Shown here: one piece after another, positions 1 to 64,000 of the stretch
Position numbering within the stretch: position 1 is the first letter of the stretch
Layout of the letters: each line of letters opens with the position of its first letter
NCBI RefSeq assembly: GCF_024972735.1
Contig: NZ_CP087723.1
Span: 310,001-374,000 of the forward strand
Direction: 5' to 3'
From: Halalkaliarchaeum sp. AArc-CO
GTDB lineage: Archaea > Halobacteriota > Halobacteria > Halobacteriales > Haloferacaceae
Length of the DNA stretch: 64,000 nucleotides
Program-made: the position numbers and the translations under genes
The notes under the pieces: generated by a model
Told to the model about the DNA's origin: nothing
The model's database searches: none
What the model saw: the letters and a program-made list of their open reading frames with translations, nothing else

Positions 1-494
1 ACCTCGAGAATCTCGTCGTCGAGCCCGCGAACCATGTCGTCGATGCGTTCGGGACGGAACGTGTCCTCCGAGTCGATGAAGATCGCCGCGCCGTCGAGCC
101 CGCCGTACTCTCGCGGGAGCTGGACGTTGACGGACATCTGGTGGGTGATCTGGGACTTGCCGGAGCCGAACTCGCCGTACACCTCGGTGATCGACTGCGT
201 CTCCATCCCGCCCCCGAGCAGGTCGTCGACCTCCTCGATCTGCCAGGAGAGCTTGCCGATCTGTTCGCGGCGCTCGAGTACGGACGCGCCGGTCTCGAAC
301 CCGCCGACGTCGGCGGCCTCGCGGGCGCCCTGGATGATGTCCGAGGCGGTCGAGTCGCCGATGTCGGCGGTGTTGGACAGCTCGCCCGGACTGGCGACTG
401 CGATGCTCTGGAAGCTGTCGAATCCCGCGTCGACGAGCTTGTCAGCGGTTGCCGGTCCCACGCCCGGAAGGCTCTCGAGGTCGTCTTCTGCCAT
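1..494 (-). CDS. radA: DNA repair and recombination protein RadA (N-terminal part)
   Basis: This is the archaeal RecA/Rad51 recombinase, which forms ATP-dependent filaments on single-stranded DNA for strand exchange. Only the first ~164 residues lie in the window; the gene runs off the left edge. Residues ~5-62 form the helix-hairpin-helix N-terminal domain ([12 protein letters not shown]). The ATPase core begins with a Walker A GEFGSGKS at ~107-114, followed by a QLPREYGG segment typical of RadA. No intein interrupts the visible part. The ATG at 494 is followed directly by the conserved [11 protein letters not shown] start. It is divergent from the small gene at 645. The identification is secure; the C-terminus, including Walker B, is not visible. 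Confidence 0.97.
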
Positions 495-644
495 CGTGTC
501 TCCGGGTTGTTCGCACTCCGGTATAAAAGCTCGTTAACAGCGTCCCGGAAGTGAAACTCCGGATCGGTCGGCGAGAAGTCGGAGGTCGGTTCCCTCGCCG
601 TACCACAACCGCTTTGCCGGGGGCGAATGACCACGAAAGTGAGC

Positions 645-1097
645 ATGGCCACCGTCTGTCTCGTCGGCGATCCGGACGTGAACCTCCAGTACGAACTGCT
701 CTCCCGGGAAACCTCCCGGGAGGCGCTCGCGACCTACGACATCGCCGAGCCGTTCGAGAACAGCCTCGCCGTCGAGACGGTGAGTCTGGGCGCCGCAGTC
801 GCGTTGTGTAACGACCTGGACTGGTATCTCGTCCGGTTCGTCGAAGAGACGCTCGTTCGGGAACCCAGCATCAGCCGGGAGGAGTGGCTCTCCCGGGAGC
901 TCGCCGGCCAGGTCAGAAACGGGGACCTTCCTCCCGAGGAGACCGACCGCCTGCTGAAGGTGTACGGCGTCGTCGACGGCGAACTCGTCGAGCCGATGTT
1001 CCTCACCCGCGTCGACGGCTCCGTCCCGGAGTACGACCTGCGCGAAGTGGACGACACCGTCGTCGTGCGCGTCTCGGAACGCGAGTTCGCCGAGTGA
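645..1097 (+). CDS. Conserved haloarchaeal protein, DUF5804-like
   Basis: This is a small acidic protein of about 150 residues starting MATVCLVGDPDVNLQYELLS. From memory it matches a haloarchaea-specific family of unknown function (DUF5804). There is no transmembrane segment, signal peptide or catalytic motif. A start six codons upstream (627) is in frame, but I chose 645 because family members begin at the equivalent of MATVCLVG. It lies between divergent radA and the convergent cysteine-synthase-like gene, so it is probably monocistronic. The function is unknown. Confidence 0.8.
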   Translation: MATVCLVGDPDVNLQYELLSRETSREALATYDIAEPFENSLAVETVSLGAAVALCNDLDWYLVRFVEETLVREPSISREEWLSRELAGQVRNGDLPPEETDRLLKVYGVVDGELVEPMFLTRVDGSVPEYDLREVDDTVVVRVSEREFAE

Positions 1098-1121
1098 CGG
1101 GGACGGTCACGGGACCGCCCG

Positions 1122-2024
1122 TCACTCGAACATCCCGGTCGACATGTACCGCTCGCCGGAGTCCCAGAACACAGTGACGACGAGGGGGTCCTCGACGTTC
1201 GCCGCCACGAGTTCCCCGGCGACCTCCCGGGCGATCAGGTTCGAGGCACCGCTGGACTGTCCGACCAGGATCCCCTCCTCCCGTGCGAGCCGACGGCATT
1301 CGGCCTCCGCGGCCTCGATGTCGACGGTGCGCACGTCGTCCAGCAGGTCGACGTCGAGGTTCGGCGAGACGAATCCGGGGCCCATCCCCTGGAAGCCGCC
1401 GTCGCCGAGCTCACCCTCCGAGAGGACTGCGTTCCCTTCCGGTTCGACGGCGACGATCTGCAGGTCGGGAAACGCCTCGCGGAGCCGACGTCCGGTGCCG
1501 CTGATCGTCCCGCCGGTGCCGACGCCGGCAACCAGCGCGTCGACGGTCCGGTCTTCCACCTGCTCGATGATCTCCGTCCCGGTCGTCTCGTAGTGCGCTC
1601 GGGGGTTGGCCTCGTTTTCGAACTGCCGGAGCTGGAGCATTCCCTCCTCTTCCAGTTCGTCTGCACGGTCCTTGGCGTCGGAGATGTCGCCCTCGACGAG
1701 TTCGATGTCGGCACCGTACGCGCGCATCAGCCGCCGGCGTTCCTTCGACTGCGAGGCCGGCATCACGAGCGTCACGTCGTACCCCTTCACGGCCCCGACC
1801 ATCGCCAGCCCGATGCCGGTGTTGCCGGAGGTCGGCTCCACGAGGCTGTCGCCCGGCTCGATCTCGCCGGCTTCCTCGGCCGCCTCGATCATGTACAGGG
1901 CGGGGCGGTCCTTGGCCGACCCCGCCGGGTTTTTGGATTCGATCTTGGCTGCCACCGTCGCTCCCTCGGGTGAACTCACCCGCACCAGCGGCGAGCCGAT
2001 GGTGTTCAGCACGCTCTCGTCCAT
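1122..2024 (-). CDS. cysK: Cysteine synthase family PLP-dependent enzyme
   Basis: This is a fold-type II PLP enzyme expected to make cysteine from an activated serine and sulfide in the cytoplasm. The PLP lysine is K38 in NPAGSAKDR. The substrate loop TSGNTG is at ~65-70, the phosphate-binding GTGGT at 169-173, and the serine contacting the pyridine ring in VGQSSGAS at ~257. The length (300 aa) is normal for CysK/CysM. Cystathionine beta-synthase and O-phosphoserine sulfhydrylase share this fold, so the serine donor (O-acetyl- or O-phosphoserine) cannot be decided from the sequence. It is convergent with the gene at 645 and is followed upstream by aIF1A on the same strand. Confidence 0.88.
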   Translation of the reverse strand: MDESVLNTIGSPLVRVSSPEGATVAAKIESKNPAGSAKDRPALYMIEAAEEAGEIEPGDSLVEPTSGNTGIGLAMVGAVKGYDVTLVMPASQSKERRRLMRAYGADIELVEGDISDAKDRADELEEEGMLQLRQFENEANPRAHYETTGTEIIEQVEDRTVDALVAGVGTGGTISGTGRRLREAFPDLQIVAVEPEGNAVLSEGELGDGGFQGMGPGFVSPNLDVDLLDDVRTVDIEAAEAECRRLAREEGILVGQSSGASNLIAREVAGELVAANVEDPLVVTVFWDSGERYMSTGMFE

Positions 2025-2057
2025 GGACGCTCTACCGGACGAACACCTAAAAAGTCG

Positions 2058-2342
2058 CTAGTCGATGTGGCCTTCGCGGCGGAGCTGGTCGGCGTCCTCG
2101 CCGGTGTAGCGCCACTCGATGTTGGCCTTCTCGTCTTGCCAGTCCCACGGTTCGGCGACGACGACGTCGTCCACCTCGATCCACGTTCGATACTTCATCC
2201 GGCCGGGAATACGCCCGAGGCGCTCTTTCCCGTCGGCACATCGCAGCTGTACGTGGTTGCCGCCGAGGTGGTCCGTCACCACGGCGAAAACCTCATCCGA
2301 GTTGGGCATCCGGAGGTTCCGGCGCCCGTTTTCCTGAGTCAC
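2058..2342 (-). CDS. eif1a: Translation initiation factor aIF-1A
   Basis: This is the archaeal eIF1A/IF1 homologue, an OB-fold protein that binds the A site of the small ribosomal subunit and helps initiator tRNA recruitment and scanning. The 94-residue protein is the usual size. It carries the family hallmarks [12 protein letters not shown] near residue 11, the [12 protein letters not shown] segment around 44-55 and the acidic [10 protein letters not shown] stretch. The ATG at 2342 sits about 25 nt downstream of a TATA-like element, so the mRNA is probably leaderless. Confidence 0.96.
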
Positions 2343-2362
2343 ACCGGCAATAGGTCCGCTAC

Positions 2363-2373
2363 ACGTTTAAGTG
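2363..2373 (-). promoter_or_regulatory. TATA-like promoter element of aif1A
   Basis: Read on the minus strand the sequence is CCACTTAAACGTG, a good haloarchaeal TATA (TTTAA-type) box. It lies about 25 nt before the aif1A ATG, the spacing expected for leaderless transcription. Confidence 0.55.
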
Positions 2374-2443
2374 GTCCGACTGATCCGACACGGTCCTTTA
2401 TAGTTACCCGTTACCGAGGCACACGTCACTACAGATCTTAGAA

Positions 2444-3346
2444 TTACCAATGGATAGCAATTGGATCAATGATGATCGATCTGCCCTCTAGAATGAAGTC
2501 TTCAGGTTGAATCTCGGGAAGTTTGAATTCACTCTCATTTTGTTCGTCCATAGAGTCTAGAACTTTTGCAACTAACTTCGCTCGGATGTCTGCGCTTTCA
2601 CTGTCGGAGGAGACGGAATCTATCATCCGAAGAGCTTCGATCAAGTCCCAAATTGCTTCTTCATTGTTGATTTCTCTCACACGTCCGAAGATGATGTACT
2701 CATTTTGGCTCCGGAATTCCCGGTCCGGATCGACCCACATATTTTGAGTATCAATCGTTGTAGCTACACTCCATTGGCCAACTGGAGCATCTACTTCCAA
2801 TCCTATCCACCCATGGTAAAGTAGTTGGTAAAATTGCTCTACTTGGCCAAGTTGGGATGTACTTTGTAGTAATTGTGCAAGGAATCCACTTCCCTGTGGC
2901 GCGTCAGAGGTAGCTTCAACAATATACTGGAGCGCACTCAGAAGCGGATAAAGTGGGTCCGGTTTGCATGAACCTTCAACTCTAACAAGTTCCCCTAACT
3001 TTACACTATTGACATTATTGTCACTATTCAGATCTGTGATTTCTGGTGGGGTCCTTTCGTCCTCAAAGGAATCAATAAGAATAGAATAACGATACTGGTC
3101 GTTCACCCGTTTACTAACTTCTGATAGTTCACGTTCTGTTGCGGAGGTTGAGCGAGCGTGGCTACCACCGATACTGAGTAAATTTCCGAGGTCAATTCCT
3201 GCTTTACCTTCCGATTCGGAACCTTCTTCTTCACTCTCTTCAGCAACTTCACGGACTGTTTCTGGAACGGTCATGAACATCGATGCTAGAAGTGAGTTAA
3301 CTGCTCCTGAGTCAAGATAAACAAACTGACGGATATCGGGTTCCAT
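2444..3346 (-). CDS. AT-rich DUF6414-like protein, probably acquired
   Basis: This is a 300-residue soluble protein opening MEPDIRQFVYLDSGAVNSLL. The YLD..AVNSLLAS start, the acidic spacer at ~35-48, the GIDLG...GGSHARS patch at ~50-65 and the VNDQYRYSILI segment at ~85 resemble the DUF6414 family of bacteria and archaea. That assignment is from memory and not certain. No catalytic motif or membrane segment is evident. Base composition is plainly different from everything around it: AT-rich, with many AAT, ATT, TTT and AGA codons. The ATG at 3346 has an AT-rich TATA-like stretch ~25-35 nt upstream. It lies between aif1A and topA and is followed on its upstream side by hairpin-rich non-coding DNA. 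This suggests horizontal acquisition. The function is unknown. Confidence 0.75.
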   Translation of the reverse strand: MEPDIRQFVYLDSGAVNSLLASMFMTVPETVREVAEESEEEGSESEGKAGIDLGNLLSIGGSHARSTSATERELSEVSKRVNDQYRYSILIDSFEDERTPPEITDLNSDNNVNSVKLGELVRVEGSCKPDPLYPLLSALQYIVEATSDAPQGSGFLAQLLQSTSQLGQVEQFYQLLYHGWIGLEVDAPVGQWSVATTIDTQNMWVDPDREFRSQNEYIIFGRVREINNEEAIWDLIEALRMIDSVSSDSESADIRAKLVAKVLDSMDEQNESEFKLPEIQPEDFILEGRSIIIDPIAIHW

Positions 3347-3368
3347 AGCCAGAAAATCTATTCACCCA

Positions 3369-3384
3369 CAAATAAATTTAATCC
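3369..3384 (-). promoter_or_regulatory. TATA-like element of the DUF6414-like gene
   Basis: The minus strand reads GATTAAATTTATTTG about 25-35 nt before the ATG at 3346. The setting is AT-rich throughout, so the exact box is uncertain. Confidence 0.4.
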
Positions 3385-3478
3385 AGAAAAGGTCATTGGG
3401 AAGATATAGGACGTATTGGTCCTGCGTGATCGAAATAAAACTGTAGGTCGAGCATCCGCGAGCGAAGCGAGGCGTTTC

Positions 3479-3520
3479 ACCGATAGCGAGGGCCGCAGGC
3501 CCGAGCTATCGGTTTTTTTG
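3479..3520 (+). terminator. Strong hairpin with T-tract
   Basis: An ACCGATAGC...GCTATCGGT stem with an inner GGGCC/GGCCC stem is followed at once by seven T residues. On the plus strand this has the form of an intrinsic terminator, although no plus-strand gene ends here. The element may have come with the adjacent AT-rich gene. Confidence 0.6.
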
Positions 3521-3527
3521 GTCTGCT

Positions 3528-3588
3528 CACGGAGCGGGGCTCCGTGGCATCCAGCAAATCCGTCGGATTTGCGCGAGAGCTTTTTTGG
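3528..3588. repeat. Two further inverted repeats ending in a T-run
   Basis: CACGGAGC-GGG-GCTCCGTG is followed by GCAAATCC-GTC-GGATTTGC, both perfect stems with three-base loops, and then a six-T run. They extend the hairpin series that starts at ~3479. Positions may be off by a base. Confidence 0.55.
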
Positions 3589-3603
3589 CGGGGGTCGAGG
3601 AGC

Positions 3604-3684
3604 GCGAGGTTCGACCGAATGCGAGAACCTCGGAGACGCGAACGGGGAGAGCGAGGTTCGAGCGAATGCGAGAACCTCGGAGAC
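3604..3684. repeat. 34-bp direct repeat, two copies
   Basis: The unit GCGAGGTTCGA(C/G)CGAATGCG, continuing AGAACCTCGGAGAC, occurs at ~3604-3637 and ~3651-3684, differing at one base. Each copy contains an imperfect inverted repeat (GAGGTTCG / CGAGAACCTC). The role is unknown; such repeats are common near acquired genes in haloarchaea. Confidence 0.6.
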
Positions 3685-3727
3685 CCGTGAGCGAAGCGCC
3701 CGAGGCCCCGTTAAAAAAGGTCGTGGT

Positions 3728-6328
3728 TCAGTCCGCCTTGGCCTGCCAGTCCCGCACCGTGTCGGGCCCGACGCCGTCGACCTGGTTGGCCAGTTCGTCC
3801 GGCTCAGCCTCCTTCAGCGAGCCGACGTCCTCGACGCCGGCCTCCCGGAGTTTCTCGGCGGTCTTCTCGCCGATCCCGTCGATAACTTCGAGCTCCGACC
3901 CTTCCCTCCGGGCCTGGTACTCCCGGTAGTTGCAGATCGGACACCCCAACTCCCACGGCTCATCACCCGAGTGGACCCGGAGGTGGGGCAGATCGTGTTC
4001 GTCGCAGCGCTCGTCGGTCACCTCGATTTCGCCCCGGCGTGGCAGCGGCAGCGAGTAGTCGCAGTCCGGATACCGCGTGCAGCCGACCAGCCGAGAGCCG
4101 TTGCGGAGCTGCTTGATCGCCAGCTCTCCACCCTCGCTTTCGCCGCAGGCTGGACAGTTGCCGATCACCTCGTCGTCGGCCTCCTCGGCCGCGTCGGCCT
4201 TGCACTGCGGACAGCCGTGGACGAACGTCTTCCGCCCGGCGAGCATCTTCACGTGGTGGAGGTCGTGCTCCTCGCAGGTCTCCTCCAGGATCAGCGGCTT
4301 CCCCGTGGAGGGCAGTGGCAGCGTGTACTCGCAGTCGGGGTAGCCGTCGCAGCCGACGAAGTAGGAGCCGTATCTCGATTTTCGGACCAGCAGCTGGGAG
4401 TCACACTCCGGACATGGTCCCAGCGTCTTGTCGGCCTTCAGCGACTCCTGGAGGTGGTTCCCGATCTCCTCCCTGGAGTCTGCAAGCTCCTCGAAAATCC
4501 GCTCGAGTAGCTCCTTCGACTCGTCGGTCACCTCGTCGTACTCCTTCTCGCCGCCCGCGATCGCCGCCATGTCCCGTTCCAGCTGGGCGGTCATCCCCTC
4601 GCTGACGATCGGTTCGGCGAACTTCTCTGCCGCCTCGACGACCGCCTCCGCGAGCCGCGTCGGCCGGGGGGGATCGTTCTCGACGTAGCCGCGATCGTAC
4701 AGCTTCTCGATCGTGTGGTGTCTCGTTGCCTTCGTCCCGATCCCGAGCTCCTCCATCTTCTCGATGAGCCGCGACTGGCCGTAGCGACGGGGCGGCTGGG
4801 TTTCCTTCGCCTCAAGCCGGCGTTCGCCGAGGTCGAGCCGTTCCCCCGCTTCGACGTCCGGCACGATCGTCTCGCTCGAGGACACGTACGGATACACCTC
4901 GTGATAGCCCGGTTCGAGCAGGCGCTTGCCGTTGGCCTTCAGACGGAGCCCGCCGTCAGCGAGGAGCTCCGGCATCCCCGTCGTGCCGTCGGGATCCCGC
5001 AGCGCCGCCCGGGGATCGGCCTCGCCGGCGATCCGGCTCGCCTCGCCGTCGGCGAGCGCGACGACCCGGAGGTGTTCCCAGGTCGCCGCCGGCGCACAGG
5101 TCGCGAAGAAGCGCCGAACGACCAGTTCGAAGATCTCCCACTCGTCGTCGGACAGCTCCGAGGCGTCCGGCAGCTCCCCGGTCGGGTGGATCGGCGGGTG
5201 GTCGGTCGTCTCCTCGTCGCCCTCGGTCGGCTCGATCGACTCCTGTGTGAGAAGCGATTCCGCGTCGTCGCCGAACCGCGTTCCACGGAACGCCTCGAGT
5301 AGTTCCCGGGGATCGAGGTCGTCGGGATAGACCGTGTTGTCCGTCCGGGGATAGCTGACGAACCCGGCGGTGTAGAGGTCCTCCGCCAGCGACATCGCGC
5401 GCTGTGCGGAGTACCCCAGCGATCCGGCCGCGCGGATGAACTGGGTGGTGTTGAACGGGGCCGGCGGGTCGTCTCTCCGGGTCCGGCGGTCGACGTCGTC
5501 CACCTCGGCGCCGTCGGCCGCCCGCAGCGCCGCCGCGACCGTCTCGGCGGTCGGACCGTCCCAGATCCGTTCGGCCTCGGTGCCGTCGACGTCCGCATAG
5601 AAGTACTGTGCCTCGAAGGCGCCGCCGGCACCGGCGTCCCGCTTGGACAGCTCCCCGAACAGCTCCCAGTAGGATTCGGGGTCGAACGCCTGGATCTCCC
5701 GTTCCCGGTCGACGAGCAGCTTGAGCGTCGGCCCCTGGACCCGACCCACCGAAATGAAATCGTCGCCGAGCTGGCGCGCCGAAAGCGACAGGAACCGGGT
5801 GAGCGCCGCGCCCCACACCAGGTCGATCGCCTGTCTGGCCTCGCCGGCGGCAGCCAGGTCGAAGTCGATCTCGTCGGGATCGTCGAAGGCGTCTTTCACT
5901 TCACGGTCGGTGATCGAGGAGAACCGCACCCGGTCGACCGGCGCCTCGTCGTTCACCTCGCGGACGAGCTCGTAGGCTTCCTTCCCGATGAGTTCGCCCT
6001 CCCGGTCGTAGTCGGTCGCGATGATCACGCGAGAGGCGTTGCGCGCCAGTCGGCGGAGCGCGGCGACGATGTTCTCCTGGGTCGGTTCGGTCACGATCGG
6101 CGCGTCGACCAGCTCGACCGGCTCGACGTCCCGCCAGTCGTTGTACTCCGGCGGGAAGTCGACGCCGACGACGTGGCCCGAGAGCCCGATGCAGCGCTTG
6201 CCGCCCCAGCGATAGACGTTGACGCCGTTGCGTCGCTCGGTTTCCGCGGAGCCGCCGCTGAGGATCTCGGCGATCCGGCGGGCGGCGTTTTCCTTCTCGG
6301 TGACGATCAGCTCGGGACCCCGACTCAT
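3728..6328 (-). CDS. topA: DNA topoisomerase I (type IA)
   Basis: Type IA topoisomerases relax negative supercoils by single-strand cleavage and passage. The protein is 866 aa from the ATG at 6328 (MSRGPELIVTEK). The Toprim domain has the acidic triad in ATDYDREGE (D106, D108, E110). The catalytic tyrosine is Y326 in the SYPRTDNTVYP motif. The C-terminus carries several four-cysteine zinc ribbons from ~650 onward (CPEC...C...C type) and ends in a helix-hairpin-helix region at ~815-866 (DGIGEKTAEKL, DGVGPDTVRDW). An in-frame extension to 6403 was rejected because family similarity begins at MSRGPEL and a TATA-like box sits ~26 nt upstream of 6328. Confidence 0.96.
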   Translation of the reverse strand: MSRGPELIVTEKENAARRIAEILSGGSAETERRNGVNVYRWGGKRCIGLSGHVVGVDFPPEYNDWRDVEPVELVDAPIVTEPTQENIVAALRRLARNASRVIIATDYDREGELIGKEAYELVREVNDEAPVDRVRFSSITDREVKDAFDDPDEIDFDLAAAGEARQAIDLVWGAALTRFLSLSARQLGDDFISVGRVQGPTLKLLVDREREIQAFDPESYWELFGELSKRDAGAGGAFEAQYFYADVDGTEAERIWDGPTAETVAAALRAADGAEVDDVDRRTRRDDPPAPFNTTQFIRAAGSLGYSAQRAMSLAEDLYTAGFVSYPRTDNTVYPDDLDPRELLEAFRGTRFGDDAESLLTQESIEPTEGDEETTDHPPIHPTGELPDASELSDDEWEIFELVVRRFFATCAPAATWEHLRVVALADGEASRIAGEADPRAALRDPDGTTGMPELLADGGLRLKANGKRLLEPGYHEVYPYVSSSETIVPDVEAGERLDLGERRLEAKETQPPRRYGQSRLIEKMEELGIGTKATRHHTIEKLYDRGYVENDPPRPTRLAEAVVEAAEKFAEPIVSEGMTAQLERDMAAIAGGEKEYDEVTDESKELLERIFEELADSREEIGNHLQESLKADKTLGPCPECDSQLLVRKSRYGSYFVGCDGYPDCEYTLPLPSTGKPLILEETCEEHDLHHVKMLAGRKTFVHGCPQCKADAAEEADDEVIGNCPACGESEGGELAIKQLRNGSRLVGCTRYPDCDYSLPLPRRGEIEVTDERCDEHDLPHLRVHSGDEPWELGCPICNYREYQARREGSELEVIDGIGEKTAEKLREAGVEDVGSLKEAEPDELANQVDGVGPDTVRDWQAKAD

Positions 6329-6352
6329 CGCCCGCCCATAGGCCGGTTGCTC

Positions 6353-6363
6353 GCCTAAAGCTT
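6353..6363 (-). promoter_or_regulatory. TATA-like promoter element of topA
   Basis: The minus strand reads AAGCTTTAGGCG about 26 nt upstream of the topA ATG at 6328, which fits a leaderless transcript and supports that start. Confidence 0.45.
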
Positions 6364-6412
6364 TCGTGCTGGCTGGCGGACGGTCCGTACCGCGGAAACC
6401 CACCGATTGCGG

Positions 6413-7837
6413 TCAGATCACGTCGGCGAGCGGCAACCCGAGGCCGAGGAACCACGCCGCGAGTCCTGCCGCCAGGAACTGTTTGCCCCGCTCGTCCCCC
6501 ATCGCGCTGCCGGCCGCGATGAGCGTCAACGCGAGCAGCAGCCCGATGCGGTGCAACACCAGCCGGATCGGGAGGAACGACACCGACACCATCCCGAAGT
6601 CGACGGCGAACGCCCCGCCGGCCCCGAGCAGGGCGAACGACGCCGCCGCCCACGGTTCGGTCCCACGAGCCAGGAGGAGTGCCGCTGCAGGCATCCCCAG
6701 CGCCAGGATCGGATACAGCACCGCAGCGATCGCCTTCGGGTGAAGTGCCGGCACTGCCGTTTCGACGCCGATTCCGATCACCCTGACCCCGAGGACGATC
6801 CCGGCGAGGGCCGTCGCGAGCGCGATCGCCCGACGCCGTCGGGAGATCTCTCCGACGACCGCCCGGCCGGCGCGTGCGAGGTCCCGTCGGGTCTCTGCGG
6901 CGAGGATCCCGGCGATGCCGACGATGCCCAGCAGTCCGAGTATCCACGCTACTCCGCCTCCGCCGAGCGGTTCGATCGCAGCCGAGTGCGGGTCGTCGTC
7001 GGCAGTCGCTTCGTTGTCGGATGCTTCGTCGGCAGTCGCTTCGTCTGTCGTCGCTTTGTCGGTGAGGCCGGTTTCCGGATCGTCGACGGCGTCGAGGTCG
7101 TCGGGCTCCTCGATTTCGGACTCGAGTTCGATCACGGAGATCCAGCCGTCGCTGTACCCGCCTTCGATCCCGTGATACTCCCGCCTGACTTCCTCCACGA
7201 ATGGCGCCTCGAGGTAGTCGCTCTCTATCTCGAGGCCGGCCTCGTGGATGTCCGGAACGGTGTGTCGCAGCCGAAACCAGTCCCAGTAGTCGGTGTGCGC
7301 CTGGATCGCGGTCCAGTCCTCCTCGGGATGGGTGTAGGCCCGGACGTGGTATCGTTCGCCGAGATACGTCCCCGAGTGGAGCTGATACGCCTCGGTCAGC
7401 CAGACTGCGTCCCCGCCACGGGGTGACGCGTCCACGTACGAGTACCGGACGGCACCGTGGGCGTCGGCCCACTCGAGCCCCTCGTCGTCGACGACGACGC
7501 CGTGCTCGTCGGGCTCGTCTCCCGCTGGTTCCTCCTCCTCCTCGAACTCGAAGCTCGTCCGGTCGGTCAGGCTCCGACGGACCGCGTCGTCCGGACCGTG
7601 CACGAGGAGGTTGATCGCGAGCGTCCGCTCGCTTGTGGTCTCACCGCGGCTCGTGTACGGCCACAGGTAGCTCCCGTCCTCGACCGGCTGGACGAGGTCC
7701 TCCTCGGTGACCTGTTCGACCTCCGGCGGGTCGTGGGTCGTCGGTTCGAGCAGCGCCCCGACCCCGAAGACGACTGCGATAGCGAGGACGATCGCGATCG
7801 CGACCGTTCGCCGTCGAGGACGTCTAGACCGGGCCAT
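6413..7837 (-). CDS. Multi-pass membrane protein of unknown function
   Basis: I do not recognise this 474-residue protein. A basic N-terminus (RSRRPRRRT) leads into one transmembrane helix at ~11-30. A ~220-residue acidic, probably extracellular domain rich in W, Y and H follows. Next comes a low-complexity linker made of repeated T-DEA-TADEA units (~255-283) and then about five hydrophobic helices to the C-terminus (~294-474). It lies between topA (same strand) and a divergent MATE exporter whose start is ~110 bp away. Surface or envelope function is plausible but inferred only from topology. Confidence 0.75.
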   Translation of the reverse strand: MARSRRPRRRTVAIAIVLAIAVVFGVGALLEPTTHDPPEVEQVTEEDLVQPVEDGSYLWPYTSRGETTSERTLAINLLVHGPDDAVRRSLTDRTSFEFEEEEEPAGDEPDEHGVVVDDEGLEWADAHGAVRYSYVDASPRGGDAVWLTEAYQLHSGTYLGERYHVRAYTHPEEDWTAIQAHTDYWDWFRLRHTVPDIHEAGLEIESDYLEAPFVEEVRREYHGIEGGYSDGWISVIELESEIEEPDDLDAVDDPETGLTDKATTDEATADEASDNEATADDDPHSAAIEPLGGGGVAWILGLLGIVGIAGILAAETRRDLARAGRAVVGEISRRRRAIALATALAGIVLGVRVIGIGVETAVPALHPKAIAAVLYPILALGMPAAALLLARGTEPWAAASFALLGAGGAFAVDFGMVSVSFLPIRLVLHRIGLLLALTLIAAGSAMGDERGKQFLAAGLAAWFLGLGLPLADVI

Positions 7838-7950
7838 ACCCGATGTCTGGGGACTCTTCGATCATGTATGTTCGGCCGTCGAACGCATCCTCCCGGTCGA
7901 CCGGAATCAAAAACTGTAGCACACTAGGAGTCGTCGGTCGACCGGGAAGC

Positions 7951-9411
7951 GTGACCGGAAACCAGGACGCGCGCGTCGACATGACCACAGGGGCGATAAG
8001 CCCGCGGCTTTTCCGGCTGGCGTGGCCGCTGGTCCTGGGGAACCTGCTGCAGACGCTGTACAACCTCGCGGACATGTTCTGGGTGGGGCGGGTGAGCCCG
8101 GAGGCCGTCGCCGCCGTGTCGCTCATGTTTCCGCTGTCGTGGATGTTCGTCTCGACGGCGATGGGGCTCACGGCGGCGACGATCGCGCTCGTGTCCCAGC
8201 ACGTCGGCGCGGGCAACGACCGCCGGGCCGACAGGGTGGTCTCCCAGACGGTGCTTCTGGCGACGGTGGTGTCGATCGCGCTCGCGGCGGTCGGTCTGCT
8301 GTCCCGGCACTGGCTGTTGTACTGGATCGGCGCGCGCGACCAGGTGTACGTCGAGGCGCTGGCCTACATCGAGGTGATCTTTCTCACGCTGCCGCTGACG
8401 TTCCTGTTTTTCGCGTTCCGGTCGTCGTTGCAGGGCGCCGGCGACACGAAGACGGCGATGTGGCTGGTGGCCGTCTCGGCGGGGATCAACATCGTGATCG
8501 ACCCGTTTCTCATCCTCGGGTGGGGGCCGTTCCCGGCGATGGGAACCCGCGGCGCCGCGGTCGCGACGTTCCTCTCGCGGCTCGTCGCCGCGGTCGTCGG
8601 GATCTACATCCTCGTGAAGGGGTCGTGGGGGATCCAGCTCCACGTCGGCGACCTGTGGCCCGACCGGGAGATCCTCGGCAAGCTCGTCGAGGTCGGCTAT
8701 CCGGCCACCATCGACGGCTGGGCGCGGTCGTTCGCGGCGGTGGCGCTTGCGGCGCTGGTCGCCAGGTTCGGTCCGGCCGCGACGGCCGCCTACGGGATCG
8801 GCGTCAGGCTGATGTCCGTCTCATGGACCGTTTCGGGGGCCGTCGGACAGGCGACCGCGACCGGCGTCGGACAGAACCTCGGTGCCGGCACGCCGGACCG
8901 GGCGGTCGCGGTGACCCGCACGGCGACGCTCTCGACGATGGCGATCCTGTTTGCGGCAGGTGGGCTCGTCTGGGTCTTCCCCGAGATCGCGATCGCGATC
9001 TTCGTCGACGACGCCGCGGTGATCGACGAAGGGATCGTCTTCCTGCGCATCGTCGCGCTGGCGTGGGGCTTCTTCGGCGGACTGATGGTGATCCAGGGGG
9101 CGTTCCGCGGTGCGGGTCACACCAAGGTGGCGATGGCGCTGTCGATGCTCTCGCGGTGGATCTTCCGGATCCCGGCGGCGGTGTACCTCTCGTTCGCCTG
9201 GACGGTGACGATTCCGGGGACGACGATCACCGTTTCGGCGCTCGACTGGGGCGTCGAGGGGCTGTGGTGGGCGTTCGCGGCCTCGGCGACCGCCTCGTTC
9301 TTCGTCGGCGTGGCCTGGTTCGCCCGTGGCGGCTGGAAGGAGGGGGTCGTCGAGAGGGAGATCGAGACCACGACTGGCAGCGCCGAGGACGACCCGACCA
9401 TGGACGATTGA
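7951..9411 (+). CDS. MATE family efflux transporter (first of two)
   Basis: This is a cation-coupled multidrug/toxin extrusion transporter with twelve predicted helices in two related halves. The first half opens LFRLAWPLVLGNLLQTLYN and contains NLADMFWVGR. Repeat-half motifs such as LQGAGDTKTAMW and QGAFRGAGHTKVAM are typical of MATE proteins. I chose GTG 7951 (~486 aa) because it places a short hydrophilic lead before the first helix. ATG 7981 and upstream ATG 7867 are also in frame. The substrate cannot be predicted. A paralogue is at 32287-33717, with low visible similarity beyond the family motifs. Confidence 0.9.
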   Translation: MTGNQDARVDMTTGAISPRLFRLAWPLVLGNLLQTLYNLADMFWVGRVSPEAVAAVSLMFPLSWMFVSTAMGLTAATIALVSQHVGAGNDRRADRVVSQTVLLATVVSIALAAVGLLSRHWLLYWIGARDQVYVEALAYIEVIFLTLPLTFLFFAFRSSLQGAGDTKTAMWLVAVSAGINIVIDPFLILGWGPFPAMGTRGAAVATFLSRLVAAVVGIYILVKGSWGIQLHVGDLWPDREILGKLVEVGYPATIDGWARSFAAVALAALVARFGPAATAAYGIGVRLMSVSWTVSGAVGQATATGVGQNLGAGTPDRAVAVTRTATLSTMAILFAAGGLVWVFPEIAIAIFVDDAAVIDEGIVFLRIVALAWGFFGGLMVIQGAFRGAGHTKVAMALSMLSRWIFRIPAAVYLSFAWTVTIPGTTITVSALDWGVEGLWWAFAASATASFFVGVAWFARGGWKEGVVEREIETTTGSAEDDPTMDD

Positions 9412-9432
9412 GCTACCCACCGACGGACGCGT

Positions 9433-9597
9433 TCACTCGACCGGCTCGACTACCGCCTCGCCGCAGTGGGGACAGTGCTCGTAGTCCTCCGAGATCGGCT
9501 CCTCGCAGGACCGGCAGACGTACGCCGGCTCCCGGGCGTTCGTGAACGCCCGTTTCGTTTCCTCGAACTTCTCGCCGGCTTTTCTGAACAGGCTCAT
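9433..9597 (-). CDS. Small zinc-ribbon protein
   Basis: This 54-residue protein starts MSLFRKAGEKFEETKRAF. It has a basic, helical N-terminus followed by a single zinc ribbon with Cys28-x2-Cys31 and Cys42-x2-Cys45 (VCRSCEEP...HCPHCGEAV). It is a typical haloarchaeal small zinc-finger protein. The partner and role are unknown. It is convergent with the MATE gene, ending ~20 bp from it, and divergent from mutL. The codon pattern and the four cysteines make it a convincing gene despite its size. Confidence 0.8.
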   Translation of the reverse strand: MSLFRKAGEKFEETKRAFTNAREPAYVCRSCEEPISEDYEHCPHCGEAVVEPVE

Positions 9598-9726
9598 CGT
9601 TCGAGCAAGGCCGACCGGACGAATAAACGTTGGCCCGCGAGGGTTCCGTGACCGGGATCACGGGAGCGGTGGAGCAGTCGAGACGTGGGGCACGGCTTCA
9701 AGTGGATTCGGCCCGCATCGCCGACG

Positions 9727-12027
9727 ATGACTGACGGGCCACCGACGGGTGCCGAGGGACCGGAGACGAACGCGGAGGGACCGGAGACGGACGCCGACGA
9801 ACCGCCGACGATCCGACAGCTCGACGAGCGAACCGTCCAGCAGATCGCCGCCGGCGAGGTCGTCGAGCGTCCCGCCTCCGTCGTGAAGGAACTCGTGGAG
9901 AACAGCCTCGACGCCGGCGCCGACAGGATTTCGGTGTCGATCCGTGCGGGCGGAACCGAGGCGATCCGCGTGCGCGACGACGGCGTCGGAATCCCCCGCG
10001 AGCAGCTCCCCGAGGCGGTCGCCCAACATGCCACCTCCAAGATCGGCGACGTCGACGACCTCGCGGGTGGGGTCGCCACCCTCGGGTTTCGGGGGGAGGC
10101 GTTGCACGCGATCGGCGCCGTTTCGCGGCTCACCGTCCGGTCGCGACCCCTGGACGACGAGGTCGGTGCCGAACTGACCGTCGAGGGTGGCGACGCCGGT
10201 GAGGTCCGCCGGGTCGGCTGTCCAGGAGGGACGACAATCGAGGTGCGGGACCTGTTTTTCAACACCCCCGCACGGAAGAAGTTCCTCGCCACCGAGACGA
10301 CCGAAACCGACCGCGTCGGGACAGTCGTCACCCAGTACGCCCTCGCGAACCCCGACGTCGCGGTTTCCTTCGAGGTGGACGACCGAGAGCGGTTCGCGAC
10401 TCCGGGCGACGGAAACCTCCGGTCTGCGGTGCTGTCGATCTACGGCCGGGAGGTCGCCGAGGGGATGATCGCGGTGGAGTTCGATGCCGCCGCCACCGAC
10501 CTCGACACGCCAGTCGATCGCGTCCACGGGCTCGTCTCCGAGCCCGAAGTGAACCGTGCGACCCGGGAGTATCTCGCGACGTTCGTCAACGACAGGTACG
10601 TGACCGTAAGCGAGCTCCGGAACGCGGTACTGTCCGCCTACGGTGGACAGCTCGCCCCCGAGCGATATCCCTTCGCCGTGCTGTTCGTCGAACTCCCGAC
10701 CGGGGCGGTCGACGCGAACGTCCACCCCAGGAAGCTCGAGGTCCGGTTCGACGACCCGGAGGCGGTTCAATCGGCCGTCGAAACTGCCGTCAGCGACGCG
10801 CTTCTAGAGCACGGCATCCTCCGGTCGTCGGCGCCACGGGGACGGTCGTCCCCCGCGGAGACGCCGGTGTCGCCGGAGGAAACATCGGTGTCGCCGGAGG
10901 CCCCCGACGAAGTCGCGGAGTTCGACGAGGCTGCGGCCGATATCGACGAGGGGCCCGGAGACCTCTCGGGAGCGGGTGCCGAATCGACGACCGGAACGGA
11001 CGTCGACGTCAGCGATGTCGTCGACGACACAGGTACGGGAGACGACACAGGTACGGGAGACGACACAGGTACGGGAGACGACACAGGTACGGGAGACGAC
11101 ACAGGTACGGGAGACGACACAGGTACGGGAGACGACACAGGCGCCACTGACGAGGTCGAAACCGGAGACACCCAAAGCGTCTCCCCGGCGGACGAGGACG
11201 GGTGGACCGTCGACGGGATCGATCGCTCCGGGGCGGCGGGGATCGCCGACCGGGGAAGCGACACCTCGATGGGCCCCGACGATGACGCGTCGATCGGTTC
11301 CGACGAGAACGCTCGACGGATTATCGACGGAACGTTCGACGCCTCGGAGCCGACGAGCCAGCGGACTCTCTCGGGGGAGACGACCGACGCCGAGCGAGCC
11401 TACGAGTCGCTCCCGCGGCTGTCGATCCTCGGCCAGCTGTTCGACACCTACGTGCTCGGCGAGGCCGACGACGGGCTCGTGTTGATCGACCAGCACGCCG
11501 CCGACGAGCGGATCAACTACGAGCGGCTCCGGGGAGCGTTCGCCGACGGTCCGCCGGCCCAGGCGCTCGCCGAGCCGGTCGAACTCGAACTCACCGCGCG
11601 GGAGGCGACGCTTTTCGACGCCGACGGGACGGCCGATCGCCTCGCCGAGTTCGGGTTCGAGGCCGACCGCGTCGACGACCGTACCGTGGAAGTGAGTGCG
11701 GTCCCGGCGGTGTTCGACGCCGCGCTCGAGCCGGAACTCCTCCGTGACGTGCTCGTCGGACTCGCACGCACCGACGCCAACGCGGGCGAGTCCGTCCTCG
11801 AAGCTGTCGACGACCTGCTGGCTGACCTGGCGTGTTACCCCTCAGTGACCGGAAACACCGGACTCACTGACGGTTCGGTCGTGGAACTGCTCTCAAAACT
11901 GGACGACTGTGAGAACCCATATGCGTGTCCGCACGGGCGGCCGACCGTCATCGAACTTTCTCGGGGGGAGATCGAGGACCGGTTCGAGCGGGACTATCCG
12001 GGACACGCCGGACGGCGCGCGGAGTGA
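9727..12027 (+). CDS. mutL: DNA mismatch repair protein MutL
   Basis: MutL couples mismatch recognition by MutS to strand incision. The GHKL ATPase domain shows ELVENSLDAGA (~55-65), DDGVGIP (~84-90) and GFRGEAL (~120-126). The C-terminal domain keeps the metal-binding endonuclease motif DQHA-x2-E-x4-E at ~588-599 and a CPHGRP motif near the end, so this MutL is predicted to nick DNA itself. The two are joined by a long acidic linker (~360-540) that includes six copies of an 18-bp repeat encoding TGTGDD. The protein is 766 aa from ATG 9727. An upstream in-frame start at 9685 adds only a non-conserved lead. No mutS lies in the window. Confidence 0.95.
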   Translation: MTDGPPTGAEGPETNAEGPETDADEPPTIRQLDERTVQQIAAGEVVERPASVVKELVENSLDAGADRISVSIRAGGTEAIRVRDDGVGIPREQLPEAVAQHATSKIGDVDDLAGGVATLGFRGEALHAIGAVSRLTVRSRPLDDEVGAELTVEGGDAGEVRRVGCPGGTTIEVRDLFFNTPARKKFLATETTETDRVGTVVTQYALANPDVAVSFEVDDRERFATPGDGNLRSAVLSIYGREVAEGMIAVEFDAAATDLDTPVDRVHGLVSEPEVNRATREYLATFVNDRYVTVSELRNAVLSAYGGQLAPERYPFAVLFVELPTGAVDANVHPRKLEVRFDDPEAVQSAVETAVSDALLEHGILRSSAPRGRSSPAETPVSPEETSVSPEAPDEVAEFDEAAADIDEGPGDLSGAGAESTTGTDVDVSDVVDDTGTGDDTGTGDDTGTGDDTGTGDDTGTGDDTGTGDDTGATDEVETGDTQSVSPADEDGWTVDGIDRSGAAGIADRGSDTSMGPDDDASIGSDENARRIIDGTFDASEPTSQRTLSGETTDAERAYESLPRLSILGQLFDTYVLGEADDGLVLIDQHAADERINYERLRGAFADGPPAQALAEPVELELTAREATLFDADGTADRLAEFGFEADRVDDRTVEVSAVPAVFDAALEPELLRDVLVGLARTDANAGESVLEAVDDLLADLACYPSVTGNTGLTDGSVVELLSKLDDCENPYACPHGRPTVIELSRGEIEDRFERDYPGHAGRRAE
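11023..11145 (+). repeat. 18-bp tandem repeat inside mutL
   Basis: The unit GACGACACAGGTACGGGA is repeated six times without change (11023-11130), followed by a partial, diverged seventh unit. It encodes (DDTGTG)n in the interdomain linker. Identity at third codon positions points to recent expansion by slippage or unequal recombination. The unit length keeps the reading frame. Confidence 0.95.
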
Positions 12028-12114
12028 GCGTCGCTGCTCGGGGCAAAACTCCCGGCACCGCTCCCGACCGCTTTCGACCCAAACGATAATGGGCCTCCCT
12101 GCGTCGACCCGAAC

Positions 12115-12429
12115 ATGGTCGAGATCGAAAAGCCCGAACTCGAGGGCGAGTCCGTCCGGTACCGCGACAACACTTGGGAGCTCACGGGAGCACTCGAGGT
12201 AAAGCGGAACGGGGAACTCATCCACGCGAAAGCCAGGAAATCGAGCCGAGTTCGGGGCAACTCGGGGACGTTTTCGTTCGCGCTACAGGACTCTCCGGCG
12301 TCGCTGAATCCGGGTAATCCGGGCGAGTTCGACGTCGAGCTAAAGCGGCTCGAGGACGCCTACTATCTCGTTGTGATCCGGAACCACGCGACGACCCACT
12401 ACCGGCTCACGAATCTCAACTACGACTAG
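12115..12429 (+). CDS. Conserved hypothetical protein
   Basis: I do not recognise a named family for this 104-residue acidic protein. It begins MVEIEKPELEGESVRYRDNT and is predicted to be mostly beta strand, without signal peptide, membrane segment or metal ligands. The ATG follows an ACGATAATGGG stretch. It lies ~90 bp downstream of mutL and ~70 bp upstream of hisI on the same strand, but nothing ties its function to either. Codon use matches its neighbours. Confidence 0.7.
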   Translation: MVEIEKPELEGESVRYRDNTWELTGALEVKRNGELIHAKARKSSRVRGNSGTFSFALQDSPASLNPGNPGEFDVELKRLEDAYYLVVIRNHATTHYRLTNLNYD

Positions 12430-12501
12430 TGTCGGTCGCGTGGCCGGTCGGGTCCCGCCCCACACAAAAGGCCTATTCACCGGGGTCGCGTTGATCCGAT
12501 C

Positions 12502-12918
12502 ATGACTTCCGACACCGACGACGGCGGAGTCGCTTCCGGGGCGGCGACGTCCGAGGAAGGCGACGTCCCCGTCGACTTCGGCGAGGACGGCCTCGTCCCC
12601 GCGGTCGCCCAGGACACCGACTCGGGGGAGGTGCTCATGCTGGCGTACGTAACGCCGGAGGCGCTTGCACGCACCCGCGAGACCGGCTTTGCACACTACT
12701 ACTCCCGATCGCGCGAGGAGCTGTGGAAGAAAGGTGCCAGTTCCGGCCACCTCCAGCGGATCGTCGAGGTCCGGGTCGACTGCGACGCCGACACCCTGCT
12801 GTATCTCGTCGAACAGGACGGCGGCGCGTGCCACACCGGCCATCGCTCGTGTTTCTACCGGACCATCGACGGCGAACACGTCGGCGAGCGCGTCTTCGAC
12901 CCCGACGAGGTGTACTGA
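12502..12918 (+). CDS. hisI: Phosphoribosyl-AMP cyclohydrolase
   Basis: HisI opens the purine ring of phosphoribosyl-AMP, the third step of histidine biosynthesis, in the cytoplasm. After an acidic N-terminal extension (~1-25) the protein shows the conserved VLMLAYV at ~44-50, the substrate loop [16 protein letters not shown] at ~68-83, the metal-binding DCDADT at ~93-98 and conserved Cys110 and Cys117 ([12 protein letters not shown]). It is monofunctional: no HisE domain is fused. The next gene begins with GTG two bases after the stop, so the two are probably co-transcribed and translationally coupled. Confidence 0.96.
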
Positions 12919-12919
12919 G

Positions 12920-14095
12920 GTGGCTGACGGAACCGACACTGTCGGCGGAGCGGACACCCCCGGGTCGGCCGCATCGATTCTCGCTCGGGCCGGCGAGGCG
13001 GCCGCCGAACTCCGGGAGCGCTACGACGAGCTCCGGGCGATCGAGCGTCGCATCGACGACCTCGGAACCCACCGCGTGGAGGCGGCCGCCGACGCCTACC
13101 GCCGTGCACATCGGGTGCTCGACAGCTACGAGGACGACGCCACCGGCACGGGGGATTTCGGGGCGTATCTCACGTTCGAAAGCAAGTTCTCGGCGGCCGT
13201 CGACGTCGCCGACGACGCGCTCGCCGTCGACGCCTTCGAGGCCGCACGGGAGGCCGTCGACAAGCGCCGGCTCTCGGCGTCGGACTTCGCGGCCGCTCGG
13301 GAGGCGCTCGAAACCCCTGGCGAGTACGTCGAACTGCTCGAGGAACGCGACGACGCCGTCGACGCCTACCGTCTCGCCCGGCGCAACGCCAACGAGGCGC
13401 TGTCGGCGCTGGACGAGCGGATCGAAACGCTGGAGCGGGTCGCCGACTTCGCAGACGTCGATCCCGACGCACCGGTCGATCGACTCCGGGAGCCGATCGA
13501 GGCGTACAACGACGCGGTCAACGAGGCGTTCGAGTCGTTCAAACGAGAGGCCAGTGCGCGGGCGCTGTTCGAGTTCATCGAGCGCACCGAGCGGTACCCG
13601 CTGGTCGAGGTCGACCAGCCGCCGCGGGAGCTCCAGGAGTACGTCGAGGACGCATCGGCCGGCGAGGAGCCGCTCCCGACGCTTTTGGAGTACGTCGACT
13701 ACTCCCCCTCGAAACTGGAGCATTACGTCGACGATCCGGGGGCGCTCAGGACGACCGTCGCAGTCCATCGAACGTATCTCGACCGGATCGACGCGGCGCC
13801 GCTTTCGATCGAGTGGCCGCCCGCGGCGGCCGACGAACTGCAGTACCGGATCAAGGAGCTGATCCCGGTTGTCTCCAGGCTCGACGCCGAAGAGCCGGTG
13901 GTTCACCTCAGGGAGATCAGGTCGCTCACTCGCGAGGACGAGTACGCAACACTCCGCCGGACCGCCCGAGCCCGCGAGGAGCTGTCCGACGAGGGACTGG
14001 AGCTGCTCGCGAGCGGGGAGCTCGAGGACCGACTGTCGGAGGCGCGGGAGACGCGGGAGCTCGTGGCGGCGGTGCTTTCCGAGACGGACAGGTGA
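12920..14095 (+). CDS. Coiled-coil haloarchaeal protein
   Basis: This 391-residue, highly acidic protein is dominated by long helices with heptad-like spacing (for example AAELRERYDELRAIERRIDD near 25-45, and further coils at ~110-250). I recall a haloarchaea-specific family (possibly DUF7118) but no assigned function. There is no membrane segment or enzyme motif. The GTG at 12920 follows the hisI stop by one base, and a longer in-frame reading into hisI was rejected. A structural or scaffold role would be a guess. Confidence 0.75.
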   Translation: MADGTDTVGGADTPGSAASILARAGEAAAELRERYDELRAIERRIDDLGTHRVEAAADAYRRAHRVLDSYEDDATGTGDFGAYLTFESKFSAAVDVADDALAVDAFEAAREAVDKRRLSASDFAAAREALETPGEYVELLEERDDAVDAYRLARRNANEALSALDERIETLERVADFADVDPDAPVDRLREPIEAYNDAVNEAFESFKREASARALFEFIERTERYPLVEVDQPPRELQEYVEDASAGEEPLPTLLEYVDYSPSKLEHYVDDPGALRTTVAVHRTYLDRIDAAPLSIEWPPAAADELQYRIKELIPVVSRLDAEEPVVHLREIRSLTREDEYATLRRTARAREELSDEGLELLASGELEDRLSEARETRELVAAVLSETDR

Positions 14096-14203
14096 CTGTC
14101 GGCGGACCCGAGGGCGGAACGGCGCATCGATCGCGGCGCGGGCGCGGAAGCCGACCGCTTCCGGCTTCCGAACGTTCTTCCCGTAGCCCACCGAGTCGGG
14201 GGT

Positions 14204-16378
14204 ATGCAGCGGATTCAGGCGAACGACTACCACGACATCGCCAAACCGACAGATCCCCGACTCTCCCCCGACGGCGACCGCGTCGCGTTCGTCCGAACGA
14301 TCCCCGACGACGAGGAGTCCGTCGAGGCGACGGTGTACGTCGTCCCGACCGACGGTTCCGGGCCCGCCCGGCGGTTCACGCTCGCGGAGGGCGTCGACGC
14401 CGAGCCGAGATGGAGCCCGGAGGGCGACCGGCTGGCGTTCACCTCCACCCGCGGAGCCGACGACGACAGACAGCAGCTGTGGGTACTGCCCGTCGACGGC
14501 GGCGAGGCCCGCCAGGTGACCGACGTCGTCGGCGGCGTGAGCTCGATCGACTGGTCGCCGGACGGAGGTCGGATTGCGTTCGTTCAGTCGATCTCCGAGG
14601 AGGATAGAGCGGATGGACGGGATCGAGGCGTCGACGAGGAGTACGAGCCAGACGAACCGGATCCCCGCGTGATCGACCGGACCGTCTACCGGTCGATGCA
14701 GCAGTACTTCGACGGACGGCGGTCACACGTGTACGTCGTCGACCTCGACGCCGAACGGCAGGAGGGAGACGACAACGACGAATCGGGAGAGGAGATCACG
14801 GCGATCTCCCCGACGATCGAGGGCGACGCCGACTTCAACGGGCCGGCGTGGGGCGACGAGTCGACGCTGTATTTCACGCAGTCGGTGGGCGAGGACCCGG
14901 ACGACTCGCTGGAGTACGGAATCCTCGCGTACGACACCGACGCAGAGTCGGTCGAACGGCTCCACCGCACGACCGGCTGGGGGACCGGGCTCGCAGCGAC
15001 GGCGGACGGGTCGGTTGCGTTCGTTCACGTCGAGGCCGAGCAGGCGTCGCTCCAGCAGGCCGACCTTCACGTGATCGACGCCGCCCAGGCGGCCGAGACG
15101 GAGGATCCGGCGGACGTTGAGGTCACGGACGTCACCGCCGGGCTGGACCGGACGCTCGGCTACGAGGCCGCCCCGCGGTGGGGACCCGCCGAGGAAACGC
15201 TGTACTTCACCACTCCGGACGAGGGGAAAACGTCGGTGTGGGCGGTGCCCGGTGACGGGAGCGACGATCCGTCGCGGCTGGTTCGCGAGGGGACTCTCGC
15301 GGGGATGGACGTCGGCGTTCCCGCCGACGGCGACGGGGAGGGGAGATCAGACGGGGACGGCTCCGGGGACGACGCCGACTCGGACGATGTCGCCGTCGCG
15401 GTCGCGATGTCCCAGTGGGATCACCCCGGCGACGTGTTCGTCTCGCCGGGTGGCGGCGCGGAGGACCTCAACCGGCTCACCACATTGAACGAGGCGTATC
15501 TCGACTCGGTCCACGTCGGCGAACCCGAACCCCTCGCGTTCGAGTCTACACAGGGTCTCGTCGAGGGCTGGGTGCTGGCGCCGCCCGGATTCGATCCCGA
15601 GGGTTCCTATCCCCTGGTCGTCGAGATCCACGGCGGCCCTCACGCGATGTGGTCGACCAGCGGGACGATGTGGCACGAGTTCCAGACGCTCGCGGCTCGG
15701 GGGTACGTCGTCTTCTGGTCGAACCCCCGCGGGTCGGCCGGCTACGGCGAGGAGTACATGAAGGCGATCGAGCGCGACTGGGGGGAGGCGACGCTCACCG
15801 ACGTGATGGCCGGCGTCCGGGAGGTCGCCGACCGCGAGTACGTCGACGAGTCACACGTCTTTCTCACCGGCGGCTCCTTCGGCGGGTTCATGACCGGCTG
15901 GACGGTCGGCAACACCGACTACTTCCGGGCGGCGGTCTCCCAGCGCGGCGTCTATCACCTCACAGGCTTTTACGGGTCGACCGACGGGGCGTACAAGCTG
16001 GTCGAAGGCGACTTCGACACGACCCCCTGGGAGGAGCCGGAGTTCCTCTGGGAGCAGTCGCCAGCCGGCCACGCTCACGAGGTGGAGACGCCGACTCTTC
16101 TCATCCACAGCGAGGACGACTACCGGACGCCGATTTCGGACGCGGAACTGTTCTACCGAATCCTCCGGAAGAACGACGTCGAGACTCGGTTCGTCCGGTA
16201 TCCCCGCGAGGGACACGAGCTCTCGCGGTCGGGCGAGCCGGGCCACGTCGTCGACCGGATCGAACGTATCGCGCGGTGGTTCGACGGCTATTCGGAGTAC
16301 CACGACGTCCCGAAGGCGCTCGAACGGGGCGACGACGGACTCTCCGCGGCGGACGCCGGCGAGGAAGACGAAACGTAG
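14204..16378 (+). CDS. S9 family prolyl oligopeptidase / acylaminoacyl peptidase
   Basis: This 724-residue serine peptidase has a beta-propeller N-terminal half, with WD/PD40-like repeats such as PRLSPDGDRVAF, PRWSPEGDRLAF and IDWSPDGGRIAF in residues ~20-140. The alpha/beta-hydrolase catalytic domain covers ~440-700. The triad can be placed: Ser558 in TGGSFGGF, an Asp at ~638-639 in HSEDDYRTP, and His671 in EGHELSRSG. The HGGP oxyanion-hole motif lies at ~475. No signal peptide is seen, so it should be cytoplasmic and trim short peptides or acylated N-termini. It is probably monocistronic. Confidence 0.93.
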   Translation: MQRIQANDYHDIAKPTDPRLSPDGDRVAFVRTIPDDEESVEATVYVVPTDGSGPARRFTLAEGVDAEPRWSPEGDRLAFTSTRGADDDRQQLWVLPVDGGEARQVTDVVGGVSSIDWSPDGGRIAFVQSISEEDRADGRDRGVDEEYEPDEPDPRVIDRTVYRSMQQYFDGRRSHVYVVDLDAERQEGDDNDESGEEITAISPTIEGDADFNGPAWGDESTLYFTQSVGEDPDDSLEYGILAYDTDAESVERLHRTTGWGTGLAATADGSVAFVHVEAEQASLQQADLHVIDAAQAAETEDPADVEVTDVTAGLDRTLGYEAAPRWGPAEETLYFTTPDEGKTSVWAVPGDGSDDPSRLVREGTLAGMDVGVPADGDGEGRSDGDGSGDDADSDDVAVAVAMSQWDHPGDVFVSPGGGAEDLNRLTTLNEAYLDSVHVGEPEPLAFESTQGLVEGWVLAPPGFDPEGSYPLVVEIHGGPHAMWSTSGTMWHEFQTLAARGYVVFWSNPRGSAGYGEEYMKAIERDWGEATLTDVMAGVREVADREYVDESHVFLTGGSFGGFMTGWTVGNTDYFRAAVSQRGVYHLTGFYGSTDGAYKLVEGDFDTTPWEEPEFLWEQSPAGHAHEVETPTLLIHSEDDYRTPISDAELFYRILRKNDVETRFVRYPREGHELSRSGEPGHVVDRIERIARWFDGYSEYHDVPKALERGDDGLSAADAGEEDET

Positions 16379-16400
16379 CAGAGAGCAGCCAACCGGCACC

Positions 16401-16871
16401 TCACGAGGGGCTCGAACCCGTGATGGTTCCGTCGCCGAGCGTTGCGCCGCTCGGAGCGTGAAGGACCAGCACCCGGACCGGTGGATCGAACGGGGCAGCG
16501 GTTAGTTCCCGCCGGTCGCCCGGTCGGAACGTGGCGTCGTCGCCGGTGGCGTCCGCGAACTCGAGGCGCTGTCGGTCCTCGCCCTCGCCGACGAGCAGCA
16601 CGACCTCGTCGGGAGACAGCGCGTCGCCCCCCTCGTGTACCACGACGAGGGTCAGTTCCTCGCCGTCGACGACGCCGTCGACGCCGACGCTCGCTGCTGG
16701 TTCGGCGGGGGCGAACGTGCCGATCGCCGCAAGGCCCGCAAGCCCGACCGTCGAGACGAGGATCACGACGAGCGCGAGAATGAGGACGCTCCCGATCGTC
16801 TCGGACTGGGCCCTGTCGGCCGACCCGGTAGCTCGGTTCGTTCCTCCGGTGTTCGCGTCGACTGTCGTCAA
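16401..16871 (-). CDS. Archaeal type IV pilin-like protein
   Basis: This is a 156-residue pilin-domain protein. The N-terminus has a hydrophilic lead ending RAQSETIGSV, followed by one long hydrophobic helix (~28-50), as in haloarchaeal class III signal peptides cut by the prepilin peptidase PibD. The rest is an acidic beta-rich domain. The only usable start is TTG at 16871: an in-frame stop lies just upstream, no ATG or GTG occurs before the hydrophobic helix, and a GGGA lies ~6 nt before the TTG. It is convergent with the S9 peptidase. No other pilus gene is adjacent; the ATPase/membrane pair at 45063-48772 is ~28 kb away. Confidence 0.82.
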   Translation of the reverse strand: MTTVDANTGGTNRATGSADRAQSETIGSVLILALVVILVSTVGLAGLAAIGTFAPAEPAASVGVDGVVDGEELTLVVVHEGGDALSPDEVVLLVGEGEDRQRLEFADATGDDATFRPGDRRELTAAPFDPPVRVLVLHAPSGATLGDGTITGSSPS

Positions 16872-16883
16872 TTCGATCCCTTT

Positions 16884-17216
16884 TCAGTGTGTCGTGCTGG
16901 TTCGGTCGTCGTAGGTTTCCACGGTTCCGTCCCGGATGTCCTCCCGACACCCCTCACAGTCCGGGTGATCGGGCTCGAAACACGCCGGCCGGCCCTTCCG
17001 GTCGACGGGAACCGGCCGTCGTTCGGCGTATCGACGGCAGACCAGCCGGGCGTTTCCGTCCTCGTCGGCCGGCAGGTCGTAGCGCTTTGCGCCCGAGCGG
17101 TCGCGCTCCCTCTCGGCGTCCTCCTTTCCCTCCCAGTAGGCGTGTCTGGCCTCCTCGTAGCGGCGGCCGAGCTCCCGGATGCGCTGCCGGAGGACGTGTT
17201 TCCACCGCTCGTCCAT
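16884..17216 (-). CDS. Cysteine-containing hypothetical protein
   Basis: This 110-residue protein has a basic, helical N-terminal half (KHVLRQRIRELGRRYEEAR) and a C-terminal half with Cys60, Cys79, Cys87 and Cys90 (PDHPDCEGCRED), which could bind zinc. I recall it as a conserved haloarchaeal family without a function. It lies 12 bp upstream of the pilin gene on the same strand, so they may share a transcript. No membrane segment is present. Confidence 0.72.
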   Translation of the reverse strand: MDERWKHVLRQRIRELGRRYEEARHAYWEGKEDAERERDRSGAKRYDLPADEDGNARLVCRRYAERRPVPVDRKGRPACFEPDHPDCEGCREDIRDGTVETYDDRTSTTH

Positions 17217-17299
17217 ACGACGTCTTGCGGCTGGATGGACTTATAAGGGGTGATGAGCGACCGAAGAAAACGTCGCGTCGACGGTCGGAACCCGTCCGA

Positions 17300-17521
17300 C
17301 TATTCGAGGCCGTAGTCGGCCAGGCTGTGGTAATGCTTCCAGTAGCCGGTCACCGACTCGGTGTCGAAGGTTAGCTGCCCGTCCGACAGTTCGAGGGTGA
17401 CCTGGCTGCCGTCGAACGTCGTGTCGTGGATGTGCAGCTCGAGCGGGATCTCGAACTCCTCGACGTTGACCATCAGTTCGCCGCTCTCTTCGATCTTCGA
17501 CTGGAGTGTTTCCGGATCCAT
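17300..17521 (-). CDS. Small conserved haloarchaeal protein
   Basis: This 73-residue acidic protein begins MDPETLQSKIEESGELMV. The repeated pattern of alternating hydrophobic and charged residues suggests a small beta protein. No known motif is visible. It lies between the 110-aa cysteine protein and the asd/rfcC unit, all on the minus strand but with ~70-80 bp gaps. Upstream, on the minus strand, a CTTTATCTTAC stretch about 35 nt before the ATG may be its promoter. Confidence 0.65.
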   Translation of the reverse strand: MDPETLQSKIEESGELMVNVEEFEIPLELHIHDTTFDGSQVTLELSDGQLTFDTESVTGYWKHYHSLADYGLE

Positions 17522-17590
17522 AGGCGGTACATTCGATTCCGAACGGCTGTAAGATAAAGCTTTGTCGGCTTCTCAAGCGATGAAGCCGAC

Positions 17591-18217
17591 TTATAAAGGC
17601 ACCGACGCCGGCTCCGGTGCGATCACGGTCTCGCCGGCGCGAACCCGATCCCCCGTTCGAACCCGGATGTCCTCGCGATCGACGTCCGGCGGAAGCAACA
17701 CGTCCGCACGCGAGCCGAACGAGACGTGGCCGACGCGCTCGCCCCGACGAAGCGGCTCGCCCGGCTCGACGTACGGGTGGATTCGCCGGGCGAACGCGCC
17801 CGCAATGAGGCTCGCCTCGTAGCGCCCGCAGTCGACGTCGACGCGCTCGTTGCGGTCGGAATCCTTCGAAAACGCGGGACGGTGTGCGCCGCCTCGGTGG
17901 TCGACGGTCTCGACGACGCCGTCCGCTGGCGCCCGGCAGACGTGGACGTCGGTGACGTTGAGGAACACCCCCACCCGAACCCGGTCGCCCTCGGTCCGGA
18001 GCACCGACACACGTCCGTCTGCCGGCGCCACGAACCCGCTCTCCGGCGGTGTCCGGGATGGATCGCGGTGGAACCACAGTACAGCGACGCCCCCCGCGAG
18101 TCCCGCAACTGCGAGCAACGGCGCGACCGGGAGCAGAAAGCCCACCGCAAAAAGCGGGGCGGCGTATCGCCACGCGCCGGGCGCGAGAGCCACGCGGGGA
18201 AGCTGTCCGAACGGCAT
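17591..18217 (-). CDS. asd: Archaetidylserine decarboxylase proenzyme
   Basis: This phosphatidylserine-decarboxylase family enzyme is expected to convert archaetidylserine to archaetidylethanolamine at the membrane. The 208-residue proenzyme has two hydrophobic N-terminal helices (~18-48), a conserved PADG at ~65-68, H92 in NVTDVHVCR, and the self-cleavage site FGS at ~167-169, where the serine becomes the pyruvoyl group of the alpha subunit. The ATG at 18217 lies two bases after the rfcC stop, so translation is probably coupled. A longer in-frame start within rfcC was rejected because the hydrophobic helices and family similarity begin at MPFGQL. Confidence 0.92.
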   Translation of the reverse strand: MPFGQLPRVALAPGAWRYAAPLFAVGFLLPVAPLLAVAGLAGGVAVLWFHRDPSRTPPESGFVAPADGRVSVLRTEGDRVRVGVFLNVTDVHVCRAPADGVVETVDHRGGAHRPAFSKDSDRNERVDVDCGRYEASLIAGAFARRIHPYVEPGEPLRRGERVGHVSFGSRADVLLPPDVDREDIRVRTGDRVRAGETVIAPEPASVPL

Positions 18218-18219
18218 TT

Positions 18220-19266
18220 TCACCCCTCGCCGTTGCCGATCGGCGGCGGATCCAGCGTCTCCCGGCCCTGCCCCCACGCCGCGAGCAGGTGGGTGAGATG
18301 CACCAGGTCGTCGGTCCCCGCGGCGAGGTCGCGGTCCGCGTCGCCGGCGAGTCGGTGGAGTCGGGCCAGTTCCCTGCCGCTGTAGTTCGACCCCGCCCTG
18401 GCGACGCCCAACAGTTCCCGGAGCAGTTCCTGCCCGCCGTAGCCTTCATCGAGCAGGTCGTCGAGTTCGGATCTGGCGGTCGAGAGGTCTCCCTCCTTCG
18501 CGGCAGACAGCGCCCCCCGGATCGCCTCGTCGTCGCCGACCTCCCCGAGCGTCTCGTAGGCGGCGGTCATCGTCACTTCCTCCTGTCCCACGGCGGTCGC
18601 CTGTGCGCTCAACACCGCCCGCCGGAGGTTCCCGCCGGCGGCGCTCGCGACGAACTCCAGGCCGTCGTCGTCGTACGGCACCTCCTCGGCCTCGCAGATC
18701 CGGGCGAGCACCGCCATCGTCTCCTCGGCCGTCGGCGCCCGAAGTCGGACCGGGAAACACCGCGACCGGATCGGCGGGATCAGCTTCGTGGGCTGGCGGG
18801 TGGTGATGACGAACTGTGTCGTTCGGTGGTGCTTTTCCATCACCCGGCGAAGCGCCTGCTGGAAGTCTTCGCGGATCTCTTCTGCGTTGTCCAGCGAGAC
18901 CGTCTTGAACGACCCCGACACCGGCGCGTAGCCCGCCGACTCCTTGAGCACGTGGTTTATCATGTCCCGTTTCGCCATCCGGGACCGCCCCGCGAGGAAG
19001 GAGGCGAACCGCGGGTCCTCGCGGATCTCTTTTTTGCTCCGGGAGAAGAAGTCCGCGACGTTGATCTCGATCAGGTCGGCGTCCGGGTCCTCGTGTGTGC
19101 GCCGAGCCAGCGCCCGCACCGCTGCCGTCTTCCCGACCCCGCGTGGTCCCTGGACGATCAGGTTCATCGGCTCGTCGACCGCTCGAAGGAGCTTCTCGCG
19201 GGCCTCACTCTGGGGGAGTTCCTCGAGCGTCGGCGCGTGCCGTTCGGTCCACAGCGGGCCGTCCAT
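18220..19266 (-). CDS. rfcC: Replication factor C small subunit 2-like ATPase
   Basis: This is a 348-residue AAA+ clamp-loader subunit related to RFC small subunits, which load the PCNA sliding clamp. It has Walker A GPRGVGKT at 40-47 and the SRC box at 168-170 (PPIRSRCF). The Walker B region reads VSLDNAEEI instead of the usual L(D/E)EAD, so the catalytic glutamate is displaced or absent. This subunit may bind but not hydrolyse ATP, as in the diverged RFC subunits known in archaea with several small subunits. The C-terminal collar helices look complete. It forms a two-gene unit with asd. Confidence 0.88.
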   Translation of the reverse strand: MDGPLWTERHAPTLEELPQSEAREKLLRAVDEPMNLIVQGPRGVGKTAAVRALARRTHEDPDADLIEINVADFFSRSKKEIREDPRFASFLAGRSRMAKRDMINHVLKESAGYAPVSGSFKTVSLDNAEEIREDFQQALRRVMEKHHRTTQFVITTRQPTKLIPPIRSRCFPVRLRAPTAEETMAVLARICEAEEVPYDDDGLEFVASAAGGNLRRAVLSAQATAVGQEEVTMTAAYETLGEVGDDEAIRGALSAAKEGDLSTARSELDDLLDEGYGGQELLRELLGVARAGSNYSGRELARLHRLAGDADRDLAAGTDDLVHLTHLLAAWGQGRETLDPPPIGNGEG

Positions 19267-19394
19267 CGAGTCGGGTTTGCCGACCGACGGATATCAATCG
19301 GTCGGTCCGGTTTTCGGCTGCTTGGAACCCGACCCCGCGTTGCGCGATCGATCGCGTTTCCGGTTTGCACTGTCGTGGGACAATTTATCCACAT

Positions 19395-19440
19395 TATTGT
19401 TAATTTATCATAATCGTTAAGTTACTTGCTGCAGGAGGGC
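19395..19440 (+). promoter_or_regulatory. AT-rich promoter and ribosome binding site of the sugar ABC operon
   Basis: An unusually AT-rich block (ATTATTGTTAATTTATCATA) about 45-60 nt before the ATG at 19454 probably holds the TATA and BRE elements. GGAGGG lies at ~19434-19439, ~15 nt before the ATG. Unlike the leaderless promoters nearby, this suggests a leadered mRNA. GTTAA occurs twice, but I cannot name a regulator. Confidence 0.5.
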
Positions 19441-19453
19441 TAACTGGTTACGC

Positions 19454-20824
19454 ATGACACGAGAAACAGAGACCGAAGACGAGCGGCACGTTTCAAGACG
19501 GCGGTACATCGCGCTGACCGGGGCGGTCGGCGTCGCGGGCGTCGCCGGCTGTGCCGGGGACGATCCCGAGGAGGACCTCGACCTCGACGAGAACGGCGAG
19601 GACGAGGATGACGACGAGGACGACGCGGAAACGGAGCCGGAACCGGCAGAAGAGGGTGATCTGGAGATCGTCCACTGGTGGACTGCCGGCGGCGAGGAGG
19701 AGGCGTACAATGCGCTCTTGGACGGGTTCCGCGAGCAGCATCCCGACGTCGAGATCGTCGACAACCCCGCACCGGGCGGCGCGGGGTCGGCGATCGACGC
19801 GGTGATCCAGAACCGCGTCCTCGACGGCAACCCGCCGAGTACGTTCCAGATCTGGCCGGGACAGGCGCTTACGCCGTATACGGACGCCGACCTGCTCGAG
19901 GACATCGGGGACACCGTCTGGAGCGACGAGATGCGCGATGCGTACCTGGACGACATCGTCGACCTCTCGCGGCCTGACGGCGACCTGGTTGCGGTCCCGA
20001 TCAACATCCATCGGATGAACAACCTGTTTTACAACGTCGACGTGATCGAGGACGCCGGCGTCGACCCGGCCGCCATCGAGGATCCGGACGAGCTCCTCGA
20101 CGTCCTCGGGACGGTCGCCGACGAGACCGGCGTCGCCGCGCTGGCTCACCAGACGCAGTCGCCGTGGTCGTCGCTGCAGCTGTGGGAGGATGTTTTCCTG
20201 GGACAACACGGCGTCGACGCGTACACCTCGTTCGTCGACGGCGACGTCGACGCGCTCGAAGACGAGATCCGGGAGTCGCTGTCGCTTTTGGCCGACTACG
20301 CCGATTACTACCCCGAGGACGCCGGCTCTATCTCCTGGGACCAGGGGAACAGTCAGCTCATCGCCGGCGACGCGGCGTTCATCCACCAGGGTGACTGGGC
20401 GGCCGGACAGTACCGCGCAGAGGACGGCTTCGAGTTCGGCGACAGCTGGGATATGGTGCCGTTCCCGGGGACGGATGGCGTGTACCACTCCGTAATCGAC
20501 TCGTTCGTCTTCCCGACGAACAACCCCTCGCCCGACGCGACCGAGCAGTTCCTCCAGTACGCCGGCAGCGTCGACGCCCAGGAGCGATTCAATCCGATCA
20601 AGGGGTCGATCCCGCCGCGCACCGACGTGCCGACGGACGATCTCGGACCGTTCCTCACCAGGCAGTTCGAGGACTTCGGCGAGTCGACGGCCCAGCCGCC
20701 GACGATCGCCCACGGGACGGCGGCTCCGCCGGCGGTTCACTCCGAACTCGAGGAGGCGTTCGCCAACTTCAACGAGAACCTCGACGTCGATCAGGCGTTC
20801 GACGCGATCAGCAACGCCTTCTGA
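19454..20824 (+). CDS. Sugar ABC transporter substrate-binding lipoprotein (CUT1 type)
   Basis: This 456-residue extracellular solute-binding protein is anchored by a lipid. Residues 14-17 form a twin-arginine motif (SRRRYIAL), and the lipobox cysteine is C33 (GVAGCAG), so it is exported folded by Tat and lipidated. A strongly acidic tether follows (~37-62). The mature part opens LEIVHWWTAGGEEEAYNALL, typical of family 1 binding proteins for sugars and oligosaccharides. It is the first gene of a four-gene transporter with both permeases and the ATPase downstream. The family includes haloarchaeal glucose transporters, but the substrate is not set by sequence alone. Confidence 0.92.
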   Translation: MTRETETEDERHVSRRRYIALTGAVGVAGVAGCAGDDPEEDLDLDENGEDEDDDEDDAETEPEPAEEGDLEIVHWWTAGGEEEAYNALLDGFREQHPDVEIVDNPAPGGAGSAIDAVIQNRVLDGNPPSTFQIWPGQALTPYTDADLLEDIGDTVWSDEMRDAYLDDIVDLSRPDGDLVAVPINIHRMNNLFYNVDVIEDAGVDPAAIEDPDELLDVLGTVADETGVAALAHQTQSPWSSLQLWEDVFLGQHGVDAYTSFVDGDVDALEDEIRESLSLLADYADYYPEDAGSISWDQGNSQLIAGDAAFIHQGDWAAGQYRAEDGFEFGDSWDMVPFPGTDGVYHSVIDSFVFPTNNPSPDATEQFLQYAGSVDAQERFNPIKGSIPPRTDVPTDDLGPFLTRQFEDFGESTAQPPTIAHGTAAPPAVHSELEEAFANFNENLDVDQAFDAISNAF

Positions 20825-20830
20825 CGCCCC

Positions 20831-21892
20831 ATGGTGGGGCGGGTTTTGCGCCGGGCCGGCGCGGGAGATGACGACGTAGCGGGGGAGAGCACAGCGGAGA
20901 ACGTCGCCGAAAGCGACGATAGCGTCGCCGCCAGCGACCGCTGTCTCCGGACCGACGGCGGCGTCGAACCGGCACACGGCGCCGGGACACCGGAGACGAG
21001 CCTCATCGATCGACTTCGCCGGAGCGAGTTCGTCGAGTCGCTTCCGTTTTGGGGCCCGCCGGGGCTGCTCGTGTTGATCTTCGTGTACGGCGCGGTGGCG
21101 TGGAACTTCGTCATCTCGCTGACGGGGTGGGAGGGACTCAGACAGCCGACGTACGACGAGTTCACCCTCGAGATGTATCGGACCCTGCTCACGGACGCGT
21201 CCTTTATCGCCGCGTTCCGGAACACGCTCGTGTTGCTCGTCGTGTTCACGGTGTTGTCGCTCGCGCTCGGCCTGGTGCTTGCGATCCTCGTGGATCGAGA
21301 CATCCGGTTTGAAAACACCTTCAGGACGATCTACCTGCTCCCGATGAGCCTGTCGTTCGTGGTCACGGCGATCTTCTGGTCGTGGCTGTACAACCCGCGG
21401 ATCGGGCTGATAAACGAGGCGTTGCGGGCGGTGCATCTCGACTTCCTCGCGCAGGCGTGGCTCGCGGATCCGCGATTCAAGCTCGCGGCGATCATCTTCG
21501 CGTTGATGTGGCAGTTCTCGGGCTACTGCATGGTGGTGTATCTCGCCGGCCTGCGCGCGATCCCGACCGACCAGTACGAGGCCGCCCGGATCGACGGTGC
21601 CAGCACGATCAGACTCTACTGGCGGGTGATCGTTCCGCAACTGCGGGCCTCGACGATGTCGGCAGCGGTTGTGCTGATGGTGTTCGCGCTCAAGGCGTTC
21701 GACTTCCTGTTCGTCCTGTTCGGGGTCAACCCCGGCCGTTCGGCGGACATCCTCGCGGTCATGATGTATCGGGTCGCGTTCGACCGACTCCAGTGGGCCT
21801 ACGGTGCGGCGGTCGCGATGGTCCTGTTTGTGATGGCGCTGGGCGTCATCGGACCGTACCTCTACCTCCAGTACAGGCGGGGTGAACTATGA
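20831..21892 (+). CDS. Sugar ABC transporter permease 1 (MalF type)
   Basis: This is a 353-residue inner-membrane permease. An acidic cytoplasmic lead of ~60 residues precedes six hydrophobic helices. The EAA loop that contacts the ATPase starts at ~250 (EAARIDGASTIRLYWRVIVP). It begins six bases after the binding-protein stop and ends in a 4-bp ATGA overlap with the second permease. The long hydrophilic N-terminus could be trimmed if translation starts later, but no better start is evident. Confidence 0.92.
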   Translation: MVGRVLRRAGAGDDDVAGESTAENVAESDDSVAASDRCLRTDGGVEPAHGAGTPETSLIDRLRRSEFVESLPFWGPPGLLVLIFVYGAVAWNFVISLTGWEGLRQPTYDEFTLEMYRTLLTDASFIAAFRNTLVLLVVFTVLSLALGLVLAILVDRDIRFENTFRTIYLLPMSLSFVVTAIFWSWLYNPRIGLINEALRAVHLDFLAQAWLADPRFKLAAIIFALMWQFSGYCMVVYLAGLRAIPTDQYEAARIDGASTIRLYWRVIVPQLRASTMSAAVVLMVFALKAFDFLFVLFGVNPGRSADILAVMMYRVAFDRLQWAYGAAVAMVLFVMALGVIGPYLYLQYRRGEL

Positions 21893-22782
21893 GCGAGGAC
21901 CGTTCTGACGACAGCTTCTTCGGTGGACTCGGTGCGATCGACCGGAGCCGGATCGGCCTGTACGCGGTGTTGCTCGCGATGGTGGCGTTCTACCTCGCGC
22001 CACTGGAGTCCGGACTGGTGACGGCCTTCAAGACTCAGACGGGTTTCACGCAGACGACCCCGTTCGCGCCGCCGCCGCCCGGGGAGTTTACGACCGCCGC
22101 CTGGCAGGTGGCGTTCGACCGGCTGCGCGAGGGGCTCGTAAACAGCCTGCTGATGGCGGTGCCGGCGACGGTACTGTCTGCGCTTCTGGGCTCGCTTGCG
22201 GCGTACGGCCTCACCAACCTGAGCTGGCGGGGACAGCTCGGCGTACTGGTGCTGTTCGTTTCGGGGGTGTTCCTGCCGTACCAGTCGGTGCTGGTGCCGC
22301 TGACGCAGTTCTGGTCGTTCGTCGACCTCGCCGGTCGGATCCCGCTTGCGGTCGTCGACGACTACGATGGACTCATCCACCTGAGCATTACCCACGCTGC
22401 ATACGGCGTGCCGATCTGTACGGTCCTGTTCCGGTCGTACTACGCGACGATCGACGACGAGATGCTGGAGGCGGCCCGGCTGGACGGCGCCTCCGCCGCG
22501 ACGATCTACCGTCGGATCATTCTCCCGCTTTCGGTGCCGATCTTTGCGGTCACGCTGATCTATCAGTTCACGCAGATCTGGAACGACCTGCTGTTCGCGC
22601 TGGTGCTGATCTCGGATCCGGGCAACAATGTCGTGACGGTCGCGCTCAACCAGCTCCAGGGGTCGTTCGTCCAGCAGTACAACCTCCAGATGGCGGGGGC
22701 GTTTATCGCGGCACTGCCGACGCTCGTAGTGTACGTCCTCTTCGGCGAACAGTTCGCGAAAGGCGTTGCGGGGGAGACATAA
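21889..22782 (+). CDS. Sugar ABC transporter permease 2 (MalG type)
   Basis: This 297-residue permease pairs with the upstream one to form the translocation channel. Six helices are visible. The EAA loop lies at ~194 (EAARLDGASAATIYRRIILP), and the protein ends with the short hydrophilic tail usual for MalG-type subunits. Its ATG overlaps the preceding stop by four bases, showing translational coupling, and the ATPase gene begins three bases after its stop. Confidence 0.93.
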   Translation: MSEDRSDDSFFGGLGAIDRSRIGLYAVLLAMVAFYLAPLESGLVTAFKTQTGFTQTTPFAPPPPGEFTTAAWQVAFDRLREGLVNSLLMAVPATVLSALLGSLAAYGLTNLSWRGQLGVLVLFVSGVFLPYQSVLVPLTQFWSFVDLAGRIPLAVVDDYDGLIHLSITHAAYGVPICTVLFRSYYATIDDEMLEAARLDGASAATIYRRIILPLSVPIFAVTLIYQFTQIWNDLLFALVLISDPGNNVVTVALNQLQGSFVQQYNLQMAGAFIAALPTLVVYVLFGEQFAKGVAGET

Positions 22783-22785
22783 CTC

Positions 22786-23985
22786 ATGGCACAACTCGAA
22801 CTGGATGCGGTGACGAAGGTGTTCGGCGACGGCGACGAATCCGTCGTCGCCGTCGAAGACGTATCGGTCGACATCGCGGACGGGGAGTTCCTCGTCCTCG
22901 TTGGGCCGTCCGGCTGCGGGAAATCGACCACGCTCCGGATGGTCGCCGGGCTCGAGACGGTGACTGACGGCGAGATCCGGCTCGACGGGAGACGGATCAA
23001 CGAGCGTCCTCCCGCAGAACGCGACATCGCGATGGTGTTCCAGTCGTACGCGCTGTACCCCCACATGACCGTTCGGGGGAACATGCGGTTCGGCCTTGAG
23101 GAGTCGACGGATCTCTCCGACGAGGAGATGGATCGGCGCGTCGAAGAGACCGCCGAACTGCTCGACATCCCGGAGCTGCTCGACCGCAAGCCGGGCGCTC
23201 TGTCGGGGGGACAGCAGCAACGCGTCGCGCTCGGGCGGGCGATCGTCCGCGACCCGGCGGTGTTTTTGATGGACGAGCCGCTGTCGAACCTCGACGCCAA
23301 GCTCCGCTCCCAGATGCGCACGGAGCTCCAGCAGCTCCAGGCTGATCTGGGAACGACGACGGTGTACGTCACCCACGACCAGACGGAGGCGATGACGATG
23401 GGCGACCGGATCGCGATCCTCGATTCGGGTCGGCTCCAGCAGGTGGCAACGCCACTGGAGGCGTACCACCGGCCGGCGAACCGGTTCGTCGCCGGCTTCA
23501 TCGGCGAGCCGTCGATGAACTTCCTCGAGACGACTGTGGAGTCGGGGACGCTCGCCGTCGGGAAACTGCGATATCCGCTGTCGGGCGAGGCGGCTGACGC
23601 GGTCGTCGATGGACAGGCGATTACGCTCGGTATCCGACCCGAGGACATCCGCATCGGCCCCGGAATCGATGCTGCCGTCGACGGGGAGGCCGGCGATCCA
23701 TCCGACGGCGAACTGGAGACGCCGACCGGCGTCGAGCCCGACCGGTGCTTCCGCGGCACCGTCGACGTCGTCGAACCGATGGGTAACGAAAACAGCGTCC
23801 ACCTTTCGCTTGCGGACGGCCCCGAACTCACGGCTACGATCGAGGGACTCCGACGCATCGAGGCGGGATCGGCGGTTTCGATCGGGATCCCGCTGAACGC
23901 GATCCACCTCTTCGACGCCGAGTCCGGCGAGGCGGTTCACAATCGGTCGCTCGAGGACGCCGACATGGACGCCCCGAGGCTGTAG
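22786..23985 (+). CDS. Sugar ABC transporter ATP-binding protein (MalK/UgpC type)
   Basis: This is a 399-residue cytoplasmic ATPase. The nucleotide-binding domain has Walker A GPSGCGKST at 40-48, Q-loop MVFQSYALYPHMTV at ~83-96, signature LSGGQQQR at 139-146 and Walker B VFLMDEP at 159-165, with the H-loop in VTHDQTEAM. The C-terminal half (~240-399) is the TOBE/OB regulatory region of MalK-like proteins, with an acidic insertion around 290-320. It completes the operon that starts at 19454, so this locus encodes a whole importer. MalK-type ATPases can serve several permeases. Confidence 0.95.
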   Translation: MAQLELDAVTKVFGDGDESVVAVEDVSVDIADGEFLVLVGPSGCGKSTTLRMVAGLETVTDGEIRLDGRRINERPPAERDIAMVFQSYALYPHMTVRGNMRFGLEESTDLSDEEMDRRVEETAELLDIPELLDRKPGALSGGQQQRVALGRAIVRDPAVFLMDEPLSNLDAKLRSQMRTELQQLQADLGTTTVYVTHDQTEAMTMGDRIAILDSGRLQQVATPLEAYHRPANRFVAGFIGEPSMNFLETTVESGTLAVGKLRYPLSGEAADAVVDGQAITLGIRPEDIRIGPGIDAAVDGEAGDPSDGELETPTGVEPDRCFRGTVDVVEPMGNENSVHLSLADGPELTATIEGLRRIEAGSAVSIGIPLNAIHLFDAESGEAVHNRSLEDADMDAPRL

Positions 23986-24009
23986 CTTCACCGCCGACCG
24001 GTCGCCGAC

Positions 24010-24070
24010 CGTTCTCCCCACCCGGCCCGTTCTCACTACTCCGCTCGTTCTCCCCACCCGGCCCGTTCCC
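24010..24070. repeat. Local 36-bp-offset direct repeat at the end of the DUF4013-like gene
   Basis: CGTTCTCCCCACCCGGCCCGTT occurs at ~24010 and again at ~24046, an offset of 36 bp. The right copy encodes the last residues of the minus-strand membrane protein (ERAGWGER). The left copy lies just beyond its stop codon. It looks like a recent small tandem duplication that was then cut off by the TAG. Confidence 0.7.
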
Positions 24071-24707
24071 ACGCGGAGCCGGCAGCCGAACCCACCAGTG
24101 CAGCGGCGGCGACCTCGATGACGAACGCGACAAAGAAGCCGAGCGCGACCGCGTTCAGGGGGGCGTACGCCGCCGCCGCGATAGCGAGCCCGGTCGCCGC
24201 GACGACAACGGCAAACAGGTATCCCCCGTCCCGCGTGGCGGTCCCGAGCAGCCGCCGGTCGAACGCCGCGCGGATCCGACGGCGACGGGCGTACGCAGCG
24301 AGCGCCGCCGGAAGCGGATAGACGGCCGCGAGGGAGACCAGCAACACGACCGTCGAGCCGACCAGGAACAAGAGCCCGTCGGCGCTCCCCGTCGGATCGA
24401 CCTGTTCGAGCGGACCGCCGAGCGTGACGACCAGCAACGCGACGGGCACGGCCAGATACGCCAGACAGATCCCTGCGGCGACCACACCGTCCCGAAGCAG
24501 CGGACCGACGGGCCGCCAGCCGGGGCGACCTGCGTCCCGGAGTCGGGGCGCCTCGGCCGTCTCCTCGAGTACGCGGAGGAGGTATCCGGCCACCGCGAGG
24601 AACGGAACCACCGGTAGCCAGACCGCAAGCAGGTGGAGGCCGCCGCCGACGGCGACGGCGTCGAACCGACCGTCCCCCCGAAACGGATACGCGAGCGCGG
24701 TTCGCAT
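24036..24707 (-). CDS. DUF4013-like integral membrane protein
   Basis: This 223-residue protein has about six hydrophobic helices starting near residue 20. The opening (ALAYPFRGDGRFDAVAVGG) resembles the DUF4013 family common in haloarchaea, whose function is unknown. The ATG at 24707 was preferred to an upstream in-frame start at 24752 because similarity begins at MRTALAYPF. It is convergent with the sugar-transporter ATPase and divergent from rnz. A small duplication marks its 3' end. Confidence 0.78.
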   Translation of the reverse strand: MRTALAYPFRGDGRFDAVAVGGGLHLLAVWLPVVPFLAVAGYLLRVLEETAEAPRLRDAGRPGWRPVGPLLRDGVVAAGICLAYLAVPVALLVVTLGGPLEQVDPTGSADGLLFLVGSTVVLLVSLAAVYPLPAALAAYARRRRIRAAFDRRLLGTATRDGGYLFAVVVAATGLAIAAAAYAPLNAVALGFFVAFVIEVAAAALVGSAAGSAWERAGWGERAE

Positions 24708-24773
24708 CGTTCCGGGGTTCCGGCGGCGCGGAAAAGAACGCGTCGATCGCAACGGTCCGGCGGATCCGACACT

Positions 24774-24783
24774 GGTTTAAAAA
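24774..24783 (+). promoter_or_regulatory. TATA-like promoter element of rnz
   Basis: GGTTTAAAAACC lies ~25 nt before the rnz ATG at 24804. This is the spacing expected of a leaderless haloarchaeal transcript. Confidence 0.6.
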
Positions 24784-24803
24784 CCGCCGCCGGAGTCACG
24801 CCC

Positions 24804-25730
24804 ATGTCTTTCCGCGTGACGTTTCTCGGCACTGGCGGGGCCGTTCCGACGACCGAGCGGGCCCCCAGCGCCCTCGTGGTCAACCGCGAGGGCGATCGGC
24901 TGCTGTTCGACTGCGGCGAGGGGACCCAGCGGCAGATGATGCGGTTCGGGACCGGTTTTTCAGTCTCGCACGTGTTTCTCACTCACCTCCACGGCGATCA
25001 CGTTCTGGGGCTTCCCGGACTGGTCCAGACGTGGGACTTCAACGACCGGACGGAGCCGCTTTCGATCCACTGCCCGCCGAACACCCGGACTCACGTGAAG
25101 TCGCTGCTCCGGGCCGGCGGTCACGATCCCGACTTCCCGATCCGGATCAACGAAGTCTCCCCGGGAAACGTCGCGTTCCGGGCGGAAGAGTACGAGGTTC
25201 GCGTGTTCCGGACGAACCACCGCACCAGAGCACAGGGGTACGCGCTGATCGAGGACGATCGGCCGGGAAAGTTCAACCGGGAGAAGGCCGAAGAGGAGCT
25301 GGGAATCCCGCCCGGCCCGGCGTACGGCCGACTCCACGAAGGGGAAGCCGTCGAACTCGACGACGGGCGCGTCATCCACCCGGAACAGGTTGTCGGCGTG
25401 CCGCGCCCGGGCCGGCGGTTCGTCTACACCGGCGACACGCGACCCGTCGACGAGACCGTCGAGATCGCCGAAAACGCCGACCTGCTGGTACACGACGCGA
25501 CGTTTGCGTCGGAGTACGCCGATCGCGCACGCGAGACGGCCCACTCGACGGCCAGAGAGGCCGCCCGGATCGCCGACCGGGCGGGTGCAAAGCGACTCGC
25601 ACTCGTGCACATCTCCTCGCGGTACGCGGGCGACCCCTCCCCGATCGAACGGGAGGCACAGTCGATCTTCGGCGACGCGTTCGTCCCGGACGACGGAACG
25701 CGGATCGAGATCCCGTATCCCGACGCGTGA
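24804..25730 (+). CDS. rnz: Ribonuclease Z (tRNA 3'-processing endonuclease)
   Basis: RNase Z removes 3' trailers from tRNA precursors. The 308-residue metallo-beta-lactamase fold enzyme opens MSFRVTFLGTGGAVPTTERA, with the zinc site HLHGDH at 61-66 and further ligands in YTGDTRP (~213) and HISSRY (~270). The exosite insertion typical of short-form RNase Z is present around 150-190 (FNREKAEEELGIPPGPAYGRLH). The ATG at 24804 was chosen over upstream in-frame starts because it is preceded by a good TATA box and begins the conserved domain. nucS follows ~37 bp downstream. Confidence 0.95.
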   Translation: MSFRVTFLGTGGAVPTTERAPSALVVNREGDRLLFDCGEGTQRQMMRFGTGFSVSHVFLTHLHGDHVLGLPGLVQTWDFNDRTEPLSIHCPPNTRTHVKSLLRAGGHDPDFPIRINEVSPGNVAFRAEEYEVRVFRTNHRTRAQGYALIEDDRPGKFNREKAEEELGIPPGPAYGRLHEGEAVELDDGRVIHPEQVVGVPRPGRRFVYTGDTRPVDETVEIAENADLLVHDATFASEYADRARETAHSTAREAARIADRAGAKRLALVHISSRYAGDPSPIEREAQSIFGDAFVPDDGTRIEIPYPDA

Positions 25731-25767
25731 CGCACTCCTTTTGACCGGCGGCAGCATACACTGGCTC

Positions 25768-26607
25768 GTGAGCGTGACGACCCTCCACGAGCCGGCCCAC
25801 CGGGAGGCGCTGTGGGAGCTTTCGGCCGCCCTCGACCGGGACGACGTCGTGACCGTCTTCGGGCGGTGTACCGTCGAGTACGACGGCCGGGCGGAATCCA
25901 GCCTCGGCGCCGGCGATCGGCTGCTGATACTCAAGCCGGACGGATCGGCGCTCGTTCACACCGCGACCAAGCGCACGCCGGTGAACTGGCAGCCGCCGGG
26001 CAGCGAACACTACGCGGCGGTCCGGGACGGCCGTCTCCGGGTGCGCAGCGAGCGCACCAACCCCGACGAGCGGCTGGACGTCCGGTTCGAGGCGGTCCAC
26101 CAGCTGTCGGCGATGGCGGTCACCGGCGGCGACGACCTCGAGGTGGCCGGCAGCGAGGCCGACCTCAAGGAGGCGATACTCGCGAACCCGTCGCTGATCG
26201 AGCCCGGGTTCGAGCCGAAAGCAACCGAGCGCGAGAGCAGTGCCGGCCCGATGGACGTGTTCGGCGTCGATAGTGAGGGGCGGCCGGTCGTCGTCGAGCT
26301 GAAGCGCCGGCGGGTCGGCCCCGCCGCCGCGGGCCAGCTCGGACGGTACGTCGACGCGCTCGAACGCGAACTCGGCGTCGACGGGTCCGTCGGCGACGCT
26401 GCCGACGGTACCGGCCGTGGCGACTGCGACGAATCCCGGGTGCGGGGGATCCTCGTTTCGCCCTCGATCACCGACCGCGCCGCCGAACTGCTCGCGGAGC
26501 GCGGCTTCGAACACGTCGCACTCGATCCGACTGGCGTCGACGTCGACGTGACCGACACCGGCGTGGACGACACCGGTGTGACCGACACCGGCCTGACCGA
26601 CGGCTGA
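25768..26607 (+). CDS. nucS: Endonuclease NucS / EndoMS
   Basis: NucS cuts both strands at mismatches or branched DNA and acts with PCNA. The 279-residue protein has an N-terminal DNA-binding/dimerisation domain (~1-120) and a RecB-like nuclease domain with D163 (MDVFGVDSEG), E177 and K179 (VVVELKRRRVG). The GTG start at 25768 (encoding SVTTLHEPAH next) begins the family similarity. The acidic tail repeats VD.TDTGVDDTGVTDTG and may hold the PCNA-binding region. Its presence with a nuclease-type MutL means this organism has two possible mismatch-repair routes. Confidence 0.93.
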   Translation: MSVTTLHEPAHREALWELSAALDRDDVVTVFGRCTVEYDGRAESSLGAGDRLLILKPDGSALVHTATKRTPVNWQPPGSEHYAAVRDGRLRVRSERTNPDERLDVRFEAVHQLSAMAVTGGDDLEVAGSEADLKEAILANPSLIEPGFEPKATERESSAGPMDVFGVDSEGRPVVVELKRRRVGPAAAGQLGRYVDALERELGVDGSVGDAADGTGRGDCDESRVRGILVSPSITDRAAELLAERGFEHVALDPTGVDVDVTDTGVDDTGVTDTGLTDG

Positions 26608-26679
26608 TCCCGACGGTCGGACATCCTTGGCTCGGTGCCGGTGGCACGTCGTCACATCCTCGCTTCGGGCTTTCGAAGG

Positions 26680-26688
26680 GTTTATTCG
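26680..26688 (+). promoter_or_regulatory. TATA-like element of rpl10e
   Basis: GGGTTTATTCGCG lies ~31 nt before the ATG at 26719. It is the only AT-rich box in this gap and is well placed for a strong ribosomal-protein promoter. Confidence 0.4.
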
Positions 26689-26718
26689 CGCCACGAGCGA
26701 TTTTCCGGGCAAGTAAGC

Positions 26719-27249
26719 ATGTCAGACAAACCCGCCTCCATGTACCGGGAGATCAGCAAACCGGCGTACACCCGTCGGGAGTACGTCACTGGCATCCCGG
26801 GATCGAAGATCGCACAGCACAACATGGGCAATCTGCAGTCGGATCCGGACGACTATCCGGTCCACATCAGCCTCCGGGTCGAAGAGGAGGTCCAGCTCCG
26901 CCACGGCGCCCTCGAGGCGGCCCGCCTGTCGGCCAACCGCCACCTGCTGCAGGCGATCGGCCAGGAGAACTACAAGATGGTGCTCCGGAAGTTCCCCCAC
27001 CACGTGATCCGGGAGAACAAGCAGGCGACCGGCGCGGGCGCGGACCGCGTCTCCGACGGGATGCGCCAGTCGTTCGGCAAGCCCGTCGGCACCGCCGCCC
27101 GGATCGGCGCCGACGAGCCGGTGTTTACCGCCTACTGTCGCGTCGAGGACGCCGACACCGTAAAGGAGGCGTTCCGCCGCGCGTACAACAAGATCTCTCC
27201 GCCCTGCCGGATCGTCGTCGAGAAGGGCGAGAAGCTGCTTGTCGCCTGA
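26719..27249 (+). CDS. rpl10e: 50S ribosomal protein L10e (uL16 homologue)
   Basis: This large-subunit ribosomal protein binds near the tRNA passage and P/A-site region. The 176-residue protein starts [20 protein letters not shown] and shows family segments [13 protein letters not shown] (~28-40), [20 protein letters not shown] (~86-105) and [19 protein letters not shown] (~110-128). An upstream in-frame start at 26635 was rejected because it precedes the likely TATA box. Confidence 0.97.
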
Positions 27250-27318
27250 TCGGCTTCGCCCGCGCTTCCCCGGTAGACAGTCGACGCGGTTTTCCTTCTT
27301 CCCGTTCTCTCGGGCGGT

Positions 27319-28191
27319 ATGCTCCGGCTCGCAGTCGCCACGAAACGGGAGACGTTCGACCGGATCGGGGAGCCGCTCGGCGATCGCGGGATCGCCGTCG
27401 AGCACGTTCCCTGCGAGAGCCGCGTGTTCGACGTCTCCGAGGGTGATAGCCACCGCTTCGAGGGGTTCGATGTCGGTTTCGTTTATCCGTCGCGGCTGAT
27501 GGAAGGGGGCGCAGTCGACGCGCTGCTTTCGGTTCCGTGGGTGAACGGACTCCGGGCGGTGGCCACCTCGCGAAACAAGGCCGCGGTGTACACTCGACTG
27601 GCGGGCGAGGGGATCCCGGTTCCGGAGACCCGATACGTCTCGAACCCGGTCGGGGAGTCGTCGGTCGTCGACGCCGCCCGCGAGATCGGGTTTCCGCTGG
27701 TGGTCAAGCCGAACTCGACGACCAGGGGCGTGGGCGTCACCCGGGTCGATGACCTCGACTCGCTGTCCGGCATCGTCGACTATCTGGATCTCGTCCACGA
27801 CTTCGATGCGACCGGGGACCGTTCGTATCTGCTCCAGGAATTCCTCCCCGCCGCGCGCGACTACCGGGTGATGGTCGTCGACGGCGTCGCGGTCGGCGCA
27901 GTAGAACGGCGGCTCCCCGACGCGGCCCGCAGGGCGGGGAGATGGAAACACAACGTCCACCGCGGCGGCGAGGCGGTCGGGGTCGACCTCCCGGAGCGGG
28001 GGCGGACGCTCGCGGAACGGACGGCCCGAACGCTCGGGATCGAGTACCTCGGCGTCGACCTCCTCCGGACGGACGACCGGTGGCTCGTAAACGAGACGAA
28101 CGCACGTCCGACCGTCGACGACGCCGACAAGTACGAGCCGGGTTTTTACGACCGACTCGCGGGGCTGATCCGGAGCCTCGCCGACGAGTAG
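27319..28191 (+). CDS. RimK-like ATP-grasp ligase
   Basis: This 290-residue ATP-grasp enzyme would form an amide or peptide bond through an acyl phosphate. A Rossmann-like N-terminal domain (~1-90) is followed by the ATP-grasp core: KPNSTTRGVGVTRV at ~135 for the phosphate loop, LLQEFLPAARDYRV at ~175 and the magnesium-binding VNETNARPTV at ~255-265. It resembles RimK, LysX and related glutamate or amino-acid ligases, but the substrate is not visible and no LysW-like carrier protein is adjacent. It stands alone between rpl10e and hsp20. Confidence 0.8.
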   Translation: MLRLAVATKRETFDRIGEPLGDRGIAVEHVPCESRVFDVSEGDSHRFEGFDVGFVYPSRLMEGGAVDALLSVPWVNGLRAVATSRNKAAVYTRLAGEGIPVPETRYVSNPVGESSVVDAAREIGFPLVVKPNSTTRGVGVTRVDDLDSLSGIVDYLDLVHDFDATGDRSYLLQEFLPAARDYRVMVVDGVAVGAVERRLPDAARRAGRWKHNVHRGGEAVGVDLPERGRTLAERTARTLGIEYLGVDLLRTDDRWLVNETNARPTVDDADKYEPGFYDRLAGLIRSLADE

Positions 28192-28223
28192 CAGTGGGAG
28201 GAACGGACGAAAACGATCGCTCG

Positions 28224-28619
28224 CTAGTTCAGATCGATCGACGCGGAGTCGTCGGCACGGTCAAACTCGACTTCGAGCACGCCGTTGTTGAACCGGGCGC
28301 TCGCGGAGTGTTCGTCCACCCGAACCGGGAGTCGGATCCGCTCGTCGTACTCCCGGCGGGCGCTGACGGCGCTTATGGTGAGGATCTCCCCGTCACACTG
28401 GAGGTTGATGTCCTCCTTCGAGACGCCGGGGAGGTCCGCGACCAGCCGGACGCCGTCCTCCTCGGTGAACACGTCGACGTGCGTCTCCGTCCCGAAGCCC
28501 GGATCGTCTCCCCCGCCGGTCACCTCGTTCATCATCCGTTCGATCTCGTCGAAAATGTCGCCGAACGGGTCGTCGCGGTCGTCCCTTCTCATATCCTGGA
28601 GTAGGTCGGTTTCACCCAT
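28224..28619 (-). CDS. hsp20: Hsp20/alpha-crystallin family small heat shock protein
   Basis: This 131-residue ATP-independent chaperone holds unfolding proteins in solution. The alpha-crystallin domain runs from ~43 to 128, with the conserved DLPGVSKEDINL at ~68-79 and a GVLEVEF motif at ~117-123 (here NGVLEVEFDR). A short acidic helix (FGDIFDEIERMMNE) precedes it. ATG 28619 was used; ATG 28592 (MRRDDRDDPF) would give 122 aa and is also plausible, because many homologues begin there. It is convergent with the ATP-grasp gene. Confidence 0.88.
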   Translation of the reverse strand: MGETDLLQDMRRDDRDDPFGDIFDEIERMMNEVTGGGDDPGFGTETHVDVFTEEDGVRLVADLPGVSKEDINLQCDGEILTISAVSARREYDERIRLPVRVDEHSASARFNNGVLEVEFDRADDSASIDLN

Positions 28620-28718
28620 AAGGGTTCGCTTCTCGGCGGTACCGGCCGGACGCCGACGGGTCTCGAGACGGCGACCGCGCTCCGACAGGGAGAAAAGCGT
28701 CGCAGCCGTATCCGGGGT

Positions 28719-29039
28719 ATGGTTTCGGTCGTGAGCCTGCTGCTGTTGGCCGTGGTGGTCGGTCTCCACACCCTCGGATCGGCGATCATGATGCGGTTCT
28801 TCCGCATCCGCCTGAAGACCACCGGAGGCTGGCTCGTCTACTCTGTGCTGGTGCCGCCGGTGCCGCTTTTCGTCTCGACGCTTTTGTTTACCGGGCCGCT
28901 CGGCATCGGCTTCGACATGGGATCGCCCGCGGTCGCGCTGTCGGTGATGATCGCGCTGCCGATGGCGCTCGGCTTCACCATCGACGTCCTCTACGTCCCT
29001 GCCCCCGAGGAGTACGAGCTTCCAGACACCGCCGAGTAG
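28719..29039 (+). CDS. Small membrane protein
   Basis: This 106-residue protein has three hydrophobic segments (~2-25, ~36-60, ~68-92) and a short acidic tail (APEEYELPDTAE). I do not recognise a characterised family; it resembles conserved haloarchaeal membrane proteins without a function. It is divergent from hsp20, ~100 bp away, and convergent with the aminotransferase, ending ~20 bp from its stop. Confidence 0.68.
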   Translation: MVSVVSLLLLAVVVGLHTLGSAIMMRFFRIRLKTTGGWLVYSVLVPPVPLFVSTLLFTGPLGIGFDMGSPAVALSVMIALPMALGFTIDVLYVPAPEEYELPDTAE

Positions 29040-29060
29040 CTGCCCCGTTCTCGCAGCTCG

Positions 29061-30161
29061 TCACTCGAAGTACTCCGCGAGCCGCTGTGCGGCCTCGGTC
29101 GCCCGAGGTGTCACGAGCGCAAACCGGATCCAGTCCTCCCGCGTCGAGCCGAACGTCTCGCCGGGCATGCCGGCGACGCCTGCCTTGTCGATCAACTGCT
29201 GTACGTTCTCCATTGTCCCCGGGAAGCCGTCGAACCGGGCGAGCACGTAAAACGACCCCTCGGGCGTCGTGTACGTTGCGCCGGCGGCGTCGAGAGCGTC
29301 GGTAAACGCGTCGATCCGTTCGGAGAGCAGCTCCCGGGTTCGCTCGTAGTACTCGGGCTCCGTCTCCCGGAGCGCGCGCAACACCGCCGCCTGCGCCGGC
29401 CGGCTCGTCGCCACGTTCACCAGCATGTGGCGGGTCTTGGCACCGCCCACGAGCGTCTCCGGCAGGACGGCGTATCCGACCCGGAGTCCCGTGATCGCCA
29501 TCGACTTCGAGAACGCGCTGGTGACGATCCGGTTTTCCGCGTCGATCGCGAGCGCGCTCTCGAACTCCCCCCCGAAGTCGAAGTGGTCGTACACCTCGTC
29601 GACGACGACCACCGCGTCGTGGTCGGCGGCGTGTTCGATCACCCGCCGGACGTTGTCGACGTCGTACACCGCGCCCGTCGGATTGTTCGGCGTGTTGAGC
29701 ACCACGCAGGCCGTCTCGTCGTCGATTGCCTCGACCAACGCAGCGACGTCCAGCGAGCCGTCCCGCCGGGCCGGAACCAGCTCCGGCTCCCCGCCGAGCA
29801 TCTGGGCTTTCCCCGGGTAGTACGGGTAGACGGGATCGACGAGTACGACGCCGTCGCCGGCGTCCCGGTCGAGGGCGCTCGCCATCCCGAGGTAGTTCGC
29901 CTCGCCGGCGCCGTTGGTGACGACCACCTGCGAGACGTCGACGTTGCGTCTCGCGGCGATCTCCTCGCGCAGTTCCCGCAGCCCCTCGCTGGGCGGATAC
30001 TGGAACTCGTCGGGGGTGGCGTCGGCGTACTCCCGAAGCCCCTCCCGGAGCGCCGCCGGCGGCTCCCAGTCCGGGTTGCCCGACACCATGTCGATGACGT
30101 CGCCCTCCGCTCGCGAGGCGTACTGCATGACCGCGAAGAACTGCGGCTCCTGATACTCCAT
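29061..30161 (-). CDS. Class I/II pyridoxal phosphate aminotransferase
   Basis: This 366-residue fold-type I aminotransferase has the PLP lysine K219 (SAFSKSMAITGLRVGY). Other active-site residues are N160 (NTPNNPTG), D188 in the VVVDEVYDHF strand and the substrate-carboxylate arginine near the C-terminus (WIRFALVTP). The family covers aspartate, aromatic and branched-chain aminotransferases. The sequence does not fix the substrate; the ilvA neighbour upstream on the same strand hints at amino-acid metabolism but not at a shared operon. Confidence 0.88.
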   Translation of the reverse strand: MEYQEPQFFAVMQYASRAEGDVIDMVSGNPDWEPPAALREGLREYADATPDEFQYPPSEGLRELREEIAARRNVDVSQVVVTNGAGEANYLGMASALDRDAGDGVVLVDPVYPYYPGKAQMLGGEPELVPARRDGSLDVAALVEAIDDETACVVLNTPNNPTGAVYDVDNVRRVIEHAADHDAVVVVDEVYDHFDFGGEFESALAIDAENRIVTSAFSKSMAITGLRVGYAVLPETLVGGAKTRHMLVNVATSRPAQAAVLRALRETEPEYYERTRELLSERIDAFTDALDAAGATYTTPEGSFYVLARFDGFPGTMENVQQLIDKAGVAGMPGETFGSTREDWIRFALVTPRATEAAQRLAEYFE

Positions 30162-30264
30162 ACTCCCGTTCCGATCGGGGGCCTGTTCCCTTTTTCGTCC
30201 CTACCTGCCCGTTTGGTCCCGGCTACTCCCTTCTCGTTCCCGACAGACCACGGGTACGGGTCCG

Positions 30265-31476
30265 TCAGTCGAGTACGTCCACCGCGTATCCTCGGCTGCG
30301 AAGCTTCGCGATCAACTCCTCGGCATGTTCGGTGTCGTGGGTTTCGATCTCCAGTTCCACCTCGGCGGCGTTGACCGCCGCCTTGCGCGAGGTCCGATCG
30401 TGGTGGATGGCGTAGATGTTCGCCCCGCTTTCGGCGATGATGTCCACGAGCGACTGCAGCGCCCCTGGGCGATCCTTCAGCACGGTCCTGATCTTCAGGT
30501 ACCGGCCGAGCTGAACCAGCCCCCGCATCACCACCGTCGTGAGCTGATTGAGGTTGATGTTCCCGCCGCAAAGCGCCGGTACGATCGTCTCGCCGTCCTC
30601 GTAGTCGAACGCCTCCGACAGCACCGCCGCAAGCGACACCGCTCCTGCCCCTTCGACGAGCGCTTTCGTCCGCTCTAACAGGAGGGTCAACGCGAGTGCG
30701 ATCTCCCGATCCGTGACGGTAACCACCTCGTCGACCCGTTCTTGCATCACCGCGAAGGGTTTGTCGCCGATCCGCCGGGTGGCGATCCCGTCGGCGATGG
30801 TGTCGACCTGGTCGCGCTCGTAAATCTCCCCACGTTCGAGCGACTCCTTTGCCGAGGACGCTCCCGCCGCCTGCACGCCGATCACCCGGACGTCATCGAG
30901 CTGTTCGGTCACGGCCGTCGCGATCCCCGCGATCAGCCCGCCACCCCCGATCGGGACGACGACGGTGTCGACCTCCGGGCAGTCTTCGACGATCTCGAGG
31001 CCGATCGTGCCCTGGCCGGCCATGACTTGTTCGTCATCGAACGCGTGAACGTACGTCCTGTCTTCGGTTGCGGCGAGTTCGCGTGCGTGCGCCTGTGCCG
31101 CGTCGTAGTCCTCACCGTGGAGGATCACCGTTCCGCCGTACCGACGGGTGGCTTTCACCTTCGAGATCGGCGCGAACTTCGGCATCACGATCGTGGAGTC
31201 GACGCCGGCGCGGGTCGCCGCAAGCGCCACCCCCTGTGCGTGGTTGCCCGCACTGGCGGTGATCACGCCCGCTTGCTTCCGGTCTGCGTCCAGCGTTTCG
31301 ATCCGGTTCAACGCCCCCCGGATCTTGAACGCGCCGGTGCGCTGGAAGTTCTCCAGTTTCAACGCCACGTCCGCTCCCGTCTCCTCGGAGAAACTGTGGG
31401 AGCGCTCGAGCGGCGTCCACCGGACGACGTCCCGGATCCGGTCGTCGGCTTCGAGCACGTCCTCGAGGGTGAGCAT
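30265..31476 (-). CDS. ilvA: Threonine ammonia-lyase (threonine deaminase)
   Basis: This PLP enzyme turns threonine into 2-oxobutanoate and ammonia, the first step toward isoleucine. The 403-residue protein has K51 in TGAFKIRGA as the PLP lysine, SAGNHAQG at ~75-82, a glycine-rich phosphate loop IGGGGLIAG at ~180-188, and a C-terminal ACT-type regulatory domain (~325-403, LKDRPGALQSLVDII). This makes it the catabolic/short ACT form. The ATG at 31476 (MLTLEDVLEADDRI) is the natural start; the open frame continues far upstream only because the DNA is GC-rich. Confidence 0.94.
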   Translation of the reverse strand: MLTLEDVLEADDRIRDVVRWTPLERSHSFSEETGADVALKLENFQRTGAFKIRGALNRIETLDADRKQAGVITASAGNHAQGVALAATRAGVDSTIVMPKFAPISKVKATRRYGGTVILHGEDYDAAQAHARELAATEDRTYVHAFDDEQVMAGQGTIGLEIVEDCPEVDTVVVPIGGGGLIAGIATAVTEQLDDVRVIGVQAAGASSAKESLERGEIYERDQVDTIADGIATRRIGDKPFAVMQERVDEVVTVTDREIALALTLLLERTKALVEGAGAVSLAAVLSEAFDYEDGETIVPALCGGNINLNQLTTVVMRGLVQLGRYLKIRTVLKDRPGALQSLVDIIAESGANIYAIHHDRTSRKAAVNAAEVELEIETHDTEHAEELIAKLRSRGYAVDVLD

Positions 31477-31778
31477 ACGAACCACAGCGAGGGCGGACGC
31501 TAATGGTTTTCGATGGAAACGATGCCCCGGCGGATCGTCGCCACGAGAACGGCGAGCCCGGGGCTGATCGATCGGTGTCCGAAACGAAAGGGTGGGGGAA
31601 CTGAGTCTGCACGCGTGTGACGTGCAAGTGTGAGATGTACCCGAGAGTATATAAAGGTGTGGCAGGCGAGGTGAAAGTAAAACCGCAAGACCGGGGCGGG
31701 ATATTCTGTCGTATGACGAGTGTCTGCCGAACGTCATAGTGAATGATTCCCACACAACCGTTGGTGAATTGACACCCG
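31477..31778. other. Gene-free interval with an isolated TATA box
   Basis: This ~300-bp gap between the divergently arranged upstream end of ilvA and the stop of the GGCT-like gene contains no credible ORF. It includes GAGTATATAAAGGTG at ~31645-31659, a near-perfect archaeal TATA box on both strands. The box is ~170 nt from the ilvA start. This would mean either a long ilvA leader or a small RNA. A GTGTGACGTGCAAGTGTGAGATG stretch lies beside the box. Confidence 0.5.
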
Positions 31779-32195
31779 TTACGGTGGGTCTCGGCCGCGA
31801 TCGTTCGGCGGGGTGGGGACGATCCGGACGTTCTCGGTTGTGAGGTACTCCTCGACCCGATCGCGGAACGGACCGGTCCCCGGCCAGGTGACGTCGGCGT
31901 CGAGTCGCTCGGGATCTCCGACGTAGACGGCGGCTTCTGCGATGCGTTCGTCTTCGACTGGAACCGAAACCCGGGCGTAGAGGCCGCGATCGACCCCTTC
32001 GTATCGGTCGAGCCGTTCGATTTCGTCGGTGCGGAGGAGTCGCCCGGCGACCCGCCCGCCCGGCGCGAGCGTCGGATACCTCCCCTCCACCGCGTGGAGC
32101 CCGTGGAGCGTCGCCGCCCCGACGAAGACGAACGAGTCGAGCAGTTCCCCGACGCGATCGGGCGCGGTGAGGGTTCCGTACACGAAGACGTCCAT
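31779..32195 (-). CDS. Gamma-glutamylcyclotransferase-fold (AIG2-like) protein
   Basis: This 138-residue protein of the GGCT/AIG2 fold starts MDVFVYGTLTAPDRVGELL. The YGTL glycine-rich loop (~6-9) and the ERLDRYEGVDRGLY segment (~60-74, with the likely catalytic acid E66) are typical. Family members act on gamma-glutamyl amines or peptides. Because haloarchaea use gamma-glutamylcysteine as thiol, such an activity is reasonable but not shown. It is divergent from the second MATE gene. Confidence 0.85.
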   Translation of the reverse strand: MDVFVYGTLTAPDRVGELLDSFVFVGAATLHGLHAVEGRYPTLAPGGRVAGRLLRTDEIERLDRYEGVDRGLYARVSVPVEDERIAEAAVYVGDPERLDADVTWPGTGPFRDRVEEYLTTENVRIVPTPPNDRGRDPP

Positions 32196-32286
32196 TCACG
32201 TCATCTCCGGCGGCGCTCGGCAAAAAGCCGGCGCGTCGGGCCGCCTCCGGTAGCGTCAAACCGTCGCCGTCCAAGCGGGACTGTAG

Positions 32287-33717
32287 ATGCTCTCGCGTCT
32301 GCGGCGCGTCTGGCGTCGGGTGTTCGCGCTCGCCTGGCCCGTGATGGCCGAACAGACGTTCCGCACGGCGATGCGCACGACCGACGTGATCGTCACGGCG
32401 CTGTTCTCGCCGGCGGCGGTGGTCGCGATCGGGCTGGCGGACCTGTACGCCCGGTTCCCGCTGCGGATCGGGCTGGGACTGGGAAGCGGCGCGATCGCGC
32501 TCTCCTCGCAGGACACCGGCGCCGGCGCCACCGCCCGCCGCGACGAGGTGGTGACCCAGGCGCTGCTTTTGGGCCTGCTCGCGGGCGTCCCGTTCGTCGC
32601 GTTCGGCTACTTCCTCGGGGAGTTCGCGATCCGGATCTTCGGCGCGAGCGACCGAGTGGTGGCGCTGGGGGCGGTGTATCTCGCGATCATTTTTGCAACC
32701 GCACCCGCCCGCCACGTCGCGCTCGTGGGCGCCAGGGCGCTTCAGGGGACCGGCGACACGCGGACGCCGATGTACGTCAACGTGGCCGCCAACTCCCTGA
32801 ACATCGCCGGTTCGGTCGTTCTCGGTCTCGGCCTGTTCGGGTTCCCTCGCCTCGAGATCGTCGGGGTGGGACTCGCGACCGCGACCGCGAACGTCCTCAC
32901 GGCGACGCTTCTGTGCGCCGCGATCTACACCACCTGGACGCCGGCGAACTTCGCCCGTCCCCGCGATCTCACCATCGCCAAACAGTTGCTCCAGGTCGGC
33001 GCTCCACGGATGGCGGAGGGGTTCGGCTCGGAGCTCGCGGAGTTCCCGTTCAACGCCCTCCTTTTGGGGTTCGGGGAGGTCGTCAACGCGGGATTCCAGA
33101 TCGGTCGTCGCGTCTACCAGCAGGTGACCGGGCCGCTCTCGCGGGGGTACAACGTGGCCGCGAGCGTACTCGTCGGCCAGGAACTCGGGGCGGGTAACCC
33201 TGCCGAGGCGCGGTTCAACGGCTGGGCGGTCGCCGGACTCGGGATTGCTACGGTCGGGACGATCGGTATCCTGCTTGCGGTCTTCGCCGAATCGGTCGTC
33301 ACCCATCCGGCCGTCGTGGAGCTGTTCGGACGGGAGGATCCCGAAGCGCTCGCCTACGGTGCGGCGTTCGCCCAGGTGTACGGGCTCTCTGCGGTCGCGC
33401 TCGTGTCGTTTTCGTCGCTCTCGGGTTCGCTGCAGGGGGCAAGCGAGACCCGGATCCCGTTCGTCGCGCGGCTCAGCGGTATGTTCGTCTTCTTCCTCGG
33501 GCTGTCGTGGCTGCTCGGATCGACACTCGGCTACGGGCCCGTGGGCGCGTACGTCGGCGTCTTCGTGGCGTACGTCTGGATGGCGCTGGTGGTGGCGTAC
33601 GGCTTCGGCTACGCCGGCTGGGCCGACCGTGCCGCCAGGCTGATGGACGAACGCAGCGACGAGGGGGCGTCCGACGCGGTCGAGGGCGACTCGGTTGGCG
33701 ATCCCGACGTCGACTGA
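32287..33717 (+). CDS. MATE family efflux transporter (second of two)
   Basis: This is a 476-residue, twelve-helix MATE protein (opening VFALAWPVMAEQTFRTAM). It contains the QGTGDTRTPMY motif in the first half and LQGASETRIPF in the second, where small residues line the central cavity. Compared with the MATE at 7951 it belongs to another subgroup, with a shorter N-terminus and an acidic C-terminal tail. The substrate is unknown. It is probably monocistronic. Confidence 0.9.
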   Translation: MLSRLRRVWRRVFALAWPVMAEQTFRTAMRTTDVIVTALFSPAAVVAIGLADLYARFPLRIGLGLGSGAIALSSQDTGAGATARRDEVVTQALLLGLLAGVPFVAFGYFLGEFAIRIFGASDRVVALGAVYLAIIFATAPARHVALVGARALQGTGDTRTPMYVNVAANSLNIAGSVVLGLGLFGFPRLEIVGVGLATATANVLTATLLCAAIYTTWTPANFARPRDLTIAKQLLQVGAPRMAEGFGSELAEFPFNALLLGFGEVVNAGFQIGRRVYQQVTGPLSRGYNVAASVLVGQELGAGNPAEARFNGWAVAGLGIATVGTIGILLAVFAESVVTHPAVVELFGREDPEALAYGAAFAQVYGLSAVALVSFSSLSGSLQGASETRIPFVARLSGMFVFFLGLSWLLGSTLGYGPVGAYVGVFVAYVWMALVVAYGFGYAGWADRAARLMDERSDEGASDAVEGDSVGDPDVD

Positions 33718-33820
33718 TCGACGCCGAACCGGCCTGTCGTCGTTAATCCGGCTTAATTAGGGACAAGTCGGTCGGACGGTCTCCACGGTTCAAGTTCCTG
33801 CGGTCCCTCGGTGCTGTCAC

Positions 33821-34468
33821 ATGCGACGACGCGAACTCATCGCCGGAGCCGGGATCACGCTGGCGGCGACGTCGGCAGGCTGTACGAGCGTACTGAACGA
33901 CGAGCCGGTCGCCTTCGAAGCCGCGCTCGCCCAGGTTCCCGAGTCGGTGGCTCGAGACGCGGGATACGAACTCGACGAATTCGACCAACAGGTGATCGAG
34001 CGGACCTTCGAAGCCGCCGGGCAGTCTCAGACCGTCCAGGTGACCAACCGGACTGCAGAGTACGAAAAAGCCGTCGAACTGGGGCCGCTCGGCGAGCTCC
34101 GCGCCGCCATCTTCACGGCGCTTTCGACCCCGAAAGTGGAGGTTCTCGGCCGGACGTTCAACCCCGTCGACGACCGCTCGAACGAGGAACTCGCAGAGAT
34201 GATTCAGGACCAGTACGCCGACATCGGCGATCTCGAGGTTGAACACGAAGCGCCGGTGACCGTTCTGGGCACCGACACGACCCAGACGAAGTTCGCCGGC
34301 GAAATTCGCATGGAAGGTGGGGAAGAGATCGACATCTACCTCCACGTGAGCAGCGCGGTCGAGAGTGGCGACGACCTCGTGATCGGCGTCGGTGCCTATC
34401 CCCAACAGCTACCGGGCGAAGAGGACCGCGTCTTGACCATGATGGAAGCGATCGAACACGATACATAA
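33821..34468 (+). CDS. DUF6517-like lipoprotein
   Basis: This 215-residue exported protein begins MRRRELIAGAGITLAATSAG. Arg2-4 and the hydrophobic stretch look like a Tat-type signal, with lipobox Cys21 (SAGCTS). The mature part resembles the haloarchaeal DUF6517 family of unknown function. It is anchored on the outer face of the membrane. The next gene, a large membrane protein, starts 33 bp downstream on the same strand and may be co-transcribed. Confidence 0.82.
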   Translation: MRRRELIAGAGITLAATSAGCTSVLNDEPVAFEAALAQVPESVARDAGYELDEFDQQVIERTFEAAGQSQTVQVTNRTAEYEKAVELGPLGELRAAIFTALSTPKVEVLGRTFNPVDDRSNEELAEMIQDQYADIGDLEVEHEAPVTVLGTDTTQTKFAGEIRMEGGEEIDIYLHVSSAVESGDDLVIGVGAYPQQLPGEEDRVLTMMEAIEHDT

Positions 34469-34501
34469 GATTCTCCACACTCCGGGACGAACCCGCCGAT
34501 A

Positions 34502-36088
34502 ATGCGTATTGGTTCCCGCGTTCGCGACGCCGTCCGGACGCTCGTGTATCGCCCCCACGACGTTCTCCCGTGGTATCTCGTCGGTGCCGGCGTCCCCGCG
34601 GTGAGTCGCGTGATCAGCCTGCTCGCGTTCGCGCTGGCTGCCGGAGTGCTGTGGGCCCGAAGTGGGCTCGCGACGTTCCGCGAGCGCGCCCTCGAGATCG
34701 GACCGATCCCGGTCGACGATCCGGCCTTCGGGGAGGCGCAGGACCCGTTCGGGGATCCGGAGACGGTCGGACAACCGCCCGAACAGGAACTCGAGGAGCT
34801 CCTCGGCGCGACGCCCGAAGAACTCGCTGCGGTGTTCGAGCCGCTCGCGGATCCGCTTGCGGTTTCGATCGTCGTCGTCGGGCTCGTTCTCACCGGGATC
34901 GTCTCGGTGGGGCTCAACGCGGTCGCGTCGGCGGGCCGTCTCGGCGGCGTCTACGGTGCGCTTCGCGGTGCGGACGGCTCCCGGGCCGGCGTGGAGACGT
35001 TTCTCCGCGACTGGCGTTCGTTCCTCGCGCTTCTGATCGTCGAGCTCGTCGCGCTCGCAGTCGTCGTGCTCGTCGGACTCGGACTGCTTTCTACCGCCAT
35101 GGCCGCCGGCGGCGCCGCCGGCGTCGGGCTCGGGCTCCTTGCAGTCCTCGGGACGGTCGTCGGCATCCTCCTGGTGCAGCTGCTATTGGCGTTCGTCGGC
35201 CCGGCGATCGTCGTCGACGGCCGGGGGTTTTTCCCGGGGCTGAAAAGCGGCCTCGGGTTCCTCGTCCGCGAACCGCTCGCGGTCGTCGCCTACGTGGTGC
35301 TGGGGCTTTCAGTCCTCGTCGGACTCGCCGTCGTCGGGGGCGTCTTCTCGCTTCTGGGTGCCGGAAGCGTCGTCGCCCTGCTCGGGCTGGTGGTGGCGAC
35401 GCCGCTTTTGGAGACGACGAAGGTGAGCTTCTACGCCGCCTCGCGGGGCGAGGAGCTGTCGGCGCCGCCGCCGGATCTCCGGGAACACCGACCGCTTCGC
35501 TTCCGGGCCCGTGACGGCTTCGCCCGCGGCTGGCGGGAGCTTTTCGCGTTCGTCCGGGAGACGCCGGGGCTGCACGCGACGATCGTCGGTCTGTTCGCTG
35601 CCGGGATCGCGATCGGCTGGATCGTGATCGGTGGCGGACTCGTCGGGATCGTCGAGACCTCAATCGACGGGCGACTCGTGGGAACGAACCCGATCGGGCT
35701 CTTTTTCGACTTCGCGGCGAACAACTGGACGGTCGCGGTGCTCACCGCCACCGGCGGACTCGCGTTCGCGGTGCCGGCGGCGGTGTCGATCCTTTTTAAC
35801 GGCCTCGCGTTCGGCGCGATCGCCCGCCTCGAGGTCGACCTCCTGGAGCTTTTCGCGTTCGTCGTCCCCCACGGGATCGTCGAGATCCCTGCAATCTTGA
35901 TCGCCGGCGCGCTCGGCCTGTGGCTGGGGCTGATCGCGTTGCGGGGGGTCGTCGGACGCGCCGGTCGGGCGGATCTCGCCGACGGGATCCGGCGCGCCTA
36001 CTGGGTGCTTGTCGGCATCGCGATCCTGATCCTGGTGGCGGCGGTGATCGAGGCGTTCGTCAGCCCGTACCTGCGATTGCTGGTGTAG
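34502..36088 (+). CDS. Large membrane protein with C-terminal SpoIIM/DUF95-like domain
   Basis: This 528-residue polytopic protein has about ten helices. The N-terminal ~340 residues are a haloarchaeal membrane module (helices at ~35-52, ~120-145, ~178-240, ~255-310) containing a loop rich in E, P and G. The C-terminal ~190 residues (helices ~360-385, ~405-440, then EIPAILIAGALGLWLG at ~460-475) carry the FAANNWTVAV and PHGIVEIPA motifs of the SpoIIM (DUF95) family. It therefore looks like a fusion of two membrane modules. The function is unknown; SpoIIM relatives act in envelope remodelling in bacteria. The adjacent lipoprotein may be a partner. Confidence 0.8.
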   Translation: MRIGSRVRDAVRTLVYRPHDVLPWYLVGAGVPAVSRVISLLAFALAAGVLWARSGLATFRERALEIGPIPVDDPAFGEAQDPFGDPETVGQPPEQELEELLGATPEELAAVFEPLADPLAVSIVVVGLVLTGIVSVGLNAVASAGRLGGVYGALRGADGSRAGVETFLRDWRSFLALLIVELVALAVVVLVGLGLLSTAMAAGGAAGVGLGLLAVLGTVVGILLVQLLLAFVGPAIVVDGRGFFPGLKSGLGFLVREPLAVVAYVVLGLSVLVGLAVVGGVFSLLGAGSVVALLGLVVATPLLETTKVSFYAASRGEELSAPPPDLREHRPLRFRARDGFARGWRELFAFVRETPGLHATIVGLFAAGIAIGWIVIGGGLVGIVETSIDGRLVGTNPIGLFFDFAANNWTVAVLTATGGLAFAVPAAVSILFNGLAFGAIARLEVDLLELFAFVVPHGIVEIPAILIAGALGLWLGLIALRGVVGRAGRADLADGIRRAYWVLVGIAILILVAAVIEAFVSPYLRLLV

Positions 36089-36103
36089 TTTGACCGGGGC
36101 TCC

Positions 36104-37834
36104 TCAGTATGCCACGCCGACGGTTTCCTGGTAGCTGCCGTGCTGTGCTTCGAACACGTCCATGATCTCGCCCATCGTGGCGTACGCCTTCACCGCGTCG
36201 ACGATCGCGGGCATCGCGTTGTCGCCGGCGGCGACGACCGCTTCGAGTTCGGAAAGGGCTGCCTCGACCGCCTCGTCGTCGCGCTCCCGCTTGACCGACT
36301 CGAGCCGGTCGCGCTGGCGCTTTTGTACTGTCTCGTCCACCTCCAGGATCTCCGGGCGGGTGTCCTCGTCGATCTCGTAGGCGTTGACGCCGACGACCGT
36401 CTCTTCGCCCGCCTCGACGCGCTCCTGGTACTCGTAGGCGGCGTCCTGGATCTCCCGGTGGAAGAAGCCGTTTTCGATCCCGGACAGGACGCCTTCGCGC
36501 ACCGAGCCGTCACCCATTTCCCGGATCTCCTCGATGTACGCCATCGCTTCGGTTTCCACCTCGTCGGTGAGCGCCTCCACGGCGTAGGATCCCCCGAGAG
36601 GATCGACGATGTCGGCTGCGCCGGACTCCTCGGCGATGATCTGCTGGGTTCGCAGTGCGACACGGACCGCCTGTTCGCTGGGCAGCGCCAGCGCCTCGTC
36701 GTAGGAGTTGGTGTGTAGCGACTGGGTGCCGCCGAGCACGCCCGCGAGCGCCTGGATGGTCACCCGGACGACGTTGTTGAGCGGCTGCTGGGCGGTCAGC
36801 GACTGACCGGCCGTCTGGGTGTGGAACTTCAGCCGCTTCGAGGCCGGGTCAGCGGCGTCGTACCACTCGTCCATCACCCGGGCGTAGATCCGGCGGGCCG
36901 CGCGGAACTTCGCGACCTCCTCGAAGATGGAGTTGTGGGAGTTGAAAAAGAAGGACAGCTGCGGCGCGAACTCGTCGACGTCGAGCCCGCGGTCGATCCC
37001 GTCCTCGACGTAGGCGAACCCGTCCGCCAGCGTGAACGCCAGCTCCTGGACTGCTGTCGAGCCGGCCTCCCGGATGTGGTACCCCGACACCGAGATGGGA
37101 TTGAACTTCGGCGTCTCCGCGGCGGCGTACTCGATTACGTCCGTGACCAGATCCAGCGACGGCTCCGGGGGCATCACCCACTCCTTCTGGGCGATGAACT
37201 CCTTGAGCATGTCGTTTTGTAGGGTTCCCCGGAGCTGTTCGCGGGGGACGTCCTGCTGGTCTGCGAGCGCGATGTACATCGCGAAGATCACCGGCGCGCT
37301 CGGGTTGATGGTAAACGACGTCGACACCTCGCCGACGTCGATGCCCTCGAAGAGGATCTCCATGTCCCGCAGCGTGTCGACAGCGACCCCCTCCTTGCCG
37401 ACCTCGCCGTCGGCCATCGGGGCGTCCGAATCGATCCCCATCAGCGACGGCATGTCGAACGCCGTCGACAGCCCCGTCTGGCCGTTCTCGATGAGGTAGT
37501 GGAACCGCTCGTTGGTCTCCTCTGCGGTGCCGAAGCCGGCGAACTGACGCATCGTCCACGTCCGGCCGCGGTACATCGTCGGATACACTCCCCGGGTGAA
37601 CGGCTCCTCGCCCGGGAGCCCCAGATCCTCGGTGTACTCGAGGTCGGCGACGTCCTCGGGGGTGTACAGCCGATCGACCTCGAGGTTCGACACGGTGGCG
37701 AATCGGTCGCTGCGCTCGCCGTGTCGCTCCAGTACCGGATCGAGTGTTTCCGCCTCCCACTCCTCGCGCGCCCGGCGGATCTCCTCGAGTTCCTCCTCGT
37801 CGAACATAGTTCCCAGTTCTCCCCGATCGTCCAT
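36104..37834 (-). CDS. mcmA: Methylmalonyl-CoA mutase, large (catalytic) subunit
   Basis: This B12-dependent mutase subunit interconverts methylmalonyl-CoA and succinyl-CoA. The 576-residue protein corresponds to the TIM-barrel substrate-binding domain (YPTMYRGRTWTMRQFAGFGT near 85-105, TGLSTAFDMPSLMGID near 135-150, and the RAARRIYARV region ~305). The cobalamin-binding domain is missing, as is normal for archaea where it is a separate small protein; that gene is not in this window. The ATG at 37834 follows the FNR-like gene by ~85 bp on the same strand. Confidence 0.94.
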   Translation of the reverse strand: MDDRGELGTMFDEEELEEIRRAREEWEAETLDPVLERHGERSDRFATVSNLEVDRLYTPEDVADLEYTEDLGLPGEEPFTRGVYPTMYRGRTWTMRQFAGFGTAEETNERFHYLIENGQTGLSTAFDMPSLMGIDSDAPMADGEVGKEGVAVDTLRDMEILFEGIDVGEVSTSFTINPSAPVIFAMYIALADQQDVPREQLRGTLQNDMLKEFIAQKEWVMPPEPSLDLVTDVIEYAAAETPKFNPISVSGYHIREAGSTAVQELAFTLADGFAYVEDGIDRGLDVDEFAPQLSFFFNSHNSIFEEVAKFRAARRIYARVMDEWYDAADPASKRLKFHTQTAGQSLTAQQPLNNVVRVTIQALAGVLGGTQSLHTNSYDEALALPSEQAVRVALRTQQIIAEESGAADIVDPLGGSYAVEALTDEVETEAMAYIEEIREMGDGSVREGVLSGIENGFFHREIQDAAYEYQERVEAGEETVVGVNAYEIDEDTRPEILEVDETVQKRQRDRLESVKRERDDEAVEAALSELEAVVAAGDNAMPAIVDAVKAYATMGEIMDVFEAQHGSYQETVGVAY

Positions 37835-37837
37835 TAA

Positions 37838-37918
37838 GGATTCGCCGATCGCCGTCGTCGATCGCCGTCGCCAATCCCCGTCGCCGATCGCCGTCGCCGG
37901 GGCGACTCTCGCCGACGA
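37838..37918. repeat. Short GATCGCCGTCG-rich repeat tract between genes
   Basis: The gap between the mutase and reductase genes is built from several imperfect copies of CGCCGATCGCCGTCG (about four copies in ~75 bp). It is non-coding and most likely slippage-derived. No regulatory element is evident. Confidence 0.5.
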
Positions 37919-38560
37919 TCAGCCGAAGTTTTCGACTTTCGCCCCGTCGAAGCTCCCACCAGCCGATTCGACCGCCTGCTTTGCGAGATCGACGAACGAG
38001 TCGAAGCCGAACACGAACAGCTGTTCGCCCGCCGCCCCGGAGAGGACCTCGGCGACGGGGGTGTCGAGCGGCGCGTCGGTGACCCGAACCGTCGCCCCCC
38101 GTTCTCGGAGCCGGGCGAGTCGCGTCCCGTGGGCCGGCGACCCCTCGTATCGGTACACGACAGCCGCCTCGTTGCCAGCTGCGAGCGCGCGTTCGGCGAT
38201 CGCGACGGCCGGTCCCACCCCCGACCCGCCGGCGAGGACCACAGCGCGCGGCTCCCCTTCGTAATACTGATCGCCGAAAGGACCGGACATCTCGAGGGTC
38301 GTTCCGGGTGCAAGCGTCGCGAGGAACTCGCTGAACGGCCCGCTCTCCTCCGGGTCGATCCCGACGGTCACCTCGAAGGTGTCCGTCACGGACGGGGAGG
38401 ACAAGGTGTAAAACCGGGCGTACTCCTCGCCGTCGATCGTGGCCGCAAGGCGGACGAACTGCCCCGGCTCCGCCGTAAACTCCGGCGGTGTCGAGATCGT
38501 CACGGCGACTGTGTCGGTTCCGACGTTCTCGGTTTCGACGACTTCGACTGTCGCGTCCAT
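37919..38560 (-). CDS. FAD-dependent oxidoreductase of the ferredoxin-NADP reductase family
   Basis: This 213-residue flavoprotein has an N-terminal FAD-binding barrel with RFYTLSSP at 49-56 contacting the flavin and SGPFGDQYY near 92-100. The C-terminal NAD(P)-binding domain contains VVLAGGSGVGPAVA at ~107-120. No iron-sulfur domain is attached. Such proteins pass electrons between NAD(P)H and ferredoxin or other partners. The adjacent divergent 2-oxoacid:ferredoxin oxidoreductase, which reduces ferredoxin, is a sensible source of electrons, but the link is inferred from position only. Confidence 0.85.
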   Translation of the reverse strand: MDATVEVVETENVGTDTVAVTISTPPEFTAEPGQFVRLAATIDGEEYARFYTLSSPSVTDTFEVTVGIDPEESGPFSEFLATLAPGTTLEMSGPFGDQYYEGEPRAVVLAGGSGVGPAVAIAERALAAGNEAAVVYRYEGSPAHGTRLARLRERGATVRVTDAPLDTPVAEVLSGAAGEQLFVFGFDSFVDLAKQAVESAGGSFDGAKVENFG

Positions 38561-38691
38561 GGATGTGATTGTGTTTCATTACACACGGATATTCCTTCCG
38601 CGAGTCGCCTCACTCCTCGCTTTTGGCCTGCCCCTCGCTCGAACACGCGGGTCTCTCGAAATGAGTTTACAAACACAACCGAAAACCGTAT

Positions 38692-38712
38692 CTATAATGG
38701 TTTTTATACTCG
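38692..38712 (+). promoter_or_regulatory. Probable promoter region of korAB
   Basis: The AT-rich stretch CTATAATGGTTTTTATACTC lies ~100-120 nt before the korA ATG and differs from the GC-rich surroundings. It offers two TATA-like boxes. A second candidate (GTAAACTTCC) is closer, ~65 nt upstream. Which one is used cannot be told. Confidence 0.35.
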
Positions 38713-38812
38713 AAGAGACGATGTATTTCAGAAAAATCGAACGATTGTAAACTTCCTCGGCGTCATCCCAGTCAGAAGGCTTTTGATCGCTCCGAGGAAA
38801 CCCCCGCCTTGT

Positions 38813-40585
38813 ATGCCCGCGGACTTCAACTGGGCCATCGGCGGGGAAGCCGGCGATGGCATCGACTCGACCGGGAAGATCTTCGCACAGGCGCTCTCCC
38901 GGGCCGGTCGACACGTCTTCACCTCCAAGGACTTCGCGTCGCGTATCCGGGGCGGATACACGGCGTACAAGGTCAGGACGTCGGTCGACCAGGTGCAAAG
39001 CGTCGTCGACAGGCTCGACGTCCTCATCGCGCTCACTCCCCGAACCGTCGAGGAGAACCGCGAGGAACTTCACGACGAGTCCGTCGTGATCTACGACGGC
39101 TCTCGGACCACGATGCAGGGGCTGGATCTCCCCGAGGGTGTCGTCGGCCTCGACGTGCCGCTCAACGAGCTGGCCGAGGAGGCCGGCGGCGCGATCATGC
39201 GAAACGTCGTCGCCCTGGGTGCCGCCTGCGAGGTGAGCGGCTTCCCCATCGAGAACCTCGACTCGGCGCTGCAAAAGCGGTTCGGCGACAAGGGGACTGC
39301 GATCGTCGAGAACAACGAACGGGCCGCCCGGCTCGGCCGCGAATACGTCGCCGAGGAGTTCGACCACGAGTTCGACTACGAACTGGAGACGACCGACGCC
39401 GACTACGTTCTCCTCAACGGCGACGAGGCGATCGGCATGGGCGCGATCGCGGCCGGTTGCCGGTTTTACGCCGGCTATCCGATCACCCCTGCGACGGCCG
39501 TGATGGAGTATCTCACCGGTCGGATCGAGAAGTACGGCGGGCACGTGGTGCAGGCGGAGGACGAACTGGCGGCGATCAACCTGGCGCTGGGGGCCGCCCG
39601 CGCAGGCGCCCGATCGATGACGGCGACCTCCGGCCCGGGGATCGACCTGATGGCCGAGACGTTCGGCCTGGTTGCCACCTCCGAGACGCCGCTGGTGATC
39701 GCCAACGTGATGCGGTCGGGTCCCTCGACGGGAATGCCGACGAAACAGGAGCAGGGCGACCTGAACATGATGCTGTACGGGGGCCACGGCGAGGTGCCGC
39801 GGTTCGTCCTCGCGCCCACCACAGTTTCTGAGTGTTTCTGGAAGACGGTCGAGGCGTTCAACCTCGCCGAGAAGTACCAGCTCCCCGTCTATCTGGCTGC
39901 GGATCTCTCGCTTGCGGTCACCGAGCAGACGTTCCCGCCGGAGGCGTTCGACATGGACGAGGTGGAGATCGACCGCGGGTTCGTCGTCGACGAGGAGACG
40001 ATCGACGACCACCGCACCGAGGGCGGGAAGTTCAAACCACACGAGATCACCGACGACGGGATCAGCCCGCGGGCGTTCCCGGGAACCGACGGCGGCGCAC
40101 ACATGTCCACGGGCCTGGAACACGACGAACTGGGTCGCCGCACCGAGGACACCGAGATGCGGAAAAAGCAGGTCGAAAAACGCAACCGGAAGGTCGAAAC
40201 CGCAATCGAGCGCGAGGAGTTCGGCTACCGGGAGTTCGGCGACCCCGACGCCGACTCACTCGTGATCACGTGGGGGTCGACGGAGGGTGCACTCGTCGAG
40301 GCGCTTTCGTTCCTCGAAGAGGAGGGTATCGACGCGCGGGTGATCTCGGTGCCGTACATCTTCCCCCGTCCGGACCTCTCGGAGCCGGTCGAGGCGGCAG
40401 AGACGACGATCGTCGTCGAGTGCAACGAGCGCGGGCAGTTCGCGAACCTGGTGGAACACGACGTGCTCGAACGGGTCGAGCGGATCAACAAGTACGACGG
40501 CGTCCAGTTCAAGGCGGACGAACTCGCGGGCACGATCATGGACGTCCTCGAGGAATCAGCGGAGAAAGCGGAGGTGTCACAATGA
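38813..40585 (+). CDS. korA: 2-oxoacid:ferredoxin oxidoreductase, alpha subunit (gamma-alpha fusion)
   Basis: With the beta subunit this CoA-dependent enzyme oxidises a 2-oxoacid (pyruvate or 2-oxoglutarate) and reduces ferredoxin. The 590-residue protein has an N-terminal gamma domain (~1-185, IGGEAGDGIDSTGKI, SRIRGGYTAYKVR) fused to the alpha pyrimidine-binding domain (~195 on, YAGYPITPATAVMEYL, QAEDELAAIN, ATSGPGIDLMAE). This is the usual arrangement of halobacterial two-subunit enzymes. The ATG at 38813 is the natural start; the frame upstream is non-coding. Pyruvate and 2-oxoglutarate enzymes are close, so the kor name is provisional. Confidence 0.92.
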   Translation: MPADFNWAIGGEAGDGIDSTGKIFAQALSRAGRHVFTSKDFASRIRGGYTAYKVRTSVDQVQSVVDRLDVLIALTPRTVEENREELHDESVVIYDGSRTTMQGLDLPEGVVGLDVPLNELAEEAGGAIMRNVVALGAACEVSGFPIENLDSALQKRFGDKGTAIVENNERAARLGREYVAEEFDHEFDYELETTDADYVLLNGDEAIGMGAIAAGCRFYAGYPITPATAVMEYLTGRIEKYGGHVVQAEDELAAINLALGAARAGARSMTATSGPGIDLMAETFGLVATSETPLVIANVMRSGPSTGMPTKQEQGDLNMMLYGGHGEVPRFVLAPTTVSECFWKTVEAFNLAEKYQLPVYLAADLSLAVTEQTFPPEAFDMDEVEIDRGFVVDEETIDDHRTEGGKFKPHEITDDGISPRAFPGTDGGAHMSTGLEHDELGRRTEDTEMRKKQVEKRNRKVETAIEREEFGYREFGDPDADSLVITWGSTEGALVEALSFLEEEGIDARVISVPYIFPRPDLSEPVEAAETTIVVECNERGQFANLVEHDVLERVERINKYDGVQFKADELAGTIMDVLEESAEKAEVSQ

Positions 40586-41445
40586 GCTCAGACGTTCGAT
40601 TCACCGACTTCAAGTCGGACAAACAGCCCACCTGGTGTCCCGGCTGCGGCGACTTCGGGACGATGAACGGCATGATGAAGGCATTGGCGAACACCGGGAA
40701 CGATCCGGACAACACGTTCGTCGTCGCCGGCATCGGCTGTTCGGGCAAGATCGGTACCTACATGCACAGCTACTCGCTCCACGGCGTCCACGGCCGGGCG
40801 CTCCCGGTCGGGGCGGGCGTGAAGATCGCCAACCCCGACCTCGAGGTGATGGTCGCCGGCGGCGACGGCGACGGCTACTCGATCGGGGTAGGCCATTTCA
40901 TCCACAACGTCCGCCGGAACGTCGACATGACCTACGTCGTGATGGACAACCGGATCTACGGGCTCACGAAGGGGCAGGCGTCGCCGACCTCGCGGGCGGA
41001 CTTCGAGACGTCGACGACGCCGGAGGGCCCCCAGCAGTCGCCGGTGAATCCCCTGGCGCTGGCGCTTGCGGCCGGCGGGACGTTCATCGCCCAGTCGTTC
41101 TCCTCGGACGCGATGCGACACGCCGAGATCGTCCAGGAGGCGATCGAGCACGACGGCTTCGGCTTCGTCAACGTGTTCTCGCCGTGTGTCACCTTCAACG
41201 ACGTCGACACCTACGATTACTTCCGGGATAACCTGGTCGACCTGGCGGACACCGATCACGACCCGACCGACGAGGACGAGGCGAAACGGAAGATCCTCGA
41301 CAGCTCCAGGGAGTACCAGGGCGTGCTCTACCGGGATCCCGGGGCGAAGACCTACGAGGAGTCGAAGGGGCTCGACGAGCCGATGACAGAGATCCCAGAC
41401 GGCGCCCCCGAGGACGCGATGGACCTGGTTCGGGAGTTTTACTGA
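40582..41445 (+). CDS. korB: 2-oxoacid:ferredoxin oxidoreductase, beta subunit
   Basis: This is a 287-residue thiamine diphosphate-binding subunit. Cluster-binding cysteines are in TWCPGCGDFG (C19, C22) and GIGCSGK (C53), with a later one in FSPCVTF (~204). The TPP motif is GGDGDGYSIG at ~93 with the downstream NN-like MDNRIYGLTKGQ. The ATG overlaps the korA stop in ATGA, so the subunits are translationally coupled in equal amounts. The pair carries out the ferredoxin-linked step of the citric acid cycle or pyruvate oxidation. Confidence 0.93.
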   Translation: MSSDVRFTDFKSDKQPTWCPGCGDFGTMNGMMKALANTGNDPDNTFVVAGIGCSGKIGTYMHSYSLHGVHGRALPVGAGVKIANPDLEVMVAGGDGDGYSIGVGHFIHNVRRNVDMTYVVMDNRIYGLTKGQASPTSRADFETSTTPEGPQQSPVNPLALALAAGGTFIAQSFSSDAMRHAEIVQEAIEHDGFGFVNVFSPCVTFNDVDTYDYFRDNLVDLADTDHDPTDEDEAKRKILDSSREYQGVLYRDPGAKTYEESKGLDEPMTEIPDGAPEDAMDLVREFY

Positions 41446-41461
41446 ACCACGACCGTTTTCT

Positions 41462-41560
41462 GCCTCGGGTGCGCTCCCTTCGGTCGCGCACCACTCGTTG
41501 AAAAAGCTCGAGCAAAAAGGCCGGCGGCGAACGCAGTGAGCCGCCGGTACAACGTCTCGA
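41462..41560 (+). terminator. Inverted repeats after korB
   Basis: Two inverted repeats follow the korB stop: GGTGCGC...GCGCACC and CCGGCGGC...GCCGCCGG. There is a GAAAAAGC stretch between them but no long T-run on the plus strand. They could act as a termination region for korAB; this is a structural guess. Confidence 0.35.
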
Positions 41561-41594
41561 AAACACCGCGCCTCCCTTCGATCGGCGTCGGTAC

Positions 41595-41904
41595 TCAGTC
41601 TTTGCGGAGTGATCCGTCCTCGATCGGGATTCGTCCGTCTGGTGAGATCGTGCTGGTCCATGTAGTCGGCTGCCTGGAACAGCACCGTCTCGTCTTCCGG
41701 GATCGACGCTATCTCGAGGGCGTAACTGAGCGCCGTCATCCGATCGAACTCGAACCGGTCGGAGATCAGCAGTAGCTCGAAAAGTGTGGCCCGCGAGGTG
41801 TATATTCGCCCCTCGTTCTCGACTGCGATCTCGGCGGCATTCTCCTGGAGCCAATCGTCGTCTTTCACCAACGCGATGAAGAGATCGGTGTCAGCGTAAA
41901 TCAT
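41595..41904 (-). pseudogene. Broken VapC-like PIN-domain toxin
   Basis: From ATG 41904 the minus strand encodes 88 residues of a PIN-domain RNase: the start MIYADTDLFIALVKDDDW, with the first catalytic Asp in YADTDL, and the helix with a conserved Glu (TLFELLL). After MDQHDLT (41641) the PFDAYHAA-type segment that carries the later catalytic acids is missing. A one-base shift then gives PDGRIPIEDGSLRKD and a stop at 41595, which looks like the usual C-terminal tail of haloarchaeal VapC. The frame in use runs on into antisense korB sequence. So an internal deletion with frameshift has probably inactivated the toxin. Its ATG overlaps the end of an antitoxin remnant. Confidence 0.6.
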
Positions 41905-41980
41905 CGGCGTCCGATTCGGTGACGTCGTTGACTGCATCCGCGTACGCAGCCTCGCGTGCCTCCCGTTTTATATAAATGGA
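41891..41980 (-). pseudogene. Remnant of the VapB-like antitoxin C-terminus
   Basis: Just upstream of the PIN fragment, in the frame that ends in an ATGATTTACGCTGA overlap with its start, the sequence reads REAREAAYADAVNDVTESDA then DDLR and stop. This is like the acidic C-terminal tail of haloarchaeal antitoxins. An in-frame TGA sits directly upstream, no start codon is left, and the DNA-binding domain is gone. The overlap typical of vapBC operons survives although both genes are damaged. Confidence 0.45.
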
Positions 41981-42002
41981 TCACTATATTTTGAATAGAA
42001 AC

Positions 42003-42042
42003 AAATTATAAGAGAGCCATCGTCGTACACCAATACAGGAGC
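42003..42042 (+). promoter_or_regulatory. Promoter and ribosome binding site of the HTH/TumE-like cassette
   Basis: AAATTATAAGAG at ~42003-42012 is a good TATA-type box and AGGAG at ~42037-42041 lies 8 nt before the ATG at 42049. An AT-rich block (TATATAAATGGATCACTATA) 20-30 nt further upstream contains imperfect dyad symmetry and could be an operator for the winged-helix protein. The operator is a guess. Confidence 0.45.
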
Positions 42043-42048
42043 TACATC

Positions 42049-42594
42049 ATGGACTCGTGGACTGAGCGACTCAGTACCAGGGAACGCGTGCGAAAAATCG
42101 CGCTCTCGCTCACGCGACCCCGGTCAGTCAACTGGATCAAGAACGAAGCCGACGTCGCGTCGTGGGACACCACGAAGGACGAACTCGAGCGGCTCGTCGA
42201 GTACGGGCAGATCAAACGTGTCGAAGACGACAGCGGGAACGAGACGCGATACCGATACGGTCCCAACTATCGACGGCGCTATCTCGACCGCGTGGAAGAA
42301 CTCGCGGCCGAACACACCAAAGACGAACTGCGGAACGAATTCGCAGAGATCCAAGAGCAGATCGAAGCGTGGCAGGACACCTACGGCGTGAACTCCCTGA
42401 GCGAACTGGGGGAGTCCGTGACTGACGCGGATCTGTCGAGCGACGAGATTCGGGAGCGAAACGCAGTCATCCGCCGATGGAAGCGTTCCCGGGAGACGAA
42501 ACGTCTCGTCGATCACGCGCTCTCCCTGTACGACGATCTCGAAAGCGTCACCGATCCCGAAACCGACCCTCGGCCGGGCGAGGCGGCACAGTAA
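42049..42594 (+). CDS. Winged-helix protein (DUF7342-like), putative antitoxin
   Basis: This 181-residue protein has an N-terminal winged helix (~10-70: RERVRKIALSLTRPRSVNWI then WDTTKDELERLVEYGQI) and a charged helical C-terminal half. It resembles the haloarchaeal DUF7342 family, whose members often precede a small toxin-like gene. The next gene starts three bases after its stop, so the two form an operon. No metal-binding or ligand site is visible. A role as autorepressor and antitoxin is inferred from the partner and gene order, not from a motif. Confidence 0.78.
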   Translation: MDSWTERLSTRERVRKIALSLTRPRSVNWIKNEADVASWDTTKDELERLVEYGQIKRVEDDSGNETRYRYGPNYRRRYLDRVEELAAEHTKDELRNEFAEIQEQIEAWQDTYGVNSLSELGESVTDADLSSDEIRERNAVIRRWKRSRETKRLVDHALSLYDDLESVTDPETDPRPGEAAQ

Positions 42595-42597
42595 TCG

Positions 42598-43107
42598 ATG
42601 GCGTCGCTGTTCGTCTTTCTCGCTCACCGGAGTCTACTCGATCAGCACACCGCTCACGGCGAGATCCAAACGTGGCTACGCAACCAGGGCGGGTGTCGGG
42701 ACGTCCGGTACGCGCCGAGTTCTATCCGGCGACACGAGGTCTGCGCGACGGTCGACCCCGAAATTCTGCTGGGAGAGCCGTATCCTTCGGAGACGGCCGA
42801 CCTTCGTGTGGAGTTCGAGTTTCCGGACGACGCCGGGTACGATTACTACGAGATTCAGTGGGTCGACGGGGAGCGGAACTACTCGTTCGGGTGGCACCAG
42901 GACGAAACGCACCCGGACCTCGGGAAGTGTCACTTCCAGCTCGACCATCGTGACGAAACAGTCGCTCGAAACCCGGCCGTGTTCCACGACAGCCATCCGG
43001 TGAACGTCCTCGAGCAACGGCTCTCGCTCGTGCCGTCGATTCTCGAGTTGGTGACCTGGAAAAACGATCGGCCGGCCCTCTCTCGGTGGCCGCCTGAGGA
43101 GATGTGA
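42598..43107 (+). CDS. TumE-like (DUF6516) protein, putative toxin
   Basis: This 169-residue protein begins MASLFVFLAHRSLLDQHTAH. The central block (~75-125) reads YYEIQWVDGERNYSFGWHQD, then ETHPDLGKCHFQLDH, close in pattern to the Y.W.D...-HP...HKH core of TumE-type toxins (DUF6516), where conserved W, H and D residues cluster. Homology is judged by eye and is only probable. It is tightly linked to the winged-helix gene upstream (3-bp gap) and has the antitoxin-first order. Nearby lies the decayed VapBC locus. Confidence 0.6.
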   Translation: MASLFVFLAHRSLLDQHTAHGEIQTWLRNQGGCRDVRYAPSSIRRHEVCATVDPEILLGEPYPSETADLRVEFEFPDDAGYDYYEIQWVDGERNYSFGWHQDETHPDLGKCHFQLDHRDETVARNPAVFHDSHPVNVLEQRLSLVPSILELVTWKNDRPALSRWPPEEM

Positions 43108-43161
43108 TCGAAGCGAGACGATTCGACGTTGTCATACGGCACGAACGACTACCAGTCGCTA

Positions 43162-44460
43162 ATGGAGCTGCGATTTCTCGGCGGCGCCCGCGAGGTCGGC
43201 CGGAGCGCCGTCCTCGTAAACGACGCGCTCCTTTTGGATTTCGGCATGCTAGCGGACAACCCGCCCCGGTTTCCTGTCGAGACACCGGAGCCGGACGCCG
43301 TCGTCGTCTCCCACGGTCACCTCGATCACGTCGGCGCGATCCCGTCGCTCCTCTCCGGGAGGTCGCGGTCGCCGATCCACTGGACGCCGCCGACGTACGA
43401 ACTGGCCTTGACGCTCGCCCGGGACACCCTGAAGCTCCACGGCGTCTCCGCGAGCGGAGCGAGGGGAGGCTCGAAGCGTCGAAGACGATTCGGCGGGACA
43501 GTGCAGTGTCCGTTCACCGAAACCGACGTCAAACGGATGACGGAGGTCTCTCGAACGCACGGCTACGGGGAGTCGTTCGAGGCGGCCGGCCACCGGGTCA
43601 CCTTCTTCAACGCCGGCCACATCCCCGGCAGCGCGCACGTCCTCGTCGACGACGGCGACACCCGTTTACTGTACACCGGTGACTTCCACACCGACGACCA
43701 GCGTCTCGTCGCGGGCACCACCGCCCGGCCCGACGCCGACGTCGTCATCTGTGAAAGCACATACAGCGACGTCGAACACGACGACAGGTCAGCCGTCGAA
43801 GAGCGGTTCGCCGAGAGCGTGCAGACGACCCTCTGGGAGGGCGGGACCGTGATCGTCCCGGCGTTCGCGATCGGACGCACCCAGGAGATGATGCTGATCT
43901 GCGACGCGTACGACATCCCCTGTTACGTCGACGGAATGGGCACGGAGGTGACCGAGATGTTTCGCCGCCATCCCGAGTTCCTGCGCGACCCCGAAGCGCT
44001 TCGCCGGGCGAAGTCACACGCCCGCTTTGTCACCGGCCGGGACGGCCAGCGGAAACGTATCACCGAACAGAAAGCGGCGATCATCACCACGAGCGGGATG
44101 CTCTCGGGCGGCCCGGCGATGACGTACATCCCGGAGATCCGGTCGAACCCCGTGAACAAGATCACGATGACTGGCTACCAGGTCGAGGGGACCCCCGGCC
44201 GCGAACTGCTCGAGACCGGCACCGCAGCGATCGACGGCCGGGTGATGCCCGTCGCCGCGCAGGTGGAGGGATACGACTTCTCGGCGCACGCCGACCGGTC
44301 GGGGCTGGTGTCGTTTCTCGACTCCTACCGGGACGCCACCGTGCTCGTGAACCACGGCGACCGGTGTGAACGGTTCGCCGCGGAACTGTCGGCGGACGGC
44401 TACGACGCGAGCGCGCCGACGATCGGGGACGTCCGCCTGGTGTCGGCAGGGCGGAGTTAA
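43162..44460 (+). CDS. Metallo-beta-lactamase / beta-CASP nuclease
   Basis: This 432-residue RNA-processing nuclease family member (archaeal CPSF-like/RNase J-like) has the zinc motif HGHLDH at 51-56, a second histidine in AGHIPGSAHV (~155), YTGDFHTDD at ~180, a beta-CASP domain (~200-340, IVPAFAIGRTQEMM) and the C-terminal RMMBL part with SAHADRSGLV (~375). It lacks an N-terminal KH domain, so it is the short type. The ATG at 43162 begins similarity; 43129 is also open. It ends in a shared TTAA with the convergent HIT gene. Confidence 0.9.
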   Translation: MELRFLGGAREVGRSAVLVNDALLLDFGMLADNPPRFPVETPEPDAVVVSHGHLDHVGAIPSLLSGRSRSPIHWTPPTYELALTLARDTLKLHGVSASGARGGSKRRRRFGGTVQCPFTETDVKRMTEVSRTHGYGESFEAAGHRVTFFNAGHIPGSAHVLVDDGDTRLLYTGDFHTDDQRLVAGTTARPDADVVICESTYSDVEHDDRSAVEERFAESVQTTLWEGGTVIVPAFAIGRTQEMMLICDAYDIPCYVDGMGTEVTEMFRRHPEFLRDPEALRRAKSHARFVTGRDGQRKRITEQKAAIITTSGMLSGGPAMTYIPEIRSNPVNKITMTGYQVEGTPGRELLETGTAAIDGRVMPVAAQVEGYDFSAHADRSGLVSFLDSYRDATVLVNHGDRCERFAAELSADGYDASAPTIGDVRLVSAGRS

Positions 44461-44996
44461 ACGGACAGGCGGACGGCCTCGTCCCGGTCGGTCACCGTTG
44501 CGTCTTCGAGTTCGCCGAAGGCGTCGTGGAGTCGGTCGTACGTCTCCGCGAGCCCCTCGACGATCACCTTCGTCTCCCCGATCACGGCCATGAAGTTTGT
44601 GTCGCCGCGAAACCGCGGCACGACGTGCGTGTGGACGTGGTCGTCGATCGACCCCCCAGCGGCGTCGCCGCCGAGGTTCATCCCGGCGTTGAACCCAGCC
44701 GGATCGAACGCCCGCCGCATCGCCTCGAAGGTTGCTGCCTTCAGCCGGGCGTGATCCAGCATGACCGACGACGACAGCTCGCCGTACTGGCCCTCGTGTG
44801 CGTACGGGATGACCATCACGTGCCCCGGGTTGTACGGGTAGTTGTTGAGCAGTACGAACGCGTGCTCGCTGCGGGCGACGATCCGGGACTCTCGGTCGGC
44901 GTCGCGTTCGGGGAGCACGCAGAACGGACAGCCCTCGATGGGATCTTCCTCGCGCTCGATCCACTCGATCCGCCACGGGGCGAACAGCTGATCCAT
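44457..44996 (-). CDS. HIT family hydrolase
   Basis: This 179-residue histidine-triad nucleotide hydrolase has HVHTHVV at 120-126, where the middle histidine forms the nucleotidyl intermediate, and a CPFC zinc ribbon at 23-26. NNYPYNPGHVMVIPYAHEG is a typical nucleotide-binding stretch. Such proteins act on dinucleoside polyphosphates or AMP conjugates. The ATG at 44996 was chosen over 45062 because it starts the conserved MDQLFAPWRIEW. Its stop overlaps the stop of the beta-CASP gene. It lies downstream of the pilus-type pair on the same strand. Confidence 0.92.
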   Translation of the reverse strand: MDQLFAPWRIEWIEREEDPIEGCPFCVLPERDADRESRIVARSEHAFVLLNNYPYNPGHVMVIPYAHEGQYGELSSSVMLDHARLKAATFEAMRRAFDPAGFNAGMNLGGDAAGGSIDDHVHTHVVPRFRGDTNFMAVIGETKVIVEGLAETYDRLHDAFGELEDATVTDRDEAVRLSV

Positions 44997-45062
44997 ACCG
45001 GCGCTTCGGCGGGCGGGCTCTTGGGCGTTTGGAGGTCGGGTCGTCGCCGTGGGGGAGGTCAC

Positions 45063-46820
45063 TCACAAGACCGCCGCGGCGGCGAGAAACGACGCGACGT
45101 ACACCACAGCGGCGATCGGGAGCGCGCGCCCGACACGGTAGCCGATGCTCGCGGGGTCGAGGCCGCGGTCGATCCCGGTAGCGAGTGCAGTGAGCAACGC
45201 GGCGAGCAGCAGCACGTACGCACCGATCACGAGCCCGAGGTCGGCGGTCGCGAACGCGGCCTCCCTCGCGGCTGCTTCCCCCTGTGTGGGAGCACCGCCG
45301 ACTGTTCCCGTCCCGGCGGACGATCCCGATCCCCCACCTGCGACGTCGACAGCCCGGATCCGGTCGGAGAGCGCGACGGTCGCACCTCCGACGAGCGGTC
45401 CGAACACCGTCGCGGTGTTCGAGAGGGTTCCGGTCACGTCCGAGAGCCGTCCACGTGCCTCGGTTTCGATCCGATCGAGTTCCTCCAGGTGGGTCGCCAG
45501 ATCCAGAATTACGTCCCCTGCCGGACGGCCGATCCGGGCGGCGACGCCAAGCAGTGCGGCCGCCCGACGGAACCGGGGACTGGGCACCGTCGCGAGCGCG
45601 CCATCTCTCGCCAGAAACGCCGTCCGAACGTCGACACGGAACGTCTTCCCGTACGCGACGGCGTCCTGGAACACCTCGCCTGTCGGTCCGGTTGCGTCCG
45701 CGGCCGCGTGCTCGAGTGCCGTCTCGACGGCGTCGCCCTCGGCGACCCGCTGTCCGATCCGCACCAGCGCGTCGGGCAGTCCGTCTTCGAGTTCGCGAAC
45801 CCGCCTCCGGACCGATTCGACCGGGCGGAACCACGACAGGAGACCGCTTCCGACGCCGACGCCGACCGCCGCGATCGGTCGCGTCCAGCCGGGTGCGACG
45901 GCGCCGGCGACCAGCCACGCCGCCGTCGCACACCCTCCGGCGACCGCGACCGTCCGGGGAAGCGTCCCGGATGCGTCCGGGTGTGCGCTCCTCACCGGCG
46001 GCGGCGGAAACGCGACCGGACGACGCGCCAGGAGCCATGCCCCGGCAGCCACAAGCCCCGTGGGGAGGACGACGCCGTACGCGAGGGCGACGGCCGGCAG
46101 CGACACCGGAACGCCCGCCGCCGGTGCGGCCGGCAACACTCCTACAAGCGCAAGCGGGAGCAGGACCCCGAACGCGTAGATCGCCGTGACTGGACTCCGG
46201 AGTCCGGCAGCGTAGGCCGCCAGCTCCTCCCTGGTACCGTCGACGACCGCCTCCAGCGCCCGATCGAGCGCGCGTTCGCGTCGCCTCTCGGGCACCGTCG
46301 TCGCGGTCGCGAGCTGGGCGGCGGCCCGGTCGAGCGCGGGAAAGTACGGCCGCCAGTCGGCGGCGAACGCGGCGAGCCCCGACTCCGGACCGCCCCGGGA
46401 GCGGCGGACGTGCGCCTCGAGGGCACGAAAGAGCCGCCCGTCGTCGATTCGTACTGCAAACCGGACCGCCCGTTCCATCGACGGATCGAGCCGCACTCGA
46501 AGGACGAGCAGGCCGACCAGGGCGGTCGCGTCTCCGAGCGATCGGGTCCGACGGACGCGCGCGAGCCACCGGGGACCGTACTCGACTGCCGTCGACGCCA
46601 GCAGTCCCGCTGCTGACCCGCACAGGACTCCCGGAACGATCCCGAAGAACGCGAGCGTTGCCGCGCCGACGCCGACGCCGAACAGCACACCGGCGTAGTG
46701 TCCGGCACGAACGACGGTTTCCGGCGAGAGATCGCTCTCGAGGAAAGAAAGTCCACGCCGGAGCGGTTCGTGTTGCCCGCCGTTTTCGGTTTCCTGTCGG
46801 CTGCTATCGCGCGGGCTCAC
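45063..46820 (-). CDS. pilC: Type IV pilus/type II secretion membrane protein (PilC/TadC type)
   Basis: This 585-residue polytopic platform protein anchors pilus assembly ATPases. It has two T2SF-like halves, each with a cytoplasmic helical segment (GLPDALVRIGQRVAEGDAVE around 350-370; AALLGVAARIGRPAGDVILD around 420-440) and hydrophobic helices at the ends (~35-75, ~205-265, ~280-320, ~505-585). The GTG start at 46820 overlaps the ATPase stop in GTGA, so the two are translationally coupled. No prepilin, adhesin or minor pilin gene follows; the HIT gene comes next. It could serve the orphan pilin at 16401 or pilins elsewhere. Confidence 0.88.
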   Translation of the reverse strand: MSPRDSSRQETENGGQHEPLRRGLSFLESDLSPETVVRAGHYAGVLFGVGVGAATLAFFGIVPGVLCGSAAGLLASTAVEYGPRWLARVRRTRSLGDATALVGLLVLRVRLDPSMERAVRFAVRIDDGRLFRALEAHVRRSRGGPESGLAAFAADWRPYFPALDRAAAQLATATTVPERRRERALDRALEAVVDGTREELAAYAAGLRSPVTAIYAFGVLLPLALVGVLPAAPAAGVPVSLPAVALAYGVVLPTGLVAAGAWLLARRPVAFPPPPVRSAHPDASGTLPRTVAVAGGCATAAWLVAGAVAPGWTRPIAAVGVGVGSGLLSWFRPVESVRRRVRELEDGLPDALVRIGQRVAEGDAVETALEHAAADATGPTGEVFQDAVAYGKTFRVDVRTAFLARDGALATVPSPRFRRAAALLGVAARIGRPAGDVILDLATHLEELDRIETEARGRLSDVTGTLSNTATVFGPLVGGATVALSDRIRAVDVAGGGSGSSAGTGTVGGAPTQGEAAAREAAFATADLGLVIGAYVLLLAALLTALATGIDRGLDPASIGYRVGRALPIAAVVYVASFLAAAAVL

Positions 46821-48772
46821 GGAGCCTGCCTCCCGGGATCGAGATCGGACGGCCGGTGGCGATCGGTCTCGGCCAGGCGTTCGAGGCGGTCGGATCGGCG
46901 CTGGACTGTGTCCCTGACGTCGGCGTAGCTCTCCCCCGACCGGGCGAGCGCGGACAGCAGGTGACTGTTCCCCCGGTCGCAGACTCCCGTCGACGAGTCG
47001 GCGTCAGCCCCCTCGAACAGCGGGACGCTCCGAACGTCGCCACCGCCGCCCCGGATCTCCTCGATGGCGGAGAGACGATACTCGCCATCCAGCGTGACGA
47101 CGGCGTCGGTCGCCCCAAACGAGGACGCCGAGACGCCCAGGTCCGAGACCACCCGCTCGCGGACCGCCTCGGCGCCGTCGCCGTGGATGGTTCCGAGGAT
47201 CGCCTCCCGCTGGGCGCCCACCCGCATCGCCTCGTACAGCGCCGCCGCCTCGGTTCCACGAACCTCGCCGACGACGAGCGCCCCGTCGCCGAGTCGGAGT
47301 GCGGTCCGAACCGCCTTCGTGGGGGAGATCCCGCCGCCGTGCTCTCCGAAAGCTGCCTCCTCCTGTGCGGTTCCGCCCTGGTCGGTGTGGAGCCGTTGGA
47401 CGTCCCGGCCTCCCGACTGGAGCCGGTCGACGGGTAGTTCGGGCGTGTCCTCGACGACGAGCGTCCGAACTTCGGGCGAGAGCTCCCACAGCAGTGCCCC
47501 CAGAAGCGTCGTCTTCCCGCAGCCGCGACCGCCGGCGACGAGCAGCGCCGCGCCGCGTTGGACCGCCACCGACAACAGTCCCGCCGCCCGCGGGGGAAGC
47601 GTCCCGGCGTCGATCAACCGCGGGAGCGTCCAGGGCGTCCGATCGCGGCGCCGGAATGCAAACGCCAGCCCGTCGGTGACCGGTGCCGTCGTTGCAGCGA
47701 CTCGAACTGGGTCACCGCCGATATCTAGGCTCGCGTCCAGCGTGGGGTCCGCCCGGGAGAAGCCGCGGCCGCTCTCCCGACGCAGCCTTGACGCCAGCGT
47801 GGCAGCCGCAGTCGGGGGGAACCGGACGTTCGTGACGAACCGCCGGCCGTCACGGAGGAGCCGAACCGGGTTCTCCTCGACGGGTGCAGAGACGAACGCG
47901 TCGGTCACGTCCGGGTCCGCAAACAGGTCCTCGAACACGCCGTTCCCGTGGGTGTGCTTTCGGAGGATCGTGGCGAGCCGTTCTACGGGAACGGTCGAGA
48001 GGCCGTTCTCGTCGTCCGGTTGCTCCGTCGCGGCGACCGCCGCGGCCACCGCACGATCCGCCGAGCGGTTGTCGTTTCCCCGTGACGAGCCTCGGAGCCG
48101 ATTGCGGGCCACAACCAGCGTTTCGGCGTGCTTCCGGTCGAGCCGCAGCGACGGCGGTGTGAGACGATACAGGGGCGGCGCGTCAGGTCGGCCGTACGTC
48201 CGGACGACGGCACCGGTCTCGAGTTCTATTCGCTGCCGGAGCGTCGCCGCCGGTGGTGCGCGATCCTCGATCCGGGCCCGTGCGATCGGCACCCCGTCCG
48301 CCGACCGAAGCACCTCCTCGTACCCCTCGACGTCGGCTGCGACCTCCGCGAGCCCGGTTTCGGCCGCGATCCGGCTCACGGGTCCGGCCCGACCGGTCGC
48401 CTCCCTGACGGCGTCCAGCGGATCGGTCGCGGCCAGTCCGGCGAGTCGATCGTCGTGGTGGCCGACGCGTTCGTGAAACCTGCCCGCAGCGAGCAACAGC
48501 GCGTTCGCGCCGGGGCGGTAGCGACGCGTTCTCCCGCGGGTGCGGGTGACGACGACGTCGGCGTCCCGCCGGGAGAGCGCCCGAATGACCCGGGCTCGAC
48601 ACGCCGGGGACTGCTGGAGGTTGCCGTCGCCGGCACACGCTGTCGCGTCCACCTGCAGCTCGGTCAGCTCCCGGAGGCCGGTTCCGCTCGGCTCTTCGAA
48701 CGTGGTTTCACAGCGACAGCCGTCGGCTACGTCGTCGTCGCGACCTCCGGGGAGCCGATCGAGCAGCGACAT
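46817..48772 (-). CDS. pilB: Type IV pilus/type II secretion ATPase (PilB/GspE family)
   Basis: This 651-residue secretion ATPase powers pilin insertion. The N-terminal ~300 residues are a haloarchaeal extension with cysteines (CRCETTFEE near 20; ACAGDGNL) that may bind zinc. The ATPase core has Walker A GGRGCGKTTL near 415, an Asp box around 445 (VEDTPELPVD) and Walker B DGALVVGEVRGTE near 505, with the histidine box TIHGDGAEAV near 535. It starts with ATG 48772, ~25 nt after a TATA box, and overlaps the pilC GTG. The pair forms an assembly engine without adjacent pilins. Confidence 0.9.
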   Translation of the reverse strand: MSLLDRLPGGRDDDVADGCRCETTFEEPSGTGLRELTELQVDATACAGDGNLQQSPACRARVIRALSRRDADVVVTRTRGRTRRYRPGANALLLAAGRFHERVGHHDDRLAGLAATDPLDAVREATGRAGPVSRIAAETGLAEVAADVEGYEEVLRSADGVPIARARIEDRAPPAATLRQRIELETGAVVRTYGRPDAPPLYRLTPPSLRLDRKHAETLVVARNRLRGSSRGNDNRSADRAVAAAVAATEQPDDENGLSTVPVERLATILRKHTHGNGVFEDLFADPDVTDAFVSAPVEENPVRLLRDGRRFVTNVRFPPTAAATLASRLRRESGRGFSRADPTLDASLDIGGDPVRVAATTAPVTDGLAFAFRRRDRTPWTLPRLIDAGTLPPRAAGLLSVAVQRGAALLVAGGRGCGKTTLLGALLWELSPEVRTLVVEDTPELPVDRLQSGGRDVQRLHTDQGGTAQEEAAFGEHGGGISPTKAVRTALRLGDGALVVGEVRGTEAAALYEAMRVGAQREAILGTIHGDGAEAVRERVVSDLGVSASSFGATDAVVTLDGEYRLSAIEEIRGGGGDVRSVPLFEGADADSSTGVCDRGNSHLLSALARSGESYADVRDTVQRRSDRLERLAETDRHRPSDLDPGRQAP

Positions 48773-48792
48773 ACGGCGCCTGGCTCGTGTTC

Positions 48793-48805
48793 GTATTTAA
48801 AAATC
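48793..48805 (-). promoter_or_regulatory. TATA box of the pilB-pilC operon
   Basis: On the minus strand the sequence reads GGATTTTTAAATACG, ~25 nt before the ATG at 48772. This points to a leaderless pilB-pilC transcript. Confidence 0.55.
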
Positions 48806-48877
48806 CTGCTCGGGATGGCTCCCGGGCGGGAAAACGACGGGGAGGAAGGGCGGTTCCGAGAGACTGCCCGGTACTGT

Positions 48878-49588
48878 TCACTCGACGACGCGTGCGTCCC
48901 AGTAGGAGACCGACGCGACGGCGTCGCCCAGCGGCGTTTTCCCCACGGCCTCGTCGACCGCGCGGAAGGGTTTCGCGACCGAACCCGGCAGGCTCCGGTA
49001 GAACCCGTACGGCAACACGAAGTCGTGGGATTCGTGAGCGAGTTCGAGCCCCGCGTCCGCGAGGAGACTCCGGACGTCCCGTTTCGAGTAGAGCCGCGAT
49101 CCCATCGGCAGCGCCCAGTTGTACAGCACACGTGTGCTGGGTCGTCGGAAGGTATCGAAGAACACCTGCTCGCGTGCGACCCGCTTGAGCTCCCGGAGGA
49201 ACGTCACTGGCGTGTCCGCCAGGTGGAAAAAGCGCATGGCGAAGACGGCGTCGAAGTGATCGTCGGGAAACGGCAGCCGCCCGGCGTCGCCGAGCATGAA
49301 CGAGACGTTCTCCGAGACGCCGGCGGTGGCGGCCTTCTCCCGTCCCTGCGAGAGCATCGCCGAGGAGATGTCGAGTCCGACGACGTCGGCGCCCTGGTCG
49401 GCGAGCATGACCGTGAACCGTCCGGTTCCGCAGGCGACCTCCAGTACTTCCCGGCCCTCGACGGGCCCCAGCGCCGAGAGAACCGCCTGCTTTTCGCGGC
49501 GATCGATCAGGCGGCCGCCGCCGGAGAACCGCTTGTCGTCGTACTCCTGGGCGACGTCCTCCGCCTGGTACCACTCCTGTCCTTTCAC
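48878..49588 (-). CDS. Class I SAM-dependent methyltransferase
   Basis: This is a 236-residue UbiE/Methyltransf_11-like protein. The SAM-binding loop VLEVACGTGRFTVML is at 48-62, the acidic residue contacting the ribose in VVGLDISSAML at ~70, and motif GDAGRLPFPDDHFDAV at ~100-115. The GTG at 49588 precedes KGQEWYQAEDVAQEYDDKR, the family start; ATG-based starts further upstream lie in non-conserved sequence. The substrate is unknown. Relatives methylate quinones, lipids or small metabolites. It stands alone between the pilus pair and a regulator. Confidence 0.85.
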   Translation of the reverse strand: MKGQEWYQAEDVAQEYDDKRFSGGGRLIDRREKQAVLSALGPVEGREVLEVACGTGRFTVMLADQGADVVGLDISSAMLSQGREKAATAGVSENVSFMLGDAGRLPFPDDHFDAVFAMRFFHLADTPVTFLRELKRVAREQVFFDTFRRPSTRVLYNWALPMGSRLYSKRDVRSLLADAGLELAHESHDFVLPYGFYRSLPGSVAKPFRAVDEAVGKTPLGDAVASVSYWDARVVE

Positions 49589-49876
49589 GGGGGAACCTGT
49601 ACGCCCGGGGACTAAAATCGTACTGATGACGATCGACGGGGTCACCCATCCCGTCTACCCACGTATATTTGCCACAAAACATAATTGTTTTACACACCCG
49701 TCTATAACGGTTTATCACGTAGTTCGGTTCGTCTTCGTTCGCATCCTCCGGTCGGGCCGCCGTCCGATACCGGCCTCGAATAGCTGTAACTCCACCTTAT
49801 ATCTCCTTATATAATCCGTATCCGTTTTCCCAATATGTAGCCAACCTTTACCACGGCAGATCAACTCGGGGGCTGT
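49589..49876. other. AT-rich intergenic interval
   Basis: No gene is visible in ~290 bp. The right half is AT-rich (ACCTTATATCTCCTTATATAATCC near 49790-49815), with two TATA-like boxes 60-85 nt before the HTH gene. The left half (CGTATATTTGCCACAAAACATAATTG) may hold the promoter of the methyltransferase on the minus strand. Confidence 0.5.
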
Positions 49877-50149
49877 ATGAGCACTAGTCCGGCAGAAATC
49901 AACGACCACGAAACGCTGACCGACACCGAATTCAGGGATCGCCTCCGGGAGCTTCCGCCGAGCGCGAAGCTCGTCGCGAAAGTACTGGAGGGGGACTCGC
50001 CGCTCTCGCAGGGGCAGCTCGCCGAGGAGTCGCTGTTGCCCGACCGGACGGTCCGGTACGCCCTCAACCGCCTCGAGGACGAGGGACTCGTCGATTCCCG
50101 GTACAGCTTCAAAGACGCCCGCAAACAGGTGTACTTCCTGACGAACTGA
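49877..50149 (+). CDS. Winged-helix transcriptional regulator
   Basis: This 90-residue single-domain DNA-binding protein of the MarR/TrmB-like winged-helix type carries the HTH at ~40-72 (SQGQLAEESLLPDRTVRYAL followed by NRLEDEGLV) and a wing at ~75-85. It starts with ATG 49877 after a GGGGGCTGT stretch. No ligand-binding domain is present, so it may work with a partner or directly sense DNA state. It is divergent from the methyltransferase across an AT-rich gap, and could control it. Confidence 0.85.
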   Translation: MSTSPAEINDHETLTDTEFRDRLRELPPSAKLVAKVLEGDSPLSQGQLAEESLLPDRTVRYALNRLEDEGLVDSRYSFKDARKQVYFLTN

Positions 50150-50234
50150 CTGCGCCGGCTCCCGGCGACACGCACGGTTGCGGCGTTCGGACGGAGATCC
50201 GCCCTTTTAAGTCAGTACCGGCGTTTCGACGTGT

Positions 50235-51146
50235 ATGGAGCTTTCGGTGGTCGTGCCCACCCTCAACGGGCGCGATCGGCTGGCGGCGTGTCTGGACGCG
50301 CTGGCGGCACACGCGCCGGACGCCGAGGTGATCGTCGCCAACGGGCCGTCGGCCGACGGGACTACGGGGATGGTTCGCGACCGTGACGACGTCGACGTCC
50401 TCGTGGAGATCTCCGACCGCTCGGTGAACGTCGCTCGCAATGCGGGGATCGAAGTGGCGCGCGGGGACGCCGTCGCCCTGGTCGACTTCGACCGTCGGGT
50501 GACGGACGGCTGGTTGGAGGCAGCCCTGGAGGGACTCGAGTCGGCACCGGTCGTCACCGGCCCGTCGCTTCCGGTCGCCGGCGAGGGGCGGACGCTCGAG
50601 GAACCTGAACACCGTCGGATAGCCGGCCGGGAGGTCCGTTACTTCACGAGCGGGAACGTCGCGTTCCGACGCGGTGTCCTCGAAGAACTGGACGGGTTCG
50701 ACGAGTATCTGAGCGTCGGCGGCGCCCGCGACGCCGCCCACAGGCTGGCCGGCCTCGAGTACGGGGTCGTCTGGGACGAACGACTGTCGGTGGGTCACGA
50801 GCCGCTGGCCGAGGAGGGACACGATTGGCGGGAGAAGTACCGCGCGCTCGGCTACCGGCTCGCGAAGAACTACGGGCTCCGGCCGGGGGTTCCACGCACT
50901 CTCGTCGGACAGGCGCTGTGTGACGCGCGGTCGACCCTCGAGGACGTGGTCCGGGGCGAGGGGGCTCCCACCGCGTGGGTCGGGAACGGGTGGCGGGTCG
51001 TAACCGGTGCGGTCGACGGCGCCACTGACGGGCTCGTCGCCCGGGCCCGGGACCGATCGCCGACGCGGAACCCTCGCGGGATCTCGGTCCGCCGCGATCG
51101 TGCGGTCGCGCTGTACGATCGGCGCGATGGACGCGTCGAATCGTAG
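50235..51146 (+). CDS. Family 2 glycosyltransferase
   Basis: This 303-residue GT-A enzyme opens MELSVVVPTLNGRDRLAACL, the nucleotide-binding start of family 2, with VDFDRRVTDGWL (the DxD-like metal site, D..D at ~85-90) and FTSGNVAFRRGVLEELDGFDE at ~140-160, characteristic of the GT2 acceptor region. There is no transmembrane helix at the C-terminus, so it is likely cytoplasmic or peripheral. The donor and acceptor sugars are unknown. It is the only glycosyltransferase here apart from the one at 53940; no S-layer glycosylation cluster surrounds it. Confidence 0.86.
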   Translation: MELSVVVPTLNGRDRLAACLDALAAHAPDAEVIVANGPSADGTTGMVRDRDDVDVLVEISDRSVNVARNAGIEVARGDAVALVDFDRRVTDGWLEAALEGLESAPVVTGPSLPVAGEGRTLEEPEHRRIAGREVRYFTSGNVAFRRGVLEELDGFDEYLSVGGARDAAHRLAGLEYGVVWDERLSVGHEPLAEEGHDWREKYRALGYRLAKNYGLRPGVPRTLVGQALCDARSTLEDVVRGEGAPTAWVGNGWRVVTGAVDGATDGLVARARDRSPTRNPRGISVRRDRAVALYDRRDGRVES

Positions 51147-51176
51147 TCTCGCCATCGGTTGACGCTGGTTCCGGAT

Positions 51177-51776
51177 TCAAACGGGATACTCGGCGTCCTC
51201 GTCGACGACGTGGTCCGGCTCGGGCGGAACGTTCCAGTCGGTCGTCAACTCGAGGAACTGCACCAGCATTCGAGCGGTGGCCCCCCAGACCGTGTACCCG
51301 TTCACGTGGAAAAAGTGGAGACAGACGTCGCCGTGGCGCGGATGTTCCCTGCGCTGTGACTCGTAGTTTCCGCGATCGGTGAGCCCCGCGACGGGAAGCG
51401 GGGCGATCTCGGCGACCTCGTATTCGTCGGGGTAGTACTCCCTGTCGGGGATCCTGGCGACGAACGGCCGGACGGCGTAGCCGCTCACCGTCTCGATGTC
51501 GTCGAGCCGGCCGACGACGGTCGGCTCCTCCGGCCGGAGGCCGATCTCCTCGCCGGCCTCCCGCAGGGCGGTCGCCCGAAGGCTCCCGTCGACGGGTTCG
51601 CGTCCGCCGCCGGGAAAGCTCATCTGGCCGGGATGCTCGCCGAGGTGTTCCGCCCGTTTGGTAAACAGGAGCCACGGCTCCCTGTCCCGACAGAACACCG
51701 GAACGAGAACGGCGGCCTCCCGTGCCGTCCCGTCGACTTCGACGGGCTCGTGACGGCTCACCTCCGCCAGATCCAT
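51177..51776 (-). CDS. Nudix hydrolase (CoA diphosphatase-like)
   Basis: This 199-residue Nudix enzyme has the box G-x5-E-x7-REAGEEIGL spanning ~58-80, preceded by the LFTKRAEHLGEHPGQMSFPGG segment. That pattern is shared by CoA pyrophosphatase-type members (LLTRR..HL..H.GQ.SFPGG). Such enzymes hydrolyse coenzyme A or its derivatives. The ATG at 51776 is followed by a normal-length protein. It is convergent with the glycosyltransferase gene and ~90 bp downstream of the DUF gene on the same strand. Confidence 0.9.
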   Translation of the reverse strand: MDLAEVSRHEPVEVDGTAREAAVLVPVFCRDREPWLLFTKRAEHLGEHPGQMSFPGGGREPVDGSLRATALREAGEEIGLRPEEPTVVGRLDDIETVSGYAVRPFVARIPDREYYPDEYEVAEIAPLPVAGLTDRGNYESQRREHPRHGDVCLHFFHVNGYTVWGATARMLVQFLELTTDWNVPPEPDHVVDEDAEYPV

Positions 51777-51869
51777 ACCCTCAGTTTGCGCCGGAATACA
51801 ATAGCTCTGTGGGGCGTTCTCGTCCGGCGAAAGCCGACTGACACCGAACAGAGACCGAATCTCTGTCGG

Positions 51870-52406
51870 TCACTCCAGGGCGCGTTCGATGTCTGCGCGG
51901 ACGTCGTCCGTGTCGACCCCGGCCCAGACGTCCACGTCGAAGCAGACGTCGAGCAGCGTTTCGAGCCGGTCGTCGTCGCCGTCGGCGGCTGCACGGGCGG
52001 CGTCCCGCCGGAGTCGCTCCTCGACTGCAGTGGCGACCGCTTCTCGGTCGATCGCTCGGTTCCCATCGATCTCGAGGATGTGTGGGAGGTCGGCGGCGCC
52101 GTCCGGGAGTCGCGGGAAGGCCGTCGGCCCGACTGCGAGACGCGACAGGCGGCGGTGTGGGTCCTGGTCGGCGCCGTTCGTCTGCTCGCGTTCGACAGAG
52201 ACGAGGGCGAACTCCGAGATGGCGTCGTCTATCGCTCGCTCGACCGCGTCGCGGTCGATCGACTCCCCCCGCTTGAACGCGAGTTCGGCTGCTGCGTCCG
52301 CGAGTTCCTCCCGTCCCAGAACGGTGAACATGTCGACGACCCCCGCGAGGGCGTCCGGCTCGAGAAACGCCCGGTCGGCGTCGGTCGGTGCGCTGTCGTT
52401 GCTCAC
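51870..52406 (-). CDS. Conserved haloarchaeal protein (possibly DUF7109)
   Basis: This 178-residue acidic helical protein starts with GTG at 52406 (SNDSAPTDADRAFLEPDA follows). It has no membrane segment or enzyme motif; it is built mostly of helices with regular Ala/Glu/Asp content. I recall a haloarchaeal DUF family of this kind (possibly DUF7109). A longer in-frame reading into the MFS gene was rejected because it leaves the conserved start. It lies between the MFS transporter and the Nudix gene on the same strand. Confidence 0.72.
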   Translation of the reverse strand: MSNDSAPTDADRAFLEPDALAGVVDMFTVLGREELADAAAELAFKRGESIDRDAVERAIDDAISEFALVSVEREQTNGADQDPHRRLSRLAVGPTAFPRLPDGAADLPHILEIDGNRAIDREAVATAVEERLRRDAARAAADGDDDRLETLLDVCFDVDVWAGVDTDDVRADIERALE

Positions 52407-52483
52407 GTCCGGGCGGACGGCTGCCGCTGCCAAAACTGGTGCGGTCGCGAAAAGTGAAGATCGCCTCCGTCGCTTCAGCAGGT

Positions 52484-53638
52484 TCAGGGGAGTCGTCCGG
52501 CGCTTTCGAGCGCCGTCAGAACGATCAGGATCACCAGAAGCGCCGAGAGGAACCCACCGAAGACGGCGTCGTAGGTGAACCCTCGTTCCACGAGTGCGCC
52601 GACGACGGAGGCGCCGCCGGCCTGGGCCAGCATCATCGACGCCGAGTAGAACGCGTACGCGCTCGCCCGGGTGGCGTCCGGCAGCGTGTCGAGCAGATAC
52701 GTGTCCATCGCGGGGAAAAGCGAGTGTATCACGAAGCCGACGACTGCGGAGACGGCGATGACGACGAACAGTCCGGACGTCATCGTCAACGCGAAGACGC
52801 TGACGAGAAACGCGGCGATGATACCCAGGATGTACGGCACGTGCGGCAGCCGATCGGCGAGCCGCCCGCTCACGAGGAACGCCGGAACGCCCGCGGCGAA
52901 AAGCACTGTGAGGAGGTTTCGCGCGACGGACTCCGGCAACCCCTTCGCGAGCATGTACTGCTCGTAGAAGTTGAACACGCCCTGCCAGACGAACCCGACC
53001 GTGCCCAGCATCGCGACGCCGGTGACGATGATCCGCCACTCCTGGCGGGCGGCACCGAAGAAGTCGCGATCCTTCGTTCCCGCTTCGGGGAGTTCGGTCC
53101 GCCGGGCGACCAGAAAGATCAGCGTCGTGATCGCCGCGGCGGCGATCCCCGTACCGTAGAAGACGAGCCGCCAGTCGTACACGACCGCGACGGAGACGAT
53201 CGGTGCCGCGAGCACGGCGGCGAGTTGGCTCGCCATCCCGTGGATCCCCAGCACTCGTCCGACCCGATCGGGGAACAGCTCGGAGACGAACGGGTTCGCC
53301 GAGACGAAGTACGCGCCAGACGCCAGCCCCATCGCGAACGCACCGGCCATCAGTGCGGGGACGCTCGCGGCGCTCGCGATGAAAAACGACGCCGCCGTGA
53401 GCACCGTCCCCGCTCCCAGCACCACGTAGTGACGCGGCACCTTCGTCAGGAGGTAGCCGGTCGGGAGCCGGGGCGAGGCGCTGCCGACCCACGCCAGGGT
53501 GACGACGAGACCGATGGTGCCCTCCCTGACGCTGAAGACGTCCATGAACTCCCCGACCAGCGGCGCGAAGACGATCCGCGCGAAGTTGACGAGGAACACC
53601 AGGCCGCACAGCGTCCCGAACAGTCGAACGCGTGACAC
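52484..53638 (-). CDS. Major facilitator superfamily transporter
   Basis: This 384-residue transporter has twelve predicted helices. The GTG start at 53638 leads into the first helix (LFGTLCGLVFLVNFARIV). Between helices 2 and 3 the motif PTGYLLTKVPRHYV is a diverged A-type loop, and LFPDRVGRVLGIHG (near residue 120) is typical of MFS drug/metabolite transporters. In the second half, GRLADRLPHVPYILG repeats the loop. No substrate can be predicted. It begins near the start of the divergent zinc-finger gene at 53728. Confidence 0.88.
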   Translation of the reverse strand: MSRVRLFGTLCGLVFLVNFARIVFAPLVGEFMDVFSVREGTIGLVVTLAWVGSASPRLPTGYLLTKVPRHYVVLGAGTVLTAASFFIASAASVPALMAGAFAMGLASGAYFVSANPFVSELFPDRVGRVLGIHGMASQLAAVLAAPIVSVAVVYDWRLVFYGTGIAAAAITTLIFLVARRTELPEAGTKDRDFFGAARQEWRIIVTGVAMLGTVGFVWQGVFNFYEQYMLAKGLPESVARNLLTVLFAAGVPAFLVSGRLADRLPHVPYILGIIAAFLVSVFALTMTSGLFVVIAVSAVVGFVIHSLFPAMDTYLLDTLPDATRASAYAFYSASMMLAQAGGASVVGALVERGFTYDAVFGGFLSALLVILIVLTALESAGRLP

Positions 53639-53727
53639 ACCTGTCGTACCGTGCCGGTGGCTACAAACCTGTTGAATCCCGACAACCGAACAGGGTATTT
53701 AACAGCCCCGGCGTCGAAGCCCCCCAC

Positions 53728-53898
53728 ATGAAGTCGACGCGCAAAGGGCTCCGGGACGGGGAACTGTTCAAGGACAACTACGAACGGCTCAAGTGTGCAG
53801 ACTGCGAGGAGGTGCTGGATCGGCGGGACGATCCCGACGAGCTGTTCGACGTCAGGACCTGTTCGGAGTGCGGGCGGGCCTGGAAGGACATTCGCTGA
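53728..53898 (+). CDS. HVO_0758-type zinc-finger protein
   Basis: This 56-residue protein opens MKSTRKGLRDGELFKDNYER. Zinc ligands are Cys23-x2-Cys26 (KCADCEEVL) and Cys45-x2-Cys48 (TCSECGRAW), with the RRDDPDELFDVR segment between them. It closely matches the haloarchaeal HVO_0758 zinc-finger family as I remember it. These small proteins probably bind nucleic acid or protein partners, but the role is not known. The ATG at 53728 is preferred over earlier in-frame starts. Confidence 0.88.
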   Translation: MKSTRKGLRDGELFKDNYERLKCADCEEVLDRRDDPDELFDVRTCSECGRAWKDIR

Positions 53899-53939
53899 GC
53901 GCTCCGGTCCCCGACCGTCTCCCGTTTTCTCCGCCGTTT

Positions 53940-55049
53940 TCAGTCCGTCTCGGGTTCCGGATCCGTCCGGATCGTCCCGGTCGCCGCGTCGACGACGGCC
54001 GACGGCGACAGCGTCGTGTCCGTCCACGCCGGCAGGCGCGTGTCAGATCCCGGCGGACTGATGCTGTCGGCGTACGTTCGGCTCTGCTCGCGTTCGGCGT
54101 CGCGGTCGTACGATAGCCCGTTGAACCCGGCGTCGGCAGCGTACTGCTCGACGAGGCGATCGGCCGCATCGCGGTATGCCGACGCAAGCGTGGCGTAGTC
54201 GACGTCGACGCCGTGGTCCTCCAGGGTGCGAAACAGCGCCGTGCCCACCTCGCCTGCCATCGTCGACAGCCCGCGATCCCCGGTCACCGGATGGTGGTCG
54301 TGTCTGTGAAACCCCAGATCGACCTGAGCGCTGTGGCGCGTGCCGGCCGCGTCGAACACCTCGCCGAGCAGCCCGATTTCGAGTCCCCAGCGACGCTGGA
54401 GTCGCACCCGCCGGGCCAGGTCGGCGGTGAGGGCGACCTCGCCGGCGAGCGGATACCGGAACGCAGCGAGATATCGGACGAACGGGTGGTGGTGTCGCGT
54501 CTCGAGTGCCCTGATAAGGGGAGAGACGAACAGTCGGGTCAACCGTCCGTACAGCCGACCGTCCTCGACGCGTGCGTAGTAGCCTTTCGCGAACGCGTAC
54601 CCTATCGAGAGCGGGAACAGAAGCCGGGGGACGTGTTCCCGGGTGTACGTCGTCGCGTCGGCGTCGTGGAGTACGACGTATTCGGCCCGGGAGGCCGCGA
54701 CGCCGAGTCCGAGCCACACGTCCCGCCCCTTCCCGTGCTCCCCGTCGACACCGTGCTCTGCGAGCGTGGACTCGAGGGCGTCGGCGCCACACCACAGCAC
54801 CGTCACCGACAGGTCGAACGACCGGACCCACGTCCGGAACCGCTCGACGACGCCGCCCGGCGCCCGCAACGGAACCACGACCTCGGCGGGGTCGATCGCC
54901 GACAGGGCCGCGAAGACGTGTTCGGGGGTCACCGACTCGATCCGGTCGCCGGCGATCGGGACGACGACGGCGGACTCTGCCACCGGCGCGTCGGGCGTCG
55001 AATCGGCGAGATCGTGCAGGGTTGTGACCCGTTCCTGTGTGTAGTCCAT
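53940..55049 (-). CDS. Glycosyltransferase, glucosyl-3-phosphoglycerate synthase-like
   Basis: This 369-residue GT-A enzyme of the family 81/GpgS type shows VVPIAGDRIE near 28, ESVTPEHVFAALSAIDPAEV near 40-60, the metal-binding LHDADATTY near 145 and the FAKGYYARVEDGRLYGRLTR block near 175-195 typical of GpgS-like proteins. These make glucosyl-3-phosphoglycerate, a solute or lipid precursor, in other microbes. A related halophile function is inferred only. The ATG overlaps the dihydropteroate-synthase-like gene's stop in TGATG, so they are co-translated. Confidence 0.82.
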   Translation of the reverse strand: MDYTQERVTTLHDLADSTPDAPVAESAVVVPIAGDRIESVTPEHVFAALSAIDPAEVVVPLRAPGGVVERFRTWVRSFDLSVTVLWCGADALESTLAEHGVDGEHGKGRDVWLGLGVAASRAEYVVLHDADATTYTREHVPRLLFPLSIGYAFAKGYYARVEDGRLYGRLTRLFVSPLIRALETRHHHPFVRYLAAFRYPLAGEVALTADLARRVRLQRRWGLEIGLLGEVFDAAGTRHSAQVDLGFHRHDHHPVTGDRGLSTMAGEVGTALFRTLEDHGVDVDYATLASAYRDAADRLVEQYAADAGFNGLSYDRDAEREQSRTYADSISPPGSDTRLPAWTDTTLSPSAVVDAATGTIRTDPEPETD

Positions 55050-55972
55050 CAGTCGGTTCCTGCTCCCGGTTCTTCGAGTGCCGTGTTCGGATGCGTCCCC
55101 CCACCCGGATCGCGCTCCCCGAACTCGTGGCCGATCACCGCTGCGTCGCGGGTCTCGGCCACGTCGTGTGTTCGGACGACGTCCGCCCCCCGTTCGACGG
55201 CCATCGACGTCGCCGCCAGGCTCACCGGAAGCGCCTCCTCGGTCGATCGATCCGCGAGATGTCGGAGGAAGTTCTTGCGGTTGATCGACACCAGCATCGG
55301 TCGCTCGAGCCCCCGGAACTGTCGGAGACGGCGGAACGTCTCCCGGTCGTCCTCGATCGTCTTCTTCTCGCTCCAGCCGCCGAACGCGGGATCGACGATG
55401 GTCTTGTCGGTTAGCCCGTTCTGTTGTAACGCCTCGTACACCCGGTCGACGTAGTCGGCCTCTCTCGCCCACTCCGGCGACCGCGCACGCGCCCAGTCGA
55501 CGTCGGTGACGGCCCCCGGACGGGCGAGGTCGGGGGGGCTCGCCATCTTGCAGACGGCGACGTCGTGTTCGCGACACACCGTCGGCATCTCCGGGTCGGC
55601 GAAGCCACAGACGTCGTTGACCATGTCGAACCCCCGATTCAGGGCGGCGTCGGCCACCTCGGCGTAGCGGGTCTCGATCGAGAAGACGGCGTCGCCGCTC
55701 ACCGATTCGATCGCCTCGAGGGCGACGTCGAGCCGATCGAGTTCCTCCTTCGCCGTGAGAACGTCGAACCGCTTGTTCGCCGACTCGAGCCCCACGTCGA
55801 CGATGTCGGCTCCCTCGTCGATCAGCTGTTCGTCCACGTACGTGGCCGCCTCCCCTGGATCGTCGTGAACGGAGGGGTCGTACGGCGACTCGTCGCTCAC
55901 GTTCAACACGCCCATGATCCGCGGTGGATACCCGTCGCCGATCGGCAGTCCGGCCGCGTGGACCGTTCGCAT
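55049..55972 (-). CDS. Dihydropteroate synthase-like protein
   Basis: This is a 307-residue TIM-barrel protein of the dihydropteroate synthase superfamily (MGVLNVSDESPYDP near 20-33, DEGADIVDVGLESANKR near 52-68, NDVCGFAD near 118, VSINRKNFLRHL near 225). Classical DHPS condenses 4-aminobenzoate with a pterin diphosphate for folate. Some motifs are altered here: the usual GGESTRP loop reads GLESANK, so substrate use may differ. Its stop overlaps the GT start by one base, suggesting a shared pathway or simple co-expression. Confidence 0.78.
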   Translation of the reverse strand: MRTVHAAGLPIGDGYPPRIMGVLNVSDESPYDPSVHDDPGEAATYVDEQLIDEGADIVDVGLESANKRFDVLTAKEELDRLDVALEAIESVSGDAVFSIETRYAEVADAALNRGFDMVNDVCGFADPEMPTVCREHDVAVCKMASPPDLARPGAVTDVDWARARSPEWAREADYVDRVYEALQQNGLTDKTIVDPAFGGWSEKKTIEDDRETFRRLRQFRGLERPMLVSINRKNFLRHLADRSTEEALPVSLAATSMAVERGADVVRTHDVAETRDAAVIGHEFGERDPGGGTHPNTALEEPGAGTD

Positions 55973-56090
55973 GAGTGGTACGTGGTAACGAACGGATTAA
56001 GTGTTGACGATCCGGTGTATCCCGGCGGTCGGAAACACGCCGACGCGACCGGGGGTTTATCAGTGATGCCGAACCAGCCGGCCCCGGGTC

Positions 56091-56492
56091 ATGTCGACAC
56101 ACGAAAACGGCTCGGGAAGCGTCGCCGAACGCGACCGGGCCGAGGCCGGGATCGACGAGTTGGCTGCCGAAATCGAGACACTGGAGTCCCGTGTGGCCGA
56201 ACTCGAGGCGGCCACCGAGGCGCTTCGGGGGTACGCCGGGAGCGTTCGAAGCGTCAACCGGGCCGTCGAGCGCCGGGCGGATCGGGCCCTCGCGACCGTC
56301 GAACGGCTTCGACGCCGGCTCGACGGGGAACCGTCGGACGTCGACGTGGGAGCACCGACCGTCGCCGGCGAACCCGAGCCGATCGAGCGCCCCCGAACCG
56401 ACCGAACCGACCGAACCGACCGAACCGACCGAACCGACCGAACCGACCGAACCGACCGAACCGACCGAACCGACCGAACCGGCGAGCCGTGA
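56091..56492 (+). CDS. Coiled-coil protein with 9-bp-repeat tail
   Basis: This 133-residue protein (MSTHENGSGSVAERDRAEAG) is a single coiled coil at ~18-80 (LAAEIETLESRVAELEAATE), then an acidic spacer and a tail of repeated TDR triplets (~102-130) encoded by ten near-identical 9-bp units. I recall this as a haloarchaeal family seen beside a membrane-anchored partner (DUF7310-like), but I have no function for it. The next gene starts five bases after the stop. Confidence 0.72.
   Translation: MSTHENGSGSVAERDRAEAGIDELAAEIETLESRVAELEAATEALRGYAGSVRSVNRAVERRADRALATVERLRRRLDGEPSDVDVGAPTVAGEPEPIERPRTDRTDRTDRTDRTDRTDRTDRTDRTDRTGEP
56393..56480. repeat. 9-bp tandem repeat (CCGAACCGA)n
   Basis: About 9.8 copies of CCGAACCGA run through the 3' end of the coiled-coil gene. 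The unit is a multiple of three, so copy-number change does not shift the frame. All three plus-strand frames and the minus frames are open through it. Units are perfect or nearly so, implying recent expansion. Confidence 0.93.
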
Positions 56493-56496
56493 TCCC

Positions 56497-56970
56497 GTGA
56501 TCCGGCCCGCGGTTTCGATCGTGCTCGCGGTCGTGCTGGTAGGGGTCGCAACGGGGGCGCTTTCGGCCACGGAGACGGAACGCTCTGTGACGCACGTCGA
56601 GGGTGAGATCGACCGTCTCGAGCGCGCCGCCGCCGACCTCGTGGCGTCCTCGACGGCGGTAGCGGGGATCGACAGTGCCGGGCGAGTTCCGGTGACGGTG
56701 ACAGTCCCGGACAGCGGGATCTCGAGCGCCCGGATCGACCGTGTTCGGCTCGGCTGTCCGGTTTCGGTTCCGTCCGAGGAGTGTCCGCCGTGGCAGGCGA
56801 GCTACCGCCTTCCGGACGGGACTGCCCGGCAGCTATCGGTCGACGGTCCTCGCCTCAGAACGGCCGATGGGCCGCTCGTGTTCGGTCCCGGAAAACACCG
56901 GCTGTCACTCGTGTACGTTCGGACCGAGGACGATCGGCCCGCCGTGATCGTCAGCCGTCGCGGCGCCTAG
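56497..56970 (+). CDS. Membrane-anchored haloarchaeal protein
   Basis: This 157-residue protein has one N-terminal hydrophobic helix (~2-25, IRPAVSIVLAVVLVGVATGAL) and an acidic, beta-rich extracytoplasmic domain. I recall it as a haloarchaeal family of unknown function (DUF7311-like) adjacent to coiled-coil partners. The GTG at 56497 is preferred because it directly precedes the helix; the frame upstream is only the repeat tract. Helix position and size look pilin-like, but there is no class III signal motif. It is convergent with the TRAM gene (4-bp overlap). Confidence 0.7.
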   Translation: MIRPAVSIVLAVVLVGVATGALSATETERSVTHVEGEIDRLERAAADLVASSTAVAGIDSAGRVPVTVTVPDSGISSARIDRVRLGCPVSVPSEECPPWQASYRLPDGTARQLSVDGPRLRTADGPLVFGPGKHRLSLVYVRTEDDRPAVIVSRRGA

Positions 56971-57368
56971 AGGTCCTCTTCGATGACCTCGCCGACCGCG
57001 AAGTTCGACTTCACCTCGGTCACTTCGATCTTGACGCGCTCGCCGACGTCGGCCCCGGGGACGATGATGACGTAGCCCCGTTCGACGCGGGCGATCCCGT
57101 CGCCTTGTTTGCCGAGATCCTCGATTTCGACGTACCGGATTTCGCCGGGTTCGACGGGCGGCTGCGGGCCGTCGTCGTGGTCGGCAGCCGCGGACTCGGA
57201 CGGTTCGTCGGTTTCTGCCTGTCCGGCGATCAGCGCGACCCGGTAGGTCTCCCCCGCCGAGAGCGACCCGGTCTCGATCTCGCGACGGGGCACCTCGACG
57301 ACGTAGCTGTCTCCCTTCTCGCGCAGTTCAGCACTGAACAGACAAAGCAGGTTATCGGAGATTTCCAT
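56967..57368 (-). CDS. TRAM domain RNA-binding protein
   Basis: This 133-residue protein has a TRAM domain at ~78-133 (EIEDLGKQGDGIARVERGYVIIVPGADVGERVKIEVTEVK, in shorter pieces) that binds RNA and is shared with MiaB/RumA methylases. The first ~45 residues form a small beta segment and an acidic linker follows. Such proteins occur singly in haloarchaea and may act as RNA chaperones. The ATG at 57368 begins MEISDNLLCLFSAELR. It is divergent from nothing close; moeA ends ~100 bp further on. Confidence 0.9.
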   Translation of the reverse strand: MEISDNLLCLFSAELREKGDSYVVEVPRREIETGSLSAGETYRVALIAGQAETDEPSESAAADHDDGPQPPVEPGEIRYVEIEDLGKQGDGIARVERGYVIIVPGADVGERVKIEVTEVKSNFAVGEVIEEDL

Positions 57369-57470
57369 AGCAGACCTCTACCGTTCGCGTGGGCATCGTT
57401 CCTAATAGTTGTACCGCCGCAAACCCGGGCGGGCGCCCCGGAAAAACCGGGCGGGCGCCCCGTTTTCCGG

Positions 57471-59408
57471 TCACGAATCGTCCGCGGATTCGAACCCGTC
57501 GAGACCGGCCAGGTGATCCTCACCCGTCAGGGCAGATTCGAGACGGACGACGCTCGGCTTTTCGGTTCGCTCGGGGTTCGCACGGACGCGGACCTCCTGG
57601 ATCCCGATCGGAACGAACCCGAGCCCCAGTTCCGTCGCGGTCGCCCGGAGGCCGATCCCGACGTCGGCGTCGCCGGCGGCGACCGCACGGGCCGGGCTCT
57701 CGAACGCCCGCGATTCGAGGGTGAACCCGTCGATTTCGTCGATGGCCTCCTCGCTGTCGAACCCCCGCTCGCCGGCGAGGGTGTCGATCTCGGCCTCGAG
57801 AGCGGTTCGCAGTCCGGAGTCGCTCGTCCGGTTGCGGAACGCGAGGTCCCGATCGAGCAGGTCACCGAGCCCCCGTACATCGTCCGGGTTGTCCTGCGGG
57901 ACGATCAGCCCCCACTCCCGCGTCCACCCGCCGAGCTCGACCGCGTCGACCGATCGGCGCACCGGGCCGGCGGTGACGACCACGTCCGGAAGCCCGTCCC
58001 GGAGCCGCCGGAGACCCTCCCGCGTGCCGACCGGGAGGTACCGCGGCCGGTCGAGCTCGTCGAGCAGCCGGTTGAGCGCGGGATCGTCCTCCCCGACGCC
58101 CAGAAGTGTCGGCGGGCGGACGTCCGGGGAGAACAGCTCTACCTCGACGCGCTCGCCGGCATCAAGGTAGTCGGTATCCGGGTCGATCGCGACCACGCCG
58201 TCGGCCTCGACGAGGCTCGTCGTCGCCCCCGAGCCCTTGTCGACCGGATAGACGAGCGGTTCACTCTCTTCGGCCGCGGGTTCTGTGGATCCCTCGACAT
58301 CCAGAAGTCCGACCGGGAGGAACCGGAGCCGCCCCTCGCCGTGGCGCTGTTCGACGGCCATCCGGCCGGTGACGGTCGCGGTCTCGGGTTCCGGGATGCC
58401 GGCGGCCTCGCGCAGGGCCGGCGCGAGGAACGTCCGGAAGATGGTAAGCGCGGACACGGGGTAGCCCGGGAGGCCGACGTACGCGGATTCACCGCCGTCT
58501 TTGCGGTCCAGCCGCCCGACGAGCATCGGCTTGCCGGGCTTGACTGCGACGCCGTGCAACAGGAGTTCTCCCCGCCGTTCAATCACCCGATAGATGACGT
58601 CGACGGCACTCGCCGAGGTCGATCCCGAGGAAACGACGAGGTCACACTCGTCGGCCGCCTGCGAGAGCAACCGTTCCATCTCCTCGTCGTCGTCGCCGAC
58701 GTTGGGGTATAGCTTTGCGGTCCCGCCCGCTTCCTCGACGGCCGTAGCGATCGTGTAGCTGTTGACGTCGTAAATCTCCCCCCGATCGTCGTTCAGCGGT
58801 TCGCCCGGCCGGACGAGCTCGTCGCCGGTCGAGACGATCCCGACGGTCGGCCGACCCCGGACAGGAACTTCCTCGACGCCCAGCGCCGACAGCAGGCCGA
58901 TCTCCCGGGGGGTGAGCCGCGTCCCCGGGCCGAGCGCACGGGCGCCGGCGGCGATGTCCGCGCCAGCGAGCATCACGTGGTCGCCCGGTGCGACGGCGGT
59001 CCTGACCGCGATCCCGTCGCCGCCGTCCACCGGATCCGTGCGCTCGACCATCACGACGGCGTCGGCACCCGGGGGCATCACCGCCCCGGTGGAGATCTCG
59101 ACGCAGGTTCCCGGATCGACGGTCGCGTCCGGCTCCTCGCCGGCGTGGATCTCGCCCACGAGATCGAGCACCGCCGGGGCCGCCTCGTCCGCGCCGAAGG
59201 TGTCGCGCGCTCGGACCGCGTAGCCGTCCATCGACGCCCGGTCGAACCCCGGGACGTCGCGTCCGGCGTCGATCCGTTCGGCGAGCACCCGTCCCCGGGC
59301 CTCCGTGAGGGGGACCGATTCCGGATCGCCCGTCAACTCGAGCGACGCGATCGCTTCCCTCGCCTCCTCCGGGGTGGCGAGATCGCGGAACTGCTTTCGG
59401 TCGCTCAC
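57471..59408 (-). CDS. moeA: MoeA-type molybdopterin molybdotransferase with C-terminal periplasmic-binding-like domain
   Basis: MoeA inserts molybdenum or tungsten into adenylylated molybdopterin. The 645-residue protein starts with GTG 59408. The N-terminal ~400 residues show PGFDRASMDGYAVRA (~55-70), GTRLTPREIGLL, VSTGDELVRPG and SSGSTSASAVD motifs of MoeA. The C-terminal ~230 residues (from ~415) belong to the PBP-like type found in LysR-substrate and molybdate-binding proteins (NRLLDELDRPRYLPVGTREG, DVVVTAGPVRRS). The GTG overlaps the stop of the second moeA, forming GTGA coupling. The fused domain may sense molybdate or tungstate. Confidence 0.92.
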   Translation of the reverse strand: MSDRKQFRDLATPEEAREAIASLELTGDPESVPLTEARGRVLAERIDAGRDVPGFDRASMDGYAVRARDTFGADEAAPAVLDLVGEIHAGEEPDATVDPGTCVEISTGAVMPPGADAVVMVERTDPVDGGDGIAVRTAVAPGDHVMLAGADIAAGARALGPGTRLTPREIGLLSALGVEEVPVRGRPTVGIVSTGDELVRPGEPLNDDRGEIYDVNSYTIATAVEEAGGTAKLYPNVGDDDEEMERLLSQAADECDLVVSSGSTSASAVDVIYRVIERRGELLLHGVAVKPGKPMLVGRLDRKDGGESAYVGLPGYPVSALTIFRTFLAPALREAAGIPEPETATVTGRMAVEQRHGEGRLRFLPVGLLDVEGSTEPAAEESEPLVYPVDKGSGATTSLVEADGVVAIDPDTDYLDAGERVEVELFSPDVRPPTLLGVGEDDPALNRLLDELDRPRYLPVGTREGLRRLRDGLPDVVVTAGPVRRSVDAVELGGWTREWGLIVPQDNPDDVRGLGDLLDRDLAFRNRTSDSGLRTALEAEIDTLAGERGFDSEEAIDEIDGFTLESRAFESPARAVAAGDADVGIGLRATATELGLGFVPIGIQEVRVRANPERTEKPSVVRLESALTGEDHLAGLDGFESADDS

Positions 59409-60679
59409 TGTGATCCCTCCCACACCTCGACGGGGACGGTCTCGCCGGCGTCGAATCCCTCCAGCGGTTCCGGGACGACGACCCAGCCGTCGGCAAGGGC
59501 AACCGACGAGAGCACCCCCGACCCCGAGGCACGGGTGGGCGTCGCCACGAGCGAGGGTTTCTCGCCGTCAGCACCCTCGTCGTCGCCGGCGTTCGCGTCG
59601 TCCGACTCCAGTCGAACCCGGGCGAACGTCCGGGTGCCGGGTTCGCTGGGGATTTTGCGCGTCAGGCGCGCGGTTCGGGTCGGGTGTGGCGGTAGCGGCA
59701 TCCCGCCGACGTCCTTGAGCACCGGTCGGAGGAACTGCACGGCGTTAACGATGCAGGCGACGGGGTAGCCGGGGAGCATCACGACCGGCGTGTCTTCGAC
59801 CGCGCCCAGCGCGACCGGATGTCCCGGCTTGAGCGCGACGCCGTGGACCAGCAGCTCGCCGAGTCCGTCGACGACGTCGGGAACCAGGTCGCGTTCCCCC
59901 ACCGACGAGCCGCCGGTGGTGACGACGATGTCGTGGTCCAGGTCGCGTTCGATCGCGTTTTCGAGGGCGTCCTCGTCGTCGGTGACGATCTCTCGATACG
60001 TGGCGTCACTACCCCACCGTTCGGCGAGCCGTGTGACCGTGAGACCGTTCGTCTCGATCACCTCGCCCGGTCCGGGGTCCGACTGCACGAGCTCTTCGCC
60101 GGTCGGGAGAACGGCGACGGTCGGGCGTTCGTAGACAGTGAGCTCCTCCAGCCCGACGGACTTGAGCAGGCCGAGATCGGACGGGCGGAGCCGGTGGCCC
60201 GGCTCGTAGAGGGTCTGTCCTTCTGCGACGTCTTCGCCGGCGTCGCCGACGTTTTCCCCCTCCGCGACGGCGTCGAACACCTCGAGTTCCTCGAGTTCGT
60301 CGTCGCTGCCGTCGATCTCCTCGACCTGTTCGATCATCACGACTGCGTCGGCGCCCGACGGGAGGTCGCTGCCGGTGTGAACTCGCGCGGCTTCCTCGGG
60401 ACCGACCCGGCCGTCGGTCGGACGGAGGACGCTCGGAGAGCGTTCCGAGGCGCCGAAGGTGTCACGCGCCCGGACCGCGTAGCCGTCCATTGCTGCCCGG
60501 TCGTAGCCGGGGACGGGGTTGGGCGCCGCGATCGTCTCGGCGACGGTCCGTCCGTCGGCGTCGGCGACGGCGACGCGTTCCGTGCGGCCGTGTGGTTCCA
60601 CAACCTCCCGGATCGAATAGAGAGCGTCTGCGACCCGGGTGCGATGTTTGAACCCGGACTCCTGTCGGTCGGTGGTCAT
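59405..60679 (-). CDS. moeA: Second MoeA paralogue
   Basis: This 424-residue molybdopterin molybdotransferase lacks the fused binding domain. It shows PGYDRAAMDGYAVRA (~60-74), VLPTGEELVQSDPGPGE near 195, TTGGSSVGERDLVPDVVDGL near 250 and HPVALGAVEDTP near 290. It is translationally coupled to the larger paralogue by a 4-bp overlap. Two MoeA proteins per genome are common in archaea and have been linked to separate use of molybdenum and tungsten; which does which cannot be told here. No moaA-E or moeB gene is in the window. Confidence 0.93.
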   Translation of the reverse strand: MTTDRQESGFKHRTRVADALYSIREVVEPHGRTERVAVADADGRTVAETIAAPNPVPGYDRAAMDGYAVRARDTFGASERSPSVLRPTDGRVGPEEAARVHTGSDLPSGADAVVMIEQVEEIDGSDDELEELEVFDAVAEGENVGDAGEDVAEGQTLYEPGHRLRPSDLGLLKSVGLEELTVYERPTVAVLPTGEELVQSDPGPGEVIETNGLTVTRLAERWGSDATYREIVTDDEDALENAIERDLDHDIVVTTGGSSVGERDLVPDVVDGLGELLVHGVALKPGHPVALGAVEDTPVVMLPGYPVACIVNAVQFLRPVLKDVGGMPLPPHPTRTARLTRKIPSEPGTRTFARVRLESDDANAGDDEGADGEKPSLVATPTRASGSGVLSSVALADGWVVVPEPLEGFDAGETVPVEVWEGSQ

Positions 60680-60733
60680 ACACGTGGGTTTGTCGCGGCC
60701 GGTATAAGGCTGGCCGGTTCGTGGCCTCTTTGG

Positions 60734-61117
60734 TCAGTGGTTTCCTTCGCCCCGTGGCTGGACCCGGATCGAGCTTCCGAAGTACTTGTGAAGCGTCTCC
60801 TCGACCGATTCGGCGTTGAACGTCTCGAGGTGCCGTCCGATCTCCGCCTCTAGCGCTTCGCGATACGCCGCGTCGCACTCGAACTCCCGGAAGCTCACGC
60901 TCTCCACTGGGAGGCCGAGCCAGTCACTCGCGAGCTCACGGGCGTATGCGTCGTCGTTCACCTCACCTCGCCACAGCGCGTTCCGGAAGAACAGCCAGCC
61001 GTTGGCGCCCGGCGGCTCCGCCGGCAGGCGAACGACCGTCTCGAACGTCTCCGGCTCCGTCCGCACCCGCCGGGCGTCGAGTCGAAACCGAACCCGGAAG
61101 ACGTACTCGGCGTGCAT
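60734..61117 (-). CDS. LWR-salt protein
   Basis: This 127-residue haloarchaeal protein contains the NALWRGEVNDDAYA signature (~46-59) after which the family is named. It also has an FRVRFRLDARRVR start and helical C-terminus (EIGRHLETFNAESVEETLHK). It is known only from salt-loving archaea and has no assigned function. The ATG at 61117 lies 12 bp downstream of the pterin dehydratase stop on the same strand, so the two are probably co-transcribed. Confidence 0.85.
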   Translation of the reverse strand: MHAEYVFRVRFRLDARRVRTEPETFETVVRLPAEPPGANGWLFFRNALWRGEVNDDAYARELASDWLGLPVESVSFREFECDAAYREALEAEIGRHLETFNAESVEETLHKYFGSSIRVQPRGEGNH

Positions 61118-61129
61118 CGCTCGTGGGGT

Positions 61130-61429
61130 TCAGTCACCGCCGTCGAACTCCGCTTCGAAGAGTTCGTCGAACGATGCTGCAAGCGTCATGTCCCGCTCTG
61201 TGATGCCGCCGGCGTCGTGGGTCGTAAACCGCACTTCGAGTTCCTTGTACCGGATCACCATCTCGGGGTGGTGGAACTCTTCCTCGGCGATCTCACCGGC
61301 ATCGCCGGCGAACGCGACACCTGCGAGGTAGTCATCGAAGCCGTACTCGCGTACGATTTCGTCGCCGTCCCGCTCCCAGCCGTCCGGGAGCCGTCTCTCG
61401 ATCTCCTCGTCGGAAAGCAGTTCGGGCAT
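61130..61429 (-). CDS. 4a-hydroxytetrahydrobiopterin dehydratase
   Basis: This 99-residue pterin-4a-carbinolamine dehydratase recycles the pterin cofactor of hydroxylases. The family motif EEEFHHPEMVIRY (~50-62) plus the RFTTHDAGGIT loop (~67-77) hold the catalytic histidines. Haloarchaea do not all have a phenylalanine hydroxylase, so the physiological pterin is uncertain. It heads a two-gene unit with the LWR-salt gene and is divergent from uppS (~130 bp). Confidence 0.93.
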   Translation of the reverse strand: MPELLSDEEIERRLPDGWERDGDEIVREYGFDDYLAGVAFAGDAGEIAEEEFHHPEMVIRYKELEVRFTTHDAGGITERDMTLAASFDELFEAEFDGGD

Positions 61430-61557
61430 GGTAGTTCCACGTCGTGCGACTGGTTAACAGTTTTCCCGACCCGCCGATTTCGTTCCCGCCGACGCATCCC
61501 GTCGTCGGAGCGATTGGTTCCAGAAGGCACATATTCGGGGCGTCCGCAGGGGGGAAC

Positions 61558-62556
61558 ATGTTCCGCGGCCTCCGGCAGCGACTCGGAGGGGGACGTCTCT
61601 CCCGTTCGAACGTCCGAGAGCGGCTGGTAGGACCGTTCGAGCGGACGTACGAGCAGGCCTACGAGCGGCTGCTCCGCCGGGAGATCGACGAGGTGCCGGA
61701 TCACGTGGCGGTAATCCAGGACGGAAATCGGCGGTACGCCCGAAAAAAAGGGGCAAAGGCACCGGAGGGCCACCGGGCGGGAGCGTCGACGACCGAACAG
61801 GTGCTGGAGTGGTGTGAGGAGCTCGGGATCGAGGAGCTCACGCTGTATGCGTTTTCTACGGAGAACTTCGAGCGCCCCGACGAGGAGCTGGAGCCGCTGT
61901 TCGACTTGGTCGCCGAGAAACTCCGGGAGTTCGCCGACGCCGAGCGGGTTCACGAGACGGGCGTTCGGATCCACGCGATCGGCGACGTCGACCGGCTCCC
62001 GACGCGGGTGCAGGAGGCCGTGGCGTACGCCGAGCGCCGGACCGCCGGCTACGAGGAGTTCCGGCTGAACGTCGCGCTCGCGTACGGCGGCCGCAACGAA
62101 CTCACCAGGGCGGCCCGGGAGATCGCAGCGGAGGTCGACGACGGGACGCTCGACCCCGAGGCGGTCGACGTCGCGGAGATCGAACGGCGGCTCTACCGGG
62201 AGCCCGTGCGGGAGGTGGACCTGATCGTGCGGACCGGCGGCGACGAGCGCACCTCGAACTTCCTGCCGTGGTACGCGAACGGCAACGAGGCGGCCGTCTA
62301 CTTCTGTGCGCCCTACTGGCCGGCGTTTTCGAAACCCGACTTCCTGCGAGGTATCCGGACCTACCAGGCGAGAGAACGCTCCTGGCGGCGCAACCGGGTC
62401 GAACGAGCGGCGACGCTGGTCCGGGCGATCGCGGCCGTCGAATTCGCGGAGGCGCGCTCGCTCGTCGGTCGGCTCCGGGACCAGTTCCCTCGCAGGGAGG
62501 CCGAGGAAATCGAGAACGTGCTCGGGGACACTGACGATCCCGACCTGGCAGACTGA
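61558..62556 (+). CDS. uppS: Cis-prenyltransferase (undecaprenyl diphosphate synthase family)
   Basis: This enzyme extends prenyl diphosphates with cis double bonds to give the polyprenyl (dolichol-type) sugar carrier lipid. The 332-residue protein has AVIQDGNRRYARKKG at ~51-65 with catalytic D55, the HRAG motif near 75, the TLYAFSTENFERP block near 98-110 and LIVRTGGDERTSNFLPW near 222-238. An N-terminal helix (~25-42) and a charged tail flank the fold. The ATG at 61558 starts similarity; an earlier in-frame start at 61444 lies in non-conserved sequence. Confidence 0.95.
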   Translation: MFRGLRQRLGGGRLSRSNVRERLVGPFERTYEQAYERLLRREIDEVPDHVAVIQDGNRRYARKKGAKAPEGHRAGASTTEQVLEWCEELGIEELTLYAFSTENFERPDEELEPLFDLVAEKLREFADAERVHETGVRIHAIGDVDRLPTRVQEAVAYAERRTAGYEEFRLNVALAYGGRNELTRAAREIAAEVDDGTLDPEAVDVAEIERRLYREPVREVDLIVRTGGDERTSNFLPWYANGNEAAVYFCAPYWPAFSKPDFLRGIRTYQARERSWRRNRVERAATLVRAIAAVEFAEARSLVGRLRDQFPRREAEEIENVLGDTDDPDLAD

Positions 62557-62606
62557 TCGACTGATCGGCCCGGGGCCTTTTTACCCCTGGTGCCGTTCGA
62601 ACGGCC

Positions 62607-63332
62607 GTGAACTCGCTGGAAGCCGACCTCGAACGCGCTCGAGAACTCGACGTGGCGGCGATCGCGGACGCCGTCGAGTCGATCGGCTTCGAGTGCACGC
62701 GGTGTGGCGGCTGCTGTACGGCCGAGGAGTCGGACGCCGGCAGGGAACCACACACTGCAACCGTCTTTCCCGACGAAGTCAGGCGGCTTCAGGCGATCGG
62801 CGACCGCGTGTGGGACGCGGTCGCCAGACCGATGCCCTACGGGCTCGAGGACGCTGGCCCGAGCGGAGGGGCCTGCGGGTCGACGGAGGGAACTCGCGAT
62901 CCGAGCGGGGAGACGTTCGAGTGGGCACTTGCAGTCGACGGCTGTGGCGACTGCGTCTTTTATACCGAAACCGAGGAGGGCGTCGGCGCGTGCACGGTCC
63001 ACGAAGCGCGTCCGCTCGTGTGTCGGACGTACCCGTTCTCGCTGGACGTGCTGTCGGACCGGGGGGTGGAGGAAGCCGTCGTCGAACGCGACGAGGCGGT
63101 CCTGGCACACGAATGTGCGGGACTCGGACGCGACATCTCGCGGGCGAACGCCGAAGCGATGGCTGAGACGCTGAAACGGCGGGCGATCCGGGAGCTCGAG
63201 GAAGCCATCGCGGTCCGCGACAGCTACCGACCGACGGCCGTCGACGGGGTGGTCGTCCACGACTCCGAGGGACAAAAGCGACCGGACGGGAGGCGCCTCG
63301 GGGACGGGTCCGGATCGGACGGACCCAGGTAG
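62607..63332 (+). CDS. YkgJ-type cysteine-cluster protein
   Basis: This 241-residue protein has conserved cysteines in FECTRCGGCC (~29-38), DGCGDCVFY (~111-119) and RPLVCRTYPFS (~133-143), typical of the YkgJ/Fe-S-like zinc-or-iron cluster family. The role is not known. The C-terminal half is helical and the last ~30 residues are low-complexity and acidic. The GTG start at 62607 follows a short AT-rich GCCTTTTTACC element 25-30 nt upstream, a possible TATA box. Confidence 0.85.
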   Translation: MNSLEADLERARELDVAAIADAVESIGFECTRCGGCCTAEESDAGREPHTATVFPDEVRRLQAIGDRVWDAVARPMPYGLEDAGPSGGACGSTEGTRDPSGETFEWALAVDGCGDCVFYTETEEGVGACTVHEARPLVCRTYPFSLDVLSDRGVEEAVVERDEAVLAHECAGLGRDISRANAEAMAETLKRRAIRELEEAIAVRDSYRPTAVDGVVVHDSEGQKRPDGRRLGDGSGSDGPR

Positions 63333-63379
63333 ATGCGCTTTTGGGGTTCGGGAACGCAGCAACGGACAGGCTCCAGCAC

Positions 63380-63712
63380 ATGACCTTCGTCACGAAACTC
63401 ACCTTCCAGTCGGGCGACAGGGCGGTTCTCGAGGACACCGTCGAGGAAATCAAAGGGATGCTCGAACGCAAGGGAGTCGAGTGCAAGGGGCCACACTCCT
63501 CTCCCCCGGAGAAGCTCCGCGTGCCGCTGTCCCGCCGGCTCGACGCCGGCGACACGTTCGACCCGTGGACCTACACCGTCTACACTCGCCGGATGGAGAT
63601 CCACGGCGCCGAACACATCGCCCGGGAGGTGGGTCACATGGACTTTCCCGACTCGCTTCACGTCGAAATCGAGGTCGGCCGGAAACGGCCGCTGGGCTAC
63701 CGCCGGAACTGA
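63380..63712 (+). CDS. uS10/mL48-family ribosomal-like protein
   Basis: This 110-residue protein resembles ribosomal protein S10 (opening MTFVTKLTFQSGDRAVLEDT, then KGPHSSPPEKLRVPLSRRLD and EIHGAEHIAREVGHMDFPDS). The S10-fold loop containing the proline-rich PHSSPPEK is kept. It is a second S10-like copy, distinct from the true S10 encoded with the elongation-factor genes, and is found mainly in haloarchaea. The role, on or off the ribosome, is not known. The ATG at 63380 gives the family start. Confidence 0.88.
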   Translation: MTFVTKLTFQSGDRAVLEDTVEEIKGMLERKGVECKGPHSSPPEKLRVPLSRRLDAGDTFDPWTYTVYTRRMEIHGAEHIAREVGHMDFPDSLHVEIEVGRKRPLGYRRN

Positions 63713-63807
63713 CGGCAAAACAGGCGAAACCAAAACAGGCGAAACCGGCGTGCGGACGGGTCTCCCGTGTCCGTGCGGCATCGTCACACGCCCGTCTGAC
63801 GCACATT

Positions 63808-63815
63808 TATACAGC
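63808..63815 (+). promoter_or_regulatory. TATA box of the terminal coiled-coil gene
   Basis: CATTTATACAGCC lies ~25 nt before the ATG at 63836, giving a clear leaderless-promoter arrangement. Confidence 0.5.
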
Positions 63816-63835
63816 CGGAACGACCTGTTGTTCGT

Positions 63836-64000
63836 ATGAGTAACCGGGTGGAGGACCTGGAACGCCAGGTGCAGGAGCTTCAGGCCGCAGTCAACGGACT
63901 GACCGAGGAGTTGGTGGAGACGAAAGCACGCCTCCAGGACCTCGAGGCGGCCGAACGGGAGGAACCTGAACCGCCGGCGGAGCCTTCGGAGGTTCCCGCG
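63836..64000 (+). CDS. Coiled-coil protein (5' part)
   Basis: The first 55 residues of this protein reach the window edge. It opens MSNRVEDLERQVQELQAAVN and continues as a continuous coiled coil with regular Leu/Val spacing (ELVETKARLQDLEAAERE) before an acidic, proline-rich stretch. It resembles the bZIP-like small haloarchaeal coiled-coil proteins (DUF7518-like) with no known function. A TTTATACAG stretch ~25 nt before the ATG is a good TATA box. The rest of the gene is not visible. Confidence 0.75.
   Translation, partial: MSNRVEDLERQVQELQAAVNGLTEELVETKARLQDLEAAEREEPEPPAEPSEVPA

What the first reader, a model, noticed from the sequence alone, without database searches (positions are those of the whole stretch)
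2444..3727. AT-rich DUF6414-like gene set between core genes and followed by a hairpin cluster
The gene's composition and codon use clearly differ from the GC-rich genes on both sides (aif1A and topA), which are normally stable core genes. Its upstream flank carries three strong hairpins, two T-runs and a 34-bp direct repeat. Together these suggest a recently acquired unit, possibly with its own boundaries. The protein family is uncharacterised; similar acquired singletons in prokaryotes often act in defence.
Basis: partly seen in the sequence, partly recalled or inferred. Interest (0 to 1): 0.6.

Follow-up and report, generated by a model that had tools for sequence, protein, structure and literature searches.

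The report
Orphan antiviral-family gene beside topA
A salt-loving archaeon carries, between two essential genes, a foreign-looking gene from the same protein family as a tested anti-phage protein (DolA) but without its usual partner, and the striking hairpins next to it are probably just the transcription stop signal of the neighbouring gene.

Summary
ORF 2444-3346 (-) is a full-length DUF6414 protein (Pfam PF19952, 1.3e-34). It lies about 9 SD below the other window genes in GC, between topA and aif1A. The family is sporadic: 17 of 170 genomes of the family and 23 of 393 of the phylum pass the Pfam cut-off. The only congener held has different genes (P-type ATPase, UspA) in this slot. So the gene is accessory and very probably acquired, but no empty site was found. 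Its nearest relatives are AT-rich too, so AT-richness does not date the acquisition.

The hairpins are not boundaries of the insert. They belong to a genus-wide element that often starts 1-7 bp after a stop codon and keeps its position at three orthologous genes. It is best read as the terminator-like 3' region of topA.

Function: an authentic DolA of the Dodola anti-phage system also passes the DUF6414 cut-off, so DUF6414 includes DolA. Many relatives lie in defence islands, and one clade, shared with bacteria, is paired with a Cdc48-type AAA ATPase. The window protein belongs to a separate haloarchaeal clade without an ATPase. Best reading: a stand-alone, defence-type accessory protein, possibly with a nucleic-acid-binding OB fold. 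This is inferred, not shown; it is not a Dodola system.

The parts
2444..3346 (-). Stand-alone DUF6414 (DolA-superfamily) gene, 300 aa, GC 44%
   Evidence: Pfam PF19952 1.3e-34, positions 1-282/283; composition z about -9; tree position
3371..3381 (-). Putative TATA box of the DUF6414 gene (TTAAATTTATT), about 25-35 nt upstream of the start codon
   Evidence: Read directly from the sequence; inference, not tested
3479..3519 (.). Hairpin (arms 3479-3494 / 3498-3513) followed by a T-run; first part of the dispersed element
   Evidence: further copies at G000 83.8k, 2858.9k, 2772.9k
3520..3586 (.). Two-hairpin segment (CACGGAGC..GCTCCGTG, GCAAATCC..GGATTTGC) followed by a T-run; most conserved part of the dispersed element
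3596..3687 (.). Direct repeat pair (3596-3640, 3643-3687; 91%), related to the 70-bp unit repeated 14.7 times at G000:C2 about 378.9-379.9k
3703..3723 (-). CGACCTTTTTTAACGGGG motif starting 5 bp after the topA stop codon: T-tract plus long stem, terminator-like
3728..6403 (-). topA (right flank; 89% DNA identity to the congener starting at its stop codon, 3727)
2058..2342 (-). aif1A (left flank; congener identity 88% up to base 2402)

Best explanation
The insert is base 2403-3726. It holds one horizontally acquired accessory gene, transcribed on its own, that encodes a stand-alone member of the DUF6414/DolA protein superfamily. The slot between topA and aif1A is variable within the genus. The protein most likely serves in antiviral defence. 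Its predicted fold has an OB-like beta-barrel core built from the central strands and the conserved C-terminal strand (..DPIAIHW), capped by the N-terminal 'R-Q/E-F-V-Y-L-D ... SLLAS' element. By analogy with the ATPase-paired members it would sense a nucleic acid or nucleoprotein made by an invader and trigger an effector step. Lacking a linked ATPase, it would act alone or use a host AAA ATPase. The hairpin cluster is a separate thing: the terminator-like 3' region of topA. Shown: the family, the composition, the sporadic distribution, the variable slot, the relation of the family to DolA, and the genus-wide hairpin family. Inferred: the defence role (about 0.6), the OB fold (about 0.5), nucleic-acid sensing (about 0.3), terminator function (about 0.65).
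For: Pfam DUF6414 full length. 17 of 170 and 23 of 393 genomes over the cut-off. The congener carries a P-type ATPase, a 68-aa ORF and UspA in the slot, with flanks 88-89% identical. A genuine DolA next to a DolB (1.7e-44 and 1.7e-94 to PADLOC) passes the PF19952 cut-off at 30.8 bits, and one haloarchaeal DUF6414 matches the DolA model at 1.9e-5. Neighbourhoods of relatives: DUF1156 MTase, DUF262 and HNH, DrmD/HmaA-like helicase, HmaC-like, DrmMI-like and LmuB genes, KwaB, a TIR protein matching PDC-S66, an integrase. Intact Cdc48-type AAA gene beside the paired clade. The tree separates paired and stand-alone clades. The window model (pLDDT 71, pTM 0.68) aligns mainly to OB folds: CST/Ten1, AsnRS anticodon domain, RPA, MCM (Z 5-7.1). 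Dodola protects against phages in B. subtilis, S. thermophilus and L. cremoris (PMC11514479, PMC12322248).
Against: No defence model matches the window protein itself. Its own neighbours (cysK, aif1A, topA) are core genes, not a defence island. The direct comparison with DolA aligns only the N-terminal motif. OB-fold scores are under Z 8, where chance arrangements occur, and the second model (pLDDT 56) shows OB hits only weakly (Z 4-5) among helical noise. No true empty site was seen. The neighbour survey has no random control.
Confidence: 0.55

Rival explanations
1. An orphaned, decaying remnant of a two-gene DUF6414-AAA (Dodola-like) module that lost its ATPase after transfer.
For: Paired forms exist in the same family of haloarchaea, and a degraded duplicate pair is seen on a Halorussus plasmid (L105).
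Against: The window protein belongs to a separate stand-alone clade; all ATPase-paired members in the tree form one clade with 100/98 support. The ORF is intact and covers the full domain.
Confidence: 0.12
2. An ordinary host regulatory or stress gene, for example an OB-fold nucleic-acid-binding protein, unrelated to defence.
For: Core-gene neighbours; the OB-like model is compatible with many roles.
Against: Sporadic distribution, extreme composition, absence from the slot in the congener and from its whole genome, defence and integrase neighbourhoods of relatives, and DolA in the same Pfam family.
Confidence: 0.2
3. The gene and the hairpin cluster moved together as one mobile unit whose ends are the repeats.
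For: In the congener both are missing from this interval; copies of the hairpin element are dispersed in the genome.
Against: The genome has only one DUF6414 gene, so the other hairpin copies have none beside them. The end motif often starts 1-7 bp after other stop codons, and three copies keep orthologous positions in the congener. No matching copy lies on the aif1A side of the gene.
Confidence: 0.12

Closest known systems
Dodola anti-phage system (DolA + ClpB-like DolB)
   Same: A genuine DolA passes the same Pfam family cut-off, PF19952, and shares the N-terminal 'vYfD...' element.
   Different: The window protein does not match the PADLOC DolA model, is 300 aa against 258 model positions, and has no DolB or any ATPase next to it.
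DUF6414 + Cdc48-type AAA ATPase pairs of haloarchaea, Actinomycetota and Myxococcota (found here; the pair is not named in PADLOC-DB 2.0.0)
   Same: Same Pfam family, same N- and C-terminal motifs (YLD, IAIYW).
   Different: Those form one clade, have a longer DUF6414 protein (mostly about 410-460 aa) and an upstream AAA gene. The window gene has neither.
Haloarchaeal transcription terminators (T-stretch, some with hairpins; Haloferax volcanii, PMC7237163)
   Same: The element next to the gene begins with a T-tract just after the topA stop codon and carries stable hairpins.
   Different: Here the hairpins are long, repeated and shared across loci of one genus, with 69-70 bp tandem arrays at some sites; termination itself was not tested.

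Membership tests
DUF6414 (PF19952) | Score over Pfam's curated cut-off along the full domain | tested here: met
   120.6 bits against 25, positions 1-282 of 283
Dodola system | Match of the protein to the PADLOC DolA model | tested here: not met
   No PADLOC match at E up to 10
Dodola system | Adjacent dolB (ClpB-like AAA ATPase) gene | tested here: not met
   Neighbours are topA, aif1A and cysK
Dodola system | Protection against phages or viruses | not testable with these tools
   Needs virus challenge
DUF6414-Cdc48 AAA pair | AAA ATPase gene directly upstream, and placement in the paired clade | tested here: not met
   No ATPase gene adjacent; window lies outside the 100/98 paired clade
OB-fold protein | OB barrel in the structure | tested here: inconclusive
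   Predicted model aligns mainly to OB folds at Z 5-7.1, below the Z 8 caution line; second homologue model of low confidence
Haloarchaeal terminator (hairpin flank) | T-tract directly after a stop codon, recurring at gene 3' ends | tested here: met
   10 of 18 motif places examined lie 1-7 bp after a same-strand stop codon, three pairs at orthologous positions in the congener
Haloarchaeal terminator (hairpin flank) | Transcript 3' ends at the element | not testable with these tools
   Needs term-seq or a reporter assay

The most novel reading that the evidence does not exclude
Haloarchaea carry an undescribed single-gene antiviral protein family (the stand-alone DUF6414 clade), related to a likewise unnamed two-gene defence system (Cdc48-type AAA ATPase plus DUF6414) that is shared by archaea, Actinomycetota and Myxococcota and is distinct from Dodola in its ATPase type and gene order.
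Probability: 0.35. Interest if true: 0.6.

Novelty: new variant of a known kind. Interest (0 to 1): 0.4.

Why it matters
It links an uncharacterised Pfam family to a tested anti-phage protein and shows that the family occurs in archaea in two arrangements: alone, and paired with a Cdc48-type ATPase, the pair being shared with bacteria. That gives concrete, testable candidates in haloarchaea; [quoted passage not shown] It also warns that conspicuous hairpin clusters next to AT-rich genes in these genomes can be terminator-like elements of the neighbour rather than insertion boundaries.

Tried and rejected
Empty-site search: only one congener is held, and its slot holds other genes. A G000 homologue of the congener's P-type ATPase lies elsewhere at 71% identity, so polarity stays open. 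Viral contigs and phages: no relatives. Plasmids: 4 haloarchaeal records. PDB by sequence: none. PDB by Foldseek: nothing significant. Viral structures: nothing convincing. The 15-member alignment was too diverse for pattern search. PADLOC DolA model in the window's phylum: none in 197 genomes. Considered and dropped: the C-terminal I-Y-W as a proteasome-docking HbYX tail. The window protein ends in I-H-W, the strand is predicted as well-ordered core, and (from general knowledge) the motif persists in Myxococcota, which usually lack 20S proteasomes. No shared partner gene was found among the nearest stand-alone relatives apart from an integrase near two of them. No paper in the library names DUF6414.

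Full report
What is there. ORF 2444-3346 on the minus strand encodes 300 aa and matches Pfam DUF6414 (PF19952) over its whole length, E 1.3e-34. It sits between topA (3728-6403, -) and aif1A (2058-2342, -). Its GC is 0.444, against a mean of 0.673 (sd 0.025) for 46 other genes of the window; z is -9.0 for GC, -9.7 for GC3 and -8.6 for codon adaptation, and no other gene of the window comes near it. The flank 3347-3727 holds three compact hairpins, two T-runs and a 45-nt direct repeat, and folds better than all 100 shuffles, z -4.2.

Is it acquired? The family is sporadic: 17 of 170 genomes of the same family and 23 of 393 of the phylum pass the Pfam cut-off. In the only congener held, DNA identity of 88-89% runs up to window base 2402 and resumes at 3727, at the topA stop codon; between them lie a P-type ATPase, a 68-aa ORF and a UspA gene instead. 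So the interval is variable within the genus. This is not an empty site, and the direction of change cannot be told. In other genera looked at, aif1A and topA are not neighbours. The AT-rich composition is shared by the nearest stand-alone relatives (gene 0.38-0.46, surroundings 0.54-0.68), so it does not prove a recent event.

The hairpins. A search of the own genome with 3347-3727 gave 37 matches: good copies of the hairpin part at 83.8k and 2858.9k, partial ones at 2772.9k, 240.1k and 543.1k, and tandem arrays of 70 bp x 14.7 at about 378.9k and 69 bp x 7 at about 638.2k. The element is nearly confined to the genus. Its end motif CGACCTTTTTTAACGGGGGCC occurs 8 times in G000 and 11 times in the congener at up to 3 mismatches, and never in the reversed control. 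In 10 of 18 places examined it starts 1-7 bp after a stop codon on the same strand. Three such genes are orthologous in the two genomes: a 603-aa ABCE1-like gene, a 291/289-aa gene, and a 493-aa prolyl-tRNA synthetase-like gene (names from general knowledge of the sequences). For topA the distance is 5 bp. Haloarchaeal termination uses T-stretches, and a hairpin has been shown to terminate too (PMC7237163). The cluster is therefore best read as the terminator-like 3' region of topA, not as an end of the insert. The congener's topA lacks it, so a joint move with the gene is not fully excluded.

What the protein is. Relatives fall into two arrangements. In one, a DUF6414 protein of mostly about 410-460 aa follows a gene of about 400-430 aa that is a Cdc48-type AAA ATPase with intact Walker motifs. 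This pair occurs in haloarchaea and in Amycolatopsis, a Polyangiaceae and another Myxococcota genome. In the other, DUF6414 stands alone. In the tree all paired members form one clade (100/98), bacterial ones included, and the window protein lies in a haloarchaeal stand-alone clade (five rows, 100/99) with Haloarcula sp. JP-L23, Halorubrum sp. Atlit-26R, G043 and SW_8_68_21.

Link to defence. The PADLOC DolA model found a DolA-DolB pair in a genome of the phylum of the Amycolatopsis locus (1.7e-44 and 1.7e-94). That DolA passes the PF19952 cut-off with 30.8 bits. So the Pfam family includes DolA of Dodola, a two-gene system with shown anti-phage activity and unknown mechanism (PMC11514479, PMC12322248). 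A direct profile comparison between the window alignment and this one DolA aligns only the N-terminal motif, so the relation is distant. Neighbours of haloarchaeal DUF6414 genes include DUF1156 methyltransferase, DUF262 and HNH genes, DrmD/HmaA-, HmaC-, DrmMI- and LmuB-like proteins, KwaB, a TIR protein matching PDC-S66 and an integrase. There was no random control for this survey. The window gene itself has only core neighbours.

Fold. AlphaFold2 on 12 sequences gave pLDDT 71 and pTM 0.68. Foldseek found nothing significant, but the second look aligned residues about 101-300 mainly to OB folds: CST/Ten1, asparaginyl-tRNA synthetase anticodon domain, RPA, MCM, Z up to 7.1. Z under 8 can be chance. 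A bacterial paired homologue gave a poor model (55.8) with a similar order of elements and OB hits only at Z 4-5.

Mechanism proposed. An OB-like, probably nucleic-acid-binding protein that senses an invader. In paired systems the AAA ATPase would power the response; in the stand-alone clade the protein acts alone or borrows a host AAA ATPase. Only family, distribution, context and clade are shown; the rest is inference.

Verdict. A real, accessory, defence-type gene in a variable slot; a new variant (stand-alone DolA-superfamily protein in haloarchaea), not a member of Dodola. The hairpins are a separate, topA-linked feature.

Noticed in passing
G000:C2 378.9-379.9k (L060 4896-5925): A 70-bp hairpin unit repeated 14.7 times at 99% identity, starting soon after the stop codon of a 291-aa gene; a related 69-bp x 7 array follows the prolyl-tRNA synthetase-like gene at 638k (L064 4198-4679), and a related array follows its orthologue in the congener (L126).
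   Followed up: partly
L068/L103, L070, L071, L072, L073, L074, L076, L102, L106, L107, L108, L109, L114: A two-gene module, Cdc48-type AAA ATPase then DUF6414, shared by haloarchaea, Actinomycetota and Myxococcota and in several cases in defence islands; the DUF6414 partners of this kind that were scanned match no PADLOC model.
   Followed up: partly
L072 and L080: Two genomes share flanking defence-island genes at 54-90% identity, yet carry DUF6414 genes of different clades (ATPase-paired in L072, stand-alone in L080), as if the island exchanges this module.
   Followed up: no
L102 and L105 (Halorussus aquaticus plasmid NZ_CP100402.1): The AAA-DUF6414 pair and its surroundings occur twice on the plasmid; in the second copy both genes are split into shorter reading frames.
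   Followed up: no
L058 (congener G004), aif1A-topA interval: The slot holds a P-type cation ATPase, a 68-aa ORF and a UspA-like gene, so this gap between core genes takes different cargo in the two members of the genus.
   Followed up: partly
L081 9070-11341: A stand-alone DUF6414 gene lies directly next to a convergent gene matching Kiwa KwaB (Pfam 4.5e-19).
   Followed up: no

Follow-up and report, generated by a model that had tools for sequence, protein, structure and literature searches.

The locus studied here raises the question of why the gene of a small coiled-coil protein ends in a perfect tandem repeat, and whether this tail matters for the protein and for the membrane-anchored product of the next gene. 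The locus lies in a stretch of 64,000 nucleotides of Halalkaliarchaeum sp. AArc-CO, the whole of which was analysed and is hereafter called the window. The genome it comes from (G000) has 3.18 Mb in two contigs.

A perfect in-frame array in the tail of a DUF7310 protein

The repeat, with the unit CCGAACCGA, occupies positions 56393-56481 of the forward strand. Tandem Repeats Finder (TRF) gave it a period of 9, 9.9 copies, and 100% matches, in agreement with a preceding sequence-only reading that had seen about ten units of a 9-bp repeat at the tail of a coiled-coil protein. The exact 9-periodic run at this place spans 89 nt. The longest run elsewhere in the window has 19, and no run exceeded 21 in 20 sequences of 64 kb simulated with a third-order Markov model or 25 in 2,000 codon shuffles of the tail. 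The array shares the reading frame of the coiled-coil ORF (56091-56492), and its codons, CGA ACC GAC, encode (RTD)n close to the C-terminus of the protein, which ends in DRTGEP. All copies are identical, third codon positions included, which points to a recent growth of the array. The first part of the tail (56331-56392, forward strand) is non-repetitive except for one near-copy at 56374, CCGAGCCGA, which begins 19 bases ahead of the array, has a single mismatch with CCGAACCGA, and is a plausible seed for it. Runs of at least three units were found in only one of 60 genomes, that of the window, and there at this locus only.

The repeat had also been noted to be open in every frame, including the antisense, and this had been taken as a sign of tolerated, rapidly changing sequence. 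The observation is accurate but does not carry the argument. The unit lacks T, so its own strand cannot hold TAA, TAG, or TGA; the complementary strand lacks A and cannot hold them either. Openness in all frames is thus automatic and uninformative.

The gene (56091-56492, forward strand) encodes a protein of 133 aa that matches the Pfam family DUF7310 (PF23991) with an E-value of 2.2e-20 and 73.4 bits, above the gathering cut-off of 40. The match covers positions 21-83 of the 83 of the profile, its start falling at profile positions 19-21. The 13 matches in NCBIfam were all below the curated cut-offs and mostly concerned coiled-coil families. The AlphaFold2 model shows a single helix at residues 8-78 (block mean pLDDT of 97-98 over residues 21-70) and is unstructured beyond it (51-60 over residues 81-133), which leaves a disordered tail of about residues 80-133. 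The array part of this tail is charge-balanced (10 R for 9 D and 1 E), and the tail as a whole is net negative, with a charge of -6 for a family median of -10. A possible TATA-like box (TTTATC, 56056-56061, forward strand), read from the sequence and putative in its function, lies upstream of the gene. The stretch that contains it, TTTATCAGTG, is identical in the genome of the window and in that of the congener (G001).

The tail has no counterpart in the congener

We compared two genomes of the genus, one per species. In the congener, DUF7310 ends immediately behind the coiled coil, with the residues RRLDEE, and nothing there corresponds to positions 56331-56489, the 53 codons for the final 53 residues of the protein in the window. 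Over the remainder of the gene, the two sequences share 80% amino acid identity, and DUF7311, the partner gene, follows with an equal gap of 4 bases. The core of DUF7310 has a dN of 0.106 and a dS of 0.471 between the two species (76 codons), and DUF7311 a dN of 0.125 and a dS of 0.420 (156 codons). Both are under purifying selection between these species. Since the genus is represented by these two genomes only, a gain of the tail in one species is indistinguishable from a loss in the other.

The idea of a tolerated and fast-changing tail is supported. The sequence-only reading had regarded a tail that is missing or non-repetitive in relatives, together with a pair that is not conserved, as evidence against its proposal. 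What we find is divided: the congener has no tail and other relatives have a different one, yet the pair is conserved.

DUF7311 is a putative membrane partner

The downstream gene (56497-56970, forward strand) encodes a protein of 157 aa with a GTG start at 56497, which lies 4 bases past the stop of DUF7310 and not five, as had been read. It matches PF23993 (DUF7311) over profile positions 1-149 of 150, with an E-value of 6.3e-28 and 98.7 bits for a gathering cut-off of 27; the single match in NCBIfam was below the curated cut-off. Its AlphaFold2 model (mean pLDDT of 90.2) has one long helix at residues 3-51 (49 residues) followed by eight strands. The first half of the helix is hydrophobic, which agrees with the proposal of a membrane-anchored partner, and the model suggests that the beta domain would be extracytoplasmic. 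A fold search with the model retrieved no PDB match at E ≤0.001 (the best had 0.084), and 7 of 998 chains reached a Z of 2 and none a Z of 5, which does not by itself make the fold a new one.

Type IV pilins carry a prepilin-peptidase site ahead of their hydrophobic helix and a Glu at position 5. By inspection, the start of DUF7311, MIRPAVSIVLAV (GTG read as M), has neither the site nor Glu 5, and the N-termini of the other DUF7311 proteins inspected are of the same kind. A further mark of a pilin would be a long N-terminal helix and beta domain that fit solved pilins; the DUF7311 model has a helix (3-51) and a beta domain, and no PDB structure matched it at either threshold (E of 0.001, Z of 5). 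We also asked whether DUF7311 could be related to DUF7285, a pilin-like protein of the regulon described below. This was not supported: the profile-profile comparison gave a probability of 7.5% and an E-value of 0.0047, using 55 of 59 non-redundant DUF7311 sequences (four left out without special reason) and 24 of 44 DUF7285 sequences plus one. A DUF7285 protein searched with the DUF7311 model gave an E-value of 0.0031 and 18.5 bits, under the cut-off of 27.

In relatives, the pair is associated with a type IV pilus regulon

Using the window proteins as queries, we found matches to DUF7311 in 30 and to DUF7310 in 39 of 60 genomes, the window's own included. DUF7286 was found in 40 of the 60 (own included), and the results for DUF7310 and DUF7286 coincided, with both present among the matches or both missing, in 57 of them, again with the own genome. 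A wider draw from the order gave DUF7310 over the cut-off in 156 of 213 genomes and DUF7286 in 159 of 213. A looser tally for DUF7310, 196 of 213, includes weak coiled-coil matches of a kind also seen in unrelated control genomes.

We scanned named relatives, retaining the best 80 of 152, and made the synteny counts on the 65 of these 80 loci that have at least 9 kb on both sides. PilB and PilC are encoded downstream of the pair in the same orientation in 62 of the 65, as are DUF7283 in 59, DUF7286 in 59, DUF7285 in 56, and DUF7284 in 38; a divergent CetZ gene lies upstream in 41. In one more locus, PilB, PilC, and DUF7286 are encoded on the opposite strand. The pair is thus placed, in these relatives, between a divergent cetZ and the series pilB-pilC-DUF7283-DUF7285-DUF7284-DUF7286. 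It had been suggested to look for the pair beside pilus genes in other genomes, and that is where it is found: synteny shows that, as a rule, DUF7310-DUF7311 are the leading genes of a PilB/PilC type IV pilus regulon among the haloarchaeal loci that we examined. In one relative (G018, C4:46488-49540, within L066), DUF7286 is in two pieces with an internal stop in each, and may be a pseudogene or reflect a sequencing error.

These loci have a counterpart in the literature. According to the two papers concerned, the halobacterial pilB2/C2 type IV pilus regulon adjoins cetZ2 (PMC9856176), and the type IV pili of subclade 4F, which are halobacterial, come with an intracellular coiled-coil protein, arCOG07564 (PMC4858521). 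The DUF7310 loci of relatives match the former regulon, and DUF7310 fits the description of the latter protein. We infer that arCOG07564 corresponds to DUF7310, and cetZ2 to the cetZ linked to the regulon. The pair had been described as having no known function. This is so in the sense that Pfam names both families as being of unknown function, and our literature search found no paper naming DUF7310, DUF7311, DUF7286, or DUF7283, and one that names arCOG07564. It does not hold at face value, since the pair of relatives belongs to a described type IV pilus regulon and arCOG07564, a coiled-coil component of such a system, has been published (PMC4858521).

The window pair corresponds to that of relatives: the two genes are adjacent, in the same order and on the same strand, and both pass the Pfam cut-offs. 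The surroundings differ, because the genes of the CetZ-linked PilB/PilC regulon are dispersed in this genus. The window encodes a PilB-type secretion ATPase (46817-48772, reverse strand), which matches Pfam T2SSE at 1.1e-17 and belongs to the blastp cluster that comes next after DUF7311 in relatives (cluster 0). It also encodes a PilC-type membrane protein (45063-46820, reverse strand), assigned by a blastp cluster in common with the PilC of relatives. The latter has no Pfam match of its own at an E-value of 0.01, and the PilC of one relative matches T2SSF only weakly, with an E-value of 0.0063, below the cut-off. The pair is not adjacent to these two genes but 7.3 kb apart, on the opposite strand. 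Of the other regulon genes, DUF7286, DUF7284, DUF7285, and two CetZ genes were found in the genome: DUF7285-DUF7284-DUF7286 lie about 48 kb beyond the pair, and a cetZ that scores like the regulon-linked ones lies about 75 kb away. In the congener, PilB, DUF7285-7284-7286, and CetZ lie at roughly similar distances. Given this separation of the pair from the pilus genes in the genus, the case for a role in pili here rests on the relatives.

Most DUF7310 proteins combine a variable tail with conserved ends

We collected 110 DUF7310 entries, corresponding to 104 distinct proteins on which the tail statistics were computed. Tail length varies between 4 and 466 aa, with a median of 81.5, and the tail is net negative in 99 of the 104. 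In most of the DUF7310 proteins examined, the C-terminus is formed by a conserved tip, GxLxRLRxxL-COOH, which is distal to the variable linker. Its consensus, G-[AL]-L-x-R-[LI]-R-[DE]-x-L at the very C-terminus, was derived from sequences retained with a strict pattern that itself fixes the second R and restricts other places. This strict motif was found in 83 of 104 proteins, for a mean of 0.0 in shuffled tails, and a looser version in 89 of 104, for a mean of 1.4. At the other end, the motif R[LVI]x[AT][VIL][ED][RK] occurs in 100 of 104 proteins, although the pattern can also match within the coil, as it apparently does in G010. It is missing in G000, G001, L059_G035, and L119. Both motifs are usual for the family but do not define it. 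The two genes overlap by 4 nt in 52 of the 98 pairs for which the start of DUF7311 was found (among the 110 entries, duplicates kept). When the last codon of DUF7310 is CTG, CTG TGA contains the GTG start of DUF7311, and the final Leu is therefore partly constrained.

The DUF7310 of the window departs from this scheme. It lacks the tip LxRLRxxL, ending instead in DRTGEP after its (RTD)n tail, as well as the N-terminal part of the profile, and a gap of 4 nt replaces the overlap, as in the congener. None of these features (tip, N-terminal motif, overlap) is present in either species of the genus. We considered whether separation of the pair from the regulon is followed by decay of the terminal motifs. 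Among the first 30 loci, of which 4 could not be placed, strict patterns showed both motifs to be missing in 4 of the 5 genomes (from two genera) in which DUF7286 is far away on the same contig, and in none of the 21 in which it is near, six of which miss one. The core alignment of DUF7310 (A1) covers 26 of these 30 loci. In three genomes of a larger sample, G093, G158, and G097, the pair is far from DUF7286, yet DUF7310 matches its profile from position 1, which contradicts the decay for the N-terminal part. We therefore rejected it as a rule, for that part only.

Repeats are common in these tails. TRF reported a repeat scoring at least 40 in 35 of the 102 tails of at least 60 nt, for a mean of 9.0 of 102 in codon-shuffled tails, 19 of 102 in upstream stretches of equal length, and 7 inside DUF7311. 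The excess is real but not extreme, as the upstream stretches are themselves fairly rich in repeats. The window tail has the highest copy number among the tails with TRF repeats (9.9, with 100% matches) and the second TRF score, 178, after 287 in G037. The DUF7310 of G037 (L056) has the longest tail seen, 466 aa, with a 36-bp repeat in 4.7 copies.

Other simple repeats in the window

The window has a second perfect coding repeat. The linker of mutL (9727-12027) contains an 18-bp tandem repeat at 11023-11141, in 6.6 copies, a simple repeat within a mismatch-repair gene. The MutL linker of the congener has a different perfect 18-bp repeat, in 3.5 copies. Like the array of DUF7310, the mutL repeat is perfect, in frame, and different in the congener; it differs in having an 18-bp unit in a central linker rather than a 9-bp unit in a C-terminal tail. 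Since both species have their own MutL repeat, lineage-specific linker repeats are not special to DUF7310. Two other repeats were noted. A 13-bp repeat with 4.5 copies and 86% matches (37842-37899) lies just upstream of the gene at 36104-37834 (reverse strand) and is probably intergenic. A GC-rich 22-bp unit in 1.9 copies (57421-57462), between the genes at 56967-57368 and 57471-59423 (both on the reverse strand), is a candidate terminator-like element.

Origin of the array and alternative explanations

Taken together, we regard the array as most likely a young, lineage-specific, in-frame minisatellite, nearly neutral, in the disordered tail of DUF7310, itself a likely pilus accessory. It would have grown out of a GC-rich, partly repetitive linker, through slippage or unequal recombination. 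The disordered tail is probably under weak constraint, and changes in its length would be close to neutral. As the 9-bp unit keeps the frame and introduces no stops, the copy number can drift while the gene stays unbroken, and there is no on/off switch by frame. Sequence and model suggest that DUF7310 is a cytoplasmic coiled-coil rod, and the model of DUF7311 suggests a membrane partner whose N-terminus is a long helix and whose beta domain lies outside. From the synteny and these models, the pair would most likely have an accessory role at the pilus base.

One alternative is a functional (RTD)n tail, in which the number of units would tune the reach or the charge of DUF7310 and hence the way this protein contacts the membrane or the base of the pilus. 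The long linker of relatives ends in a conserved tip, so the length of the linker may matter in the family, and the array part of the tail is charge-balanced, even if the tail as a whole is net negative. However, the genus lacks the tip, so that the linker has no known element to display, the congener manages without the tail, and identical DNA units are what recent slippage would produce without selection. We consider a functional tail improbable. Another alternative is a contingency (phase-variation) locus switching DUF7310 or DUF7311, in that the array is perfect, lies directly upstream of a closely spaced gene, and is likely to gain and lose units. Contingency repeats have units whose length is no multiple of three or are located in a promoter; this array, with its 9-bp unit inside a coding frame, has neither property. 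Yet changes by whole units of 9 bp keep the coding frame and bring no stop in any frame, and the start of DUF7311 lies outside the array, which makes phase variation very unlikely. Finally, the absence of the array from the 59 other genomes searched could suggest an artefact of assembly or sequencing. This is very unlikely, because the 89 nt are shorter than ordinary reads, the frame is kept, and a second perfect repeat exists in the mutL of the window, with a different one in that of the congener.

A speculative scenario, which we think rather unlikely as a whole, is that DUF7310 is a tether, a cytoplasmic coiled-coil rod at the base of the pilus whose conserved tip, carried on a disordered linker of variable length, would dock a partner such as PilB, CetZ, or the membrane; the genus would have lost the docking tip, and the freed tail would drift as a simple repeat. 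SSB and FtsZ have a hypervariable disordered linker that ends in a conserved tip. The DUF7310 family shares with them only this layout of a helical core, a variable linker, and a conserved C-terminal peptide; fold and sequence differ, and the window protein is without the tip.

As a repeat, the array is an ordinary linker minisatellite. What is gained is a clearer anatomy of DUF7310, a likely pilus component of archaea that has been little studied: its rod and tip are conserved, the linker between them changes fast, and its gene directly precedes that of its membrane partner and often lies beside a tubulin-like cytoskeletal gene. Should the tip turn out to bind PilB or CetZ, one could ask directly whether this cytoskeleton and this pilus are physically joined.
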